Origin: Clostridioides sp. ES-S-0010-02
GTDB lineage: Bacteria > Bacillota > Clostridia > Peptostreptococcales > Peptostreptococcaceae
DNA length: 64,000 nucleotides
Assembly: GCA_020641055.1 (NCBI GenBank)
Contig: CP067345.1
Coordinates: 3,279,317-3,343,316, forward strand
Direction of reading: 5' to 3'
Under the pieces are notes generated by a model. It was not told where the DNA came from. It saw nothing but the letters and a program-made list of their open reading frames with translations, and did not search any database. How positions within the stretch are numbered: position 1 is the first letter of the stretch; every line of letters begins with the position of its first letter. This document shows, piece after piece, positions 1 to 64,000 of this stretch. Both the position numbers and the translations under genes were made by a program.

Positions 1-216
1 TCTATATCTGTATTTACTATTATTACTTATTTTGAATCTTATAACAGTACCAATTTCTTCACTTCTTCTGCTATCAAAATCAAAAACAATTTCCTCTAAA
101 TGATTTATTTCATAATCTTTGACACTTACCATATCTCTATATGCTAATTTATTTATAGCTATGAATAGTGTAAAAACTCCCAAAATAAAAATTGAAACTT
201 TTATAAACTTATTCAT
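1..216 (-). CDS. Partial hypothetical membrane-anchored protein (N-terminal 72 residues)
   Basis: Reading the minus strand from an ATG at 216 gives 72 codons without a stop up to the window edge, so the gene continues outside. A Shine-Dalgarno sequence (TAAGGAGAT) lies just upstream of the ATG. The protein begins MNKFIKVSIFILGVFTLFIA, a short basic start followed by one hydrophobic segment, so it is probably a signal anchor or signal peptide with the rest outside the membrane. It starts 35 bp after the stop of the ABC permease on the same strand and is likely the third gene of that operon. I do not recognise a family. Visible: start, RBS and membrane segment. Inferred: operon membership. Confidence 0.6.
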   Translation of the reverse strand, partial: MNKFIKVSIFILGVFTLFIAINKLAYRDMVSVKDYEINHLEEIVFDFDSRRSEEIGTVIRFKISNNSKYRYR

Positions 217-251
217 TTCTAATCTCCTTATATTTTACGCTATAATATTAA

Positions 252-947
252 TTAAAAACTTTTATAATTAAACTTATTTTTTTTTGAAATCTTAATAGAA
301 AAATACATAGATATTATAAAAATCATTATAGTCAAAAATGTAATACTATATAGATTTATATATCTAGTATTAGTCATATCAGTAATATAATTTGAAAGGT
401 ATACGCCTCCTACCTTACTATAATTAACATGCTTTACTTGATATACTATCATACTAACCATTCTTAAAATACTCCCATATACAAAATAAACTAAAATACT
501 TATTATTAATCCACAAATTTTCATTTTGCCATATCCAAATTTAAAAAATAAAGGAAGTACTATTGATAAAATTGCTAAAAATATATTTATAGAAAAGAAC
601 ACATCATTTAAAACCATGCTTCTAAAAAACACTAATGATGTCAATTTACTTATTAAAGATGCAATTGTTGTTATAAAAATTATTAATCCCGCACCTAATA
701 AATACTTTGAATACACTATATCTTCAATACTAACTGGCATACTTCTTATAAATATTCTTGAATCACTTTCATAATCACATTCAAATGTATTTACAAAAAT
801 CAAATAACTTATGACAACACTTACAGTATAATACGAAATTGAATTAAGGAAAAAATAAAAAATAAAAAATAGCAATATGTACTTCAAATTACGAATCCCA
901 TCTGAACTAACTCCTACTATTAAATCTTTTCTTATCAAATTGAACAT
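252..947 (-). CDS. ABC-2 type exporter, membrane subunit
   Basis: A 231-residue, very hydrophobic protein with about six predicted membrane segments and no ATP-binding motifs. Its start ATG shares one base with the stop of the ATPase gene (TAATG), so the two are translationally coupled and almost certainly form one ABC transporter. Size and topology fit the permease half of small ABC-2 exporters, such as those moving peptides, lipids or drugs out of the cell. The substrate cannot be told from sequence. No immunity, lantibiotic or two-component genes lie beside it in the window. Confidence 0.75.
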   Translation of the reverse strand: MFNLIRKDLIVGVSSDGIRNLKYILLFFIFYFFLNSISYYTVSVVISYLIFVNTFECDYESDSRIFIRSMPVSIEDIVYSKYLLGAGLIIFITTIASLISKLTSLVFFRSMVLNDVFFSINIFLAILSIVLPLFFKFGYGKMKICGLIISILVYFVYGSILRMVSMIVYQVKHVNYSKVGGVYLSNYITDMTNTRYINLYSITFLTIMIFIISMYFSIKISKKNKFNYKSF

Positions 948-1807
948 TATTTCACCTCATTTACATAATAATACATTAGTTCTTCTATAGTAGGATTTTT
1001 AACTTTATGTTTATCAATTTCTATCAATAAGCTTTTTACTTTTAAGCTATCTCCAACTTTTAGTAGTGCTTCACTATAATATTTATACTCTTTTACACCC
1101 ACTATATTTTCTTTAATTTCGTCTAATTCTGCTTTATTTGCCCTAATTATTTTATATTCCTGCTCTATCATATCTTTCTTTATTGTAAAAATTTGATTTC
1201 CTTTATTTACAAAAATAAGATAATCCGCAATCCTAATTAAATTATCAGTATTGTGAGTTGAAATTATTACACTACTACTTCCATTTTTCACAAAATCTTT
1301 TAGATACTGCATTATTTCTTTTCTTACAATTGGGTCTATTCCAGCGGTTGGTTCATCCAAAATAAGTAGTTTTGCATTATGGCTAAGTGCATTTGCTAGC
1401 ATAAGCTTCTCAGATTGTCCTTTGGATAAATTCTTAATATGTATATTTTCTTCTATTTCAAATTTTTCAAGATATTCATCAAATCTTTCTCTATCAAAAT
1501 TACTATAAAATAAAGATACTATTCTTCTAAACTCTTTTACCTTCAAATGCGGATAAAATTGTAAAGAATCATATACAAAACCAATATTGTTTTTAAAACT
1601 TACTGGAGAGTTGTCAATTGTTTCATTACAAAGTTCAATTTCACCTTCATCAGCATCAATAATCCCCATTATAATTTTTATTAAAGTTGTCTTTCCAGAA
1701 CCATTTGGTCCTATAACTCCAATAATCTCTCCTTCTTTTAATTCCAAGTTTATATTATTTAATTTAAATTTACCTAATTTTTTTGTGATATTCTTTACCT
1801 TAAACAC
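947..1807 (-). CDS. ABC transporter ATP-binding protein
   Basis: A 286-residue single-NBD ATPase. Walker A is GPNGSGKTTL near residue 33, the signature is LSKGQ near 130 and Walker B is LLILDEPTAG near 150, followed by a switch histidine (STHN). The family normally has about 220 residues of NBD; the extra C-terminal 70 residues form an accessory region common in ABC-2 exporter ATPases. It is coupled by a one-base overlap to the membrane subunit downstream. It energises export through that subunit at the cytoplasmic membrane. Substrate unknown. It is transcribed divergently from the NAD kinase gene. Confidence 0.85.
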   Translation of the reverse strand: MFKVKNITKKLGKFKLNNINLELKEGEIIGVIGPNGSGKTTLIKIIMGIIDADEGEIELCNETIDNSPVSFKNNIGFVYDSLQFYPHLKVKEFRRIVSLFYSNFDRERFDEYLEKFEIEENIHIKNLSKGQSEKLMLANALSHNAKLLILDEPTAGIDPIVRKEIMQYLKDFVKNGSSSVIISTHNTDNLIRIADYLIFVNKGNQIFTIKKDMIEQEYKIIRANKAELDEIKENIVGVKEYKYYSEALLKVGDSLKVKSLLIEIDKHKVKNPTIEELMYYYVNEVK

Positions 1808-1943
1808 GTCTTCACCTCTTATGTAATTTTTTATACCCCCTATACATATTTTAACACATTCACAACAAGCTAGGTCATTTATAAATTTATAAATTAAGAA
1901 TTATAAAACTATGTTATAATACAAAGTATGAAGAGGTGAATAT

Positions 1944-2744
1944 ATGAAAAGAATTATAACTATAAATGCAAACCAATTAAATAAGTCCCTTGAGACTAAA
2001 GAACTCTTAACTAGAAAACTTGTCAACGCTGGCTTTGAGGTGTATTCAGATATTTATCCAGATACAGAACTTATTATATCAATTGGCGGTGATGGCTCTT
2101 TTTTAAGAACAGTTAGAGATTTCGATTTTCCTGAAATTCCCATAATGGGTATAAATACGGGACATCTGGGATTTTTTCCTGATATTTTACCAGATAAGAT
2201 TGATAGCTTTATTGAAGCTTATATAAAAAAGGATTATATTATTCAAGAAATGTCACTTCTTAATGCTGAAGTATATACAACTACTAGTGGCTCTAACATG
2301 CTTGCTGTAAATGAAGTTGTTATAAGAGGAGACAAGTCTAGAACTATACATCTTAATCTAAGCCTTGATGATAAACATATACAAAATTTTAGTGGAGATG
2401 GTATGATTATTTCTACTTCCACAGGTTCAACCGCCTACAACTATTCTGCTGGTGGTAGTATTGTTGATATAAAACTTGAACTTATGCAGATTACACCTTT
2501 ACATCCAATAAACACTAATGCATATAGATGTTTTACATCAAGTATAATATGTTCAAACGAATCTGTTATAAAAATTGCACCAGAATACAGATTTGAAGAT
2601 TCATTATTGATTGTTGTTGATGGGGTTGAACACAGATTTAGACAAATTGAAAATATAAAAGTTAGCATGTCTGATGCAAAAATAAAATTACTTAGGATGT
2701 CAAATTACGAATTTTGGCATAGAGTATCTGAAAAATTTTTATAG
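1944..2744 (+). CDS. nadK: NAD kinase
   Basis: This 266-residue protein phosphorylates NAD to NADP using ATP or polyphosphate and supplies the NADP pool. Diagnostic motifs are the GGDGSFLR nucleotide-binding loop near residue 50, GINTGHLGF near 70, an NE pair near 120 and the TGSTAY motif near 157. Length is normal for the short Gram-positive enzyme (about 265 residues). A GAGGTG ribosome-binding site precedes the ATG. It starts a two-gene plus-strand unit with a metallophosphoesterase 23 bp downstream. Some Firmicutes carry two NAD kinases; whether this is the main or a second copy cannot be told from this window. Confidence 0.9.
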   Translation: MKRIITINANQLNKSLETKELLTRKLVNAGFEVYSDIYPDTELIISIGGDGSFLRTVRDFDFPEIPIMGINTGHLGFFPDILPDKIDSFIEAYIKKDYIIQEMSLLNAEVYTTTSGSNMLAVNEVVIRGDKSRTIHLNLSLDDKHIQNFSGDGMIISTSTGSTAYNYSAGGSIVDIKLELMQITPLHPINTNAYRCFTSSIICSNESVIKIAPEYRFEDSLLIVVDGVEHRFRQIENIKVSMSDAKIKLLRMSNYEFWHRVSEKFL

Positions 2745-2767
2745 ACTGCACTTAGGAGGATTTTAAT

Positions 2768-3334
2768 ATGAAAATAGGAATAATGAGTGATACTCATGGT
2801 AGTTTACTTTACTTTGAAAAAGCATTAAATGTATTATCTGATTGTGATATTCTTTTACATGGAGGAGATGTATTATATCATGGTCCTAGAAATGATATTC
2901 CAGAAGGATATAACCCTAAAAAATTTATTGAAGTATTAAACAAATTAGAAAATATTATAATTGTTAAAGGTAACTGTGATGCAGATGTCGACCAGATGGT
3001 AATAGAACATCCTATTCAAAGTCCTTATGTCATGAGCCAATTTGGAGAAATTAGGATTATATTAAATCATGGTTATACAGAAACAGAAGAAGAAATTATT
3101 GATAAATCAAAGAAAATGGGTGCTGACATATTAGTTTTAGGACATACTCATGTAAAGAAACTATATATGGATGACAATTTAATAGTTATAAACCCTGGAA
3201 GTACTTCTATCCCCAAAGATGGAAGCCATTCTGTAGCAATTATAGATATTATAAAAACTGATGATGAAGATGAACTTGAACTTGATATCAATTTAATCGA
3301 TATTAATACTGGAAATATAATCAATATTAACTAA
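2768..3334 (+). CDS. YfcE/MJ0936-type metallophosphoesterase (phosphodiesterase)
   Basis: A 188-residue calcineurin-like phosphoesterase of the small YfcE/MJ0936 family. The metal-ligand motifs appear in order: SDTHG near residue 7, GGDV near 37, KGNCD near 70, NHG near 98 and GHTHV near 125. Such enzymes hydrolyse model phosphodiesters with Mn or other divalent metals; the physiological substrate is generally unknown. An AGGAGG Shine-Dalgarno lies upstream. It is 23 bp downstream of nadK and probably co-transcribed with it. A long perfect stem-loop follows at 3418-3466. Confidence 0.87.
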   Translation: MKIGIMSDTHGSLLYFEKALNVLSDCDILLHGGDVLYHGPRNDIPEGYNPKKFIEVLNKLENIIIVKGNCDADVDQMVIEHPIQSPYVMSQFGEIRIILNHGYTETEEEIIDKSKKMGADILVLGHTHVKKLYMDDNLIVINPGSTSIPKDGSHSVAIIDIIKTDDEDELELDINLIDINTGNIININ

Positions 3335-3417
3335 ATGTAGTATTCCATAAGAATGTATTAAAAACGTTAAAGGCTAATACTTAAAACATATAGAGTAAAT
3401 TTAATTACAAAAGTAAA

Positions 3418-3466
3418 ATATATTATAAAAAGACACTTTACACTAAAGTGTCTTTTTATAATATAT
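3418..3466. terminator. Perfect 23-bp inverted repeat, bidirectional terminator
   Basis: Bases 3418-3440 pair perfectly with 3444-3466 around a three-base loop (CAC). The core arm reads AAAAAGACACTTTA, with T-runs on the exit side on both strands. It lies between the convergent phosphodiesterase and cwp18 genes and can stop transcripts from either side. Confidence 0.8.
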
Positions 3467-3587
3467 CATCAGAAAACTGTATAACAACATACGATATTGT
3501 AAAGTATCACAAAATTTCTACTAATTATGTTTTAAATAACTTCATCTGTATAACCTACAATATTATAAAGTGTATATTTGCACAAAA

Positions 3588-3674
3588 ACAAGTAAACTAG
3601 GCTATTTGCAACTTAATTAGAATTTCAAATACATTAATTCAAACTTCTAATTAAACATAACTTAGTTTACTTGT
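3588..3674 (-). terminator. Nested stem-loop terminator downstream of cwp18
   Basis: Outer arms ACAAGTAAACTA (3588-3599) and TAGTTTACTTGT (3663-3674) pair perfectly. An inner pair (AATTAGAA/TTCTAATT) lies within the loop. On the minus strand the stem is followed by a T-rich run, so it probably ends cwp18 transcription. The rest of the 371-bp gap (3335-3705) holds two imperfect direct copies of about 30 bp near 3477 and 3545, of unknown meaning. Confidence 0.65.
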
Positions 3675-3705
3675 CTCTATTATATAATATTGCCAATTGA
3701 TAAAA

Positions 3706-4758
3706 CTACTGTAATCCTAATGCTTCTGTATAAGGATTACTATTTTTTCCTCCACCAACTTGTACAAACTTATTTGCTTTTACTTTCTTTATAAAACTTT
3801 GTTGCCCATTACTTAAACTTCCACTTGCAAGAATGACAGGCGATTTTGTTTTTGCTGCCAATACTCCAGCAGCAAGCCCATCAACTAAATCAGCTTCTCT
3901 ACCACTTCCATCCTTTGCAAAATACATATTACTAACCTTACTTAATTTTCCATAAAATTTTTCTAAAACTTTAGCATTTGTGTCTTTTCTATCTGTTCCA
4001 GCTAGTCTTTCTGAATTTACTAGTTGTCCCTCAAGTTTTTTGCTTATATTATATTCTCCACCTATTATGTATGTCTCATTTGAATTTTGTGTTATAAAAC
4101 TTTTAGCCTCACTTCGTATACTATCTTTACTTGCATATATTATAGCCATATTATCACTTGCAGCTGGACTTGATATAGAAGTTGCATCTGCTAGACCATT
4201 ATAGCCATTAACTACTGCTATTTTTGAAACGCCTAAATCTCCTGTATCATCCAATTGTTTAGTAAGAAGCAAAGAAGTTTCTTCTCTATCTGCTCCTCCA
4301 ATTCTGCTTACTAAAACACCTGTATCTTCAAGATATTTTTTTACATTTGATGAAATTGCTCCTTCACTTCCAATTAAAATAATTTCTTCAGGATTAAGTC
4401 TTGTTATCTCATCTGCTACATTTTCTGGTACATTATTTTTATTAGTAAGTAGTATTGGAGCATCCAATTTGCTTGCCAAAGGAGTTGAAGCTAGTGCATC
4501 TGGTAATGAATTTGAATTTACTAGAAAAACCCTCTCTGAGCCATTATTCCATCCACTTTGAGATATTTTTATAGCTGTATCAAATCTATCTTCCCCAATT
4601 AACTTTTCTCCCTTTGGAGATTTTCTGTTTTGAATATAGCTATTCATATTTTCCTGCGAATTTTGATTCTTGCTAGTTGTATCTGCATATACACAGCTAG
4701 GCATTAAAAGCCCTAATACAAGTGCAAATACTATTATTTTTTTAGATTTAATTTTCAA
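3706..4758 (-). CDS. cwp18: Cell wall protein with three CWB2 repeats and no effector domain (Cwp18-like)
   Basis: A 350-residue exported protein with an N-terminal signal peptide (MKIKSKKIIVFALVLGLL, cleavage near residue 26). Three CWB2 (PF04122) repeats follow, opening at GEDRFDTA (about residue 56), GGADREET (about 154) and AGTDRKDT (about 254). Each carries the usual pattern of a DAL/DAxS stretch, an APILLT-like strand and an IIxIGSxGAIS-like strand. CWB2 triplets bind the anionic wall polymer PS-II in C. difficile. Almost nothing lies outside the anchor, so it is an anchor-only protein. The cwp18 name comes from memory of strain 630 gene order. It is monocistronic, with terminators on its 3' side. 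Confidence 0.85.
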   Translation of the reverse strand: MKIKSKKIIVFALVLGLLMPSCVYADTTSKNQNSQENMNSYIQNRKSPKGEKLIGEDRFDTAIKISQSGWNNGSERVFLVNSNSLPDALASTPLASKLDAPILLTNKNNVPENVADEITRLNPEEIILIGSEGAISSNVKKYLEDTGVLVSRIGGADREETSLLLTKQLDDTGDLGVSKIAVVNGYNGLADATSISSPAASDNMAIIYASKDSIRSEAKSFITQNSNETYIIGGEYNISKKLEGQLVNSERLAGTDRKDTNAKVLEKFYGKLSKVSNMYFAKDGSGREADLVDGLAAGVLAAKTKSPVILASGSLSNGQQSFIKKVKANKFVQVGGGKNSNPYTEALGLQ

Positions 4759-4862
4759 TATAATTCCCCCTTATTTAAAATATTAATACTTATAGACACT
4801 CTGCAATACTTATTTATACCCCAAAGTAAATATAATTACCTTTTATCAAGATAATTATAAAA

Positions 4863-4931
4863 ATAGCTATATCACCTTAAATACAAAACAAACTTATAAT
4901 CCATTTATTTCATAAAGAATGATATAGCTAT
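4863..4931 (-). terminator. Terminator downstream of pepT
   Basis: Arms ATAGCTATATCA (4863-4874) and TGATATAGCTAT (4920-4931) are perfect complements. Read on the minus strand, the distal arm runs into a T-rich stretch. It follows the pepT stop codon by 38 bp. Confidence 0.7.
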
Positions 4932-4968
4932 TATAACTTTAAACTCTTAATTTTTGAATACTTTTTAA

Positions 4969-6195
4969 CTAAACTCTTTCAGCATATTTTTCAGCTATTC
5001 TTATAATTAATTTAGTAGCTTTCTCCATAGAACTAACTGGAATACATTCATTTTTACCATGGAAGTTTAATCCTCCTGTAAATATATTTGGACAAGGTAG
5101 TCCTTCAAATGATAGTCTTGCACCATCAGTACCACCTCTTACAGGAACTAAACGTGGCTTTATGCCTACTTCTTCCATTGCCTCTTTAGCTATATCAACG
5201 ATGAACATAACTGGCTCAATCTTTTCTTTCATATTATAATAAGAATCTTTTAAGTCTAGTTCCACTCTATTATCATATTTCTTATTTATTTTTTCTATAT
5301 TTTCTATCAATATAGATTTTCTTTGTTCAAATTTTTCTCTACAATGGTCTCTAATAATATAAGCCATGCTTACAGTTTCAACATTTCCATTTATAGTATT
5401 TAGATGCCAAAAGCCTTCATAACCTTCTGTTGTTTCTGGTCTTTCATCCGCTGGGAACATTTCTGATATTTCAGCTGCTATATGTATAGCATTGACCATT
5501 TTATTCTTAGCTGAACCTGGATGAACGTTTCTACCATGTATAGTAATAGTTGCATTTGCTGCATTGAAGTTTTCACATTCAAGTTCTCCAACTACTCCTC
5601 CGTCTAAAGTATATGCATATTTTGCTCCAAATTTTTTAACATCAAATAGATTTGCACCTCTTCCAATTTCCTCATCAGGTGTAAATCCTATTTTTATATC
5701 TCCATGCTTAATTTCAGGATGATTGATTAAATATTCTATTGCAGTTACTATTTCGGCTATTCCAGCTTTATCATCAGAACCAAGCAAAGTTGTTCCATCA
5801 GTAACTATTAAATCATCTCCTTTAAATTCTACTAATTCTGGAGAATCTTTTATATAGGTAACAACATTTAATTCTTCATTTAAAACTATATCTTTTCCAT
5901 CATAATTTTTTATTATTCTTGGTTTAATATCTTTTCCACTTATATCTTCAATTGTATCCAAGTGTGATATAAACCCTATAGTATCTACACCTTCAACATT
6001 TCCTTTTAAAGTAGCCATTACATAACTGTTTTCATCTAAACTTACTTCATCAATACCAATTGATTTTAACTCTTCAACTATATATTCAGCTAAAACTCTT
6101 TGACCTTCTGAAGATGGACAATTTTCACATTGAGAATTCGATGTTGTATCAAATGATACATACTTTAAAAATCTTTCTACTACTTTTTGCTTCAT
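4969..6195 (-). CDS. pepT: Peptidase T (tripeptide aminopeptidase)
   Basis: A 408-residue cytoplasmic M20B metallopeptidase that removes the N-terminal residue of tripeptides. Zinc-site motifs visible: SHLDT near residue 77, LLGSDDKAGIAEI near 140, TPDEEIGRG near 173 (catalytic Glu-Glu), LDGG near 197, and a late HGKNECIP containing the last histidine ligand. The dimerisation-domain motif HPGSAKNKMVNA is also present. Length matches the family (about 405-410). It stands alone between cwp18 and an AI-2E family permease and has its own terminator. It probably serves peptide nutrition, fitting an amino-acid-fermenting organism. Confidence 0.93.
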   Translation of the reverse strand: MKQKVVERFLKYVSFDTTSNSQCENCPSSEGQRVLAEYIVEELKSIGIDEVSLDENSYVMATLKGNVEGVDTIGFISHLDTIEDISGKDIKPRIIKNYDGKDIVLNEELNVVTYIKDSPELVEFKGDDLIVTDGTTLLGSDDKAGIAEIVTAIEYLINHPEIKHGDIKIGFTPDEEIGRGANLFDVKKFGAKYAYTLDGGVVGELECENFNAANATITIHGRNVHPGSAKNKMVNAIHIAAEISEMFPADERPETTEGYEGFWHLNTINGNVETVSMAYIIRDHCREKFEQRKSILIENIEKINKKYDNRVELDLKDSYYNMKEKIEPVMFIVDIAKEAMEEVGIKPRLVPVRGGTDGARLSFEGLPCPNIFTGGLNFHGKNECIPVSSMEKATKLIIRIAEKYAERV

Positions 6196-6283
6196 GCATA
6201 TACCTTCTTTCTTACAATATTAATGGAATTTTTATTTATTAGTGAATAAAATTTTACTACAAAAATATATTAATTATTTATAG

Positions 6284-7336
6284 TTAAAAGATATCCACCT
6301 TCTTAAGTATATCATGCATACATACCAAACCCAAACAAAAAATTACTCCTATTATTCCCTTTACCTGAATTCCAATAAAAATTGCAGCCAGTGTTGCTAA
6401 TGGATTTAACCCAACATTTACTGATACTAATTTAGGTTCAAGTATTTCTCTTATCAGAGACAAAACAAAAAATATTATAGTCATACTTACAGCTATAAAA
6501 TAATTTTTTATAAGAAAATAGTACACGATTATTGGAAGGTATATTGTTATTATTCCTAAAAATGGAATTAAGTCCATTAAAGCTCCTACAAAAGCTACTA
6601 TAAGACCATATTTCAATCCAAATATAGCAAAACTTCCCCATATAGTAAAAAAAGTTATAGCCATAAGTATTGTATAAGCTCTTATATACCCTACAAGAGA
6701 AAGACCTGCTTCCTTCTTTACATTCTTTACCTTTTTTCTTACATCACTAGTAAACATATTATAAAAATTATTTTCAATTTTATCTAAATCTTTTGCTATA
6801 AAATATGTAGCAATAAACAAAGTAATTATAAATATTATAATATATGGAATAGAAGTAGCCAGTCCAATTATACTTGTAAGGAGATTTTTTGTAATATGCA
6901 TTACTTCATTACTAAACTTACTTACTAATTGTTCTATATCAAAGTTAGCTATTTCTTGAAATGATTTCATATAGTTATTTACTTTATTTAAAAAATACAT
7001 AATTGTATTGCTTATATCTTCAGGGTTAGCAGATATATTATTTAGGAATCTCATTAATTCTTTCACTGAATTTATTGCTATTATTGTAGTAACTGTACTT
7101 ACTACTGCTACTGCAAGAAAACTCAAAACTAATGTAGATACACCCTTATTGATGCTAAACTTATTTTCTAATTTTTGGGATATAGGATTAATCATAAGAG
7201 CTATTATTCCACCTAAAAAAAATGGAGCTATGTATGGAAACGCTTTATAAATAAAAATAAACAACAATGTGTATATACAAAAAAAGATAGTGTTATTTTT
7301 TAATTTGTATAAAAAATCATTTTCTAATATATTCAT
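6284..7336 (-). CDS. AI-2E/PerM-family membrane protein (YtvI-like)
   Basis: A 350-residue polytopic protein of the PF01594 family. It has two N-terminal membrane segments (residues 15-50), a third at about 65-85, a long amphipathic cytoplasmic or periplasmic domain, and a C-terminal cluster of four to five segments. The family hallmark DLIPFLG appears near residue 262. The family includes YtvI (linked to sporulation), TqsA and Na+/H+ antiporters, so substrate assignment is unsafe. It is transcribed alone, between pepT and the CNNM protein, with its own RBS. Confidence 0.8.
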   Translation of the reverse strand: MNILENDFLYKLKNNTIFFCIYTLLFIFIYKAFPYIAPFFLGGIIALMINPISQKLENKFSINKGVSTLVLSFLAVAVVSTVTTIIAINSVKELMRFLNNISANPEDISNTIMYFLNKVNNYMKSFQEIANFDIEQLVSKFSNEVMHITKNLLTSIIGLATSIPYIIIFIITLFIATYFIAKDLDKIENNFYNMFTSDVRKKVKNVKKEAGLSLVGYIRAYTILMAITFFTIWGSFAIFGLKYGLIVAFVGALMDLIPFLGIITIYLPIIVYYFLIKNYFIAVSMTIIFFVLSLIREILEPKLVSVNVGLNPLATLAAIFIGIQVKGIIGVIFCLGLVCMHDILKKVDIF

Positions 7337-7416
7337 CTTAAAAATCTCCTTCCTTCTAATTTATATTTCTATTTTGTCCATTTAATACTAGTTTTATTTG
7401 AATATAAAATAAAAAT

Positions 7417-7460
7417 AAGTGCATTAAATATAGAATTTAAATTCTACATTCAATGCACTT
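7417..7460 (-). terminator. Terminator downstream of the CNNM/CorC gene
   Basis: Outer arms AAGTGCATT (7417-7425) and AATGCACTT (7452-7460) enclose a 16-bp palindrome centred at 7438/7439. A T-rich stretch follows on the minus strand. It begins 27 bp after the stop codon of the gene at 7487-8740. Confidence 0.7.
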
Positions 7461-7486
7461 ATAATAAATTTAAGAACATTATTACA

Positions 7487-8740
7487 TCATGTATATATTC
7501 TTATTTTTTTTATTCTGTTTTTTTCTATACTTTCTATACAAAATCTTATATTATCAACTTCAATTACTTCATTTTCTTCTGGCAGTCTGCTTAAATGTCC
7601 AATTATAAACCCACCTATAGAATCAAATTCTTCAGATTCTAAGTTTACACCTATAAGTTCATTGACATCACCAATTTTAGTACTTCCATCTACAATATAC
7701 TCATCTTCTTTTATAACTTGTATTTCATCTTCTTCTTCATCATATTCATCTTCTATATCACCAACAATTACTTCTACTAAATCTTCTATAGTCAAAAGCC
7801 CAGATGTCCCACCATATTCATCTACGACTATAGCCATTTGACTTTTTTCAAGTTTCATCTCTTCAAGAAGCTGTGTTATCTTTTTAAACTCATATGTGAA
7901 AAATGGTTCTCTCATATAATTTTTAATATCAAATGACTCTATTTCCTCATCTGATAAAAATATAATATCTTTTATATTAAGTATTCCTATAATATCATCT
8001 ACAGTTTCTTCATATACAGGCATTCTACTTAGTTTTTCTTCTTTAAATACTTGTATGATTTCATCGTAACTATCTTCCATATCTATAGCTACCATATCTA
8101 TTCTCTGTATCATTGCATTTTTAGCTTGCATATCTCCAAATTCAAATACATTATTTATGATTTCTCTTTCTTCCATTTCAAGGACGCCTTCTTCATGGCT
8201 TACATTTACCATAGTTTTTAATTCCTCTTCAGTTATAAATGACTTGGCTCCTTTATGTGTTATACCAAACAATTTAAATATAACATTCGTAATTATATTA
8301 AATACCCATACTACTGGTCTTAATACAAATATAATTACTCTTATAGGCTTAGATACCAAAAGAGAAACCTTTTCTGAGTTACTTGCTGCTATAGTCTTTG
8401 GAGTAATTTCACCAAATATTAACACTAGTACTGTCATAACAGCTGTAGCAATTGCTACTCCTTTTTCTCCCATCAACCCTATAAACAGTGACGTTGATAT
8501 GGATGTTGCTGCTATATTTACAACATTATTTCCAACTAATATAGAACTTAAAAGTTTATTTGGGCTTTCTATTAATGAACTTACTAACTTAGCTCCTTTG
8601 ACTCCTTCATCTTGCATATATCTTATTCTGATTTTACTTAAAGACATTAAAGCTGTCTCTGATGCTGAGAAAAATGCAGACCCCATAAGTAATACTACTA
8701 AAATTATAATCTGGACCAAACTATTGGGCGATTCCAACAC
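7487..8740 (-). CDS. CNNM/CorC (HlyC)-family membrane protein with CBS domains
   Basis: A 417-residue protein with the classical order DUF21 membrane domain (residues 1-185, about four hydrophobic segments), a CBS pair (about 205-330) and a C-terminal CorC/HlyC domain (about 345-417). The motif IVVDEYGGTSGLLTIEDLVE in the second CBS is typical. The older hemolysin label is historical; bacterial CNNM homologues transport or regulate Mg2+ and related cations. Translation begins at GTG (8740) with an AGGAG box 8 bp upstream. It lies downstream of sbcC with a 132-bp gap and a separate terminator, so it may be an independent unit. Confidence 0.87.
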   Translation of the reverse strand: MLESPNSLVQIIILVVLLMGSAFFSASETALMSLSKIRIRYMQDEGVKGAKLVSSLIESPNKLLSSILVGNNVVNIAATSISTSLFIGLMGEKGVAIATAVMTVLVLIFGEITPKTIAASNSEKVSLLVSKPIRVIIFVLRPVVWVFNIITNVIFKLFGITHKGAKSFITEEELKTMVNVSHEEGVLEMEEREIINNVFEFGDMQAKNAMIQRIDMVAIDMEDSYDEIIQVFKEEKLSRMPVYEETVDDIIGILNIKDIIFLSDEEIESFDIKNYMREPFFTYEFKKITQLLEEMKLEKSQMAIVVDEYGGTSGLLTIEDLVEVIVGDIEDEYDEEEDEIQVIKEDEYIVDGSTKIGDVNELIGVNLESEEFDSIGGFIIGHLSRLPEENEVIEVDNIRFCIESIEKNRIKKIRIYT

Positions 8741-8872
8741 TTACCACACTCCTACTTACTTGTTTTTTTATATTGACATTAATTATAAATAAATTTAATA
8801 TTAGTTTTAATTATATCACAATTATATATTTTTTGGAAATGTTAGATAATATATTCAATTAACATATTGTTT

Positions 8873-11800
8873 CTAACTGTATTCAATTTTTACTTTTGAA
8901 CCTACACCAGCTTCACTTGATGAAACCAATAACTTAACAGGAACCCTATTTTTAAGTTCTTCGACATGACTTATTATACCCACACTTAGATTATTACTAT
9001 GCAATCTTTCCAATGATTCTATAACAATCTCCAAAAGTTCACTGTCCAATGAACCAAATCCTTCATCTAAGAAGAAGAATTCAAGCGGTGCACTTCCTTT
9101 TAATTGTATTTGAGATGAAAGAGCAAGTGCTAATGATAGTGAAGTTAAAAATGTCTCTCCTCCAGATAGAGTATCAATACTTCTTCTTTCTCCTCCATTA
9201 AAATTATCTCTCATTACAAAATTGAGTGTTGAGTCAATTTCAAGTGCATATCTTCCTTTAGTTATTCCTTCTAGTCTTTTTGATGCTTCTAAAGCTATAT
9301 ACTTTAGTTGATTTGTAGAGACATATTCTACAAATTTATTTCCTTGTATACATTTATCTAATTCTTCTAACAAATCTACTTTATGTTCAACCAATCTAAG
9401 TTCCTTATTAAAATCATTTATCTTATCTAAAGAATCTTTTAATGTTAGCAACCTATTTTGATTAGCTCCAATGTCTTTGGATATATTTCCTATTTCTACT
9501 TTCATATTATAAATATTATCTTTTAATTGTTCAAAGTATTCTTTTTTAATAATTCTTCCATTTAATTTTTCTTTTGATGATTTTATTTTAAATGATAATA
9601 ACTTTTGTTCTTCTTCATATTCTAATATTTCTTCAATCAATTTTTTTACTTCTTCACTTTCTAATAACGCTCTTTTTACTGCGTATATACTTTCAAACTT
9701 ATTTTCTGCTAGCAGTTTATTTAATATTATTTTTTGTTCTTTATATTGTTCTTTAGCAGTTTTAAGTCTTCCATCTATATTGTGCTTTTCAGCAAGATTT
9801 TTTTCATATTCTGACCTTTGTTCTTCTAGCTTTACTTTACTAGACTCTTCTTGTTCTAGTATCTTGCATATACGTTCTTCAACACTATGTAAAAGATTTT
9901 CAGCTAAATCACCTTTTGTTATGTTAATTACTTCTTTATACTTACTGTCTCTATTCACTTTTTTTTCTACATATAACTCTCTAGCTTTTATTAACTCTAA
10001 TTCTATTTCATGTAACTTACTTTCTTGTTCTCTTATTTTAATATCTAATAAATCTCTGTTTTTTAATAAGTTTGAGTATCCAGTATTTAATAATTCTAAT
10101 TTTTTTTCATTTTCTCTTATTTCTTCTACTTTTGATGATAGATTTGAGACTTTAGTAATTGTTTTTAATCCTAAATACTCTTGTTTTAATTTCTTACATT
10201 TATGTTCCAGGTTTTCAATTTCGATATTTAAGTCTTTTATTAATTTCTTATAGTTATTCAGACTTTCATTTATCTTTAATTCTTCTTTTTCAATTCTATT
10301 TTTTTCTTCTTTTGCCAATGTTATTTTATTTTCGGTGCTTTCCTTCTCTTTTTCCCACTCTTGAATATTAGACTTAAGTACAGCTAATTTTCTTTGTTCA
10401 TCATCAAGTCTTTTAAATAATTGACTTGATGGAATTTCCCCAAGCTTTCCTTTTACATCTTCCAATTCTTTAGTTTTCATTTTTTCTACAGACACATAAC
10501 CACTTACTTTAGAATTTAATTCTTCAATATTGTGTCTTATGCTTACTTTTTCTTTTTCCAATTTATCCAATTTGTCTTTGACAAAAACTATATTTTCATC
10601 ATAATTAGTTATATTATGATTTTCATGGTGCTTTGAACCACAAACTGGGCATGGCACATTTTCTTTTAATTCACGTCTAAGTTCAGAAGCCAAATTCAAG
10701 TATTTCAGTTCTTCCAACTCTTTCTCAAGGTCTTCTCTATTTTTTCTATTATTCTCAAGCTTTTCATTTACTAGACTTAGCTCTCTCTCAATATTAAATT
10801 TCTTTTCTAAAACTACCTTTAATTCATCTTGTATATTATTTTTCTTACTTTCATTTTCTTTGGTATTATTTGCCTTATTTCTTAATTCAGTTACATATTC
10901 AGATTTTAAAAGCAAATCTTCACTTTTACCAGGACATTTCTTAAGAAGAACATCTAAATGAAGAGACAAACTTTCTAGGTTATGGTTGATATCATTTTTA
11001 TCTCTATCAATATATCTAACTTTTAAATTTATATCTTCTGTATCCTTAGATATTTCTCCTAGCTTATTTATTTTTTGAGTTTTCTCTTCTAGTACTTTAT
11101 TATAATCTTTCTCATATTCATATGCTAAAAATATTTTTTGTTTTAATTCTGCACTTATATTTACTTTATCTATTTTTCCTTCAACTTCTTTTACAGACTT
11201 AATAACTGCTTCTTTTCTAGATTCAGAATCTTTTTTTAGTTTTTCTAACTCCATTTTGTTTTTACTTAAATCAAGGCCATTTTCTTTTAATTCTTTTAAT
11301 TCCTTATCTAGTAAAACTAATTCTTCTTCTAGTTTTATTGCTTGTTGTAACTTTATTTTTTCCTCACTTAACTTAGGAACTTCTTCATTTTTAATTCGAC
11401 TTATTTTTTCATATCTATGCTTTGTAACTTCAAGTTCTTGATTTAAAATTACTAATTTTTTATCTAAATTATCTACTGTGAAACTGTCCTCTTTTATTCT
11501 TTTTTCTAAATTTTGAACTGTGCCTATATATGGGTCCACTCTTCTTGCATTATTATCATTTTCTACAAGATTAGTTTTTTCTTTTATCTCATTGCTTTTT
11601 AGATTAAGTTCATTTTTTCTAAGCTCATTTTTCTCTAGTTTCAATTGTTCCTCATATATTACTTTACTCTCTTCATAAGATTTTTGAGCTAAATCTAAAG
11701 TTTTATTTTTATCTTTTTCTAGTTTTTTTAACTCTATTAGTTCTTGATTGATATTATTATACACTTCTTCCGTAATTCCATCGTATTGACTTAATTTTGA

Positions 11801-12400
11801 TTTCAAGTCTTTTAACTTTTGCAAATGTAAATTTTTTCTCTTTTTTACCTTATCTCCAAGACTTCTTCCATACTTTTCAAGATTGAAAATTCTCTCTAAC
11901 ATGTCTCTTCTATCTGCACGTGATAATCTCAAAAACTCATTGAATTTGTCTTGTGGTAAAACTACTGACCTCGTAAAATCGTTTGATGTTAGTCCTACAA
12001 CTTGAGCCACTTTTTCATTTACTTCAACAACTTTATCAGCCAAAACATTTTTTGTATTATCATTTAACACCTCTACTAATCTAGCGCCAGAAGTTTTTGT
12101 TCCTGTTTTACTTCTTACAATAGTTCTATCTACAATGTATCTTCTTCTTGTATTTTTGCTTCCTATCTCAAATTCATATGATATAATTGCTTTGTCACAT
12201 ACACTGTTTATATATTCTTTTGTATTTCTAGATATATTTCCATACATAGCAATGGTTATGGCATCTAAAATTGTAGATTTCCCACTTCCAGTAGTCCCAA
12301 ATATTCCAAACAAACCTCTTTCAATTAGCTTTTCAAAGTCTATAACTTGTTTATCAATATAACTATTAAGTCCAGTCAGTTCTAATCTAATTGGTCTCAT
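8873..12400 (-). CDS. sbcC: Exonuclease SbcCD, ATPase subunit SbcC
   Basis: About 1175 residues, SMC/Rad50-like. The N-terminal Walker A is GIFGTTGSGKSTIL near residue 33. Two very long Lys/Glu-rich coiled coils flank a zinc-hook CPVCGSKHH. The ABC signature LSGGE and Walker B FFFLDEGFGSLD are at the C-terminus. It dimerises through the hook and drives SbcD to cut hairpins and DNA ends. I prefer the ATG at 12400, which has AAGGTG 9 bp upstream and gives the conserved MRPIRLELTGLNSY start. The GTG at 12421 would overlap sbcD further. The start overlaps the sbcD stop by 14 bp, so the two are co-translated. Confidence 0.93.
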   Translation of the reverse strand: MRPIRLELTGLNSYIDKQVIDFEKLIERGLFGIFGTTGSGKSTILDAITIAMYGNISRNTKEYINSVCDKAIISYEFEIGSKNTRRRYIVDRTIVRSKTGTKTSGARLVEVLNDNTKNVLADKVVEVNEKVAQVVGLTSNDFTRSVVLPQDKFNEFLRLSRADRRDMLERIFNLEKYGRSLGDKVKKRKNLHLQKLKDLKSKLSQYDGITEEVYNNINQELIELKKLEKDKNKTLDLAQKSYEESKVIYEEQLKLEKNELRKNELNLKSNEIKEKTNLVENDNNARRVDPYIGTVQNLEKRIKEDSFTVDNLDKKLVILNQELEVTKHRYEKISRIKNEEVPKLSEEKIKLQQAIKLEEELVLLDKELKELKENGLDLSKNKMELEKLKKDSESRKEAVIKSVKEVEGKIDKVNISAELKQKIFLAYEYEKDYNKVLEEKTQKINKLGEISKDTEDINLKVRYIDRDKNDINHNLESLSLHLDVLLKKCPGKSEDLLLKSEYVTELRNKANNTKENESKKNNIQDELKVVLEKKFNIERELSLVNEKLENNRKNREDLEKELEELKYLNLASELRRELKENVPCPVCGSKHHENHNITNYDENIVFVKDKLDKLEKEKVSIRHNIEELNSKVSGYVSVEKMKTKELEDVKGKLGEIPSSQLFKRLDDEQRKLAVLKSNIQEWEKEKESTENKITLAKEEKNRIEKEELKINESLNNYKKLIKDLNIEIENLEHKCKKLKQEYLGLKTITKVSNLSSKVEEIRENEKKLELLNTGYSNLLKNRDLLDIKIREQESKLHEIELELIKARELYVEKKVNRDSKYKEVINITKGDLAENLLHSVEERICKILEQEESSKVKLEEQRSEYEKNLAEKHNIDGRLKTAKEQYKEQKIILNKLLAENKFESIYAVKRALLESEEVKKLIEEILEYEEEQKLLSFKIKSSKEKLNGRIIKKEYFEQLKDNIYNMKVEIGNISKDIGANQNRLLTLKDSLDKINDFNKELRLVEHKVDLLEELDKCIQGNKFVEYVSTNQLKYIALEASKRLEGITKGRYALEIDSTLNFVMRDNFNGGERRSIDTLSGGETFLTSLSLALALSSQIQLKGSAPLEFFFLDEGFGSLDSELLEIVIESLERLHSNNLSVGIISHVEELKNRVPVKLLVSSSEAGVGSKVKIEYS

Positions 12401-13598
12401 CTGTTGATTCACCTTCTTCACTTATTATATCTAGAAATAAATCCATAAGTTCTCCTTTTGGTTCTACTCCTCTACTAAAGGAATAAAATTCTTTGAATAA
12501 TTCTGCCATAGACTTTTCTTTTATATCTACACTTTCTTGTTCATAACAAGATGTTATTATCGGTTTTATCTCTATTATGTCTTTTAATAATTCTTTCATT
12601 TTTTTAATTTCACTTTGAGATATTATCTCATCAGTATTTATTTCAAAGTATGACCAAATATCTCTACCTTGATTTTTCTCACATATATCTAAAGCTTCAT
12701 CTATACCATTACATTTAAATACTTCTATTGGCTTGTAATTATTAAAATAAATTTCCTCGATATTTGGTTTTTCTCCTGCTTTTATATCCACTATATACGC
12801 ACCTTTAGTATATGCTCTTTCATCTTTGCTGTATTGAAGCGGAGAACCAGAATAATATGCATTTAAACGTTCAGAAGCTTTTTGTTGTTTGTGCAAATGT
12901 CCTAATGCAGTATATTGAGCTTTTTCTGGTAAGTCTTTTTTTTCAACCAGAAAGCTTCCCCCTAGTTGTATTGGTCTCTCTGATTCTGTACTCTCTCCAC
13001 CTATTACAAATATATGTGATACTGCTATATTTATAGTATCGCTTCTAAAATTTTCTCCTAAACTTCTAAATATATCACCTACTTTTTCAGAGTAAGTCTT
13101 TTGCTTTTCCAAATCATCTTCACTTGAAAAAACCTCATTTAATCTTTTTTCACTTGGATAAGGTAATGTAGCAATTACAATACTTTCTCCATTTATATTT
13201 AGTGTTGTGCATCCTTGTACAGCCTCTATTATTTCAAACTTTTCATACTTAGCTCTTTCTGTAGAACTTGATGGATAACCAAATATAAGTATACCCTGTT
13301 CATGTGCTAAAGGTGTTATTGCAGAAAGTCTCTCTGGATTATCATGATTCCCAGAAATTATTATTACACATCTTTGTCCATTATTAGCAAGTCTTGAAAC
13401 AGTTCTATAAAACAGTTTTTCTGCTTGAGCTGGTGGATTAGAATTATCATATATATCACCAGCAATTATTACCATATCAACTTCATTTGATTCTACTATT
13501 TGTATGAAGTCCTCACAAAATTTTGCCTGCTCTTCAATTCTAGAGTGGCCTTCTAGGTATTTCCCTAAATGCCAATCTGATGTATGAATGAATCTCAT
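12387..13598 (-). CDS. sbcD: Exonuclease SbcCD, nuclease subunit SbcD
   Basis: A 403-residue Mre11-type metallophosphoesterase. Metal-ligand motifs: SDWHLGK at residues 7-13, AGDIYDNSNP near 46, SGNHDNPERL near 83, an AVSHIF motif near 190 and ALGHLHKQQ near 228. It supplies 3'-5' exonuclease and hairpin endonuclease activity when bound to SbcC. The in-frame ATG at 13613 has its own Shine-Dalgarno inside the extra five codons (GGGGAGGG), so the ATG at 13598, giving MRFIHTSDWHLG, is the better start. The stop overlaps sbcC; addA ends 46 bp upstream. Confidence 0.93.
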   Translation of the reverse strand: MRFIHTSDWHLGKYLEGHSRIEEQAKFCEDFIQIVESNEVDMVIIAGDIYDNSNPPAQAEKLFYRTVSRLANNGQRCVIIISGNHDNPERLSAITPLAHEQGILIFGYPSSSTERAKYEKFEIIEAVQGCTTLNINGESIVIATLPYPSEKRLNEVFSSEDDLEKQKTYSEKVGDIFRSLGENFRSDTINIAVSHIFVIGGESTESERPIQLGGSFLVEKKDLPEKAQYTALGHLHKQQKASERLNAYYSGSPLQYSKDERAYTKGAYIVDIKAGEKPNIEEIYFNNYKPIEVFKCNGIDEALDICEKNQGRDIWSYFEINTDEIISQSEIKKMKELLKDIIEIKPIITSCYEQESVDIKEKSMAELFKEFYSFSRGVEPKGELMDLFLDIISEEGESTDETN

Positions 13599-13644
13599 TT
13601 TTTCCCTCCCCATTTATATTTATGTCTAATTTATATCAAAATAA

Positions 13645-16600
13645 TTAATAACAAACAGCCTCATCAATTCCAAATAAATATATACATTTTTCTTTTACTG
13701 ATTTTCCAGTTAAAGTTTCAATAACATCTGCATATAAATCTAATTGTCTCTTATATTTCTCTATTATCTGATTTATATTTTCTTCATTTACAAAATCTGT
13801 TTTATAATCTACTAAAACTATCTGATTATCTTCTTCAAAATAAGCATCAACTATACCTCTTAACATGACACTTTCTTTGTCATAAATTTTCTTATCATCA
13901 TTTTTTATCAATTCTTCATAAAGATATATATCTTTCATATTTACTTGTGCATAAATTGACTTTTCTCTATTTATAAGTTCAGCATTTAACATCCTTTTTC
14001 CTATATTAGATGTAAAAAATTTATATATTTTATAAGGATTTACTATACTAGCTTGCTTTTCTGTTATTATACCCTTTGAAATAAAACTTTTTATTTGCAT
14101 CTTTATATCACTTATGTTGTTTACCTTCTTTAAATCTAAAACTTCCATAACTAAGTGAATTATTGTACCTCTTTCTGCTCCATTTATTTTTTCTTTTTCT
14201 TCATCATTTTGAATAAATAGAGGTTTTTTTAAGGTTATTTTTTGTTCGAATATAGTATTTATCAACTCTTCTTCATAATTATTTTGTATCTTTTTTATTT
14301 CTGTAACTGATATACTAGCAGGTTTTTTTGTACTAAATTCATATGGATATATATAGTCTAACTTTTCTTCTATTTCAGCATAATAATCGCTATCAGGCTC
14401 ATCTACATCTATTTTTTCAAGAATTTTTTCAATACTTTCTTTTTCTTCATCATTTTTCTTTTGTATTAAAATATCATCCTTATTCCATAACTTTCCATAC
14501 CATTTTGAATTATGTTCAACATTAAATGGTACATCTAATCCCATATCTTCCAATAAATTAGATAAATCTTTATGTTTTAATACACAAGGCATTATCCAAT
14601 CTAAGAAATTCTTACTTTTTAGTATTTCATATTGTGATATTGTATCTAAATTTTCAATTCCATTGGACCATTTTTTCATGCTATCTTGTACATTTCTAGT
14701 AGAGCCTGTTATAATCAGTTTCTCTTTTGCCCTCGTAAATGCAACATATAAGACTCTCATCTCTTCTGATAAATTTTCTATATTTATTTTGCTTTTTAGT
14801 GCTTCTTTAGCTATACTTGGAAAAGAAATTCGTCTCTCATAATCCACAAACTGAGGTCCATATCCTAAGTTATGATGATATAAAATACTCTTTTTAAAAT
14901 CTTGAGTATTGAAATTTTTTCCCATAGCAGAACATATAACTATTGGAAATTCTAGACCTTTACTCTTATGGATACTCATTATTCTAACAACATTTGCATT
15001 TTCTCCAAGTGTTTTTGCACTCCCCATATCAGAGCTAGATTTTTTTAATTTCTCTATAAAATTTACAAAGTTGAATATTCCCTTAAAGCTAGTCTCTTCA
15101 AATTGTTTTGCTCTCTCAAAAAGTACTTTCAAGTTGGCTTGTCTTTGACTTCCACCTGGTAATGCTCCAACATAAGCATAGTATCCAGTTTTTGTATATA
15201 AATACCATATAAATTCATCTGTACTCATGTACATTGATTTTTCTTTGAATTCTTTTAGTTTAATCAGAAAGTCTTTGCTTTTATTTATACATTCTTCACT
15301 TGGTACAAAATCCGACTTATTTTCATTCTGTGATTCTGTAAATTCATCATACTCTGATGTACTTTCTAAAACTTCATAAAAAGTTTTATCTTTATTTTGA
15401 ATTCTAATATCAATTAAATCTTCTGGTGTAAATCCAAATATAGGTGACTTTAACACAGCTATAAGTGGTATATCTTGCATTGGATTATCTATTATCTGAA
15501 GTAATGATAGTATTGTTTTTATTTCAATTGTATCAAAATATCCAACTCCAACATCAGCATAAGTAGGTATATCCATATTCATCAACTCATCTGCAAACAC
15601 AGGTGCCCATGCAGATGTAGCTCTTAAAAGAATCACTATATCCTTAAATTCCACAGGTCTATAGGCATCAATTCCTTTATCATAGACTTTTTGAATCTTT
15701 CCATCTTCATTGGCTCTCATTAAATCCTTAATAATCTTTCCAACCATTCTAGCTTCAAGTTGTATATTGTCTAGTTCTTCATCTTCTTCTACTTCATTTT
15801 CTTCATTATTAACATTATTATCTTTATTATTTATAATATCATTACTAGGTTTAGTATTTTTTTGTATAAGGTGTATTTCTGTTGCTCCGCCAACAATAGA
15901 GTTCTCATCTAAATCTGATTTAAAATCTGCACCCAAATTAAGTCTTTCTTTTTCTGTATATTCAATCTCTCCTATATTCTCATTCATTATATTTTCAAAT
16001 ATATAATTTACAGAGTCTACAACTTCTTCTCTACTTCTAAAGTTTTTATAAAGCATTATTTTTCTGTGAGAACTTCCTTTTTCATCTTTATAGCTATTGT
16101 ACTTTTGTAAAAACAACTCTGGTTTTGCTTGTCTAAATCTATAGATACTCTGCTTTACGTCACCAACCATAAATCTATTTGGAGTATCTATGTTTGCTAC
16201 AGTTTTGAGCAGTACTTCTTGTACAAGATTGCTATCTTGATATTCATCTATAAATATTTCATAGAAATTATCTCTATACCCCATAGCTATATCAGAAGGT
16301 ACGATATTTCCATTCTCATCTATATTCGTAAGTATATTTAAGGCAAAATGCTCTATATCATTAAAATCTATTATTCCTTTTTCACTTTTTTTATTGCTGT
16401 ATTCTTCTTCAAATCTTAGAACAATATTGGATATTGGTTTAACTATATTATAAAGATACTTAATTTCGTCTTTAATAGATTCGCTATCTTTATTAAATGT
16501 AGCATTTATTATACTTTCTAAAGATTTTTTAATTTTATCTCTTATTGCTTTTGCTTTTTCTTTTGATTCTTTTATATATGAAGGAGCATCTTTTGGTATC

Positions 16601-17472
16601 CTTTTTATACCTTTTACATAGTTTTCAAAAGACATACTTGACATCTTCTTATGTGCCTCATTCCATGATTTATTACATGCTTCTGAAATATCAACCACTC
16701 TCTTATACTCAATCGAAAGCTTCTCTGTAAAAGTTTCTAGCTCTTCTATTGACTTAACTTCTTTTAAGGCCTTTTCCATATTTGAGCAAATTCCATCAAT
16801 TTCTATTTTTACAGTGTCTAATATAGCTCTAGCCCAAATAGATTCTGAAAAATCAAAGTCCTCATCAATGTTAAATCTCTCTGCTGAATCAACAAGCCAT
16901 TTTTTAGGCTCAGGAGAAGCCATTGCAAATGAATATATTCCTAAAATAATATCCTGAACCTCTTTATCTCCGCCTCTTTCTGCATAACTTTCAACTAAAT
17001 TTAAAAAACCCTCTTCTCTTTCTTCATATAATTTTTCAAATACTTCTTCTATTGCCTCTTGTTTCAAAATAGCGCATTCAGTTTGGTCTCCTATTCTAAA
17101 ATTAGGGTCTAGGTTTATTCTATGGAAGTTTGATTTTATAACATCTAAACAAAATGAGTGTATTGTTGTAATACTTGACTTATTTAATAAGACAAGTTGA
17201 TTTTGTAAATGTTTATTTTCTGGATTTTCATCTAATGCTTTTCCTATAGCATCACCTATTCTCTCTCTCATTTCTGATGCAGCCGCATTAGTAAATGTAA
17301 CTACTAATAATTTATCTATATCAATTGGATTTTCTCTACTTGTTATCATTTGAATTATACGTTCAACCAGTACTGCTGTTTTTCCCGACCCAGCAGCAGC
17401 TGCAACAAGTAAGTTACAGTCTCTACTTTCTATAACTTCTGTTTGCTCTTTTGTCCATTTAGGAGAACTCAT
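13645..17472 (-). CDS. addA: ATP-dependent helicase/nuclease subunit A
   Basis: About 1275 residues, the motor and nuclease subunit of AddAB, the Firmicutes counterpart of RecBCD that resects double-strand breaks for RecA. SF1A motifs: AAAAGSGKT (Walker A) near residue 30, FTNAAASEMRERI, FIDEYQDSN (motif II), GDVKQSIYRFRQA (III), SIHKSKGLEFP (V) and VLYVAFTRAKEKL (VI). The C-terminal PD-(D/E)XK nuclease shows RGIVDAYFEE followed by VLVDYKTDF. The stop of addB and the ATG form TGATG, so translation is coupled. A TTG one codon earlier (17475) is an alternative start. The RBS AAGGAG lies in the end of addB. Confidence 0.95.
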   Translation of the reverse strand: MSSPKWTKEQTEVIESRDCNLLVAAAAGSGKTAVLVERIIQMITSRENPIDIDKLLVVTFTNAAASEMRERIGDAIGKALDENPENKHLQNQLVLLNKSSITTIHSFCLDVIKSNFHRINLDPNFRIGDQTECAILKQEAIEEVFEKLYEEREEGFLNLVESYAERGGDKEVQDIILGIYSFAMASPEPKKWLVDSAERFNIDEDFDFSESIWARAILDTVKIEIDGICSNMEKALKEVKSIEELETFTEKLSIEYKRVVDISEACNKSWNEAHKKMSSMSFENYVKGIKRIPKDAPSYIKESKEKAKAIRDKIKKSLESIINATFNKDSESIKDEIKYLYNIVKPISNIVLRFEEEYSNKKSEKGIIDFNDIEHFALNILTNIDENGNIVPSDIAMGYRDNFYEIFIDEYQDSNLVQEVLLKTVANIDTPNRFMVGDVKQSIYRFRQAKPELFLQKYNSYKDEKGSSHRKIMLYKNFRSREEVVDSVNYIFENIMNENIGEIEYTEKERLNLGADFKSDLDENSIVGGATEIHLIQKNTKPSNDIINNKDNNVNNEENEVEEDEELDNIQLEARMVGKIIKDLMRANEDGKIQKVYDKGIDAYRPVEFKDIVILLRATSAWAPVFADELMNMDIPTYADVGVGYFDTIEIKTILSLLQIIDNPMQDIPLIAVLKSPIFGFTPEDLIDIRIQNKDKTFYEVLESTSEYDEFTESQNENKSDFVPSEECINKSKDFLIKLKEFKEKSMYMSTDEFIWYLYTKTGYYAYVGALPGGSQRQANLKVLFERAKQFEETSFKGIFNFVNFIEKLKKSSSDMGSAKTLGENANVVRIMSIHKSKGLEFPIVICSAMGKNFNTQDFKKSILYHHNLGYGPQFVDYERRISFPSIAKEALKSKINIENLSEEMRVLYVAFTRAKEKLIITGSTRNVQDSMKKWSNGIENLDTISQYEILKSKNFLDWIMPCVLKHKDLSNLLEDMGLDVPFNVEHNSKWYGKLWNKDDILIQKKNDEEKESIEKILEKIDVDEPDSDYYAEIEEKLDYIYPYEFSTKKPASISVTEIKKIQNNYEEELINTIFEQKITLKKPLFIQNDEEKEKINGAERGTIIHLVMEVLDLKKVNNISDIKMQIKSFISKGIITEKQASIVNPYKIYKFFTSNIGKRMLNAELINREKSIYAQVNMKDIYLYEELIKNDDKKIYDKESVMLRGIVDAYFEEDNQIVLVDYKTDFVNEENINQIIEKYKRQLDLYADVIETLTGKSVKEKCIYLFGIDEAVCY

Positions 17473-20400
17473 CAATCAACATCTCCTTCCATCATTTTTA
17501 TTATCTCTTCATTACTCTTATTATTTAAAATTTTATATTTATTATCTTTCATAGTTGAATCAAATTGACATATAGCTGAATAATCACAAAAATCACATGA
17601 TGTTCCCTCTTTATGTTTATATGGAGATATCTTTATTTCACCACTCAACATTTCTTCACATAAATCCTTTATCGAATGTTTTACATATTTTCTAAGTAAC
17701 CTAAAATCTTCATAACTTACTGTAGATGTGCTTTTACCTACATTTCCATCCTTTGTAAGACCTACTGGTATTACTAATGAATTTTTTCTTTTTCCATCTA
17801 TCAATGACTTATCCATCTCTTTTATTATATGAGAATCTTTTACCACAAGCCCTTTCATTCTAAGCTCTTTTAATATTGCTTCTTGAATTTCAGCGTCATC
17901 TTTATCTTCATTAAACTTTGCTATTGGGTTATTTATTCTACAATATAATATTGCTGCTGGATTTAAATTTATATCTTCTTCTTCTTTTACACTTTCAAGG
18001 ATTGCATCAAGATATACAAGTAATTGTAATTGTAGGCCATAGTATATCTCTGTTAAACTTATAGCTTTATTACCTGATTTATAATCTACTATTCTTATAT
18101 ATTTGTTTTCACCTTCTTCAAACTCATCTACTCTATCTATTTGACCGATTAAATTTACTTCTTCTCCATTATTCAAAACTATTTTTATAGGAGGGTATTT
18201 ACCGTCTTTACCAAATTTAACTTCATAATCTACAGGTTCAAATGAACCTTGTTTTATCTGTTGGCTAATTATATTTATAGCTGTTGTAAGCATATTCTTC
18301 AATCTATACGCAAGATATTTATATCTTTCAGAACTATTTAATATATATCCTGGTATCTTTGAGATTATTTCATCAACTATAATACCTACCTTTAATTCTA
18401 TATATTCTTCATCAATATCTTTCCACAATAAATTATCTTGTGATAGTTCTTTTGAAAATCTATCTAAAATATTATGAACAAAGGTTCCTAAATCTGGTGG
18501 TGTAAATGAATACTCTTTACGCTTTCTGGCTTTAAGGCCATATTGTATAAAATAAGCAAATGGACACTCTGCATATTTTTCAAGCCTAGACACACTAAGA
18601 GAATTACTTTTATATAATGACCTTATTTTTTTCTCTTCAATCCTATGAACTTGATTGGTATAACTAAGACCTTTTATAACTTTTTTTGTTATAGAACTAT
18701 ATAGTTCATCCTTTAGATAGTATCTATATATATCTAACCAGATACTATTCATTTCTTCTTTGCTATACTCATCACTATCGTAGTTTTTTATTACACTTAT
18801 AAGCTCGTTAAATGTAGGTGATTTTACAGTTATTTTTTTAAGTATATCTTCATTAGTTCTTTTATCTTCTTCTATCAAATAACTTTTATTTTCTACATTT
18901 GGGAATATTTTCTTCAATCTTGATATAATTATTGAAGGTCTAAGTGTCTTACCCTCATGGTCAGATATAGGATATGTTATAATTAGATTTTCAGATGTTG
19001 AAGTAAGGGCTTTATATACTAAAAATTGTTCTTCAAAACTTCTAGTTTTACTATCTATGTCAACTTCAATACCTTTATTTCCAAGACTCTCCCTATCATT
19101 ATCACTTAATATTCCACTATCTTTTGTAATTAAAGGAAATACACCATCTGTAGTTCCTATTAAGTATAAGTATTTTGTATTTGGATTTTTCATTCTGTCC
19201 ACACTACTTACAAGTACTTGGTCTATACTAGGAGGAACTAGCCCTAACTCATACTCATCAAAACCAAGAGTTATTAATTTTATAAATTTTTCTAAGGATA
19301 TTATTTCTTCACCCATAAGTTCCACCATTTGGTCTAAAACATCTACTACTATATCCCAAACTTGTGAATACTGATTAGCAACATCGAGTTCTCCTTTATC
19401 CTTAAAATTTACTATTAAACTCTCTATAGTTTCTGGCATATTTATATCTAGTAAAAACTCATATATATACTTGCAAATTTCTTTTACTCTGTTTTTTCCC
19501 TTTAATTTTTCTTGTAAATTTATTATTGGCTCTAATACTCTATTTTTTATTTTATTTATTTTATCTTTTAATTCTACCTCAAATTCACTTTCTTCATTAG
19601 TAAGACTTTGTGTTATTCTATAATCCCACTTTTCATCAAACCATTTCTTACCTTTAATCCCATTGGCTAGTACATAATTTTCTAGTAAATTTATATCATC
19701 ATTATCAATTCCTATAAGACCACTCTTTAAATACCTAAACATAGTTTCATATCCATATCGTCTGTTTTTCATTTCTAGAGCCGAAATAATTAATATAACT
19801 ATTGGATTACTTTTTGCTTCTCTCTTTTTATCTATAAAGTTAGGTATGTTATACTCATTAAATATAGAATGTACCAAAAAATCATATCTATTTAAGTCTC
19901 TTGTAGCAAGAGTTATATCTCTATATCTAACATTTTTGTCTCTAACCAAATGTACAATTTCTTTAGCTATTTCTTCTACCTCTGAATATAGATTATTAAA
20001 TTCTTTTATTTTTATATTTTTAGTTGGATTTATATATGTTTTATATGGATAAGCATTATAAAACTTTTCTAAATGTTGTAACTCTTGAATTCCTTCAAAT
20101 CTTTTTATAGTGCCTGTATTTAAATTTACTTGTGGTAATATTTTTATTCCTTCTTCATTACATAATTGAGTTAATTTTGAATAAGTAAACTTAGTTCTAG
20201 AAAATACATCTGCTTTGCTATATCCAATATAATTAACATTATCTACAGTCAAAGATATATTAACATCTTTAGCTTTATTTAATATACTTTTTATAACATT
20301 GTATTGATTTGGTGTAAAACCTGTAAACTCATCTATATAAACATAAGCTCCTTCTAAATAGTTACTCAATTCTATTTTGCCTGATAATGAAGTCAACATA

Positions 20401-20942
20401 TCTTGAGCATCTATATAATTTTCATGTAATTTTCCTTCAAAAGAATTATATATCTTACTTATATCTTTTAACTTTAAACTTAATGTCTCATTTTCTAATT
20501 CTCCAGATATATTTTCTAACATTTCAGGACTTATATTGTACTGTTTCATTTCTGATATCATATCTGTAATTGAACTTACAAAACCAGATTGCGACTTTGA
20601 TTTTGAAAATACATTTAACTCTTCACTTACATCTTCTATCGCTCGATACACCATCATTGCTTTTCCACTAGAATTTATATTTACATCTGTTAATCCTCCT
20701 GTTTGAGAAAAAACTATGTTACTCAGTGTTTTAAAACTAAGCACTCTAACTCTTAAGTACTTGTCCTTTTCTCTTCCTAAAAATAGTTTGCTTACTCTAT
20801 TTTCAGCTTCAAATGTATACTGTTCTGGAACTAAAAGTATAACAGATGTCATTTCATTTTTTTGAGATTCTTTTTTAATTTCATCTAATATATATGTAGA
20901 TTTTCCACTTCCACATCTACCTAATATAAACCTAAGTCCCAT
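17472..20942 (-). CDS. addB: ATP-dependent helicase/nuclease subunit B
   Basis: A 1156-residue AddB. The N-terminal Walker A is GRCGSGKST (residues 8-16). The central region is a degenerate UvrD-like fold used for Chi-like sequence recognition. The C-terminal nuclease domain has IGQIDRVDEF and IVDYKSG. An iron-sulphur cluster is expected from the cysteine in YAECPFAYF and the late cluster CDFCDYSAIC. Together with AddA it forms the double-strand-break resection complex. Its start overlaps the end of the small Fe-S nuclease gene by 11 bp, placing it in the same transcript as the second helicase-nuclease set upstream. Confidence 0.95.
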   Translation of the reverse strand: MGLRFILGRCGSGKSTYILDEIKKESQKNEMTSVILLVPEQYTFEAENRVSKLFLGREKDKYLRVRVLSFKTLSNIVFSQTGGLTDVNINSSGKAMMVYRAIEDVSEELNVFSKSKSQSGFVSSITDMISEMKQYNISPEMLENISGELENETLSLKLKDISKIYNSFEGKLHENYIDAQDMLTSLSGKIELSNYLEGAYVYIDEFTGFTPNQYNVIKSILNKAKDVNISLTVDNVNYIGYSKADVFSRTKFTYSKLTQLCNEEGIKILPQVNLNTGTIKRFEGIQELQHLEKFYNAYPYKTYINPTKNIKIKEFNNLYSEVEEIAKEIVHLVRDKNVRYRDITLATRDLNRYDFLVHSIFNEYNIPNFIDKKREAKSNPIVILIISALEMKNRRYGYETMFRYLKSGLIGIDNDDINLLENYVLANGIKGKKWFDEKWDYRITQSLTNEESEFEVELKDKINKIKNRVLEPIINLQEKLKGKNRVKEICKYIYEFLLDINMPETIESLIVNFKDKGELDVANQYSQVWDIVVDVLDQMVELMGEEIISLEKFIKLITLGFDEYELGLVPPSIDQVLVSSVDRMKNPNTKYLYLIGTTDGVFPLITKDSGILSDNDRESLGNKGIEVDIDSKTRSFEEQFLVYKALTSTSENLIITYPISDHEGKTLRPSIIISRLKKIFPNVENKSYLIEEDKRTNEDILKKITVKSPTFNELISVIKNYDSDEYSKEEMNSIWLDIYRYYLKDELYSSITKKVIKGLSYTNQVHRIEEKKIRSLYKSNSLSVSRLEKYAECPFAYFIQYGLKARKRKEYSFTPPDLGTFVHNILDRFSKELSQDNLLWKDIDEEYIELKVGIIVDEIISKIPGYILNSSERYKYLAYRLKNMLTTAINIISQQIKQGSFEPVDYEVKFGKDGKYPPIKIVLNNGEEVNLIGQIDRVDEFEEGENKYIRIVDYKSGNKAISLTEIYYGLQLQLLVYLDAILESVKEEEDINLNPAAILYCRINNPIAKFNEDKDDAEIQEAILKELRMKGLVVKDSHIIKEMDKSLIDGKRKNSLVIPVGLTKDGNVGKSTSTVSYEDFRLLRKYVKHSIKDLCEEMLSGEIKISPYKHKEGTSCDFCDYSAICQFDSTMKDNKYKILNNKSNEEIIKMMEGDVD

Positions 20943-21762
20943 AAATTTCCGCCTCCAAAATACTATAATCTATTTCTTTGTCATTGCATAATTTATTAAA
21001 CTCACAATACTTACAATGACTTTTATTTCTATAGCACATACGTTCTTCTTTATTATATACCTTTTCTATATCATTGTATAGATTGTGTTCGTATGTATGT
21101 TCTTCATAATTAGTACTTTTTATCATGTTTATATAGTTTTGAATCTTATTTCTATTTGCTTCATGTTTTTCTTCATCATATGAGATATTAATTGGCAAAT
21201 CATCAAATTCAGGTTGGTAATATTTCATACTTATATCTTTAACATTTACTTCTATTTTTAAAACTTTTGGTATAACTTCTTTTGCCAAAAACATATAAAC
21301 TATTGTTTGAATCCTACTTTCCACATTTTTATAGTTAATCTTTTTAGACTCAGTTTTCCAGTCCCATATCTCTATATTGCCTTTTCCAACTACAATTAAA
21401 TCATACTTTGCTTGTAATATGTCCCCATTTAAATTCATCCTTACTTCATATTCTGGTAAATACATTTTTTCTTTTTCGATAGGAACAATTTTTTTTATAT
21501 TCTCAATCCATTTTGAAAATCTTTTACTATTTTTATCATCTTCATTAAAATAGATTCCAAGTGGTATATTACTAAAGTATCTTTCACAAATTAAATGAAA
21601 GTCTCTTCCAGTTTTTAAACTATCATAATATTCTCTACTACCTATATCATCATTTTTCCAATTTATTTTATCAATATACTTATATTTAAATTTTAGTGGG
21701 CACGACTTATATGTGTTAATTGAATTTTGACTATAAGAAAAATATTTTAATTTATCATTCAA
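20932..21762 (-). CDS. Stand-alone Fe-S PD-(D/E)XK nuclease (Cas4/AddB-C-terminus-like)
   Basis: A 276-residue protein of the RecB/Cas4 nuclease superfamily. Visible in order: an N-terminal SCPLKFKYKYI motif (first cysteine near residue 18), a GRDFHLICERYF helix near 52, the catalytic core KYDLIVV then IEIWDWKT near 120-137 (Asp and D-x-K), and a C-terminal HCKYCEFNKLC (C-x2-C-x5-C). The four cysteines match the Fe-S arrangement of AddB and Cas4. No cas genes are nearby. It overlaps addB by 11 bp and follows a UvrD-type helicase. I infer it is the nuclease of a split AddAB-like complex made with the two genes upstream. Activity is predicted, not shown. Confidence 0.85.
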   Translation of the reverse strand: MNDKLKYFSYSQNSINTYKSCPLKFKYKYIDKINWKNDDIGSREYYDSLKTGRDFHLICERYFSNIPLGIYFNEDDKNSKRFSKWIENIKKIVPIEKEKMYLPEYEVRMNLNGDILQAKYDLIVVGKGNIEIWDWKTESKKINYKNVESRIQTIVYMFLAKEVIPKVLKIEVNVKDISMKYYQPEFDDLPINISYDEEKHEANRNKIQNYINMIKSTNYEEHTYEHNLYNDIEKVYNKEERMCYRNKSHCKYCEFNKLCNDKEIDYSILEAEIYGT

Positions 21763-21808
21763 TCATATCACTTCTCTCTTAACTTTATTTTTTAATAACT
21801 ATTTATTA

Positions 21809-21948
21809 TATATTAATTTGGCATTCTTTCAACAGTATATAAGCTAAACTCATCATATATTAACTGATATTTCTTTCAATAATATATCAACTTAACTCAT
21901 CTATATGTTAATTTGACCTTTTCTCAATAATATATTGATTCAACCTTC
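21809..21948. repeat. Three imperfect ~47-bp tandem repeats at the helicase 3' end
   Basis: Units begin at about 21809, 21856 and 21904. They share the pattern TTAA, then CTTTTCTCAATA-like, then TATAT. The last unit contains the final codons and stop of the helicase gene. The other two units, on the minus strand, keep the same spacing of a TAA stop after a YIIER-like or LYTVER-like peptide. They look like decayed duplications of the gene's tail. They fill the 145-bp gap before the Fe-S nuclease. Confidence 0.7.
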
Positions 21949-24127
21949 TTAAATAAACACAAGGATTCTGTTCTTTTCTTTTATTACCTATATCATTTTC
22001 ATCTCTATAAGCACTCCCTGAAAGTACTAACATCTCCTTTGCCCTAGTGATTCCTACATATAAAAGTCTAATCTTCTCATTTATAGAATCAATTTTAGTT
22101 TGATAAGCGTAATCAGTTGAAATACTACCTTTTAATATAGCTTCAATTTCTGACTTAATAATAGCCATTGGATTTTTGTATTTTTCTTTTAAGTACCATT
22201 TATCACTCTGAAATTTCTGAGTAATATTGTCAGGGAAATTATATTCAACAAGACCTAATAAAAACACACAATCCCATTCCATCCCCTTTGATTTATGATA
22301 ATTACATAGTGTTATGCTACCAGGTTCTGGCTCATATCCATTTATCTCATAAACTACATCTATTATGTGATTAAACACCTTATTTTTAACATCAAATAGA
22401 ACATTGTAAACATCTTCTAAGTCCATATATATATTTTCCGAAACTAAATACTTTATATAAAAAGATATATAATCTAATACTGCTTTATCCTCTTTTTCTA
22501 AGTTGAGTTTTTTACCAATGAACAGTATCAGCAGGTCTAACCTTATTATTGGGTATTCTAATATCTGTTTTATAATATCTATACCATATTTAAAACTTGT
22601 ATATATATCGCTTTCTTCATTAATTTCTAGTGATTCAAATTTATCTTTATTAAATTTCAAATCATATATAATTTCTTCTGTTGTATATTTTTTTAATCTG
22701 TCTAAAAAATTCTTTTCTTCTATCTCATTGTCTGTATTTATAAAAACTTTATCAAGTACGATTATTAACTTTTCTATATCATCGCAGTTTAGCATAAAAT
22801 CTATAATAGAAGCTATGCTATTTATAACCTTTCTTTTACTTAAAGAATTTGGACCCAATTCTTCAAAGGTTAGACTATACTCTCTAAGTTCCTTAGCAAC
22901 TTGTGTAACTTGTTCATTAAATGGAACTAGTATTCCTATACTCTTATCTGGATATTTCTTTTTTATACCTTTAACATATTTAGCAGTTTGTTCTATTTCA
23001 TTTTTCCAACTATTATACCATTTTACATTTATATTATAATGCTCTGGCTTAGGGTTTTCTTTATATCCAACTCCAGTTGGAACAGTTTTTATTTGCATAT
23101 CCTCAAGAGCATATCTGCATTCCTCTTGTTTAAATTCTTTTGTGACATATTCTACAAGTGAATTTGCTAAATCTAGTATATCTTTTGAACTTCTATTTGA
23201 CATATCCATCCTATAACAACACTTTGCATTTTTTATAAATTCTTTAAAAAACCTGGGGTCTGATGATGAAAATGTACCTGTTATACTCTGATTTATATCT
23301 CCCACTCTAACTAAATTATTATTTTCACTTGATATAATTTTTATTATATTCCCTTGTATTTCATTTGAATCTTGACATTCATCTTCAAAAATATATTTAT
23401 ATCTAGTTTGGAATTTTTTTCTAAGTCCTTCATCTAAGCATAAGGTTTTTTCTGCTAGAATTAATATATCATCATAATCTAGTAAGCCATTTTGCTTTAA
23501 TTTTCTATCATACAATTTGTATATTGGCAAAATCACTTTAAACATGCCTTTGTGTCCTCTTGATAGTATCTCTTCAAGCTTATCTGGAGAAATTCCCTTG
23601 TATTTAAGTTCACTTATAGCATTTCCTACAAATTCAAAAAAACCTCTCTCCCAAGCTTCAAGAGTTATCTCTTTCCATCTCTCATCTTTTTGCTCCTTTA
23701 GAAACCACCTAAATGCTCTTTCTCCTCCATCAAATCTAAATTTATTTATACATTCATTTAATATAATACTTTTTTGTAAATCATCAGCTATATTAAAATC
23801 TTCACTCAACATTACTATTTCAGGTTTTTCCTTTATTATTTTTACAGCTAGACTATGTATAGTCATTACTTCATATGAGTTAATATCGTCTATTTTGTTT
23901 TCTTCAAGTATTTTTTTTATTCTACCTTTAAAATTATTTACAGCACTATTCATATATGTAAGAACTAATATTTTACCACCTTTATGTTTCTGTTCAAGGA
24001 GTAGTTTAGCTACTAAATTGGTTATTATAAATGTCTTGCCAGCCCCAGGAACTGCTGGAACTGCCATAGTTCCATCCTCATAATTTATTATTGGTATTTG
24101 GTCTTCTCTATAGTTTATATTAATCAT
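21908..24127 (-). CDS. UvrD/PcrA-type SF1A DNA helicase without nuclease domain
   Basis: A 739-residue helicase with all motifs intact: AVPGAGKTFI (Walker A) near residue 27, LTYMNSAVNNFKGRI (Ia), YIFEDECQDSN (II) near 248, RVGDINQSI (III), CNYHKSKGMEWD (V) near 630 and RLLYVGITRAKEML (VI) near 693. Unlike AddA it stops soon after motif VI and has no PD-(D/E)XK domain. Its start overlaps the upstream AddB-like gene by 8 bp, with AAGGAGAT as RBS. A separate nuclease follows. Together these suggest an AddA-like motor in a three-part complex. PcrA/UvrD or Rep function alone is the alternative, but the tight operon argues for partnership. Confidence 0.87.
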   Translation of the reverse strand: MININYREDQIPIINYEDGTMAVPAVPGAGKTFIITNLVAKLLLEQKHKGGKILVLTYMNSAVNNFKGRIKKILEENKIDDINSYEVMTIHSLAVKIIKEKPEIVMLSEDFNIADDLQKSIILNECINKFRFDGGERAFRWFLKEQKDERWKEITLEAWERGFFEFVGNAISELKYKGISPDKLEEILSRGHKGMFKVILPIYKLYDRKLKQNGLLDYDDILILAEKTLCLDEGLRKKFQTRYKYIFEDECQDSNEIQGNIIKIISSENNNLVRVGDINQSITGTFSSSDPRFFKEFIKNAKCCYRMDMSNRSSKDILDLANSLVEYVTKEFKQEECRYALEDMQIKTVPTGVGYKENPKPEHYNINVKWYNSWKNEIEQTAKYVKGIKKKYPDKSIGILVPFNEQVTQVAKELREYSLTFEELGPNSLSKRKVINSIASIIDFMLNCDDIEKLIIVLDKVFINTDNEIEEKNFLDRLKKYTTEEIIYDLKFNKDKFESLEINEESDIYTSFKYGIDIIKQILEYPIIRLDLLILFIGKKLNLEKEDKAVLDYISFYIKYLVSENIYMDLEDVYNVLFDVKNKVFNHIIDVVYEINGYEPEPGSITLCNYHKSKGMEWDCVFLLGLVEYNFPDNITQKFQSDKWYLKEKYKNPMAIIKSEIEAILKGSISTDYAYQTKIDSINEKIRLLYVGITRAKEMLVLSGSAYRDENDIGNKRKEQNPCVYLRRLNQYIIEKRSN

Positions 24128-26036
24128 AAATTTTATCTCCTTTATGTGAGAGTTTCAAAAGTATACTATATAGCATACTTTCTTGAATATAACCATTAAT
24201 TGTGTATTCACTCTTATATGCATAAACTTTCTTTGCACTTAACAATAAATTATATATTGTATTATATAGATAATATTTCTTGTAGTACTCTTCCATTTCA
24301 TTTGTATAAATTTTTTTCTCTTCAAAAGATTTTCTAAGTACAATTAAATTACTTATATCTTTTTCTATTTTCATATTCCAAGAATTACTTCCTATATCTA
24401 CCAATATCTGGACACTTCTATCTATATTTGATGATATATATGAATAAGGAGTTGTTATTACTATTTTATCTTTGCTTTTTAACTCTTCTATATCAATAAC
24501 AGAATAATAATCATTTATTGTCGTCTTTAAAGCTTCTATAAAAATCTTTTCTTCTTTCAATCCAAGTAGGTTTGCACTTTCACTAAATGATTCACTTTCA
24601 GTTATTATCTGTTTACATAGACCAACATTCTTTTTACCATCTTTTAAATTTAACATTTTATCTATATAAAATTGAATTAAAAATTCATGTATTTTTATAT
24701 CACTTTTCTTTTTTTCTTCAATATACTGTAAAATATCACGATATTGATTATATCCTCCTATTTTATCAACTTCTAAATACCTTGTTTCTTTAAAAATCTT
24801 AAATGCTTTTATTCTGTTTATGTCTAAAAGAGTCTCTAAAAAACTTATATATTCTTCATCTTTTATAAAGTCTAAATATCCATAAAATATGCAAGTTGCA
24901 ACCACTAAAGCATTTCCATATGGGTAATCTATAGCTTTTTTATCTTTTTTAGTGTTAAAAACATCTATATTTTTTTCTTTCAAAGAATCTCTAATTTGAT
25001 ACTCCAATATTGTATTGTTTATAGGTGATATAATTGCTATATCTTTTGGAGATACTCCACTTTCTATAAGTGTTACAACCTTTTCGCTCACTAAATCTAA
25101 CATTTCATTATATAGTTGACTTGATTGATTTAATTCTATACTTGAGGGTAATAAATATAAATCTTCTATTTTTATATTACTTTTTTCAAAGTTAATTTCT
25201 TCTTTAAATTTAATTTTAGATATTATCTTTTCATTTATATAACCCATGTCAATATTATTAAATACAGAATAATCTTTACTAAAATCAAAGAATATATAGC
25301 TTTCTAATGCATTGCTTGACACCTTTTCAATAAAATCTACTTCTGCATTACTTGAATTTTCAAGACTATCAACTACTATATATCTCAATTCTTTAAGTAA
25401 ATTTTTTAAATAAAACTCATCATTAAGAAGGTAATTATTATATAGATATACACTCAGTGCATTATCTAACATTGAATTTGAAAGCAGTGTATTTATATAA
25501 TATGATATAATTTCATCCATCTGAGTATATGAAAATCTATATATACTATTTCTATTTTTCTTTGATGAATATATTTTTTCTCCAATAAAATCAAAGTCAA
25601 TTAAATTAAATGCGGACTTACTTATATTTGTAATTATACTTTTTGCGATTGATTTATTCGTTCCTGTGATATCTTCGAAATATCCTTCTTTCACTCTTTT
25701 TTCCTTAACTTTTTTAATTATTAAATATTCACTTAAACTATTTGATATAAATGTTGGAGATATAGATTTTTTATTTATTCCTTCACATTTCTCTATTATA
25801 AGTGCCCAATATTTTAATAATTCTTTTTTTACAAATCCTATATATGTTGTTATTTTTAATTCTTCACTATAATCTAATTCTAATGACCTCTCATATCTTA
25901 TTCTAGTATTGTTATTTGGTACTAATAAAATAATACTTCTTGAGTTATTTTCAGTTCTATTCAATAATTCCTTATATTTGCCTAAGGATTCATTTTCATC
26001 TTTTTTTAGACTGCTTTTTTTTAATAAATATTCCAC
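24120..26036 (-). CDS. AddB-like protein (degenerate helicase fold, no nuclease domain)
   Basis: A 638-residue protein with no Walker A or DEAD-type motif. Its layout echoes the inactivated helicase of AddB: an early RSIILLVPNNNTRIRYERSL strand-helix (residues 34-53), a mid SPKDIAIISPINNTILEYQI stretch (about 333), a late KIVITTPYSYISSNIDRSVQ followed by ILVDIGSNSW (about 530-560), and a final segment with LLLSAKKVYAYKSEYT resembling a motif VI region. It lacks the C-terminal Fe-S nuclease, which is instead a separate gene two positions downstream. It overlaps the helicase by 8 bp and heads the seven-gene repair block. Remote similarity is judged by eye only; a profile search could overturn it. 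Confidence 0.6.
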   Translation of the reverse strand: MEYLLKKSSLKKDENESLGKYKELLNRTENNSRSIILLVPNNNTRIRYERSLELDYSEELKITTYIGFVKKELLKYWALIIEKCEGINKKSISPTFISNSLSEYLIIKKVKEKRVKEGYFEDITGTNKSIAKSIITNISKSAFNLIDFDFIGEKIYSSKKNRNSIYRFSYTQMDEIISYYINTLLSNSMLDNALSVYLYNNYLLNDEFYLKNLLKELRYIVVDSLENSSNAEVDFIEKVSSNALESYIFFDFSKDYSVFNNIDMGYINEKIISKIKFKEEINFEKSNIKIEDLYLLPSSIELNQSSQLYNEMLDLVSEKVVTLIESGVSPKDIAIISPINNTILEYQIRDSLKEKNIDVFNTKKDKKAIDYPYGNALVVATCIFYGYLDFIKDEEYISFLETLLDINRIKAFKIFKETRYLEVDKIGGYNQYRDILQYIEEKKKSDIKIHEFLIQFYIDKMLNLKDGKKNVGLCKQIITESESFSESANLLGLKEEKIFIEALKTTINDYYSVIDIEELKSKDKIVITTPYSYISSNIDRSVQILVDIGSNSWNMKIEKDISNLIVLRKSFEEKKIYTNEMEEYYKKYYLYNTIYNLLLSAKKVYAYKSEYTINGYIQESMLYSILLKLSHKGDKIYD

Positions 26037-26134
26037 ATAATCACCTTCCTTAATTAAATTAAGTGTATATTATCTAATTATATCATATTGTGCATTTTTC
26101 AAAATACAATCAAATTATTGCATTTAACTACAAA

Positions 26135-26192
26135 AAAGACCATATATACACTGTTATGCATTTGTATATGCAACAATGTATATATAGTCTTT
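26135..26192 (-). terminator. Terminator downstream of cwp17
   Basis: Arms AAAGAC (26135-26140) and GTCTTT (26187-26192) continue inward as a nearly perfect AT-rich stem through 26155-26172, followed on the minus strand by a T6 run. It resembles the terminator after cwp16 (28726-28782), as expected from gene duplication. Confidence 0.75.
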
Positions 26193-26282
26193 ATATATTT
26201 ACACACCCATACTTCAAATTATAGCTTTAATATAAACTCACAATCATAAATTTATATTAAACTTTAATTACTCTATTTTTAA

Positions 26283-28298
26283 TTACTTTAATGATTCTTC
26301 TATTCCTTTAGCTATTTGTGTGCCCATTTCTTTTACTTTTGCAGGTGAATTTATTAACTTCATATCACTCTCATTATCCAAAAATGCACATTCTACAAGT
26401 ACAGCTGGCATGTCATTGGTTCTTAAAACGTATAAATAATCTTTTGTAGGGTCACTAGTAAGTACTCTTGTTTTTATACCTCTATTTGTAAGTTTAAATT
26501 TCTCTAAAATTCGATTTAATATGTTTGTAGCCACAGTCTTAGAAGTTCCTCCATTTTTATCTTTAAGCTTGTAAAACACTTCTACCCCATGACCTTTTCT
26601 ATTATTATCACCATTGTAATGTATACTTGTAAATAAGTCTGGTTTAAGTGAGTTAGATAAAGCAGTTCTACTTCCAAGTGATAAAGTCTTATCTGTATCT
26701 CTAGTCATAATTACATTTATTCCTTTTGAACGTAAATATTCAGTAGTTGCAAGTGAAGTATTTAAATTGTAATCTTTTTCAATCATTCCTCCAAATGAAT
26801 TTCCAGGTGCTGAACCACCATGTCCTGGGTCAATCATAACTGTCTTTGCTCCATTACTAGTTCCTGGGTCTGTCGGTGTTGTATTATGCTTAGATAATGA
26901 TGATGCTATAGAATTCATTACCTTAGAAGTTAATCCGCCTCCTATCTTATACACTTTATTAGCAGATTTAGCTTCTAAATTATCCTTATGATATGCAGAT
27001 ACATATGTTTTTGGTGTTATAAGTATTGGAGATTTTAAACTAGCAGCCAATGGTCCTGCTGCTAAAGCATCAACAAGTACATCTGACTTAGCAACTAGAA
27101 CAGCTTCTAATTCATCCTCTGTATAGAATGTTTTTATTACATTTGCATTTGTTTCATGTCTATCTGCTCCATATACTCTATTTTTAGTAACACTATCTTT
27201 AGTTATATCATTTATTTTATTGATAACATTTGTTGATAACATTTGAGGACCACCTATAAAGTAAGCATTTTGTAAATCCTCACTTTGTAACCACTTATAC
27301 GTATCGTTTGTAAGACTGTCTTTATCACTTAATATAATTGGTTGCTTATCTTGACCTGCTTTTGCTGCAATAGTAAGTGCATCTACTTCTCCACCATTTG
27401 CATTTGTTATATATACTTTATCTACATCATGATTTTTATCTATTTCTTTTGCTATCAATAAAGATGTCTCATATCTATTAGAACCATTCAAACGTGTTTG
27501 ACTAGCACTTACAGTTGATTTTATTTGATTAGCAGTAGTTTTAGAAATAGAATTCTCATCTCCAATTATAATTATATCTTTAGGATTTAGACGCTTTAAT
27601 TCTGCTTTTACACTATCAGACACATTATTTTTTTCAACCAAAAGTATTGGTGCATTATATGTAGTTGCTAGTGGAGTTGATATAATACCATCTATGCTTA
27701 CATCTCCATTTATTATAACTACTTTATCTGAACCATTTTTCCATCCCTCTTTACTTATTTTAACAGCTGTTTCATATCTATCACTTCCTGTAAGTTCTGT
27801 GATAGGTGCAGAAGTCTTTCTCAAATATTTATTTACATCTTTTCTTGAAGTTATATCTTCAATTATACATTCCTGTGTTACATTGTAGTCTTTTAGATTT
27901 AATCCCATAGCTTCTAATTCTTGTCTGTCTAAAGTCTTAGGATTAGTTGCGCTATTTATTGTTATCCCTTGTAACTCCCAAACATTTAGATACTCTGGGT
28001 CTTTATTATAATTTATAGTTCCTTCATATACCCCAGTTGATTGATTGTAGTTCAGAGTTGTATCTAGTGGCATATCATAACATTTATATTTTAATGTAAT
28101 GCTATCAGCATCTGGTTTTTCTTTAAATTTTATACTTACTTTTGATGTACTTCCTAAAACTATACTTTTTTTCTCCAAATTTATGTTTAAGTTAGCATTA
28201 TTTTCCATAGCATTAGACTCAGTAGCAAATGCCATTGTAGGTGCAACAATTGCCATTGAAAGAACTCCTGTTGTTATTAATCTCGTATTTTTTTTCAT
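26283..28298 (-). CDS. cwp17: CWB2-anchored N-acetylmuramoyl-L-alanine amidase, copy 2
   Basis: About 671 residues. Domains in order: signal peptide ending near ATE (residue 26), a beta-rich N-terminal domain (about 35-155), three CWB2 repeats opening at TGSDRYETA, NGSNRYETS and YGADRHETN (about 170-460), a TTPTDPGTSNGAK linker, and a zinc Amidase_3 domain. Amidase ligands are MIDPGHGGS, MIEKDYNLN, TSIHYN and the late VLVECAFLDN with the catalytic Glu. It cleaves the bond between MurNAc and the stem peptide in the wall. The ATG at 28298 (RBS AAGGAG, 6-bp spacing) is preferred over 28319. Nearly identical to the gene upstream except in the amidase domain. Confidence 0.9.
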   Translation of the reverse strand: MKKNTRLITTGVLSMAIVAPTMAFATESNAMENNANLNINLEKKSIVLGSTSKVSIKFKEKPDADSITLKYKCYDMPLDTTLNYNQSTGVYEGTINYNKDPEYLNVWELQGITINSATNPKTLDRQELEAMGLNLKDYNVTQECIIEDITSRKDVNKYLRKTSAPITELTGSDRYETAVKISKEGWKNGSDKVVIINGDVSIDGIISTPLATTYNAPILLVEKNNVSDSVKAELKRLNPKDIIIIGDENSISKTTANQIKSTVSASQTRLNGSNRYETSLLIAKEIDKNHDVDKVYITNANGGEVDALTIAAKAGQDKQPIILSDKDSLTNDTYKWLQSEDLQNAYFIGGPQMLSTNVINKINDITKDSVTKNRVYGADRHETNANVIKTFYTEDELEAVLVAKSDVLVDALAAGPLAASLKSPILITPKTYVSAYHKDNLEAKSANKVYKIGGGLTSKVMNSIASSLSKHNTTPTDPGTSNGAKTVMIDPGHGGSAPGNSFGGMIEKDYNLNTSLATTEYLRSKGINVIMTRDTDKTLSLGSRTALSNSLKPDLFTSIHYNGDNNRKGHGVEVFYKLKDKNGGTSKTVATNILNRILEKFKLTNRGIKTRVLTSDPTKDYLYVLRTNDMPAVLVECAFLDNESDMKLINSPAKVKEMGTQIAKGIEESLK

Positions 28299-28478
28299 AT
28301 TAATCTCCTTACTTAACATAGATTTTCACCTTGCTTTTTTTATCTTTTAATTTTTTAAAACACAGCAAAGTGTGCTTATCTAAATTTGCAAAAATTTATT
28401 AAAAATTAAATTACAAAAAATAAACAATTACAAAAAATAAACATAATTAAATATATTTGCTCATTTCCACTATATCAT

Positions 28479-28507
28479 TTATTACTAAAAAAATCTATAA
28501 ATGACAA
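28479..28507 (-). promoter_or_regulatory. Candidate promoter for cwp17
   Basis: On the minus strand, TTGTCA (28502-28507) and TAATAA (28479-28484) are separated by 17 bp. The surrounding 70 bp are almost identical upstream of cwp16 (31080-31150), so the block is conserved between the two copies. The implied leader is about 180 nt. A TATAGT just downstream is an alternative -10. Confidence 0.4.
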
Positions 28508-28549
28508 ATAAAAACATATAATGATTATATTTTGTAGAGTTTTATATCA

Positions 28550-28710
28550 AATTTTTATAAGTCAATAAAATTAATTTTTCAAAGTTGCATTCTAAATGTT
28601 ACATATATATTTTAATAAATAAACATCATATAAATATTATTCAAGTCCTCGACCTATTAATACCTAGAAGTTAAATACATCTCTATAATTACACCTGAGA
28701 CTTAGCAACC
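28550..28710 (-). pseudogene. Decayed remnant of the 3' end of 23S rRNA and its trailing spacer
   Basis: Bases 28639-28710 align with the last ~70 nt of the intact 23S gene (31461-31532), keeping TCAAGTCCTCGACCTATTA exactly and diverging afterwards. Bases 28550-28638 align with the spacer that follows 23S in the intact operon (31372-31460), including ACATATATATTTTAAT. The 5S and tRNA-Gly that separate this spacer from the cwp16 leader in the intact locus are missing here. The remnant ends abruptly next to the cwp16 terminator. I read it as the scar of a tandem duplication of cwp plus the rRNA operon end. Confidence 0.85.
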
Positions 28711-28725
28711 AAAACTTCAACACAA

Positions 28726-28782
28726 AAAGACTATGTATACACTATTTGCACTTATATCTGCAACAACTTATACATAGTCTTT
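28726..28782 (-). terminator. Terminator downstream of cwp16
   Basis: Arms AAAGACTATGTATA (28726-28739) and TATACATAGTCTTT (28769-28782) are perfect complements, with a further TTGCA/TGCAA pair inside the loop and a T-run after the stem on the minus strand. Confidence 0.78.
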
Positions 28783-28879
28783 ATTACTAACAGAATTATA
28801 TTTTTATTTTATGGATTTAAACTAAATCTAAAGTCATAAATTAATTTATGCTGAGTTTTTTAAGTATTTTCATTATGTA

Positions 28880-30901
28880 CTATTTTAATGACTCTTCTAT
28901 ACCTTTACCTATTTGTGTACCCATGTCCTTTACTTTTGATGATGAATTCAATAAACTCATATCCTTCTCATTATCTAAAAATGCACATTCTACAAGTACA
29001 GCTGGCATATCATTAGTTCTTAAAACATACAAGTAATCCTTTGTAGGGTCAGTTGATAGTGTTCTTGTTTTTATACCTCTATTTTTAAGATTAAACTTCT
29101 CTAAAATTCTATTTAATATGTTTGTAGCTACAGTTTTAGTAGTTCCACCATTTTTGTCTGCAAGTTTATAAAATACTTCTACTCCATTTCCAGTTGTATC
29201 AGATGCATTATAGTGTATACTTGTAAATAAATCTGGTCTTAAAGAGTTAGATAGGGCAGTTCTATTTCCAAGTGATAAAGTCTTATCTGTATCTCTTGTC
29301 ATAATTACATTTATTCCTTTTGAACGTAAATACTCAGTTGTTGCAAGTGAAGTATTTAAAGTATAATCTTTTTCTCTAATTCCACCTAATGGTTTACCTG
29401 TTGTTCCAGTATCCGAGCCACCATGACCTGGGTCAATCATAACTGTCTTTGCTCCATTACTAGTTCCTGGGTCTGTTGGTGTTGTATTATGCTTAGATAA
29501 TGATGATGCTATAGAATTCATTACCTTAGAAGTTAATCCGCCTCCTATCTTATACACTTTATTAGCAGATTTAGCTTCTAAATTATCCTTATGATATGCA
29601 GATACATATGTTTTTGGTGTTATAAGTATTGGAGATTTTAAACTAGCAGCCAATGGCCCTGCTGCTAAAGCATCAACAAGTACATCTGACTTAGCAACTA
29701 GAACAGCTTCTAATTCATCCTCTGTATAGAATGTTTTTATTACATTTGCATTTGTTTCATGTCTATCTGCTCCATATACTCTATTTTTAGTAACACTATC
29801 TTTAGTTATATCATTTATTTTATTGATAACATTTGTTGATAACATTTGAGGACCACCTATAAAGTAAGCACTTTGTAAATCCTCACTTTGTAGCCACTTA
29901 TATGTATCATTTGTAAGACTGTCTTTATCACTTAATATAATTGGTTGCTTATCTTGACCTGCTTTTGCTGCAATAGTAAGTGCATCTACTTCTCCACCAT
30001 TTGCATTTGTTATATATACTTTATCTACATCATGATTTTTATCTATTTCTTTTGCTATCAATAAAGATGTCTCATATCTATTAGAACCATTCAAACGTGT
30101 TTGACTAGCACTTACAGTTGATTTTATTTGATTAGCAGTAGTTTTAGAAATAGAATTATCATCTCCAATTATAATTATATCTTTAGGATTTAGACGCTTT
30201 AATTCTGCTTTTACACTGGCTGGTACACTGTTTTTTTCAACTAAAAGTATTGGTGCATTATATGTAGTAGCTAATGGAGTTGATATAATACCGTCGATGC
30301 TTACATCTCCACTTATTATAATTACTTTATCTGAACCATTTTTCCAGCCTTCTTTACTTATCTTAACTGCTGTTTCATACCTATCACTTCCTGTAAGTTC
30401 TGTTATAGGAGCAGAAGTTTTTCTCATATATTTACTTACATCTTTTCTTGAAGTTATGTCTTCAATTATACATTCCTGTGTTACATCATAATCTTTTAAA
30501 TTTAATCCCATAGCTTCTAATTCTTGTTTATCTAAAGTCTTAGGATTAGTTGTGCTATTTATTGTTATACCCTGTAATTCCCATACATTTAAATATTCTG
30601 GGTCTTTATTGTAGTTGATTGTTCCTTCATATAATCCAGTTGATTGATTGTAGTTCAGAGTTGTATCTAGTGGCATGTCATAACATTTATATTTTAAAGT
30701 AATGCTATCAGCATCTGGCTTTTCTTTAAACTTCACACTTACTTTTGATGTACTTCCTAAAACTATACTTTTTTTCTCCAAATTTATATTTAAGTTAGCA
30801 TTATTTTCCATAGCATTAGACTCAGTAGCAAATGCCATTGTAGGTGCAACAATTGCCATTGAAAGAATTCCTGTTGTTATCAATCTTGCATTTTTTTTCA
30901 T
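28880..30901 (-). CDS. cwp16: CWB2-anchored N-acetylmuramoyl-L-alanine amidase, copy 1
   Basis: About 673 residues with the same architecture as cwp17: signal peptide, N-terminal beta domain, three CWB2 repeats and a C-terminal Amidase_3 domain. The first ~490 residues are nearly identical to cwp17. The amidase domain differs more: the loop after DPGHGGS reads DTGTTGKPLGGIREKDY here and is longer. Zinc ligands (GHGG, EKDY, SIHYN) and the catalytic VLVECAFLDN are intact. The ATG at 30901 follows an AAGGAG box; the upstream in-frame start at 30922 is less likely. It lies just downstream of the rRNA operon on the same strand. Confidence 0.9.
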   Translation of the reverse strand: MKKNARLITTGILSMAIVAPTMAFATESNAMENNANLNINLEKKSIVLGSTSKVSVKFKEKPDADSITLKYKCYDMPLDTTLNYNQSTGLYEGTINYNKDPEYLNVWELQGITINSTTNPKTLDKQELEAMGLNLKDYDVTQECIIEDITSRKDVSKYMRKTSAPITELTGSDRYETAVKISKEGWKNGSDKVIIISGDVSIDGIISTPLATTYNAPILLVEKNSVPASVKAELKRLNPKDIIIIGDDNSISKTTANQIKSTVSASQTRLNGSNRYETSLLIAKEIDKNHDVDKVYITNANGGEVDALTIAAKAGQDKQPIILSDKDSLTNDTYKWLQSEDLQSAYFIGGPQMLSTNVINKINDITKDSVTKNRVYGADRHETNANVIKTFYTEDELEAVLVAKSDVLVDALAAGPLAASLKSPILITPKTYVSAYHKDNLEAKSANKVYKIGGGLTSKVMNSIASSLSKHNTTPTDPGTSNGAKTVMIDPGHGGSDTGTTGKPLGGIREKDYTLNTSLATTEYLRSKGINVIMTRDTDKTLSLGNRTALSNSLRPDLFTSIHYNASDTTGNGVEVFYKLADKNGGTTKTVATNILNRILEKFNLKNRGIKTRTLSTDPTKDYLYVLRTNDMPAVLVECAFLDNEKDMSLLNSSSKVKDMGTQIGKGIEESLK

Positions 30902-31049
30902 ATTAATCTCCTTATTTAACACAAATTTCTATTTTATTTATTTTTTATCCTACTTACTGTTAAAATTACTTTTAAAACATATGTCAAAGTGTATCTCCCA
31001 AAAATTTTAAAGAAAGTTATAAAAATAAACTTACAAAAAAACAAAAAAA

Positions 31050-31071
31050 ATTAAATATTTAAATATTTAAT
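31050..31071 (-). terminator. Weak AT-only palindrome plus T8, possible rRNA-operon terminator or leader attenuator
   Basis: A 22-bp palindrome of A and T only, followed on the minus strand by eight Ts. It lies after 5S and after the candidate cwp16 promoter, so it could end rRNA transcription or attenuate cwp16. The absence of G/C pairs makes this uncertain. I see no better hairpin between 5S and cwp16. Confidence 0.35.
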
Positions 31072-31088
31072 TATATTCACTATATCAT

Positions 31089-31117
31089 TTATTGCCAAAA
31101 AAATCTATAAAAGACAA
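31089..31117 (-). promoter_or_regulatory. Candidate promoter for cwp16
   Basis: TTGTCT (31112-31117) and CAATAA (31089-31094) on the minus strand are 17 bp apart, within the block conserved upstream of cwp17. The -10 match is weaker than in cwp17. It lies 52 bp after the end of 5S, so cwp16 may also receive read-through from the rRNA operon. Confidence 0.3.
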
Positions 31118-31168
31118 ATAAAAACATATAATAATTAGATTTTTATAAAATTTTATGCAAAAAAAATT

Positions 31169-31286
<118 letters not shown>

Positions 31287-31293
31287 AATCTTT

Positions 31294-31367
31294 TGGAGCG
31301 GGTGAAGGGGATCGAACCCTCACAGCTGGCTTGGAAGGCCAGAACTCTACCATTGAGCTACACCCGC
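31294..31367 (-). tRNA. tRNA-Gly (anticodon TCC)
   Basis: 74 nt including an encoded CCA. The acceptor stem is GCGGGTG paired with CACCCGC, the D arm AGCTCAATGGTAGAG, the anticodon stem-loop CTGGC-CTTCCAA-GCCAG with anticodon TCC, and the T arm GAGGGTTCGATCCCCTTC. It sits between 23S and 5S in the operon. Confidence 0.96.
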
Positions 31368-31460
31368 ATTAAATTTTTATAGCTAGTAAAACTAGTTTTT
31401 TAAAGTTAACACTCTAAAAACTACATATATATTTTAATTAATGAACATCAAATAAATATT

Positions 31461-36140
<4,680 letters not shown>

Positions 36141-36266
36141 AGTTTATCAGGCTCAGATACTATTGTTATCTAAATATCTGGCTTTATGGTTTGTTTCTTG
36201 TTTTTATAAATTAACCTACTGTTTAATTTTCAAAGTTCATTTTGTTCTCTTTCGAGTACAGTAATA

Positions 36267-36295
36267 ATAATATCACCTTTCAAATAACAAGTCAA
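36267..36295 (-). promoter_or_regulatory. rRNA operon promoter
   Basis: On the minus strand, TTGACT (36290-36295) and TATTAT (36267-36272) are separated by exactly 17 bp, close to the sigma-A consensus and about 125 bp upstream of 16S. No second promoter of equal quality is visible before the end of the glucosaminidase gene at 36382. Confidence 0.8.
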
Positions 36296-36381
36296 TACAT
36301 TTTTTTATGTTTTTTTACATTTTTTCTATTCTTTTGTATAAAACAAATTTATCTTGTTACACTTTCATGTAGAATTAATCC

Positions 36382-37356
36382 TTATTTTGTTTCCACTTTA
36401 TTATCTATTAATTGTAAGTTATAGCTTCTAATAACCTCTATTAGTAGTTCTGCATATATACGATTCCCACTTTTATCTTCAGCTGTACTATATCCAGCAT
36501 CTTCTAATGCTTGTGCCTGACTAATATAGTCTTTTGCTTCAAATAATCCATTTTTTCTATACCTTTTATTATTTACTAAAAATAAACCATGGTCTTTTAC
36601 AGAGTCCTCTAATGAGCCATATGACCTAAAACTTGCTACAATTTTTTCATTATAATGTTCAGAAGTTGAAATTGCTACACTTTTTCCCTTCCACGCTTTA
36701 TCTGCCTTTATACCAAATAAATTATTACTTTGCTTTGTAAGTTTAGAATTGCCCCACCCAGATTCTAATATTGCTTGTCCAATTGTTATAGATGGTAATA
36801 TACCATAATCGATATACTCTCTTATAGCTGAGTCTTCTAATTTCTTTATAAACTTAATTTTTTCATCACTATCTTTTAGTTCCTTATTTCCAAGATATGT
36901 GTATTCTAAATCCTTCATGTATTTTTTTGCTCTACTTTTTTGAGAAGCGTCAAATTTCAATTCATTCAATACTTTCTTAAACTTTTTTACCTTGTATACT
37001 TTTTCTCCTTTATCATTTTTGTCTTCTACTATAAATTTTTCACCAACATTTAATGTATCTTTCTTTTTTATATTACTTAAATCTTCATCATAAATTACCA
37101 TATCTATAGCAAGTAACTCCTTCCAGCTTAATTGAACTTTTCCGCCCCCTGCTTCATCAGCTACATCCATATAGTATTCAATTTTAGTAGTTTTTATATC
37201 TCTTACCTTATATAAGTCTTCAAAATATTTTGTTATATTAAAAACAGCTATTATACTTGCTATTATAAACACAGTAATAAATATCTTCTTAAATACAAGC
37301 TTTAACCTTCTTACAGCTTTATTTTTGCCTAAATTTTTTATACATTTTCTAGCCAT
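36382..37356 (-). CDS. Membrane-anchored beta-N-acetylglucosaminidase
   Basis: A 324-residue protein with a basic N-terminus, one membrane segment (about residues 24-42), a linker with an SH3-like or charged region, and a C-terminal Glucosaminidase domain (PF01832, about 175-320). The catalytic motif is AILESGWGNSKL near residue 194, followed by NNLFGIKA and FRSYGSLEDSVKDHGLFL. Such enzymes cut the GlcNAc-MurNAc glycan of peptidoglycan. It is anchored in the membrane with the enzyme outside. It begins 121 bp after the UDP-GlcNAc 2-epimerase stop. The rRNA promoter starts 86 bp after its stop with no clear terminator between. CD1034 in strain 630 is my likely equivalent, from memory. Confidence 0.87.
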   Translation of the reverse strand: MARKCIKNLGKNKAVRRLKLVFKKIFITVFIIASIIAVFNITKYFEDLYKVRDIKTTKIEYYMDVADEAGGGKVQLSWKELLAIDMVIYDEDLSNIKKKDTLNVGEKFIVEDKNDKGEKVYKVKKFKKVLNELKFDASQKSRAKKYMKDLEYTYLGNKELKDSDEKIKFIKKLEDSAIREYIDYGILPSITIGQAILESGWGNSKLTKQSNNLFGIKADKAWKGKSVAISTSEHYNEKIVASFRSYGSLEDSVKDHGLFLVNNKRYRKNGLFEAKDYISQAQALEDAGYSTAEDKSGNRIYAELLIEVIRSYNLQLIDNKVETK

Positions 37357-37477
37357 ATTATTCCCCCTTGCTAATTGTATTCCTTATCTTATCATAATTT
37401 TTATATTAAGTCGTTATATTTTAATTCTGTCTTATATAAAATTTAAATTAAGCTAACAAAAGCTAATTTAAGTATCT

Positions 37478-38587
37478 TCAATTAAATTTTTTTACTATTA
37501 TATCCACTATATACTTGCTTGCATTTCCATCCCCATATGGATTTGAAGCTTTACTCATTTGAATATAATTATTTCTATTTGTTAATAATTGTTTTACAGA
37601 ATTATATATATTTTCTTCATTTGTACCTATTAATTTAAGTGTTTTTGCTTCAATACCTTCTATTCTTTCTGTCTTTTTTCTTAACACAAGTACTGGTTTC
37701 CCTAGCGATGGAGCCTCTTCTTGTATTCCACCACTATCAGTCATTATCATATATGATTTGTTTAAAAAATTGTGAAAATCAACTACCTCCAAAGGCTCTA
37801 TAATGTGAATTTTTTTAGTGTTTTTCCCAAATACTTCACTGGCTATACTACGTATTTCAGGATTTAAATGTATAGGATATACTACCTGTACATCTTCAAA
37901 TTCATCTACTATTCGCTTTACAGCTCTAAATATATTTCTCATAGGTTCTCCTAAGTTTTCCCTCCTATGAGAAGTCAATAAAATCATTCTGTCATCACCA
38001 AGCTTATCCATTATAGGGTGAGTATAATTTTCTCTTATTGTCATCTTTAATGCATCAATTGCAGTATTGCCTGTTACAAATATATTGTCTTCAGACTTTC
38101 CTTCTGAAATTAGGTTTTGTTTTGCCAAATTAGTAGGAGCAAAGTGTATATCAGCAATAATTCCTGTAAGTTGTCTATTTAGTTCTTCTGGAAATGGAGA
38201 ATATTTATCATAAGTTCTAAGTCCTGCTTCTATATGACCTACTAGAACTTTACTATAAAATGCAGTTAAACTAGTAGCTAGAGTTGTCGTTGTATCTCCA
38301 TGTACTAAGATTACGTCTGGCTTTTCTTTATCTATAATCATGGGAAGTTCATTTAAAACTTTACATGTTATATCATTTAAACTTTGCCCTTTTTTCATTA
38401 TGTCTAAATCATAGTCTACATTTACATTGAAAGTTTCTATAACCTGGTCAAGCATTTCTCTATGTTGTGCTGTCACACACACAATACTTTTTATATGCTC
38501 TCTTTTTTCAAGTTCCTTAATTAAAGGAGCTACTTTGATAGCTTCAGGTCTAGTTCCAAATACAGTCATAACCTTGATGTCATCCAT
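37478..38587 (-). CDS. wecB: UDP-N-acetylglucosamine 2-epimerase (non-hydrolysing)
   Basis: 369 residues. It converts UDP-GlcNAc to UDP-ManNAc in the cytoplasm. Family motifs: VFGTRPEAIKVAPLI at residues 9-23, VTAQHREMLDQ near 39, VHGDTTTTLA near 95, HIEAGLRTYDKYSPFPEELN near 118-138 (catalytic region), LLTSHRREN near 203 and DSGGIQEEAPSLGKPVLVLR near 283. It is last in the exopolysaccharide gene run, 57 bp after the GH113-like gene. That suggests the polymer or a wall glycan uses ManNAc, though it may also supply teichoic-acid-like polymers elsewhere. An AGGAGAG box precedes the ATG. Confidence 0.92.
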   Translation of the reverse strand: MDDIKVMTVFGTRPEAIKVAPLIKELEKREHIKSIVCVTAQHREMLDQVIETFNVNVDYDLDIMKKGQSLNDITCKVLNELPMIIDKEKPDVILVHGDTTTTLATSLTAFYSKVLVGHIEAGLRTYDKYSPFPEELNRQLTGIIADIHFAPTNLAKQNLISEGKSEDNIFVTGNTAIDALKMTIRENYTHPIMDKLGDDRMILLTSHRRENLGEPMRNIFRAVKRIVDEFEDVQVVYPIHLNPEIRSIASEVFGKNTKKIHIIEPLEVVDFHNFLNKSYMIMTDSGGIQEEAPSLGKPVLVLRKKTERIEGIEAKTLKLIGTNEENIYNSVKQLLTNRNNYIQMSKASNPYGDGNASKYIVDIIVKKFN

Positions 38588-38644
38588 TTATATCTCTCCT
38601 AATCAACTATTTATATACTATAATTGTCTATTTATATAACAAAT

Positions 38645-39730
38645 TTATTTATACCAAGATTTAATAATCTTTATACTCTCTTTTGATGGATAAAAGTTTT
38701 TTTCTTCATCAATTTTACCTACACAAAACACAGAAAAACCATTTATCCAATCCTCTTTTTCAAAAACTCTCCTATATGCTTCAAAGCATCTCGCTTGTTC
38801 TTCATCATTTATAATTTCTGAAGGAACATGATTCCATGGTTGAGAACTTGCATTTTCTCTATTTGAAAAGCCTAATTCTCCAAAAAATATCGGTTTACGA
38901 TGAACCTTATAAAGATTATATAGTTCTTCTTTTATATTTTGTCCTCTATTATTCACAGTAGATGAATGTAAAGCAGAAACCAATTCATCAACTGTATTGA
39001 CAGATTTATCACTTAACTCAAAATACGCTGCTATGGATATAAAGTCTAACTTATCAAAAAAATTATTATTTAGTTTTTGTTCATAAGATAATTTACTATT
39101 TAAATCACCTTTTCTTGTATACCACCAATTAGTTCTATATGTTACAAGACCATCAAATTTTGATTGTACAAAATCTATTATTTCACCCCAATTTTGTTGA
39201 TATTCTTCTAGGTATACAAAATTAGAGCCTACATTTAAAACCTTTACATCCAATGGATTTGCTACATCTTCTATAAGTTCATTTAATACAGTATTTTGCC
39301 AGTTATAAAAAAATCTTTTTTTATTCATAGGATTCCAATCTGTCTCATACAACTCTCCATTTTTTATCCATGGATATGCTTCCAATATTGTGGAAATACC
39401 CTGCTTGTTTAATTTTTTTATTAGTTTGATTGCCTTTTTTTTGCTATTAGTATCTATTGACATGATATCAGAATTAATATCATCTACAGTTATAACTATA
39501 GGTACATTTATTGTATTCAATCCTAGCTTATCTATATCCTTCATAACTTGATTTATTTCATAATCTATAGATAAATTGGCTGATTTAATCTTGCCCTCAT
39601 ACTGGCTATCTACTAAACTTCTATTTTTTAATTCAATATTTACAAAATAAATTATAAATACAAAAGTTAAAATAATTCCTAAGATTAAAATATTTTTCTT
39701 AAATTTAAATTTGTTTATATTTTTATTCAA
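38645..39730 (-). CDS. Membrane-anchored GH113-like glycoside hydrolase, acid/base residue apparently missing
   Basis: 361 residues: an N-terminal membrane anchor (about 13-32), then a TIM-barrel protein resembling GH113. Barrel landmarks: VLNVGSNF (165-171), TYRTNWW (198-203), LDFISIAAYFELSD (228-241) and PIFFGELGF (280-288). In GH113 the fourth strand reads roughly IGTE, its Glu being the acid/base; here the matching position is Asn170. The nucleophile Glu285 is kept. It occupies the position of the hydrolase found in related exopolysaccharide loci (ydaJ, pssZ). I infer polymer trimming or, if inactive, glycan binding. Family call is by motif, without a search. Confidence 0.6.
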   Translation of the reverse strand: MNKNINKFKFKKNILILGIILTFVFIIYFVNIELKNRSLVDSQYEGKIKSANLSIDYEINQVMKDIDKLGLNTINVPIVITVDDINSDIMSIDTNSKKKAIKLIKKLNKQGISTILEAYPWIKNGELYETDWNPMNKKRFFYNWQNTVLNELIEDVANPLDVKVLNVGSNFVYLEEYQQNWGEIIDFVQSKFDGLVTYRTNWWYTRKGDLNSKLSYEQKLNNNFFDKLDFISIAAYFELSDKSVNTVDELVSALHSSTVNNRGQNIKEELYNLYKVHRKPIFFGELGFSNRENASSQPWNHVPSEIINDEEQARCFEAYRRVFEKEDWINGFSVFCVGKIDEEKNFYPSKESIKIIKSWYK

Positions 39731-39767
39731 ATCATATACCTCATTTTAAAATAATAAGTTTACTGTA

Positions 39768-41849
39768 TTATCTTCTTTTATATTTCTTGATAAATAATAT
39801 TGATAGAATTATAGCTACAGTTATAACAATAAAAGAAACAACAAAAAAAACTTTAGCTGTTTTACTTATATTCAATTCTCTACTTGAATCTTTTATTTCT
39901 TTATTTATTTTTGTATTGTAATTTAAATCTTTTACTTCTCCATATTCATCAATTGTTAGTGTATCTCCTTTTAAATCATTGCCTTGACTTTTATTTAATA
40001 AATAATCCATTCCTAAATATAAATTTTTTTCATCTATTGAGCTGATTACCATAATATTTCTTTGATTATTGTAAGATGATTTTATCAATTGTATTGATGA
40101 AATGTTTTTACCATAATCGTCAATAAAGCTTATCTTATCATTTGATAAAAAGTTAGAATAGTTTTTATTGAACTTTACATTTAAGTTGCTATTTATCATC
40201 TTTATAACAGAGTTGTTAAGTGGTACTCCAAAAACTATAATATTCGTATCTTTATATTTATTGATAAACTCTTTTCCTCTAATTACATTTATATTTCCTT
40301 CATGCGAACTAATATTTGCACCTAAATTAACACCTAGTCTGGACATCCATGTCATTGCTTGAGACCCAGAATAATCTGGCATTATTACAGTTAAATCATT
40401 AAACTTATCATTCTTAACAAATGGATATGGATAACTTTCAAAATTCAGTGACTGATTTTCTTTTGTCGATAATTCCAAGTAAGAACTATTTGACACGTAT
40501 GCCCAAGGATTATTACTTTCTCTTGTAACACAATTTAAATTTTTTATATTTAAATTAAACACCAACTTAACTTGATAGTAGTTTTTATTATCTATATCTT
40601 TAGGTATTTTTAATTCTAGCTTGTCATTGTCTGAATATGCTCTATCTAATTTTTTACTTCCTACAACAACATCATTTATATATACTGTAACTAATGACTT
40701 GTCAAAATCCAAATTATCAGAATATCTTAAATTTAAAACAATCTTTGAACCATTATTTAACTTTCTACCTTTTGGTATTCTAACATCAAATAAAGCTTGT
40801 TGACTAAATGCACCTTCCAATAAAATATCTGCATATCCTAATTCTTCTAAAGTCATATGTCCTAAATTTAATTCTTGTTCACCATCAATCTTTATATTAG
40901 TATCTTTATTTACAAGTATTGATGATGATAGAATTTGATTAGAAAGTCTATTGTCTATCAATACTTTAGATGCTTTTATTAAATCTTCTTCATTACTACC
41001 TATTACCACCAGCATCTTCTTATTATTGTTATACGGAGAATTTATCTGCTTAATTATACAATTTGAAGATAATAAAGTTTGTTCCTTTGCACTTAGAATA
41101 TTCAAAATTTCTTCTGCTGTATTTTCAGGTTTACCAATGTATATAATGTTATCATCTGACCAGTTCTTCATTTCTGAATATAATTTAACGTCAAACTGTA
41201 ACTTATCGTTCTGTGTTATTTTTCCAAATTCTGATGCTAAATTAAACACAGCTGTAGATTCACCTCTACTCATATTATCTGGAACTACTAAAGTTGTATC
41301 TAATTTAAAATTTTCTTCAATTTCTATATATGGATATGGATACTCATTTATTGAATTGCCCAATTTTTTCTGCTTATATCTAATTGATGTATAAGATTCC
41401 TTATGAATAACCATCCAGTTCCCAGTGTTAGAATCATCCTGACATATTTTGTCAGATATTGTTTTATATGCTTTTACTTTTATTTCATTATATCCTTGTA
41501 TTATATAATCTTTAGGTATTGATACTTTTAATGTATCTTTATAATCTTTTTTGGCATTTAGTTTAATCGATTTTATTGGTACATTATTTATTAAGATAGT
41601 TAAACTTGAAACATCTCCATTTAATATTTGACTCTTACTAAAATTAAGATTAAATAATACTTCCTCAACATCCCAATTTTTGTTTACTTCAAAAAAAGTA
41701 CTATTGCTACCTATAACTCCATCAATAGTTACATCTCTTTCAAACTTATAATTTTTGACTTTGGTTTCATCAGCTTTTACTTCATCTACAAATGCGATAT
41801 TTGAAAAAAACAATACTAAAGATACAATTAATACAACAAATTTTTTCAT
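39768..41849 (-). CDS. BcsB-like exopolysaccharide synthase accessory protein (YdaN-like)
   Basis: 693 residues: a signal peptide (1-26), two repeats of a jelly-roll plus flavodoxin-like unit typical of BcsB (PF03170), and a single C-terminal membrane helix (about 667-688) with a short basic tail. The repeated pattern, a SYPYPY- or EYPYPY-type turn then VVPDNMSRGESTAVFNLASE in the first half and VIMPDYSGSQAMTWMSRLG in the second, marks the duplication. BcsB guides the nascent polysaccharide from the synthase across the envelope. It begins 22 bp after the synthase gene. In Gram-positives it sits on the outer face of the membrane. The ATG has a GGAGGT box. Confidence 0.82.
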   Translation of the reverse strand: MKKFVVLIVSLVLFFSNIAFVDEVKADETKVKNYKFERDVTIDGVIGSNSTFFEVNKNWDVEEVLFNLNFSKSQILNGDVSSLTILINNVPIKSIKLNAKKDYKDTLKVSIPKDYIIQGYNEIKVKAYKTISDKICQDDSNTGNWMVIHKESYTSIRYKQKKLGNSINEYPYPYIEIEENFKLDTTLVVPDNMSRGESTAVFNLASEFGKITQNDKLQFDVKLYSEMKNWSDDNIIYIGKPENTAEEILNILSAKEQTLLSSNCIIKQINSPYNNNKKMLVVIGSNEEDLIKASKVLIDNRLSNQILSSSILVNKDTNIKIDGEQELNLGHMTLEELGYADILLEGAFSQQALFDVRIPKGRKLNNGSKIVLNLRYSDNLDFDKSLVTVYINDVVVGSKKLDRAYSDNDKLELKIPKDIDNKNYYQVKLVFNLNIKNLNCVTRESNNPWAYVSNSSYLELSTKENQSLNFESYPYPFVKNDKFNDLTVIMPDYSGSQAMTWMSRLGVNLGANISSHEGNINVIRGKEFINKYKDTNIIVFGVPLNNSVIKMINSNLNVKFNKNYSNFLSNDKISFIDDYGKNISSIQLIKSSYNNQRNIMVISSIDEKNLYLGMDYLLNKSQGNDLKGDTLTIDEYGEVKDLNYNTKINKEIKDSSRELNISKTAKVFFVVSFIVITVAIILSILFIKKYKRR

Positions 41850-41871
41850 GTTAATACCTCCTGTACATGAA

Positions 41872-43137
41872 TTAAAATCTTTCCGTTTTATACCATTTAA
41901 CTTCTCTTTTGAAAATTATATCTTTTAAATACTCTACCATTCCTTTTATAGCAACAAATAGCCATAGTTGAGAATATGTAAAATACATAAGTGCTACTAT
42001 AAATATATTCTCAATTGTAGCCTCACCTTTTTCTATAGTTAAGCTTATACTCACTTCTATGATAAATAAAATGTATGATAGTATCCATATTATAATAAAG
42101 TTGATTGGAATAGAAATCTCTATTAATTTAAATACACTTAAAACAAATAAAATATCTGAGATAATAACAGATGTTAAAAATAGAAAATATACAGAAAAAA
42201 AGTAGGCTATATCAAATACAATTTTATTTTTACCTTGTTTAAATATATTTTTTATATATTTCATTAAAACGTATATATTCCCTTTTGCCCATCTGGTCCT
42301 TTGCTTTATCCAAACTTTAATAGTTTCTGGTTCTTGTTCCCATGTTATCGACTGTGGCACAAGCTTTATTTTATATCCTAACTTATATATTCTAAAGCTA
42401 ATTTCTGTATCTTCTGCAATTGCTTTGCTATCCCATCCCCCAATTTCTTCTATAATACTTTTTCTCAATATAAAGTTAGTTCCTGGTATTGTACATAAAT
42501 TAAATAATTGCCATCTACCAGCTTGAGACATCCATTGAAAGCTTAAGGTTTCAATATTTATAAATTTCGTCAATAGATTTTTACTTTTATTTCTAGTTCT
42601 AAACTTTCCAATAACAGCACCTAATTCATCATCTAGAACTATTGTTTGTATTAAATACCTAAGTGCATCTCTATCTGGGGTATTATCTGCATCATATACT
42701 GCTATAAACTCTCCTTTTGAAATTTTATATCCAATATTTAATGCATTTGATTTTCCCTTACCTCCAGTCATGCTATCTGTATTTATAATAGTAAAATTAT
42801 AGTTTTTGTATTTACTCTTTATGCTTTCTAAAATTTCTCTACTATTATCAGAAGAGTTGTCATTTATCACAATAAGTTCCATTTTATCTTTAGGATAATT
42901 AAGTAGTAATAAAGATTCCACAGTCCTACCTATCACCTTTGCTTCATTATGAGCAGGAACAAGTATTGATACCACTGGATATCTATCAATTTTTTTTATT
43001 TTTTTATCAAAGTTCTTAAAATAAAATAGATATCCCCCCATAGCTAAAACTATATTTATAAGTAGTAAAGACCATATACTAAATAAACTAAATATAAATA
43101 GATACTCTGATACATTTAATCCTCTCATAAAATTCAC
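41872..43137 (-). CDS. Processive family-2 glycosyltransferase, exopolysaccharide synthase (YdaM-like)
   Basis: 421 residues. One membrane segment at the N-terminus (about 10-38), a GT2 catalytic domain (about 50-300) and three to four C-terminal membrane segments. All processive-synthase motifs are present: VINDNSSD, AVYDADNTPD (DxD-type), AEDTEIS (TED) and QRTRWAKG (QxxRW). There is no PilZ domain, so control by c-di-GMP must come from another subunit. It is 22-40 bp from neighbours encoding BcsB-like and deacetylase-like proteins. The product is unknown; similar synthases make cellulose, poly-GlcNAc or mixed polymers. Confidence 0.87.
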   Translation of the reverse strand: MNFMRGLNVSEYLFIFSLFSIWSLLLINIVLAMGGYLFYFKNFDKKIKKIDRYPVVSILVPAHNEAKVIGRTVESLLLLNYPKDKMELIVINDNSSDNSREILESIKSKYKNYNFTIINTDSMTGGKGKSNALNIGYKISKGEFIAVYDADNTPDRDALRYLIQTIVLDDELGAVIGKFRTRNKSKNLLTKFINIETLSFQWMSQAGRWQLFNLCTIPGTNFILRKSIIEEIGGWDSKAIAEDTEISFRIYKLGYKIKLVPQSITWEQEPETIKVWIKQRTRWAKGNIYVLMKYIKNIFKQGKNKIVFDIAYFFSVYFLFLTSVIISDILFVLSVFKLIEISIPINFIIIWILSYILFIIEVSISLTIEKGEATIENIFIVALMYFTYSQLWLFVAIKGMVEYLKDIIFKREVKWYKTERF

Positions 43138-43177
43138 CTAAAATCTTTTTAAATATTAGCACTTCATCTAAACTTTT

Positions 43178-44842
43178 TTATTTTAAAAATTTCTTTTTAT
43201 CTATTTTTTTAAAATATATAAATATAATTACAAAAACTAAAACACTTATAGATACTATTGATATTAAAATTTTGCTGATTTTAGATATAGATTTAAACCT
43301 AGTTTCATCTTCTTTATTTTTTTCTAAATTTCTATCATAGTTGACTTTAATTTCATTACCATTATTTCTTATTTGTATCTCATCAACCTTTACCCAATTA
43401 TCAAAATCTCTTAAATCCAAAAACTCTATATTTTGTTTTTCTAGGTATTCTATTGTATCTTTCAAATATTTTATATCTAAATACGAATGAAAGAAAAAAC
43501 CACCACTAAAACCTCTGACAATAGATAGTGTATCTAAATTTTCTTTTATGTTTTGAAAAGTAAGTTTATCTTCTGGGTCTATATATCCCAAATTTTCAGG
43601 AATGAATATGTTAAATTCTTCTGTATCCCTAATTACATATGGATACGTATTTGTGCTAAATTTTTTATCATTATTTTGATGTTGCCCTACATAAGTAGAA
43701 AAATATTTTTTTAATTCTTTATATCCTTCAGATTCTATTGCATAATGAGGAGCTTCAAATGCAAGAGGATAAATTCCATTTTCTATACATATTCTAAGCC
43801 CTTTTAAAACCCTATCTTTCACAAAAATTGTCATATTTTCTTTTAATGGCTCATCTTTTTCCCCATCCCAAAATTCATATCCTTCTCCAGAAACTTCTTC
43901 ATTTTTATATTTATGTGTGTATCCATGTAATATCACTGTACCACCCTTATCTTGCATATATTTTACTGCTTTAACAATCTCAGGGCTTTCTGATAAAGTC
44001 GTTATCTTATGATTTTTAGGATTTACATAAGCTGGTATCAAAGCAATTGTAAATGGTATATTCTTATTGCTTAAATAATCAGCTATTTTTATTAATTCTT
44101 TTGGTTCTCTAAATGCATGTACATCTTCTATTCTTACGAATATACGACCTTTATTGAAAGTTTTAACATTAAACACATCATTTAGTGAATCACAAAATAT
44201 ATAAAATAAAACACCATCTAAATCCAACTTTGACACATAGAAAAGATTTTTATCATTTACAATATACGGATATTCATTTACTGTATCACTAATAGTTCCT
44301 ATAATTTTATTGTTTTTATCTGTTGATTTTACAATATTAAATAAATAGTGTTCCTCCAAGTTATACTCTTTACCTTTATAGGTTACACTGTTTATATTAT
44401 TTGTTTTTTTTACATATTCTAAGTTATATTTCTTATATTCCAACAGATTTTCTATACCATGCCCTAACCAGCAGATGACTCCTTTATAGGAATCTAATGA
44501 ATTAATTAAGGTGTTAGTTTTTTCATCATTACTATATGAATTTTCATTTATTCCTATAATAAATATATGACTATAATAAGTTTCATTTATCTCATTATCA
44601 TAGTTGCTTAATTTTAATAACTCTATATTTGAGCTAAATCTACCTAATAGAGTCCTCACAATTTTCAAGATATCTCGATTGTAAGATGTTTCTTTCTTAG
44701 AATCATAAATAACCAATACCTTATTTGTATTAGAATAAGTCTCTACCGCATATGAGCATATATTAAAATTTGACATTATCAATACTATTAAAAGCACAAT
44801 TAACACTTTAGATAAATTTTTATTGTAAGTTTTAAACATCAT
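43178..44842 (-). CDS. DUF2334 polysaccharide deacetylase-like membrane protein (YdaL-like)
   Basis: About 554 residues: signal anchor (about 10-32), an N-terminal receiver-like domain (40-225), a DUF2334 NodB-like domain (about 230-470) and a C-terminal membrane helix (about 522-545). Metal-site residues typical of the deacetylase fold are visible: VRIEDVH (Asp240) and LHGYTH (His306 and His310). It probably removes acetyl groups from the growing polymer outside the membrane. I prefer the ATG at 44842 (GAGGA box 8 bp upstream) over 44860, giving an 11-bp overlap with the GGDEF gene. It corresponds in position to B. subtilis ydaL. Confidence 0.8.
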   Translation of the reverse strand: MMFKTYNKNLSKVLIVLLIVLIMSNFNICSYAVETYSNTNKVLVIYDSKKETSYNRDILKIVRTLLGRFSSNIELLKLSNYDNEINETYYSHIFIIGINENSYSNDEKTNTLINSLDSYKGVICWLGHGIENLLEYKKYNLEYVKKTNNINSVTYKGKEYNLEEHYLFNIVKSTDKNNKIIGTISDTVNEYPYIVNDKNLFYVSKLDLDGVLFYIFCDSLNDVFNVKTFNKGRIFVRIEDVHAFREPKELIKIADYLSNKNIPFTIALIPAYVNPKNHKITTLSESPEIVKAVKYMQDKGGTVILHGYTHKYKNEEVSGEGYEFWDGEKDEPLKENMTIFVKDRVLKGLRICIENGIYPLAFEAPHYAIESEGYKELKKYFSTYVGQHQNNDKKFSTNTYPYVIRDTEEFNIFIPENLGYIDPEDKLTFQNIKENLDTLSIVRGFSGGFFFHSYLDIKYLKDTIEYLEKQNIEFLDLRDFDNWVKVDEIQIRNNGNEIKVNYDRNLEKNKEDETRFKSISKISKILISIVSISVLVFVIIFIYFKKIDKKKFLK

Positions 44843-45680
44843 ACTGCAATTCCTCTTCAACCATATTCTTAAAATTTATACTGTCTCCAAAAGTATCTTT
44901 ATACTCTAAAATTGCAATTTTCACATCTATATTTACATATCTTCCTTTATTATTTAAATCTAAGTTTAACTCTTTTATCCTCTTCTTTATTCTATCTCTA
45001 ACAACTTTTGAGCCTTCTAATGCTGTGTTTGGCATCAGTATTCCTATCATATCTTTTTGTAAACTGTATATTATATCTTCATTTCTTGTACATTCCACAA
45101 TATTTGAACTAATATATTTTACTATTTTGTTAGTTTTACTTTCACCAAATATAGTCTGTAGGTTTTCATAATATGGTAATTTTACTATCATAAGAGAAAA
45201 AGTAGTAGTATATCTGACTGACTTACTTATTTCCATATTTACATCATTATAAAAAATTTTTAAGTTTCTAAGCCCAGTTTCATTATCTATAGTTACTAGT
45301 TCCTTATATTGTTCAGTTAATTTTATATTTGTAAGTTGTAATTCATTTATGTTTTTATTTATGTTCCCCATTATAATTGAAGATATTGGTATTGCTATTA
45401 TCCATATATATGATATAAACTCAACATCTATATTGTGAGTAATATTGTTATATAAAATATAGGATGTATATATAAATATAGTTATTGAACTTGTTATTAA
45501 ACCAACTACTGAGTTTGATAAATAAGTTAACATTATTATAAAAAAAATAACTGATAACATTATAAATACATTCAGTTTATTTTCTGTTCTGATAGATAGT
45601 ATTACTATCCCAACAATTAAAAATATAAAAACAAACAAACTTAACATTAATAAATCTATCTTTTTATTTGTCCCATTCAT
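44832..45680 (-). CDS. Membrane protein with degenerate GGDEF domain and intact I-site (YdaK-like c-di-GMP receptor)
   Basis: 282 residues: four to five membrane segments (about 8-105), then a GGDEF-fold domain (about 120-282) with NETGLRNL near 133. Where GGDEF should stand (208-212) the sequence is QKDMI, so cyclase activity is not expected. Nine residues before, RNED (199-202) is a perfect RxxD inhibitory site at the correct five-residue spacing, the site that binds c-di-GMP. B. subtilis YdaK and Listeria PssE are built the same way. It is first in the exopolysaccharide operon. The RBS GGAGGTG lies 14 bp from the ATG, longer than usual. Confidence 0.82.
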   Translation of the reverse strand: MNGTNKKIDLLMLSLFVFIFLIVGIVILSIRTENKLNVFIMLSVIFFIIMLTYLSNSVVGLITSSITIFIYTSYILYNNITHNIDVEFISYIWIIAIPISSIIMGNINKNINELQLTNIKLTEQYKELVTIDNETGLRNLKIFYNDVNMEISKSVRYTTTFSLMIVKLPYYENLQTIFGESKTNKIVKYISSNIVECTRNEDIIYSLQKDMIGILMPNTALEGSKVVRDRIKKRIKELNLDLNNKGRYVNIDVKIAILEYKDTFGDSINFKNMVEEELQYDV

Positions 45681-45815
45681 TTTTTATAAATTTACACCTC
45701 CAATTATTTTATTAAGTTGCCCATTTTTTCTAATTATTATTAAAATCAATATGTAAATAATTTTTTAACTTAATAAAAATAAATTAAATTATATATATAT
45801 AAATAATAAAAAAAC

Positions 45816-45851
45816 AAGCAAATATTTAAGATTAATGCTATCTATTTGCTT
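45816..45851 (-). promoter_or_regulatory. Terminator-like hairpin in the leader of the exopolysaccharide operon
   Basis: Arms AAGCAAAT (45816-45823) and ATTTGCTT (45844-45851). On the minus strand a T7 run follows, so it looks like an intrinsic terminator 136 bp before the first gene. It could end a short leader RNA or act as an attenuator. No c-di-GMP-I or c-di-GMP-II aptamer core is visible in the 338-bp gap. The remaining leader is AT-rich without other structure that I can support. Confidence 0.45.
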
Positions 45852-45939
45852 ATCTTTAAAATAATTATCATGTATGTATTTATAGTAAATAAATTATATA
45901 TATCTATAACATACACATATTTATGTATAAGCAAAAAAA

Positions 45940-45988
45940 TAAAACTGTTCAATAATTAGAAAATAATTTCTAAATAAGAACAGTTTTA
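45940..45988 (-). terminator. Terminator downstream of potD
   Basis: Arms TAAAACTGTTC (45940-45950) and GAACAGTTTTA (45978-45988), with an inner TTAGAAA/TTTCTAA pair. On the minus strand a run of Ts follows. It lies 31 bp past the potD stop. Confidence 0.8.
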
Positions 45989-46018
45989 TTAAGTAAATAT
46001 TATTAAATAAATAATACT

Positions 46019-47071
46019 CTATTTTGATTTTAACTCTATCCAAGCCTTATCGTATAACTTGATGTTTTCACCAATATCTTCAAAAGTTTCACATTTAGCA
46101 AGTACATCCTTAGATGGATATGCAACAGGATTGCTAGTTATTTCTGGGTCCAATAACTTTAGTGCTCCTGTATTAGGTGTTGAATATCCAATATACTCAG
46201 CATTTACTTTTGCATTTTCTGGGTCTAGCAAGAAGTTTATAAATAACTCAGCTTCTTTTTTATTTTGTGCTGTTGTAGGTACACACATAGCATCCACCCA
46301 CTTGTTTGTACCTTCTTTAGGTATAGCATAATCAAGGTCAGGATTTTGATCCATCAATGTAACTGCATCTCCAGAATACAACATCCCCATTGCAACTTCT
46401 CCACCTAATAATCTATCTTTTCCTTCGTCGTTTACATATGCTAAGACCAAATCCTTTTGCTTTATTAAAAGATTTTTTGCTTCATTTATTTCTTTTGGAT
46501 TTACACTATTCATACTGTATCCTAATTTTTTAAGGGTTATCCCTATAGTATCTCTAACAGAGTCAAACATCATCATGTTTCCTTTATATTTTGGATTCCA
46601 AAGTATATTCCAACTATCTATAGGCTCTTTAACTTCTTTTTTATTATATAAGATTCCAAGAGTACCCCACATATATGCAACACTATATTCATTAGTTTCA
46701 TCATATACAGGATTTAAAAAACTCTTATCTAAATACTTCATATTAGGTATGTTTTTAAAATCTATTTTTTCCAAAAGACCTTCATTTTTCATTTTTTCCA
46801 CCATATAATCTGATGGAAAAACTAAATCATAATGAGTGCTACCACTCTTAACCTTTTGATACATCATTTCATTAGTATCATAAGTTGAATACTGAACTTC
46901 TATTCCTGTTTCTTTTTCAAACTTATCTATAAGAGATTCATCTATATAATCACCAACATTATATACATTTAGAACCTTTGTAGAATCTGTTGATTTATTA
47001 CATCCTGTAAATAAAGTTGCTGTAATCATACCTACAGTTATAAGGGATATTATTTTCTTAAACTTAATCAT
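46019..47071 (-). CDS. potD: Spermidine/putrescine-binding lipoprotein PotD
   Basis: 350 residues with a lipoprotein signal peptide ending at LFTGC (Cys24). The rest is a periplasmic-binding-type fold. Typical PotD/PotF features: NVYNVGDYIDESLIDKFEKE at the start, VFPSDYMVEKM near 85, YMWGTLGILYNKK near 130, and GDAVTLMDQNPDLDYAIPKEG near 228. It captures polyamines outside the membrane for PotBC. Its ATG overlaps the potC stop by one base (TAATG). It is the last gene of the five-gene unit and is followed by a strong terminator. Confidence 0.92.
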   Translation of the reverse strand: MIKFKKIISLITVGMITATLFTGCNKSTDSTKVLNVYNVGDYIDESLIDKFEKETGIEVQYSTYDTNEMMYQKVKSGSTHYDLVFPSDYMVEKMKNEGLLEKIDFKNIPNMKYLDKSFLNPVYDETNEYSVAYMWGTLGILYNKKEVKEPIDSWNILWNPKYKGNMMMFDSVRDTIGITLKKLGYSMNSVNPKEINEAKNLLIKQKDLVLAYVNDEGKDRLLGGEVAMGMLYSGDAVTLMDQNPDLDYAIPKEGTNKWVDAMCVPTTAQNKKEAELFINFLLDPENAKVNAEYIGYSTPNTGALKLLDPEITSNPVAYPSKDVLAKCETFEDIGENIKLYDKAWIELKSK

Positions 47072-47856
47072 TATTTAGTCCCCCTTACTATAGATTCTTT
47101 TTTATTAGCCAATAGAAGTAATCCTAAAACCACCGCAAACATTATCGTTGATAATGCATTTATTTCAGGCTTTATACCTCTTCGAGCCATTCCATAGATT
47201 TCTATAGAAAGATTACTTACACCATTTCCAGCATTAAAGAAACTTATTATAAAGTCATCTATTGACATAGTAAATGCAATCAAAAATCCAGAAACTATAC
47301 CTGGTTTTATTTGTGGTAAAATTACTTTTCTAAGAGCATACATAGGTGTTGCTCCTAAGTCCATAGCTGCATCTTCTATATTATCAGGTAATTGCTTCAT
47401 TTTTGGTAAAACTGAAAGTATAACATATGGCAAACAAAACATTATATGTGCTAATAACATTGTTGTAAAACCAAATTCCATTTTTACAAATACAAATAGA
47501 CTCATAAGGGCTACTGCTGTAACTATTTCTGTATTTAAAATAGGAAGGTAGTTTACATTCAGTATTAATTTTTTACTCTTCCCTCTCATCTTATGTATCC
47601 CTATAGCACTTATAGTTCCTACTATTGTTGATATTACAGATGCTAATATAGCTATAACAACAGTGTAATATAAAGCACTCATTATACTTTCATTTTGAAG
47701 TAATTGACCATACCATTTCCACGTAAATCCATTCCATCTTGCCATTGATTTTGAATCATTAAAAGAAAATAGTACCAATGCAAATATGGGTGCATACAAA
47801 AATAAGAATACTAATGCTAAATATATATTAGAAGTTATTTTCTTTAATTTTAAAAT
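47071..47856 (-). CDS. potC: Spermidine/putrescine ABC permease PotC, probably initiated at ATT
   Basis: Permease with about six membrane segments and the EAA loop (EDAAMDLGATPMYALRKVIL). No ATG, GTG or TTG gives a full N-terminus. TTG at 47799 would cut the first membrane helix in half, starting at YAPIFALVLFSF. Reading upstream in frame gives ILKLKKITSNIYLALVFLFL, a normal PotC start, before an in-frame stop at 47778-47880 region. An ATT at 47854-47856 has AAGGTGGTGGG 5 bp upstream and yields 261 residues, the family length. I infer AUU initiation, coupled to potB by a 7-bp overlap. Confidence 0.8.
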   Translation of the reverse strand: MLKLKKITSNIYLALVFLFLYAPIFALVLFSFNDSKSMARWNGFTWKWYGQLLQNESIMSALYYTVVIAILASVISTIVGTISAIGIHKMRGKSKKLILNVNYLPILNTEIVTAVALMSLFVFVKMEFGFTTMLLAHIMFCLPYVILSVLPKMKQLPDNIEDAAMDLGATPMYALRKVILPQIKPGIVSGFLIAFTMSIDDFIISFFNAGNGVSNLSIEIYGMARRGIKPEINALSTIMFAVVLGLLLLANKKESIVRGTK

Positions 47857-48686
47857 AGTAACCCACCACCTTCTTTGTCAGATTCATCTCCAAATTTTGA
47901 CATTATCGACATGGATATTAATATTACTATCATCATAAATATCGATATAGCTGAGCCAAAGTTCCAATCTCCAACAACTGTGAATTGTTGTTCAATTAAA
48001 TCTCCAACTAACATTATTTTACCTCCACCTAGCAGTCTTGATATTGCAAAAGTAGTAACTGCTGGCATAAATACCATAGTTATTCCAGACATTACTCCAG
48101 GCAAACTCAAAGGAAATATAATTTTTCTAAATACTGTCATGTTATTTGCACCTAAATCATGAGCAGCATTTATTAAATCATTATCCATCTTTGAAAGTGC
48201 TGTATATATTGGAAGAACCATAAATGGTAAAAAGTTATATACCATACCTAAAAGTATAGCAACATTAGTATACAAAATTGCTAATGGCTGTATTCCAAAC
48301 CATCCTAAAAATGTATTTAAAAGTCCATTTTTTCCTAATATAGCTACCCATGCATATGTTCTTAAAAGAAAATTCATCCACATAGGAAGAATAAACAACA
48401 GTATTAATGAACCTCTTCTACTTACATGAGCTTTTGAAATTATATATGCCACTGGATAACCAACTACAAGACATATCAATGTAGCTACTCCTGCTAAAAG
48501 AATAGAACGAGCAAATACTTTAATATATATAGGGTCTATTACTTCTTTATAATTCTCAAGTGTAAATGCATAACCTGTACTTGAGTCTTTTGTAAAACTG
48601 AAAAATACTACTAGTATTAAAGGAATTATTACAAATATCGCACTCCAAACTACATATGGATATGCTAAAAAAGATTTCTTCTTCAT
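47850..48686 (-). CDS. potB: Spermidine/putrescine ABC permease PotB
   Basis: 278 residues, six membrane segments. It has the family EAA loop INAAHDLGANNMTVFRKIIF near residue 180 and the typical LRTYAWVAILGKNGLLN stretch near 108. With PotC it forms the membrane channel of the polyamine importer. It begins 1 bp after the potA stop codon. Its last codons (GGT GGT GGG) double as the ribosome-binding site of potC. Confidence 0.92.
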   Translation of the reverse strand: MKKKSFLAYPYVVWSAIFVIIPLILVVFFSFTKDSSTGYAFTLENYKEVIDPIYIKVFARSILLAGVATLICLVVGYPVAYIISKAHVSRRGSLILLFILPMWMNFLLRTYAWVAILGKNGLLNTFLGWFGIQPLAILYTNVAILLGMVYNFLPFMVLPIYTALSKMDNDLINAAHDLGANNMTVFRKIIFPLSLPGVMSGITMVFMPAVTTFAISRLLGGGKIMLVGDLIEQQFTVVGDWNFGSAISIFMMIVILISMSIMSKFGDESDKEGGGLLF

Positions 48687-48687
48687 A

Positions 48688-49731
48688 TTAGTTACTCTCT
48701 TTTCTCATTATATGGATGTCTTCTGGATATATGTCCATGCCTAGTTCTACTCCAACTTCAGCATTTTTAGTATTATGAAGTATCCACAATCTTCCATTTT
48801 CATTTAATTCTATTTCATAGTGCACTCCTTTAAATACTGTAGATGTAACTTTCCCCTTTAACATTCCTTCTTCTGGCTTTACCATTTTTATATCTTCTGG
48901 TCTTATTACTACTTCTATATTTTCATTTTTTTCAAATCCTTTATCTACGCACTCAAACTCTCTATTACAGAAATTTACTTTATAATCTTCCATCATAATT
49001 CCATCAAATATATTACTTTCACCTATAAACTTTGCTACAAATGAATTTTTAGGTTCATTGTATATATCTTGAGGTGTTCCCATTTGTTGTATTTTACCTT
49101 TATACATTACAACAATAGTATCTGACATAGTAAGAGCCTCTTCTTGGTCATGAGTTACAAACACAAATGTTATTCCTAATTTTTTTTGAATTCTTTTTAA
49201 TTCTATTTGCATTTCTTGTCTTAATTTTAAATCTAATGCTCCAAGTGGCTCGTCTAGTAACAATACTTTTGGTTCATTAACTAAAGCTCTTGCTATTGCA
49301 ATCCTCTGTTGTTGTCCTCCACTTAATGAGTCAACTTGTCGTCTTTCAAAGCCTTCTAGTGCAACAAGTTTTAAAACCTCTTTCACTTTAGCATCTATTA
49401 CATCTTTTGGAGTCTTTTTAATTTTTAGTCCAAAAGCTACATTTTCATATACATCCATATGTGGAAATAAAGCATATTTTTGAAACACTGTATTTACTTG
49501 TCTTTCATATGGTGGCAAATTATTTATCTCTTTACTTTCAAATAAAACTTTACCATCATCAGCATACTCAAAACCTGCTATTATTTTTAATGTAGTAGTT
49601 TTTCCACATCCACTTGGTCCAAGTAAAGTTAAAAACTCATTTTTCTTTATATCTAAATTGAAATTATCTAAAACAGTAAGTTCCTCATAATGCTTAGATA
49701 TATCTCTTAATTCTATTATATTTTCTACCAC
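48688..49731 (-). CDS. potA: Spermidine/putrescine ABC transporter ATPase PotA
   Basis: 347 residues. NBD motifs: [12 protein letters not shown] (Walker A, near 39), [15 protein letters not shown] (signature, near 138), [12 protein letters not shown] (Walker B) and a switch His in VTHDQEE. A C-terminal TOBE-type domain (about 270-345) carries [10 protein letters not shown]. It powers polyamine uptake. Translation starts at GTG (49731) with GAGGTG 8 bp upstream. It is 18 bp downstream of the XRE-cupin regulator, so the regulator and transporter share a transcript. Confidence 0.93.
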
Positions 49732-49749
49732 TTATTAAACACCTCTATT

Positions 49750-50289
49750 CTAAAATGATGGTGGCGTACTTACCCAAATCACTTTTGCTGTCGTTTTACC
49801 TTCGTTTGATATATAGTGATTTGCTCTTGGTCTAAAGTAAAAGCTTTCTCCTTTTTTTACCTTATTTTTCTTTTCGCCTATATGAACATATATTGAACCT
49901 GCTAATACATATCCAAATTCTTCACCTTCATGTGGCTTTTCTTCTTTATATTGTCCACCTGGATACAATGTTATTATTATTGGCTCCATTTCATTTTTTT
50001 GTGAATTTGGAATTAACCACTTTAATTTATATTTTAAATCTTCATCTTCAGTTTCAAACATGTCTTCTTTTGTAAAACTAATTCTTTCGTCATCTATTTC
50101 ATTAAAAAATTCCCTTAAATTTGTACCTAATATCTCAAGTATATCTATAAGGGTAGCTATGGATGGTGATGTTAAGTTATTTTCTAGTTGAGAAATAAAT
50201 CCTTTTGACAATTCACATCTATTAGCTAACTCTTCCTGGGTCAGTTGTTTTTCTGTTCTTAATCTTTTTATCTTTTCACCTATATCCAT
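49750..50289 (-). CDS. XRE-family regulator with cupin sensor domain, likely polyamine-responsive
   Basis: 179 residues: an N-terminal helix-turn-helix (about 8-62; LTQEELANRCELSKGFISQL) and a C-terminal cupin (about 105-175; EEFGYVLAGSIYVHIG, KKGESFYFRPRANHYI). The architecture matches PuuR and other XRE-cupin repressors, several of which sense polyamines or amino acids. Its position as first gene of the potABCD unit suggests it controls that unit and itself. Candidate operators containing TGTTTA-N-TAAACA lie just upstream of its start. The ATG has GGAGGTG 5 bp upstream. Confidence 0.87.
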   Translation of the reverse strand: MDIGEKIKRLRTEKQLTQEELANRCELSKGFISQLENNLTSPSIATLIDILEILGTNLREFFNEIDDERISFTKEDMFETEDEDLKYKLKWLIPNSQKNEMEPIIITLYPGGQYKEEKPHEGEEFGYVLAGSIYVHIGEKKNKVKKGESFYFRPRANHYISNEGKTTAKVIWVSTPPSF

Positions 50290-50313
50290 GTTGCACCTCC
50301 TAATTTTTGTTTT

Positions 50314-50363
50314 ATTTTACTAAACATTTTGTTTACTAAACATTGAGTTTAAAATTTGTAAAC
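50314..50363. promoter_or_regulatory. Candidate operators for the XRE-cupin regulator
   Basis: TGTTTACTAAACA at 50330-50342 is a perfect 13-bp palindrome around a central C. A second copy at 50314-50326 (ATTTTACTAAACA) keeps one half and the centre, with a 16-bp period. A wider GTTTA-N9-TAAAC pair lies at 50347-50362. All are within 75 bp of the regulator's start codon. The remaining upstream gap to 50593 shows nothing clear. Confidence 0.55.
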
Positions 50364-50593
50364 AACATAGGTAATTATATATAAAATTTAGATATAATAC
50401 AAGACTTTTTTGCTAATTTTTTTATTTTTTTAGTTAGAATAAATACAAGTATTTTAAAGGCTTTAAAAATACACAATTTGAATGTGTTTATATTAATATA
50501 TATAAAGTTTAGTATCTCTAATTATAAATAAATCAATTCATATAACATATATAAAAGCTTTTAAAGTCTTAGAATATGTTAAGTAAATAAAAA

Positions 50594-50630
50594 ATTGCTA
50601 AAAATCTATATTTTATAGTTTTTTAGCAAT
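50594..50630 (-). terminator. Terminator downstream of the YczE-family gene
   Basis: Arms ATTGCTAAAAA (50594-50604) and TTTTTAGCAAT (50620-50630) with an inner TATA pairing. A T6 run follows on the minus strand. It lies 90 bp past the stop of the gene at 50720. Confidence 0.78.
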
Positions 50631-50719
50631 CCATATCTTTTAATATTTGAAATTTTATATATTTACAAGAAAATTTTTATTTATAATTACTATATACTTC
50701 TAATTAATTCTTTATAGAG

Positions 50720-51409
50720 CTATTTAGCCATATTTTGAGTAGCAGGTTTTTTATCTCCGCTCACATACAATTTTATAAATTTTATATCATCTATTATAAA
50801 TCTATGTTTGATTTTACTACAATCTAATTTAAACAAATTGAATAATATTTGTGTAAGATATCCTAGACCAAATGCACTTATTATAGTTCCTATGCCAACT
50901 TTTCCACCTAAGAAAAATCCAACTATTAATGCACCAACTTCTATAGTTCCTCTTATTAAGTTAAGTGATTTTCCTGTTTTCTTTTGAAGAGCAACCATCA
51001 AACCATCTCTGGGTCCACTTCCTAGACCACTTCCCATGTAAAATACCATTCCAAGAGCTACAAGCCCCAAACCTAAAATTAACATAATTATTCCTATTAA
51101 TACACTATCCGTCTTTGGAATTAAGTTAGTATATAGAAGTAAGTCCATAAAAAAGCCAATTAATAACATATTGAATACAGTTCCCCATCCTACATTTTCG
51201 CCTAGAATAACATCAGCTATAACTACTATAGAGCCTACAATTATAGAGGCAGTCCCTATAGTTATTCCTACATGATTTGAAAGACCTTGATGAAACACAT
51301 CCCAAGGAGATAAACCTAGGTTACAATTTATCGTCAATACTATACCAATTGAACATATAAATAGACCTAAAACCAGCTTTGAAAATTTCCATAATACTTT
51401 TTGTAACAA
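50720..51409 (-). CDS. YczE/YyaS/YitT-family membrane protein
   Basis: 229 residues with five predicted membrane segments. Motifs of the family are visible: CNLGLSPWDVFHQGLSNHVG near 30-49, LGENVGWGTVFNMLLIGFF near 70-88 and GSGLGSGPRDGLMVALQKKT near 126-145. The cellular role is not established; YczE in Bacillus affects lipopeptide production. It starts at TTG (51409) with AGGGG 8 bp upstream. It is monocistronic, with its own terminator. Confidence 0.8.
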   Translation of the reverse strand: MLQKVLWKFSKLVLGLFICSIGIVLTINCNLGLSPWDVFHQGLSNHVGITIGTASIIVGSIVVIADVILGENVGWGTVFNMLLIGFFMDLLLYTNLIPKTDSVLIGIIMLILGLGLVALGMVFYMGSGLGSGPRDGLMVALQKKTGKSLNLIRGTIEVGALIVGFFLGGKVGIGTIISAFGLGYLTQILFNLFKLDCSKIKHRFIIDDIKFIKLYVSGDKKPATQNMAK

Positions 51410-51649
51410 AATCTACCCCTCCTAAACATAATTTAACTACTCACCTTAAATACCAAAAGTCAGCAGTTTTCGTGCAAAAATCCTATCTTATAAATTTTAT
51501 AATCTAACTCTATGATACATCATTTTATGCTAAATAACTACCATTTTATTACAATTTGGTTACAAATTTTCAGATTATTTTTTTGAAGAAATAATTTATG
51601 TTTTCTACAATTAAACACTATATTTTCAATTTTATTTATAATTAAATAA

Positions 51650-51693
51650 TAAAAGCTATTTAAACATATTTTATTATATTTAAATAGCTTTTA
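51650..51693. terminator. Terminator downstream of the amino-acid ABC permease
   Basis: Arms TAAAAGCTATTTAAA (51650-51664) and TTTAAATAGCTTTTA (51679-51693), 15 bp and perfect, with a 14-nt loop and AT-rich flanks on both sides. It lies 23 bp after the permease stop. The rest of the 306-bp gap up to the YczE gene shows no other feature. Confidence 0.75.
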
Positions 51694-51715
51694 TTTTATT
51701 ATGGTAATATTATTG

Positions 51716-52381
51716 TTAGTATGCAGCATTTAGTTTTTCTTCTATTTTCTTTTGAATAAATCCAAATACAAATAATATGAACCAATACACAAATCCTGCT
51801 ACTAAGAAAGCTTCTAGATATTTATATTTACTACCGCCATTATAATTTGCTGTTGCCATTATTTCTATTACCCCTATAGTAAAAGCTAGTGATGAACCCT
51901 TAATTAAATCTACAAAGTGATTAGACAATGCAGGTATAGCTACTCTTATAGCCTGTGGCATAACTATTCTTCTAAATATTTGTACATTTGTAAGTCCTAT
52001 AGAAGCCCCTGCTTCATATTGTCCCCTATCAACAGAGGAAATAGCTCCTCTTATAGTCTCTGACATATATGCTGACATATTTACTGACAAAGCAATTATT
52101 ATTGCAGTAAATGGAGACATTTCTACAAGTGCTGGAATAGCTCTTGGCAATCCAAAATATAATGCATACAATTGAACTAGCAATGGTGTGCCTCTAAAAA
52201 TTGATGTATACACTTTGACAATTTGATTTAATACTTTAACCTCATTATAGCTTATCAATGCCATTACAATTGCTATCGCTAGAGATAGTGCTAGAGATAT
52301 TAAAGCAATTATTATTGTTTCTTTAGATGCTATAAATATTTCTGGTAAAATTTTAAACATGAATGATATATCTAAACTCAT
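51716..52381 (-). CDS. Polar amino-acid ABC transporter permease
   Basis: About 221 residues of the HisMQ type with five membrane segments. The conserved features FRGTPLLVQLYALYFGLP near 60-78 and the loop YEAGASIGLTNVQIFRRIVM near 125-145 are typical of polar amino-acid importers. The start at ATG 52381 has AGGTG 6 bp upstream, overlapping the stop of the binding protein; a GTG at 52390 is less likely. It follows the binding-protein gene by 9 bp. No ATPase gene follows, so the transporter must use an ATPase encoded elsewhere. Confidence 0.88.
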   Translation of the reverse strand: MSLDISFMFKILPEIFIASKETIIIALISLALSLAIAIVMALISYNEVKVLNQIVKVYTSIFRGTPLLVQLYALYFGLPRAIPALVEMSPFTAIIIALSVNMSAYMSETIRGAISSVDRGQYEAGASIGLTNVQIFRRIVMPQAIRVAIPALSNHFVDLIKGSSLAFTIGVIEIMATANYNGGSKYKYLEAFLVAGFVYWFILFVFGFIQKKIEEKLNAAY

Positions 52382-52390
52382 AAAAGTCAC

Positions 52391-53191
52391 CTATCTCTCA
52401 ATTGTTATATCTTCCCCAAACCATTTTTTAGAAATTTCAGTAAGAGTTCCATCTTTTCTCATAGCTGTTATTGCTTCGTCAACTTTAGCTTTTAATTCTT
52501 TTGATTTTTCATCTTTTTTAAATGGATATGCATTTATCTCTTCATAGATAGGTTCTCCAACAGCTATAAAGTTTGAGCCAGCTTTTTTATTTCTAGCTGC
52601 TGTAGCTGAAACAGAAATTATTCTTGCATCAGATCTTCCAAGTTCAAGGCCTTCATATGAATCTGCTCCATCATTAAATACTAATTCCATTGAATTGTCT
52701 TTATTTTTTTCTTCCATTATAGCTCTTTCAGATGAGTTTGCACCAACCTCAACTTTCTTACCTTTTAAATCTTCAAGACTTTTTATCTTATCTTTATCTT
52801 CTGGTCTAATAGTTATCATTAAAGGATTATAAGCATATGGTACTGTGAAATCATATACTTCTTCCCTTTCTGGTGTTATACTTATTTGTTGAGCTGCTGT
52901 ATCTGCTTTTCCACTATCTACCATACCAAGTAATCCACCTGTATCCCCATTGTTTACTTCATACTTAATTTCAGAATCTAATCTTTTCCCAATTTCATTC
53001 CATATATCAATTTCAAAACCTTGCATTTTCCCATCTTCTCTAAAATTAAATGGATAATACTTTGCTCCTGTAGCTACTGTAATAGTCTTCTTTTCTTCTT
53101 TTTCAGGCTCTTCTTTTGTTGAACAACCTATTGTTAATCCACAAATAACTAACCCTAATGTTAATAAGCTTAATGCTCTTTTCCAATACAT
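52391..53191 (-). CDS. Amino-acid ABC transporter substrate-binding lipoprotein
   Basis: 266 residues: a lipoprotein signal peptide with TIGC (Cys23), then a PBP2 fold. Signatures: ATGAKYYPFNFREDGKMQGF near 40-60, EIDIWNEIGKRL, a QQISITPEREEVYDFTVPY stretch near 100-118, and a final AMRKDGTLTEISKKWFGED. These match polar amino-acid or cystine binders. It is the first gene of a two-gene unit with the permease. The ATG has GGAGGG 5 bp upstream. Exact ligand unknown. Confidence 0.88.
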   Translation of the reverse strand: MYWKRALSLLTLGLVICGLTIGCSTKEEPEKEEKKTITVATGAKYYPFNFREDGKMQGFEIDIWNEIGKRLDSEIKYEVNNGDTGGLLGMVDSGKADTAAQQISITPEREEVYDFTVPYAYNPLMITIRPEDKDKIKSLEDLKGKKVEVGANSSERAIMEEKNKDNSMELVFNDGADSYEGLELGRSDARIISVSATAARNKKAGSNFIAVGEPIYEEINAYPFKKDEKSKELKAKVDEAITAMRKDGTLTEISKKWFGEDITIER

Positions 53192-53555
53192 TAAAATCCC
53201 TCCATACTTGATGATATTTTTATTTACATGAATTTAAACTTTATTTATATACCATAATTTAGTTTTATAATTTTTAAACTTACACATCACTCTTTACTTT
53301 AATATAAGTTAAATTTAAAACATTTATTTTTATGGATATTTCTACAAAATATAAATTTATTTTCCATTTACCCCAAAATAATCGTATTATACTTTTCATA
53401 CTTTGTCTAATCGTTTTTTTCTATGTACTTTTTTAATAGAATCAAATTTTACTATATCATTGTAAAATTATAAATGTACGAAATTACAACGATTATTAAT
53501 CTAACACTAATAAGAAAATACTTTTTATTAAAAACAAAGATATTAAAATAAAAAA

Positions 53556-53587
53556 ATACTGTTAAGTAGATATTTACTTAACAGTAT
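53556..53587 (-). terminator. Terminator downstream of the CotH-family gene
   Basis: Arms ATACTGTTAAGTA (53556-53568) and TACTTAACAGTAT (53575-53587), 13 bp and perfect, with a six-base loop and seven Ts after it on the minus strand. The rest of the 417-bp gap (53192-53608) is AT-rich with no further feature I can support. Confidence 0.85.
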
Positions 53588-53608
53588 CAATATTATTTGT
53601 ATCTGAAT

Positions 53609-55489
53609 CTATTTTGACTTTATAAATCTTCTTCGGTTTATCTTTGATACACCTACTAGCATAACTGACATGATTATCATTGAAACTCCACCTAAAATTA
53701 ATTTAGAGTATGTTGTTGTTTTATTCATAGAGTCGCCTCCTTTATTACCAAAACCCCCAGCTTCCTTTGGATTACCTTGACTTCTATCTATATTCATATC
53801 TCCATTTTTACCATTCATATCACCCTTATCCATATTTCCCATTCCTGGTGGTGTTTTACCATCCATGCCTTCAGGTGGCTCTGGCATGCCACTCATCTTA
53901 TCATCAGAATTTTCTGTGTCTTTACTTTCACTTGAACTATTATCATCAGAAGTTTCCTTAGTTGAAGAAGATTCTCCACTTAATTGAGCTTTTATAGTTT
54001 TACTCATATTTTCTGCAACTTCTAAAACTCCTGGTATTGACTTTCCACCTTTACCCATAGACCCTCCTGACTTTTCATTAGTATCATCACCACTTTTATT
54101 GGTATTTGTATTATTCTCATTTTCACTATTATCTGTAGTGTTATTTTGAGTATCATTATCCGTATTAGTTTTGGCTTTGCTTAATGTTAATTCAGCATTA
54201 ACTTCTTTTTCATTACTCTTGTTTTCAAAACTCTTATTTTCATTGTTAGATTCTTTATTATTAGATTCTTTATCACCAAATCCCTTATTATCACTAGAGT
54301 CTTCAATTGAAGATGTTATATTTTTTTCAAATTCTTCATAAGTATAAAATGCTGTTGGGTCTTCTTTTACATATGATGCTATCAAGTCATGTAATTTTGT
54401 TGTCATATTTTCCAGATAATCTGAATCCAAGTACTTGGTTACTATTTCTTCTAGATATTCATGATACTTAGCTTTATATGTATCATTTTTTAATAATGCA
54501 GATATTAAAGGTCTATCTTCCAAATTACCTGTTGTAGGTTCATCAATAGCTATAGATTGACTACCTCCACCAAAACCACTAAATCCACCAAATGACATAT
54601 TAAAGTCCCATGGCAACATAGAAAACACTCCATCTTGTTCATATAAATAGTAATTATGAGCGAAACTACCTTGATAACTATCAAGATTTAATAAAGCTGT
54701 ACTTATTGCTATATTTTTGAGGACAGAATCTACATCAAGATATTTTTCAATATCCTCACCTGTATCTAAAGATTTTAGTAGTTTTGTAACTTTAGACCAA
54801 TCAGCCGTTTTCTTGTCACTTTCAACGATTAGATTTGAGTAACTATCTGGGTCATCACCCTCATATTGTAATGAAGCTCCTTCATCTGATTTGTATAAGT
54901 CTCCAGTTACATCTCCAAAATTATTTTCAAGATAAGATTCTTTTAACCCTTCTACTGCCAAATATAATCCATGATATTCACCATTTATAGAAACTTTAGC
55001 ATATGCAAATTCTGGAGTAGCTAATCCCATCTCCTCACAGACACTATAAGTTAAAAATTCTCTCATATAAGATGGATCAGAATAACAGTTATTAAGGTTT
55101 AATTGAGTAAGACCTTCCATACTTTGACTAGTATTATATTTATCGAAATTAATCTTATAGCTATATCTATCACTATCACTATTTGCTACAGATGTAAGAC
55201 TTGAATTTCCTTTAGTTCTTATACCAACGTTTCCATATGTGTCTCCATTTACAGTTACTTTTGCAACTTTAAATTCTTCTTTTATAGCATTTTCATTCAT
55301 GTCTTCCAAGTCACTTTCATCTATTTCTATATTAACTTCCATAACCTCGTCTCTGTCAAAATATTTTTCAATATATACATTGCTATATAAATCAACATTT
55401 TTATTACCATATGTACTGTAAACTCCAACTACTGCACATAAAAATATAACCATAATTGAGATAAGAAGGGTAAATTTTTTATCTTTCAT
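53609..55489 (-). CDS. CotH-family (secreted protein kinase-like) membrane protein with Ser/Asn-rich tail
   Basis: 626 residues: an N-terminal membrane segment (7-26), a CotH domain (PF08757, about 45-395), a low-complexity Ser/Asn/Asp/Gly region (about 395-595) and a C-terminal membrane helix (about 598-617) with a basic end. CotH active-site stretches: LNLDSYQGSFAHNYYLY (267-283) and LPWDFNMSFGG (292-302). CotH kinases phosphorylate spore-coat proteins in Bacillus; this one looks fixed in the membrane at both ends with the domain outside. The Ser-rich tail could be a phosphorylation target (inference). It is last in an operon with DUF4956 and VTC-domain genes. Confidence 0.85.
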   Translation of the reverse strand: MKDKKFTLLISIMVIFLCAVVGVYSTYGNKNVDLYSNVYIEKYFDRDEVMEVNIEIDESDLEDMNENAIKEEFKVAKVTVNGDTYGNVGIRTKGNSSLTSVANSDSDRYSYKINFDKYNTSQSMEGLTQLNLNNCYSDPSYMREFLTYSVCEEMGLATPEFAYAKVSINGEYHGLYLAVEGLKESYLENNFGDVTGDLYKSDEGASLQYEGDDPDSYSNLIVESDKKTADWSKVTKLLKSLDTGEDIEKYLDVDSVLKNIAISTALLNLDSYQGSFAHNYYLYEQDGVFSMLPWDFNMSFGGFSGFGGGSQSIAIDEPTTGNLEDRPLISALLKNDTYKAKYHEYLEEIVTKYLDSDYLENMTTKLHDLIASYVKEDPTAFYTYEEFEKNITSSIEDSSDNKGFGDKESNNKESNNENKSFENKSNEKEVNAELTLSKAKTNTDNDTQNNTTDNSENENNTNTNKSGDDTNEKSGGSMGKGGKSIPGVLEVAENMSKTIKAQLSGESSSTKETSDDNSSSESKDTENSDDKMSGMPEPPEGMDGKTPPGMGNMDKGDMNGKNGDMNIDRSQGNPKEAGGFGNKGGDSMNKTTTYSKLILGGVSMIIMSVMLVGVSKINRRRFIKSK

Positions 55490-55505
55490 AAAAGATTACT
55501 CCTCT

Positions 55506-56180
55506 CTATGCTACATAGTCACCATTATAACTTACAAGAACTGCATTAGTAACTCCATCGACTTGGCTTAAGTCATTTATAAGACTTGTTTCTCCGTCTT
55601 TCATTCTTACTTCAAATACCAATTCTATACCTTTTTCTGGTGTAACACTTTTTGATTTTATTTGATATTTAGAAAATACTTTTTTAATTTTGTCAGTTGC
55701 AATATCTTCTGAATTCTCATTATTACAATTTACCATCAATATATATGGTGTTTCAGATATTGTTTTGTTTGAAAAGAATATTAGAATCAATCCCATGATT
55801 ACTGAACCCATAACAGCTAATGGAATCAAACCTGCACCTAAAACTATACCTGAGCCTAATGACCAAAATAGAAATACCAAATCCATTGGGTCTTTAATTG
55901 CTGTTCTAAATCTTACTATAGATAAAGCACCAACCATACCTAGAGATAAAACTACATTTGATGTAACTGCCAATATTACGAAAGTTGTAAGCATTGTAAG
56001 TGCTACAAGTGACACATTAAATGGTCGAGAATACATAATACCCATATAGGTTTTTTTGTAAATCATATATATAAACAAACCTACTAAAAATGCTGAACCT
56101 AGAGCTAAAGCACTATCTACAAATGAAAAACCTGATACATTTTCTATAAAACTTGATTTAAAAATATCGTTAAACGTCAT
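55506..56180 (-). CDS. DUF4956 membrane protein
   Basis: About 224 residues with four membrane segments (roughly 22-140) and a C-terminal soluble domain (about 150-224). The mid-region SLGMVGALSIVRFRTAIKDP followed by DLVFLFWSLGSGIVLGAG is characteristic of the DUF4956 family (PF16316). The function of the family is unknown. It sits 16 bp upstream of the CotH-like gene and 77 bp downstream of the VTC-domain gene. ATG at 56180 is preferred, because the ATG at 56192 has no space between it and the AGGAAGG box, though 12 bp is also long. Confidence 0.82.
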   Translation of the reverse strand: MTFNDIFKSSFIENVSGFSFVDSALALGSAFLVGLFIYMIYKKTYMGIMYSRPFNVSLVALTMLTTFVILAVTSNVVLSLGMVGALSIVRFRTAIKDPMDLVFLFWSLGSGIVLGAGLIPLAVMGSVIMGLILIFFSNKTISETPYILMVNCNNENSEDIATDKIKKVFSKYQIKSKSVTPEKGIELVFEVRMKDGETSLINDLSQVDGVTNAVLVSYNGDYVA

Positions 56181-56257
56181 AACTAAAATCATCCTTCCTA
56201 TTTTTTAATTTTTTTATTTTATTTGGACGCTCTTTACCTAAAATTTGAATTTAAATC

Positions 56258-56947
56258 CTATATATACAATCTACTTGATGCATACTTTGAAACTGCTGTA
56301 GAAGTAGTTTTATTAATCTGAACCAAATCTTTTATAAAATCTGGTATAAACTCATCATATTTAACTTCTAATACAGTCATATTTTCATCAATAACTGATA
56401 CTGTTGGTAATTCTTTATTGAATAAATTGACTGAATTTACAGAAGTCTTAATATTGCTATCGATTGTAACTCTTACATTTCCAAGTGGATAGACAAAAGC
56501 TTCTCTATCATAATCAACTATACTTTTTGCCTCCAATCTTTCACATTTTATTTTTAAATAAAATTCTCTTAATAAGCAGTTTGTTGATTCTTTTAAAAAC
56601 TCAATGTCATTTTTTAATATCTTCTCTACTTCTTTTTTAGTTAAACTAGCTGACAGTTTTGATGTCATATTATAATGTTTTATTTTCTTCTCCAATTTTA
56701 TATAAGAAAGGTCATTGTTATAAAATCTTATTCTAAACTTTTCTCTCATTGCAACTCCATTTAACTTATCTAAAAGTGCTTTATCTTCAGGAGTGTCAAA
56801 ATATAAACTTCTGATAAGATACTTTCCATCTTTTGATGCATTTCTATCTTTTTTCATTATTGGATAAAGTCTTGATTTTAAAGCTAGGACATCAGCTTCA
56901 GTTATTTTGTGTTTCATCTCAAATCTATAGTTTAACTTCTTATCCAT
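56258..56947 (-). CDS. VTC-domain (polyphosphate polymerase-like) protein
   Basis: About 229 residues forming one VTC/triphosphate-tunnel-type domain (PF09359). Tunnel residues visible: YRFEMKHK near the N-terminus, IRSLYFDTP near 44, MREKFRIRFYN near 66, YIKLEKKIK near 82, VRVTIDSN near 156 and TVLEVKYDEF near 190. In yeast Vtc4 this domain makes polyphosphate from ATP. Here it is cytoplasmic with no membrane segment and is the first gene of the three-gene unit. ATG 56947 has GAGGTG 7 bp upstream; the in-frame GTG at 56956 lies within that box. Actual polymerase activity is not proven. Confidence 0.82.
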   Translation of the reverse strand: MDKKLNYRFEMKHKITEADVLALKSRLYPIMKKDRNASKDGKYLIRSLYFDTPEDKALLDKLNGVAMREKFRIRFYNNDLSYIKLEKKIKHYNMTSKLSASLTKKEVEKILKNDIEFLKESTNCLLREFYLKIKCERLEAKSIVDYDREAFVYPLGNVRVTIDSNIKTSVNSVNLFNKELPTVSVIDENMTVLEVKYDEFIPDFIKDLVQINKTTSTAVSKYASSRLYI

Positions 56948-57164
56948 TATTATCACCTCTCAATTCATTTAACTATGTTTGATTTATTTTATATTTAGAG
57001 TATACTTCACTTGACTTTGTTAAATCTCCGTAAAATAAGTGCATCTTTATGGCATATATGTGGCAAACAAGATTAAGCTGATGAGATTTCTATAAATTTA
57101 TTAAATTTTATATGGTATTAGATTCTGTATAGTCAGTGAATAGTTGTTTTAGAGATAAAAAAAA

Positions 57165-57253
57165 AGAAGATGTCATTTATAGATAAATTAAATATTTCAA
57201 ATAAAAAATCAAGTTTCTTATTCAAAATGATATAATCCATAATTCCATCTTCT
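57165..57253 (-). terminator. Possible long-loop terminator after the LysE-family gene
   Basis: On the minus strand AGAAGATG (from 57253) and CATCTTCT (to 57165) pair over 8 bp with a 73-nt loop, followed immediately by nine Ts. Weak because of the large loop. The rest of the 335-bp gap (56957-57291) contains no riboswitch or promoter I can defend. Confidence 0.35.
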
Positions 57254-57291
57254 AAATTTATAATACCAAATAATTAAATTTATATGCTTAA

Positions 57292-57879
57292 TTATGTTAA
57301 AATTAGTTTTACTGCACTCCAAACAAGTACTAGTGCCATAATAATATTAATTACTTTATAATGCTTGTTTATATATTTTTGTAAAATACCTCCTGCTAGA
57401 GCCCATGTCAAAGTCCCAGATATGCCTACAATACTATTACAAACTGCTGCTGATAATAAATATTCAACTGACTGTGACACAGGTATTACATACCCTGTAT
57501 ATACAGTAATAGCAAATATTATAATTTTTACATTGACAAACTGCAAAATAAATCCAGTCCAAAAGGATTCTTTCTTCACATCACTATCATTGTTTGGTTT
57601 GCTCTTAGCTACTTGTATTGCTAACCAAATAATATAAAGTGCTCCTATGTACTTCATAATACCAGTAATCATTGGTATAAACTTTGATAATTCAAGGCAT
57701 CCAAGAGCACATATAAACATAATACATATAAATCCCATACTAATTCCTATAACCACTGACTTTCCTTTTTTCCATCCATTATTACTAATTGTGTTTAATG
57801 CAAGAATATTATTAGGTCCTGGTGTAAAACCTGTAACAAATGCGTATGGTAAAAAAGACAATAAAACTTCACTCAACAC
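57292..57879 (-). CDS. LysE/RhtB-family amino-acid exporter
   Basis: 195 residues with six membrane segments. The family signature FTPGPNNILALNTISNNGWK near residues 18-37 and the following GISMGFICIMFICALG region are clear. Members export amino acids or related compounds. It is transcribed divergently from a LysR-type regulator 106 bp away, the usual arrangement for LysR-controlled exporters such as LysE/LysG. The substrate is unknown. Confidence 0.87.
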   Translation of the reverse strand: MLSEVLLSFLPYAFVTGFTPGPNNILALNTISNNGWKKGKSVVIGISMGFICIMFICALGCLELSKFIPMITGIMKYIGALYIIWLAIQVAKSKPNNDSDVKKESFWTGFILQFVNVKIIIFAITVYTGYVIPVSQSVEYLLSAAVCNSIVGISGTLTWALAGGILQKYINKHYKVINIIMALVLVWSAVKLILT

Positions 57880-57985
57880 TTGTAATCACTCTCCTTTTAT
57901 ATTATAATACTATAAATCAAACAATAAAAAAAATCGAAATATTTAAATCTATACTTCAATTATATTGAATGAAATGAGGATGAGC

Positions 57986-58873
57986 ATGTATTTTAAATAC
58001 CTACAAACTTTTAAAACCATAATAGAAGAAGGTAGTTTTTCTAAAGCAGCAAATAAACTCAATTACACACAATCAACAATAACATTCCAAGTGCAACAGT
58101 TAGAACAAGAGCTATCTACACACTTATTTGAAAAGATAGGAAGAAAAATGGTTCTAACTAAAGCTGGCAAAAATCTAATACCTTATGTGGATGACGTTCT
58201 ATGTTCTGTTGATAAAATGAAGAATTTTGGTACTGACTTGTCTGAGTTACGTGGTGATTTACATATCGCAATGGGAGAAACTCTTATTTGTTATAAAATA
58301 CCTCCTATTTTAAAACGTTTTCATGAAATGGCACCAAATGCAAGGCTATTTCTTCGCTCAATGAATTGCTATGATATTAGAAATTCTTTGCTTGCAGGAA
58401 GCATTGATTTAGGAATATTTTATAAAGATATTGGAGGCTTGGGAAATTCTATTTCTACCTATACTGTTGGAGAATCACCTTTGACACTAGTTGCATCTCC
58501 AAAAGTAAAAAAACAATTCCCTGATTTTATTACTCCAAACCAAGAATTAGATATACCTTTCATAATAGATGAGCCAGCATGTATTTTTAGACAAATGTTT
58601 GAATCATATTTAAATGAAAAAAATATTACTCTAGACCATACGATTGAACTCTGGAGTATACCTACTATTAAAAATTTAGTAAAAAATGATATGGGAGTGT
58701 CATACCTTCCTACGTTTGCAGTAGAAGATGATTTGAAGACAGGAGAACTATGTGCAATAGATACAGAGTTAGATGATAGAAGCATTGTAGCAGTATGTGG
58801 CCATCATAAAAATAAGTGGATTAGTCCCCTTATGCAATTATTTATTGATTTAGTTGTTTCAAATGAAAAATAG
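57986..58873 (+). CDS. LysR-family transcriptional regulator
   Basis: 295 residues: an N-terminal winged HTH (about 3-60; FKTIIEEGSFSKAANKLNYT, then QSTITFQVQQLEQEL) and a C-terminal effector-binding domain of the periplasmic-binding type (about 85-290). I place the start at ATG 57986, with GAGGA 5 bp upstream, giving the standard MYFKYLQTF start. It is divergent from the LysE-type exporter and likely controls it in response to the exported amino acid or analogue (inference from arrangement). A strong terminator follows at once. Confidence 0.9.
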   Translation: MYFKYLQTFKTIIEEGSFSKAANKLNYTQSTITFQVQQLEQELSTHLFEKIGRKMVLTKAGKNLIPYVDDVLCSVDKMKNFGTDLSELRGDLHIAMGETLICYKIPPILKRFHEMAPNARLFLRSMNCYDIRNSLLAGSIDLGIFYKDIGGLGNSISTYTVGESPLTLVASPKVKKQFPDFITPNQELDIPFIIDEPACIFRQMFESYLNEKNITLDHTIELWSIPTIKNLVKNDMGVSYLPTFAVEDDLKTGELCAIDTELDDRSIVAVCGHHKNKWISPLMQLFIDLVVSNEK

Positions 58874-58903
58874 ATAGACTTATTTAAAATAAGTCTATCT
58901 ATT
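58869..58903. terminator. Bidirectional terminator between the LysR gene and the ABC exporter
   Basis: Perfect 16-bp arms (58869-58884 and 58888-58903; AATAGATAGACTTATT and its complement) around a three-base loop. The stem overlaps the LysR stop codon and separates two convergent genes. Confidence 0.87.
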
Positions 58904-58926
58904 TCTTATCATATTAATTATTTTAA

Positions 58927-60789
58927 TTACACAACTTCTTCGTCATATTCACTTGAAAATTGGCTATTATAAAGTTCTTCATAAAATCCTTTATTTTCAA
59001 TAAGTTCTTTGTGATTTCCTTGTTCAATAATAGTACCTTCTTTCATTACTAATATTAAATCCGCATCACGAATAGTGGATAATCTATGTGCAATAACGAA
59101 GCTAGTTCTTCCCTTCATTAAGTTATTCATTGCCTTTTGAATCTCAACCTCTGTTCTAGTATCTACGCTAGAGGTTGCCTCATCAAGAATTAACACTGAT
59201 GGGTCTGAAAGTATTGCCCTGGCAATTGTTAAAAGTTGTTTCTGACCTTGAGATAGATTAGAAGCGTCCTCAGTCAATACGGTATCATAACCTTGAGGTA
59301 AAGTTCTTATAAAGTGGTCTACTCTTGCTGATTTTGCTGCATTTACAATCTCATCCATTGTAGCATCTGACTTACTATAAGCAATATTTTCTTTTATACT
59401 ACCATTAAATAGCCATGTATCTTGTAGAACCATTCCAAACATAGTTCTAAGTTCTCCACGTTTTAAGTCTTTTATATTAACTCCATCAATAGTAATTCTT
59501 CCACCTTGTATCTCATAAAACCTCATAAGTAAATTTACAAGAGTTGTCTTCCCAGCTCCTGTAGGTCCAACAATTGCAATCTTATCTCCTGCATTCAATT
59601 TAATATTAATATCTTTCATAAGAATAGAATCATCACTATATCCAAATTTAACATGTTCAAATTCCACTTTACCTTTAGGCATATTGATAACTTTTGAATC
59701 TTCTTTGTCCTTTATTTCTTCAACTTCATCCATAACTTTAAAAACTCTCTCTGCAGATGCAATTGCAGCTTGAAGCATATTTACAATATAAGATATCTCT
59801 GTAGTAGGCTCTGATGCTTGATTTACATATTGTATAAACGCCTGTATACTACCAAGAGTCATTGCTCCAGTTGATGCAAATACACCTCCCACAACTGCTA
59901 TAATAACATACCCAATTTGATTTATAAATCTAATAATTGGAGATATAGCATATGATGAGAATTGAGCTTTTCTACTAGCATTATAAAGATTTTGATTTAA
60001 TTCTTTGAAGTTTTTTATAGTATCTTTTTCTTTACTAAATGCCTTGACTACTATTTGACCAGTAAACATCTCTTCTATATTGCTATTTAATTCTCCCAAT
60101 GCTTTTTGATTTTCTGAAAATCTATTTTGTGATTTTCTTGCAATTATAACAGTAATACCTAAGGAAACAAGCAATGTTACAGCTGATACTATTGTAAGTG
60201 GTATACTTATGCTTATCATCATTACAATAGAACCAATCACTGTGACCACTGCCGTAATAAGTTGCATTAACCCTTCTTGTAAACTATCTGCTACCTTCTC
60301 TAAATCATTTGTTACGATACTAAGTGTTTCCCCTTTTTTGTGGGAATCATAGTACTTAAGAGGAAGCTTATTTAATTTATCACTTAAATCTTTTCTCATG
60401 TTAAGAACTAAATTTTGTGCAACCCCTGACATAATATATTGTTGTATATATATGAATACTGCACTAATCAAATATAACCCTAGAAGTATTGATATTATAC
60501 CTCCCATAGTACTAAAATTCACACTGAACTTTGTACCTGTTTGAACTGCAGTCTTAATCCCATTAAATAATTGGTCAATAGCTTTTCCCATAACCATTGG
60601 TGCTAAAACTGTAAGAGCTGAACTTACTAATACTGAAATAAAAATCATTAATAACTTAAATTTTTGTTTTTTCATATATTCCAATAATCTTTTAGTAGTC
60701 TTTTTTGCATTTTTAGCTTTTTCTGCTGACATACCATCCTCAAAACTAAGTACATCTACATCTTGTTTTTCTGTTATTTTTTCACTCAT
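58927..60789 (-). CDS. Multidrug-type ABC exporter, half-transporter B (canonical NBD)
   Basis: 620 residues: a charged N-terminal extension (1-35), six membrane segments (about 45-340) and an NBD. Walker A GPTGAGKTTL near 408, Q-loop, signature LSQGQKQLLTIARA near 510 and Walker B VLILDEATSSVD with the catalytic Glu kept, then the switch His in IAHRLST. It is 35 bp downstream of a second half-transporter with a degenerate site, so the two very likely form a heterodimer of the LmrCD/BmrCD/TM287-288 type. The exporter is divergent from a MerR-family regulator, consistent with drug-induced efflux. Confidence 0.9.
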   Translation of the reverse strand: MSEKITEKQDVDVLSFEDGMSAEKAKNAKKTTKRLLEYMKKQKFKLLMIFISVLVSSALTVLAPMVMGKAIDQLFNGIKTAVQTGTKFSVNFSTMGGIISILLGLYLISAVFIYIQQYIMSGVAQNLVLNMRKDLSDKLNKLPLKYYDSHKKGETLSIVTNDLEKVADSLQEGLMQLITAVVTVIGSIVMMISISIPLTIVSAVTLLVSLGITVIIARKSQNRFSENQKALGELNSNIEEMFTGQIVVKAFSKEKDTIKNFKELNQNLYNASRKAQFSSYAISPIIRFINQIGYVIIAVVGGVFASTGAMTLGSIQAFIQYVNQASEPTTEISYIVNMLQAAIASAERVFKVMDEVEEIKDKEDSKVINMPKGKVEFEHVKFGYSDDSILMKDINIKLNAGDKIAIVGPTGAGKTTLVNLLMRFYEIQGGRITIDGVNIKDLKRGELRTMFGMVLQDTWLFNGSIKENIAYSKSDATMDEIVNAAKSARVDHFIRTLPQGYDTVLTEDASNLSQGQKQLLTIARAILSDPSVLILDEATSSVDTRTEVEIQKAMNNLMKGRTSFVIAHRLSTIRDADLILVMKEGTIIEQGNHKELIENKGFYEELYNSQFSSEYDEEVV

Positions 60790-60824
60790 ATTACACCTCC
60801 AAATACACAGATTGATTCTTCACT

Positions 60825-62552
60825 CTATGCAAGTTCTTCTTTACTAAGCTGTGAATCTGCGATTTGCTTATAAACTTCACAATTTTCAAGTAACTCTTTA
60901 TGTTTTCCTATACCTACAATTTCTCCATCATTCAAAACTATAATCTGATTAGCATCCATAATTGTACTTATACGCTGTGCTATAATTATGGCTGATGAAT
61001 CTTTAATTTCATTCTTCAATGCTTTTCTAAGCCTTTTATCTGTATTGAAATCTAATGCAGAAAAGCTATCATCAAAAACATATACTTCTGGTTTTCTAAC
61101 TAATGCCCTTGCAATAGATATTCTCTGTTTCTGGCCACCAGATAAGTTATTTCCTCCTTGTGCTACGAACGAATCATACTTATCTTCCATATCAGAAATA
61201 AATTCATCAGCTTGGGCTACATTTGCAGCATGTTTTACTTCTTCAATACTTGCATCTTCTTTTCCATATCTTATATTTTCTTCTATTGTCCCACTAAATA
61301 AAAAGGCTTTTTGTGGTACAAATCCAATCTTGTCTCTAAGCTCTTTTTGAGGCATATTCTTAATATCTTGACCATTTATAGATATTTCTCCAGATTGAAT
61401 TTCAAAAAAACGTGGTATTATATTTGCAATAGTAGATTTACCAGAACCAGTGCTTCCTATAATTGCAGTTACTTCTCCAGATTTTGCTTCAAATGTTATA
61501 TTGTTTAAAACAGGTTCCTCCGACTGGGAATATGAAAAAGTTACGTTTTTAAATACTAAATGACCTCTTTCTGAAGTAATATCTTTATATCCATTTCCAT
61601 CTACAATTTCAGGTTCTATGTCTAAGATTTGGTTTACTCTATCTGCACAAGCTCCTGCTCTAGGTATGTACATAAATACCATTACTCCCATAATTAAATA
61701 AAATAATATTAAGATACAATACTCAACCAGTGCCATTATATGACCTATCTCCATATTTCCATTACTTACTCTCATACCACCAAACCAAATTATACTCACT
61801 ATACCTAAGTTCATTATTAACATTACAACAGGCATAAGTACTGCAAATATTTTATTTATTGAAATTGCTGTTTCAGAATAATCTATTGCAGTTCTATCAA
61901 ATCTCTTTTTTTCAAAACGACTTCTATCAAAAGCTCTTATAACTCTTACTCCAGTTACTACTTCACGTAATACTCTATTCATATTATCCATCTTTATTTG
62001 CATCATTTTAAACAATCTGATAACTTTTTTACCAACCAAAAACGCAGATAACATGAATAGAAACATTACTGTAACAATAATAATTGTCATTACTTTATCT
62101 ATAGAATATGCTAAGAATAAACCAGAAACTGTTATGATTGGTGCTGGTAATACCAACTGAATAAACATAAACAAAGATTGACCTATTAAAGTAATATCAC
62201 TAGTACTCCTAGTAATCATTGAAGCTGTTCCTATTTTATTAAAATCATTTATTGATAAATCTTGTGATTTTATAAATACTGCTTCTCTAATATCTCTACA
62301 AAATCCAGATGAGAGATTTGATGATACTTTGCAAACTAAAACAGCTGATAAAGCTGTTATACCTGCTGCTATCAACATAATTAAACCTGTCTTTACAATA
62401 TAATCTACATCCCCCTTTACTACACCATTATTTACTATACTTGCTGTAAGTGTTGGTATATATAAAGTTCCAAGAGTTTGTAAAAATGTAAACATCAGCA
62501 CTGTAACAATTAAAACTCTATATGGTTTTAAAAAACGAATTAATTTTTTCAT
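60825..62552 (-). CDS. Multidrug-type ABC exporter, half-transporter A (degenerate catalytic site)
   Basis: 575 residues with six membrane segments (about 15-305) and an NBD: Walker A GSTGSGKST near 365, signature LSGGQKQRISIARAL near 468, and Walker B VYVFDDSFSALD, where Asp replaces the catalytic Glu. The switch region reads IAQRIST, with Gln where His is normal. This asymmetric pair of changes is typical of the non-catalytic partner in heterodimeric exporters. It is the first gene of the two-gene unit, read from a promoter under MerR-type control at 62579-62609. Confidence 0.9.
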   Translation of the reverse strand: MKKLIRFLKPYRVLIVTVLMFTFLQTLGTLYIPTLTASIVNNGVVKGDVDYIVKTGLIMLIAAGITALSAVLVCKVSSNLSSGFCRDIREAVFIKSQDLSINDFNKIGTASMITRSTSDITLIGQSLFMFIQLVLPAPIITVSGLFLAYSIDKVMTIIIVTVMFLFMLSAFLVGKKVIRLFKMMQIKMDNMNRVLREVVTGVRVIRAFDRSRFEKKRFDRTAIDYSETAISINKIFAVLMPVVMLIMNLGIVSIIWFGGMRVSNGNMEIGHIMALVEYCILILFYLIMGVMVFMYIPRAGACADRVNQILDIEPEIVDGNGYKDITSERGHLVFKNVTFSYSQSEEPVLNNITFEAKSGEVTAIIGSTGSGKSTIANIIPRFFEIQSGEISINGQDIKNMPQKELRDKIGFVPQKAFLFSGTIEENIRYGKEDASIEEVKHAANVAQADEFISDMEDKYDSFVAQGGNNLSGGQKQRISIARALVRKPEVYVFDDSFSALDFNTDKRLRKALKNEIKDSSAIIIAQRISTIMDANQIIVLNDGEIVGIGKHKELLENCEVYKQIADSQLSKEELA

Positions 62553-62578
62553 ACAATCACACTCCTTTATAGAATATT

Positions 62579-62609
62579 ATGATAAACTATACTGTAACAG
62601 GATAGTCAA
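62579..62609. promoter_or_regulatory. MerR-type promoter and operator between the ABC exporter and MerR gene
   Basis: On the minus strand TTGACT (62604-62609) and TATCAT (62579-62584) are separated by 19 bp, the long spacer typical of MerR-activated promoters. The spacer and -35 contain a 21-bp near-perfect dyad (62586-62606; ACTAT-CTGT-ACAG-ATAGT blocks separated by single bases). The dyad lies 19 bp before the merR ATG, so it can also control the regulator. Confidence 0.75.
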
Positions 62610-62624
62610 GGAGGAATTTTAATT

Positions 62625-63455
62625 ATGAGTCAAATTTCGAAAAATTATTTCACAACTGGAGAATTTGCAAAGATTTGTGGAGTCAATAAAAAGACGCTTT
62701 TTCATTATGATGATATAGGTCTTTTCTCTCCAGAGTTAAAGAAGGAAAACGGATATAGATACTACTCATACCATCAACTCAGTATTTTTGGTATAATTTC
62801 TTCTCTTAAGGAAATTAAAATGCCTTTAAAAGAAATTAAAGCTTACATAGATAAACGAACTCCGAGTTTACTAATTGAACTTTTAGAAAAGAAAACTCTT
62901 GATATTAACAATGAAATTGAAAAATTGAATAATATTAAGGCTTTAATGGAGTCTACTATTTCATTTACTAAAAAAGCATGTAATATAGATGCAAATACGA
63001 TTACTTTAGAAGAACATGAGGAAGAGTATTTAGTCAAAACGCCTCTTACTTATAAAGAACCCTTTCTTGGAGATGATGATGAAAACTTTTTATATGAATG
63101 TATTAACTTTATGGATAACTATGATTTAGGTGATGATGGTATGATTGGTTCAATCATTAAAGGCGAAGATATAATGAATAGAGATTTTGAGTCATATTCA
63201 TATTTATTTACAAAAGTTAATAAAGACTATAAGAAATATCCTACATCAATCAAACCAAAAGGGCTTTATGTAACTGCTTATCATAAAGGAAGTTATGAAA
63301 CTATTAATAAAACTTATGAAAAACTATTAGAATTTTTCAATCAAAATAATTTATATATGGGAGATTTTGTTTATGAAGAATATCTCCTATATGATATAAG
63401 TGTAAGAGATTCTAATGAATATCTAACTCAAATATCAGCAGAAGTTAAAATGTAA
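62625..63455 (+). CDS. MerR-family multidrug-responsive regulator
   Basis: 276 residues: an N-terminal MerR HTH (about 9-78; FTTGEFAKICGVNKKTLFHY then DDIGLFSPELKKENGYRYYS), a coiled dimerisation helix (about 80-120) and a C-terminal GyrI-like effector domain (about 130-276). The architecture is that of BmrR, a drug-binding activator. It is divergent from the heterodimeric exporter, with the expected operator between. An AAGGAGG box precedes the ATG at 62625. I infer that it activates the exporter when it binds a cationic or lipophilic drug. Confidence 0.9.
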   Translation: MSQISKNYFTTGEFAKICGVNKKTLFHYDDIGLFSPELKKENGYRYYSYHQLSIFGIISSLKEIKMPLKEIKAYIDKRTPSLLIELLEKKTLDINNEIEKLNNIKALMESTISFTKKACNIDANTITLEEHEEEYLVKTPLTYKEPFLGDDDENFLYECINFMDNYDLGDDGMIGSIIKGEDIMNRDFESYSYLFTKVNKDYKKYPTSIKPKGLYVTAYHKGSYETINKTYEKLLEFFNQNNLYMGDFVYEEYLLYDISVRDSNEYLTQISAEVKM

Positions 63456-63563
63456 AAGGAGATACTAAAGAATACAAAAATGAATGTAAAGATTAATAAT
63501 GAGTATAGCAAATTAAATAAATTTTATAATAGTATTATCTAAAGCATACAGAAGTTTATTTAA

Positions 63564-63603
63564 AAAGATGTAGGTGATTTTATATAAAATCACCTACATC
63601 TTT
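63564..63603. terminator. Bidirectional terminator downstream of the MerR gene
   Basis: A perfect 40-bp palindrome: 20-bp arms (63564-63583 and 63584-63603) containing AGATGTAGGTGATTTTAT, with A/T runs on both sides. It separates two convergent genes. Confidence 0.87.
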
Positions 63604-63616
63604 ATTTATATTTAAA

Positions 63617-64000
63617 CTAATTTCTAGAGTTATCTAATAGCCATTTTTCTGCATCTTTATAAAGTCTATCAACCTTCTCTGGTCTATCTATTCCGGGGAG
63701 TTCTTGATTTATTTTATATCCATCTGTACTAAGCATATAAGAAAGACTTGCATATGAAGGTCTATAATCCTTTATATCTTCCTTAGAAATTTTGACATCC
63801 CCATCCTGATAAACAGGTAAAATTATATCTTTTTCATATATAGCATCCATAGATATTATATACCACATATCGTCTATCTTTTGAGTCTTATACAGAAACT
63901 TGACATCTGACTGAAGTTCAACTAAATTTCCATCTATTTCATTTCTAATATGGATAGCTCCCATTGTAATTGATACTGCCTTATCTTTATTTACCCAAAC
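63617..64000 (-). CDS. Partial hypothetical protein (C-terminal part)
   Basis: The minus-strand frame ending at 63617 stays open to the window edge. An internal ATG at 63964 is preceded in frame by VWVNKDKAVSIT, so the gene starts outside. The visible 127 residues include DMWYIISMDAIYEKDIILPV and end ...DAEKWLLDNSRN. The first visible part looks like a beta-rich domain with a ligand-binding style similar to small NTF2-like or lipoprotein C-termini. I recognise no family and assign no function. Confidence 0.6.
   Translation of the reverse strand, partial: VWVNKDKAVSITMGAIHIRNEIDGNLVELQSDVKFLYKTQKIDDMWYIISMDAIYEKDIILPVYQDGDVKISKEDIKDYRPSYASLSYMLSTDGYKINQELPGIDRPEKVDRLYKDAEKWLLDNSRN

Follow-up and report, generated by a model that had tools for sequence, protein, structure and literature searches.

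A ydaKLMN/pss-type operon of Clostridioides that likely makes an N-acetylmannosamine polymer under c-di-GMP command

The window, a 64,000-nt stretch of Clostridioides DNA, carries six collinear genes on the minus strand at 37478-45680 (Table 1). From the GGDEF gene to the epimerase gene, neighbors are spaced by -29 (an overlap), 40, 22, 37, and 57 bp, with start codons assigned mechanically. These positions confirm the run of six genes with gaps of at most 57 bp described in an earlier sequence-only reading, and the placement of the GT2, BcsB, and DUF2334 proteins in their families holds as well, each scoring over its Pfam cut-off. The cut-offs are 23.8 bits for GGDEF, 26 for DUF2334, 23.3 for Glycos_transf_2 (GT2 protein, 104.7 bits), 21 for BcsB, 27 for GH113, and 30.6 for Epimerase_2 (epimerase, 412.3 bits); the NCBIfam wecB cut-off is 210.15 bits. 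The BcsB-like protein is the sole BcsB match in the genome and has hydrophobic segments at both ends (1-25 and 661-691). DUF2334 and BcsB-like partners share a gene run with the GT2 gene, as in ydaKLMN/pss-type synthases, and the operon is of this already known kind. A downstream glucosaminidase gene was considered as a seventh member and set aside. It is intact at locus L037, where the operon has decayed, and so apparently lies outside the system; at locus L044, it sits on the opposite side of the core.

Table 1. Positions in the window of the operon genes and the downstream neighbor
Feature	Position	Strand	Evidence
Membrane GGDEF protein, 282 aa	44832..45680	-	Pfam PF00990, 63.9 bits
DUF2334 protein, 560 aa	43178..44860	-	Pfam PF10096, 186.5 bits
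GT2 processive synthase, 421 aa, without PilZ	41872..43137	-	Pfam, NCBIfam
BcsB-like protein, 693 aa	39768..41849	-	Pfam PF03170, 240.3 bits
GH113-like protein, 361 aa	38645..39730	-	Pfam PF22612, 74.2 bits; PDB alignments
Non-hydrolysing UDP-GlcNAc 2-epimerase (WecB/MnaA), 369 aa	37478..38587	-	NCBIfam TIGR00236, 516.7 bits
Glucosaminidase, 121 bp downstream of operon	36382..37356	-	Pfam PF01832

Among loci from 25 other genomes of the family with a BcsB match, 18/25 keep the five core genes together in the same order, so the cluster is not a matter of chance. The exceptions are three loci in which a GH8-like gene is present and GH113 is absent (L043, L051, L052), one with GGDEF-GT2-BcsB only (L038), one interrupted by a contig end (L036), one decayed operon (L037, from genome G010), and one with none of the core genes (L055). 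A wider set holds 91 distinct loci, for which the named scan gave the best 80 of at least 555 relatives. Many of these loci are from Paenibacillus, so counts over the 91 are not independent, and some are truncated where a contig stops, which makes the counts of absences upper bounds.

Within Clostridioides, the operon is kept in 7/8 genomes, six readable in full and one (G009) from the GT2 gene onward because of a contig end. In the eighth, G010, the GT2 and DUF2334 genes are gone and the epimerase is a remnant at the operon. This one decayed copy is what a system dormant or decaying in the lineage might look like, and the C. difficile ortholog is reported to be up in a codY mutant of UK1 and not in that of 630delta-erm (0.49-1.06). 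We nevertheless regard dormancy or decay as quite unlikely: the operon persists in the other genomes, the six ORFs of the window are all full length, and the I-site, metal motif, and nucleophile site described below are all retained.

Regulatory signals were sought around the operon. No c-di-GMP riboswitch was found in the window at Rfam gathering thresholds, and a permissive Rfam scan of 44500-46300 gave one match, a chance microRNA. Promoter (58 against 81.7 expected from shuffles) and terminator scans (2 against 1.4, sd 1.2) gave no excess over shuffles, and we therefore claim neither element. Of the CodY boxes published for CD10280-10290, one occurs once in the window (44862-44876), differing at a single position and lying close to where the GGDEF gene ends. 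Since 31/100 shuffles give at least one such match and none of the other published CD10280-10290 boxes tried occurs in the window within one mismatch, we do not claim CodY control here.

The membrane GGDEF protein looks like a c-di-GMP receptor rather than a cyclase. Behind N-terminal hydrophobic stretches between residues 4 and 107, it has a degenerate active site, QKDMI (208-212), and an I-site, RNED (199-202). Among the loci listed, the I-site R and D are present in 90/90 readable GGDEF rows, and the catalytic motif GG[DE]EF is present in 0/90. In B. subtilis, YdaK, a degenerate-GGDEF effector for the polymer of the yda operon, needs these same I-site residues for the polymer to be produced (PMC5422440). 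Listeria PssE, with an RxxD five residues ahead of its dead motif, binds c-di-GMP and is required for the Listeria polymer (PMC4125290). The I-site and active-site state thus supports the separate receptor proposed in the sequence-only reading, and we propose that the protein is of the YdaK/PssE type. Its C. difficile ortholog, R20291_0884 (CD630_10280), is called a di-GMP cyclase in PMC6353076, which would make the protein an active diguanylate cyclase and leave the operon to be controlled by other means. The passage naming it there gives no assay for R20291_0884, and with the I-site invariant and the catalytic motif absent from every readable row, the printed label looks wrong and an active cyclase most improbable.

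The DUF2334 protein has hydrophobic segments near both ends (14-40 and 524-554), and phmmer found no solved relative up to E 1. In the window, its CE4-like metal motif of D246, H312, and H316, which we take to be the metal-binding Asp and two His of CE4-like deacetylases, is intact. Overall, only 19/82 rows among the loci listed keep it, in an alignment that is uncertain in far rows (~20% identity) and that has a gap at the second motif in the L052 row. We propose that the protein is a surface deacetylase, presumably of the YdaL/PssB type.

The GH113-like protein, with an N-terminal hydrophobic segment (8-35), scores over the family cut-off, and in this respect the earlier label of GH113-like stands. 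That label hides, however, the absence of the acid/base Glu: the site is Asn (N170) in 27/27 rows, and the nucleophile-site Glu (E285) is kept in 27/27. E151 of PDB 4cd6, which with E231 we take to be the catalytic Glu pair of GH113, aligns to the Asn. In a class-level alignment of 10 of 15 GH113 matches, omitting the window's own and four partial matches below the cut-off, the acid/base site is Glu in 8/10. Because Asn replaces the acid/base Glu in every row, the protein is not a standard mannanase. The altered subfamily has further members in listed loci of Romboutsia, Paraclostridium, Paenibacillus, and Cohnella, and GH8-like and GH113-like proteins occur together in 0/91 of the distinct loci listed. 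For two additional GH113-like proteins (L159, L160), the surrounding 19.5 kb gave no match to the GT2, BcsB, GGDEF, or DUF2334 profiles. At the acid/base site of these two, the class-level alignment shows Ser (L150) and Asn (L142). The altered subfamily is a ready enzymology question.

Apart from the operon's epimerase, no copy in the genome scores over the cut-off. Each of the seven operon-keeping Clostridioides genomes likewise has a single copy over the cut-off, always the operon's own. Across the family, an epimerase over the cut-off is found in 23/24 genomes with a full-length BcsB match versus 29/47 others (Fisher p 0.0017, in a test that ignores relatedness). A WecG/TagA-type ManNAc transferase was not found in the genome with a model that matches 7/14 control genomes. 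By score, the sole strong NDP-sugar dehydrogenase falls with the UDP-glucose enzymes (543 bits with TuaD, against 181 and 158 bits with the UDP-ManNAc types; all under their respective cut-offs).

Taking together the directly observed gene families, receptor-like I-site, intact metal motif, lost acid/base residue, and single epimerase that decays jointly with the operon, we consider it likely that the operon makes an N-acetylmannosamine polymer under c-di-GMP command. In the scheme that we infer, the epimerase would convert UDP-GlcNAc to UDP-ManNAc. The GT2, a proposed UDP-ManNAc polymerase of the YdaM/PssC type in a family whose sugar specificity is not readable from sequence with certainty, would polymerize it and pass the chain across the membrane with its BcsB-like partner. 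Pfam gave no PilZ match in the synthase up to E 1, and because it is without this domain, the GGDEF protein would be the sensor, binding c-di-GMP through its I-site and activating the synthase. Outside, the DUF2334 protein may deacetylate the chain in part, and the GH113-like protein, anchored in the membrane, may handle it by release, trimming, or binding. Against a ManNAc polymer, the 29/47 family genomes without the operon that have an epimerase can be cited, and a lone epimerase could supply a ManNAc user of another family. Moreover, the epimerase gene adjoins the operon, in several arrangements, in 12/91 distinct loci listed and is absent from the stretch taken in 79/91, an upper bound.

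Two other products have to be weighed. The synthase could make poly-beta-1,6-GlcNAc (PNAG/PIA-like), with the epimerase serving something else. PgaC_IcaA (TIGR03937) is the best NCBIfam match of the GT2, at 191.6 bits, and the operon holds a putative deacetylase partner, which is consistent with PNAG biology. That score is far under the cut-off of 422.3, however, the GT2 shares 59% identity over 416 aa with that of a Listeria ilorinensis locus (L127), and the genome's only epimerase over the cut-off sits in the operon and is broken along with it in G010; we judge PNAG unlikely. Cellulose or another glucan is less likely still. The BcsB-like partner and a distant CelA similarity (95.7 bits) speak for it, and PMC7710045 recounts that others had earlier listed the genes as BcsA/B of a cellulose system. 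The CelA score falls short of its cut-off of 699.1 bits, however, and a glucan would leave the epimerase unexplained. A separate PilZ-carrying synthase in the genome (L157) scores 395.4 bits with CelA, also under the cut-off. The clostridial ccs locus is likewise a c-di-GMP-tied GT2 synthase system of Clostridia; ccsZABHI has PilZ in the synthase, a GH5 hydrolase, an MBOAT/DHHW pair, and no BcsB homolog (PMC7710045). None of PilZ, GH5, MBOAT, or DHHW was found by Pfam among the six proteins, and we reject identity with ccs. The operon is distinct from ccs, as had been remarked from the sequence, because the PilZ-carrying CelA-like synthase lies separately in the same genome.

If the ManNAc-polymer reading is true, the ccs glucan of C. 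difficile and its sister species would be joined by a second surface polysaccharide gated by c-di-GMP, and transcript data on the "cyclase" CD630_10280 would need rereading as polymer-operon data. A single epimerase also makes a clean genetic test possible, as its removal is expected to abolish one polymer only. Tentatively, we would go further: Clostridioides UDP-ManNAc may serve only this c-di-GMP-gated polymer, which, being deacetylated, would be positively charged, unlike that of Listeria, and the GH113-like partner, with its invariant Asn for the acid/base Glu, may be a new kind of protein. It might use a relocated acid on ManNAc/ManN chains, with E117 and E238, among its always-acidic positions, as candidates, or be a non-hydrolytic chain-binding subunit that replaces the GH8-like hydrolase.

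Known systems place the operon further. The order GGDEF-DUF2334-GT2-BcsB, which we take to be that of B. subtilis ydaK-L-M-N, matches the window. Compared by description with yda, the operon lacks YdaJ, a hydrolase presumably of GH8, has a GH113-like gene on the opposite end, and carries an additional epimerase gene. The earlier claim of a shared gene order therefore stands for ydaKLMN and in part only for Listeria pss: in L. ilorinensis L127, the GGDEF gene is last and a PssA-like membrane protein of ~500 aa is first. Searched without a positive control, the window's genome gave no match to the PssA-like protein. Beyond the GT2, identities to L127 fall to 24% (BcsB), 20% (DUF2334), and 30% (GGDEF); its DUF2334 metal motif is lost, whereas that of the window is intact, and its 19-kb stretch has no epimerase. 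The differing hydrolase family and added epimerase noted earlier are thus upheld. The Listeria Pss product is given as a beta-1,4-ManNAc chain with alpha-1,6-galactose (PMC5422440, citing others). In E. coli, the NGR system (nfrA/nfrB/wecB) is a c-di-GMP-dependent surface glycan that needs WecB and for which ManNAc is proposed (PMC8669472); compared by description, its Gram-negative export proteins are unlike the window operon. Closest is C. difficile 630, for which Scott et al. (2020, PMC7710045) described a BcsA/B-GH113-WecB-deacetylase set and proposed a polymer rich in ManNAc and deacetylated in part. Gene families and proposed product are the same as here, so that neither the C. difficile gene set nor the polymer proposal is new. 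Between the window, apparently from a sister species, and L031, taken for C. difficile, the operon proteins share 82-92% identity. The GGDEF gene, the epimerase copy number, and the lost GH113 acid/base residue go unmentioned in the section of PMC7710045 on the cluster. What we add is the I-site and motif state of the GGDEF protein, the epimerase copy number and decay, the Asn of the GH113-like protein, and the DUF2334 motif counts.

The six collinear minus-strand ORFs that the sequence-only reading had taken for an exopolysaccharide operon were recovered exactly at its coordinates, with neighboring genes overlapping or at most 57 bp apart (-29, 40, 22, 37 and 57 bp). Pfam and NCBIfam profile searches backed every family it had named, the Pfam scores being 63.9 bits for GGDEF, 186.5 for DUF2334, 104.7 for GT2, 240.3 for BcsB, 74.2 for GH113 and 412.3 for the epimerase, which also scored 516.7 bits against the NCBIfam wecB equivalog (cut-off 210.15). 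Upstream lie a potD-like gene (NCBIfam potD 277.5 bits, below the cut-off of 582) and permease genes; downstream are a glucosaminidase gene, 121 bp from the operon, and an rRNA operon. The BcsB gene is the sole match in this 4,259,110-base genome. A PilZ-carrying, CelA-like GT2 synthase, possibly CcsA, is encoded elsewhere in it (L157).

Coordinates of the operon and of related features
Feature	Locus	Position
Six-gene operon, minus strand	window	37478-45680
GGDEF gene	L031	5009-5857
DUF2334 gene	L031	5829-7511
Exact CodY box matches	L031	4831, 5813, 5870, 7407
Decayed operon	L037 (G010)	7814-10716
GH26 protein with CBM35	L076	13565-15163
Operon-type GH113-like protein	L159	9186-10373
Operon-type GH113-like protein	L160	9543-10790
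PilZ-carrying CelA-like GT2 synthase	L157	G000:C1:1416934

The 71 Peptostreptococcaceae genomes covered include eight from the genus of the window; BcsB was matched in 26/71, and above cut-off in 25. Among 25 family stretches fetched besides the window's own, 18 carry GGDEF-DUF2334-GT2-BcsB-GH113 in the same order. In three (L043, L051, L052) GH113 is missing and a GH8-like gene is present, one (L038) has only GGDEF-GT2-BcsB, one (L036) is truncated by a contig end, one (L037) is decayed and one (L055) lacks the core gene set. A GT2-alignment scan of named genomes, from which the best 80 of at least 555 relatives were used, returned many Paenibacillus and a single Listeria (L. ilorinensis). 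Together the two sets gave 103 GT2-holding loci, or 91 after merging 12 pairs taken as one genome each because their contigs are equally long. In this combined set, GGDEF genes were found in 89 loci, BcsB in 88, DUF2334 in 81 and an epimerase in 12, absences being upper bounds because some loci end at contig edges. The operon is a new member of the known ydaKLMN/pss kind of synthase, and an orthologue is already in print. A PssA-like membrane protein of ~500 aa, counted like the GH8-like proteins with a custom five-seed profile, occurs in L127, L071, L073 and 55 further distinct loci (58/91); two members tested had no Pfam match, and none was seen in the Clostridioides operon.

The C. difficile orthologue of the GGDEF gene (CD630_10280, R20291_0884) is labeled a di-GMP cyclase in print. 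In the window protein, residues 4 to 107 include three hydrophobic stretches; the I-site RNED occupies 199-202, and QKDMI follows at 208-212. We aligned it with 89 relatives, the best 80 of at least 555 included, and with one decayed remnant that has no letters in this region; the I-site R and D are kept in 90/90 readable rows, and GG[DE]EF is present in none. Listeria PssE has the same layout, with the dead motif DKDDA at 208 and RxxD five residues upstream, binds c-di-GMP in vitro and is required for polymer synthesis (PMC4125290). In YdaK, I-site residues R202 and D205 are required for polymer production (PMC5422440). By sequence, the window protein should be a receptor rather than a cyclase, as the sequence-only reading had predicted.

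Among the matches listed, from which own-genome records may be excluded, the closest named GT2 relatives are three Clostridioides difficile records (91-93% identical). CodY boxes have been printed for C. difficile CD10280-10290, which stand at 0.49-1.06 in a 630delta-erm codY mutant (PMC12772354). Four of the five match L031, a locus from the genus of the window, exactly if either strain variant is allowed (three per single strain), beside and inside the GGDEF and DUF2334 genes; for the fifth, neither strand has a match with one mismatch or fewer. We infer that L031 is C. difficile proper and that these genes are the orthologues of CD630_10280 and CD10290. Identity between the six L031 proteins and their window counterparts is 82-92%; the window would therefore come from a sister Clostridioides species. 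CDR20291_0884 has been listed as a signaling protein with a predicted RR_1586 site (PMC6222199).

In each of seven operon-keeping Clostridioides genomes (one, G009, visible only from GT2 on), TIGR00236 gave exactly one match above cut-off, at the operon, and any further matches scored ~20 bits. In G010 the operon has decayed: a 92-aa GGDEF remnant is left, the BcsB, GH113-like and epimerase ORFs are shortened, and GT2 and DUF2334 are absent, while potC, potD and the glucosaminidase gene are still full length. In G010, TIGR00236 matched a 149-aa remnant at this locus in two pieces and one site elsewhere at 20 bits, with nothing above cut-off. Profile searches of the window's genome found no WecG/TagA-type transferase, and its single strong NDP-sugar dehydrogenase scored highest against the UDP-glucose 6-dehydrogenase model (543 bits, cut-off 700), ahead of a pair of models for UDP-ManNAc dehydrogenase (181 and 158 bits, with cut-offs of 750 and 459); no further UDP-ManNAc user was seen within these families. 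Across the family, an above-cut-off epimerase accompanies full-length BcsB in 23/24 genomes (one as two pieces on different contigs) and occurs in 29/47 others (Fisher p 0.0017, relatedness ignored). In Clostridioides the epimerase gene lies downstream of GH113. L045, L047 and L048 carry it upstream of GGDEF and co-directional with it, and in L076 it comes after the GGDEF and GH26 genes. In Acetobacterium L132 and L135 it directly follows the GGDEF gene but is encoded on the other strand, together with a GH8-like gene. The GH26 protein of L076, which belongs to another mannanase-type family, adjoins the related operon of that locus. The window and Listeria GT2 proteins share 59% identity, and Listeria Pss is described as a beta-1,4-ManNAc chain with alpha-1,6-galactose (PMC5422440, citing others). 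Together, the single operon epimerase, the lack of another user in these families, the BcsB association, the epimerase placements and the Listeria likeness favor a ManNAc polymer as the predicted product.

GH113-like and GH8-like genes are mutually exclusive in the combined set (26 and 54 loci, both in 0, neither in at most 11), which suggests that the GH113-like protein may occupy the place of the hydrolase, although the loci are related to one another. Three of four GH8-like seeds tested exceeded the Pfam GH8 cut-off; the fourth had no match. The best solved relatives of the GH113-like protein are GH113 mannanases (e.g., 4cd6, 3civ), in which we take E151 to be the acid/base and E231 the nucleophile. 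PDB alignments pair E231 with window E285 and E151 with N170. The acid/base site holds Asn and the nucleophile site Glu in 27/27 distinct rows (window plus 26 relatives, best 80 of at least 555 included), where D56, D65, E117, E129, E175, D229, E238, E269, E285 and E311 are always acidic. Of 15 class-level GH113 matches, 10 were aligned: eight have Glu at the acid/base site and two, both of the operon-like type, Asn or Ser. GH113 enzymes use a pair of catalytic Glu, and conservation of the catalytic residues is good across the clades commented on in PMC9032380. The protein looks like a separate subfamily, using another acid or non-hydrolytic, and the argument that GH113 comprises endo-mannanases only (PMC7710045) is therefore not directly transferable. 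Operon-type GH113-like proteins also occur in L159 and L160, in stretches where the other core genes are absent.

The window DUF2334 protein keeps D246, H312 and H316. This D/H/H metal motif is intact in 19/82 rows (best 80 of at least 555 included), all from clostridial-type genomes, and is missing in the Listeria row and every gene-bearing Paenibacillus and Cohnella row listed, where alignment of far rows is weak. Deacetylation is therefore probably dispensable to the system in general; the Clostridioides polymer may be charged and partly deacetylated.

The available parts of the open-licence literature yielded no experimental study of the operon, which is no proof of absence. Its main reading is already covered by PMC7710045; new here are the correction of the cyclase label to receptor, the finding of a single epimerase that decays along with the operon, the loss of the GH113 acid/base residue and the patchy occurrence of the deacetylase metal motif. 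In that work, genes for a GH113, a homologue of WecB and a deacetylase of CE4-like type accompany the BcsA/B pair of C. difficile 630, and the proposed product is an exopolysaccharide rich in ManNAc and partly deacetylated (PMC7710045). The window operon shares with this cluster the BcsA/B-type pair and the GH113, WecB and deacetylase families.
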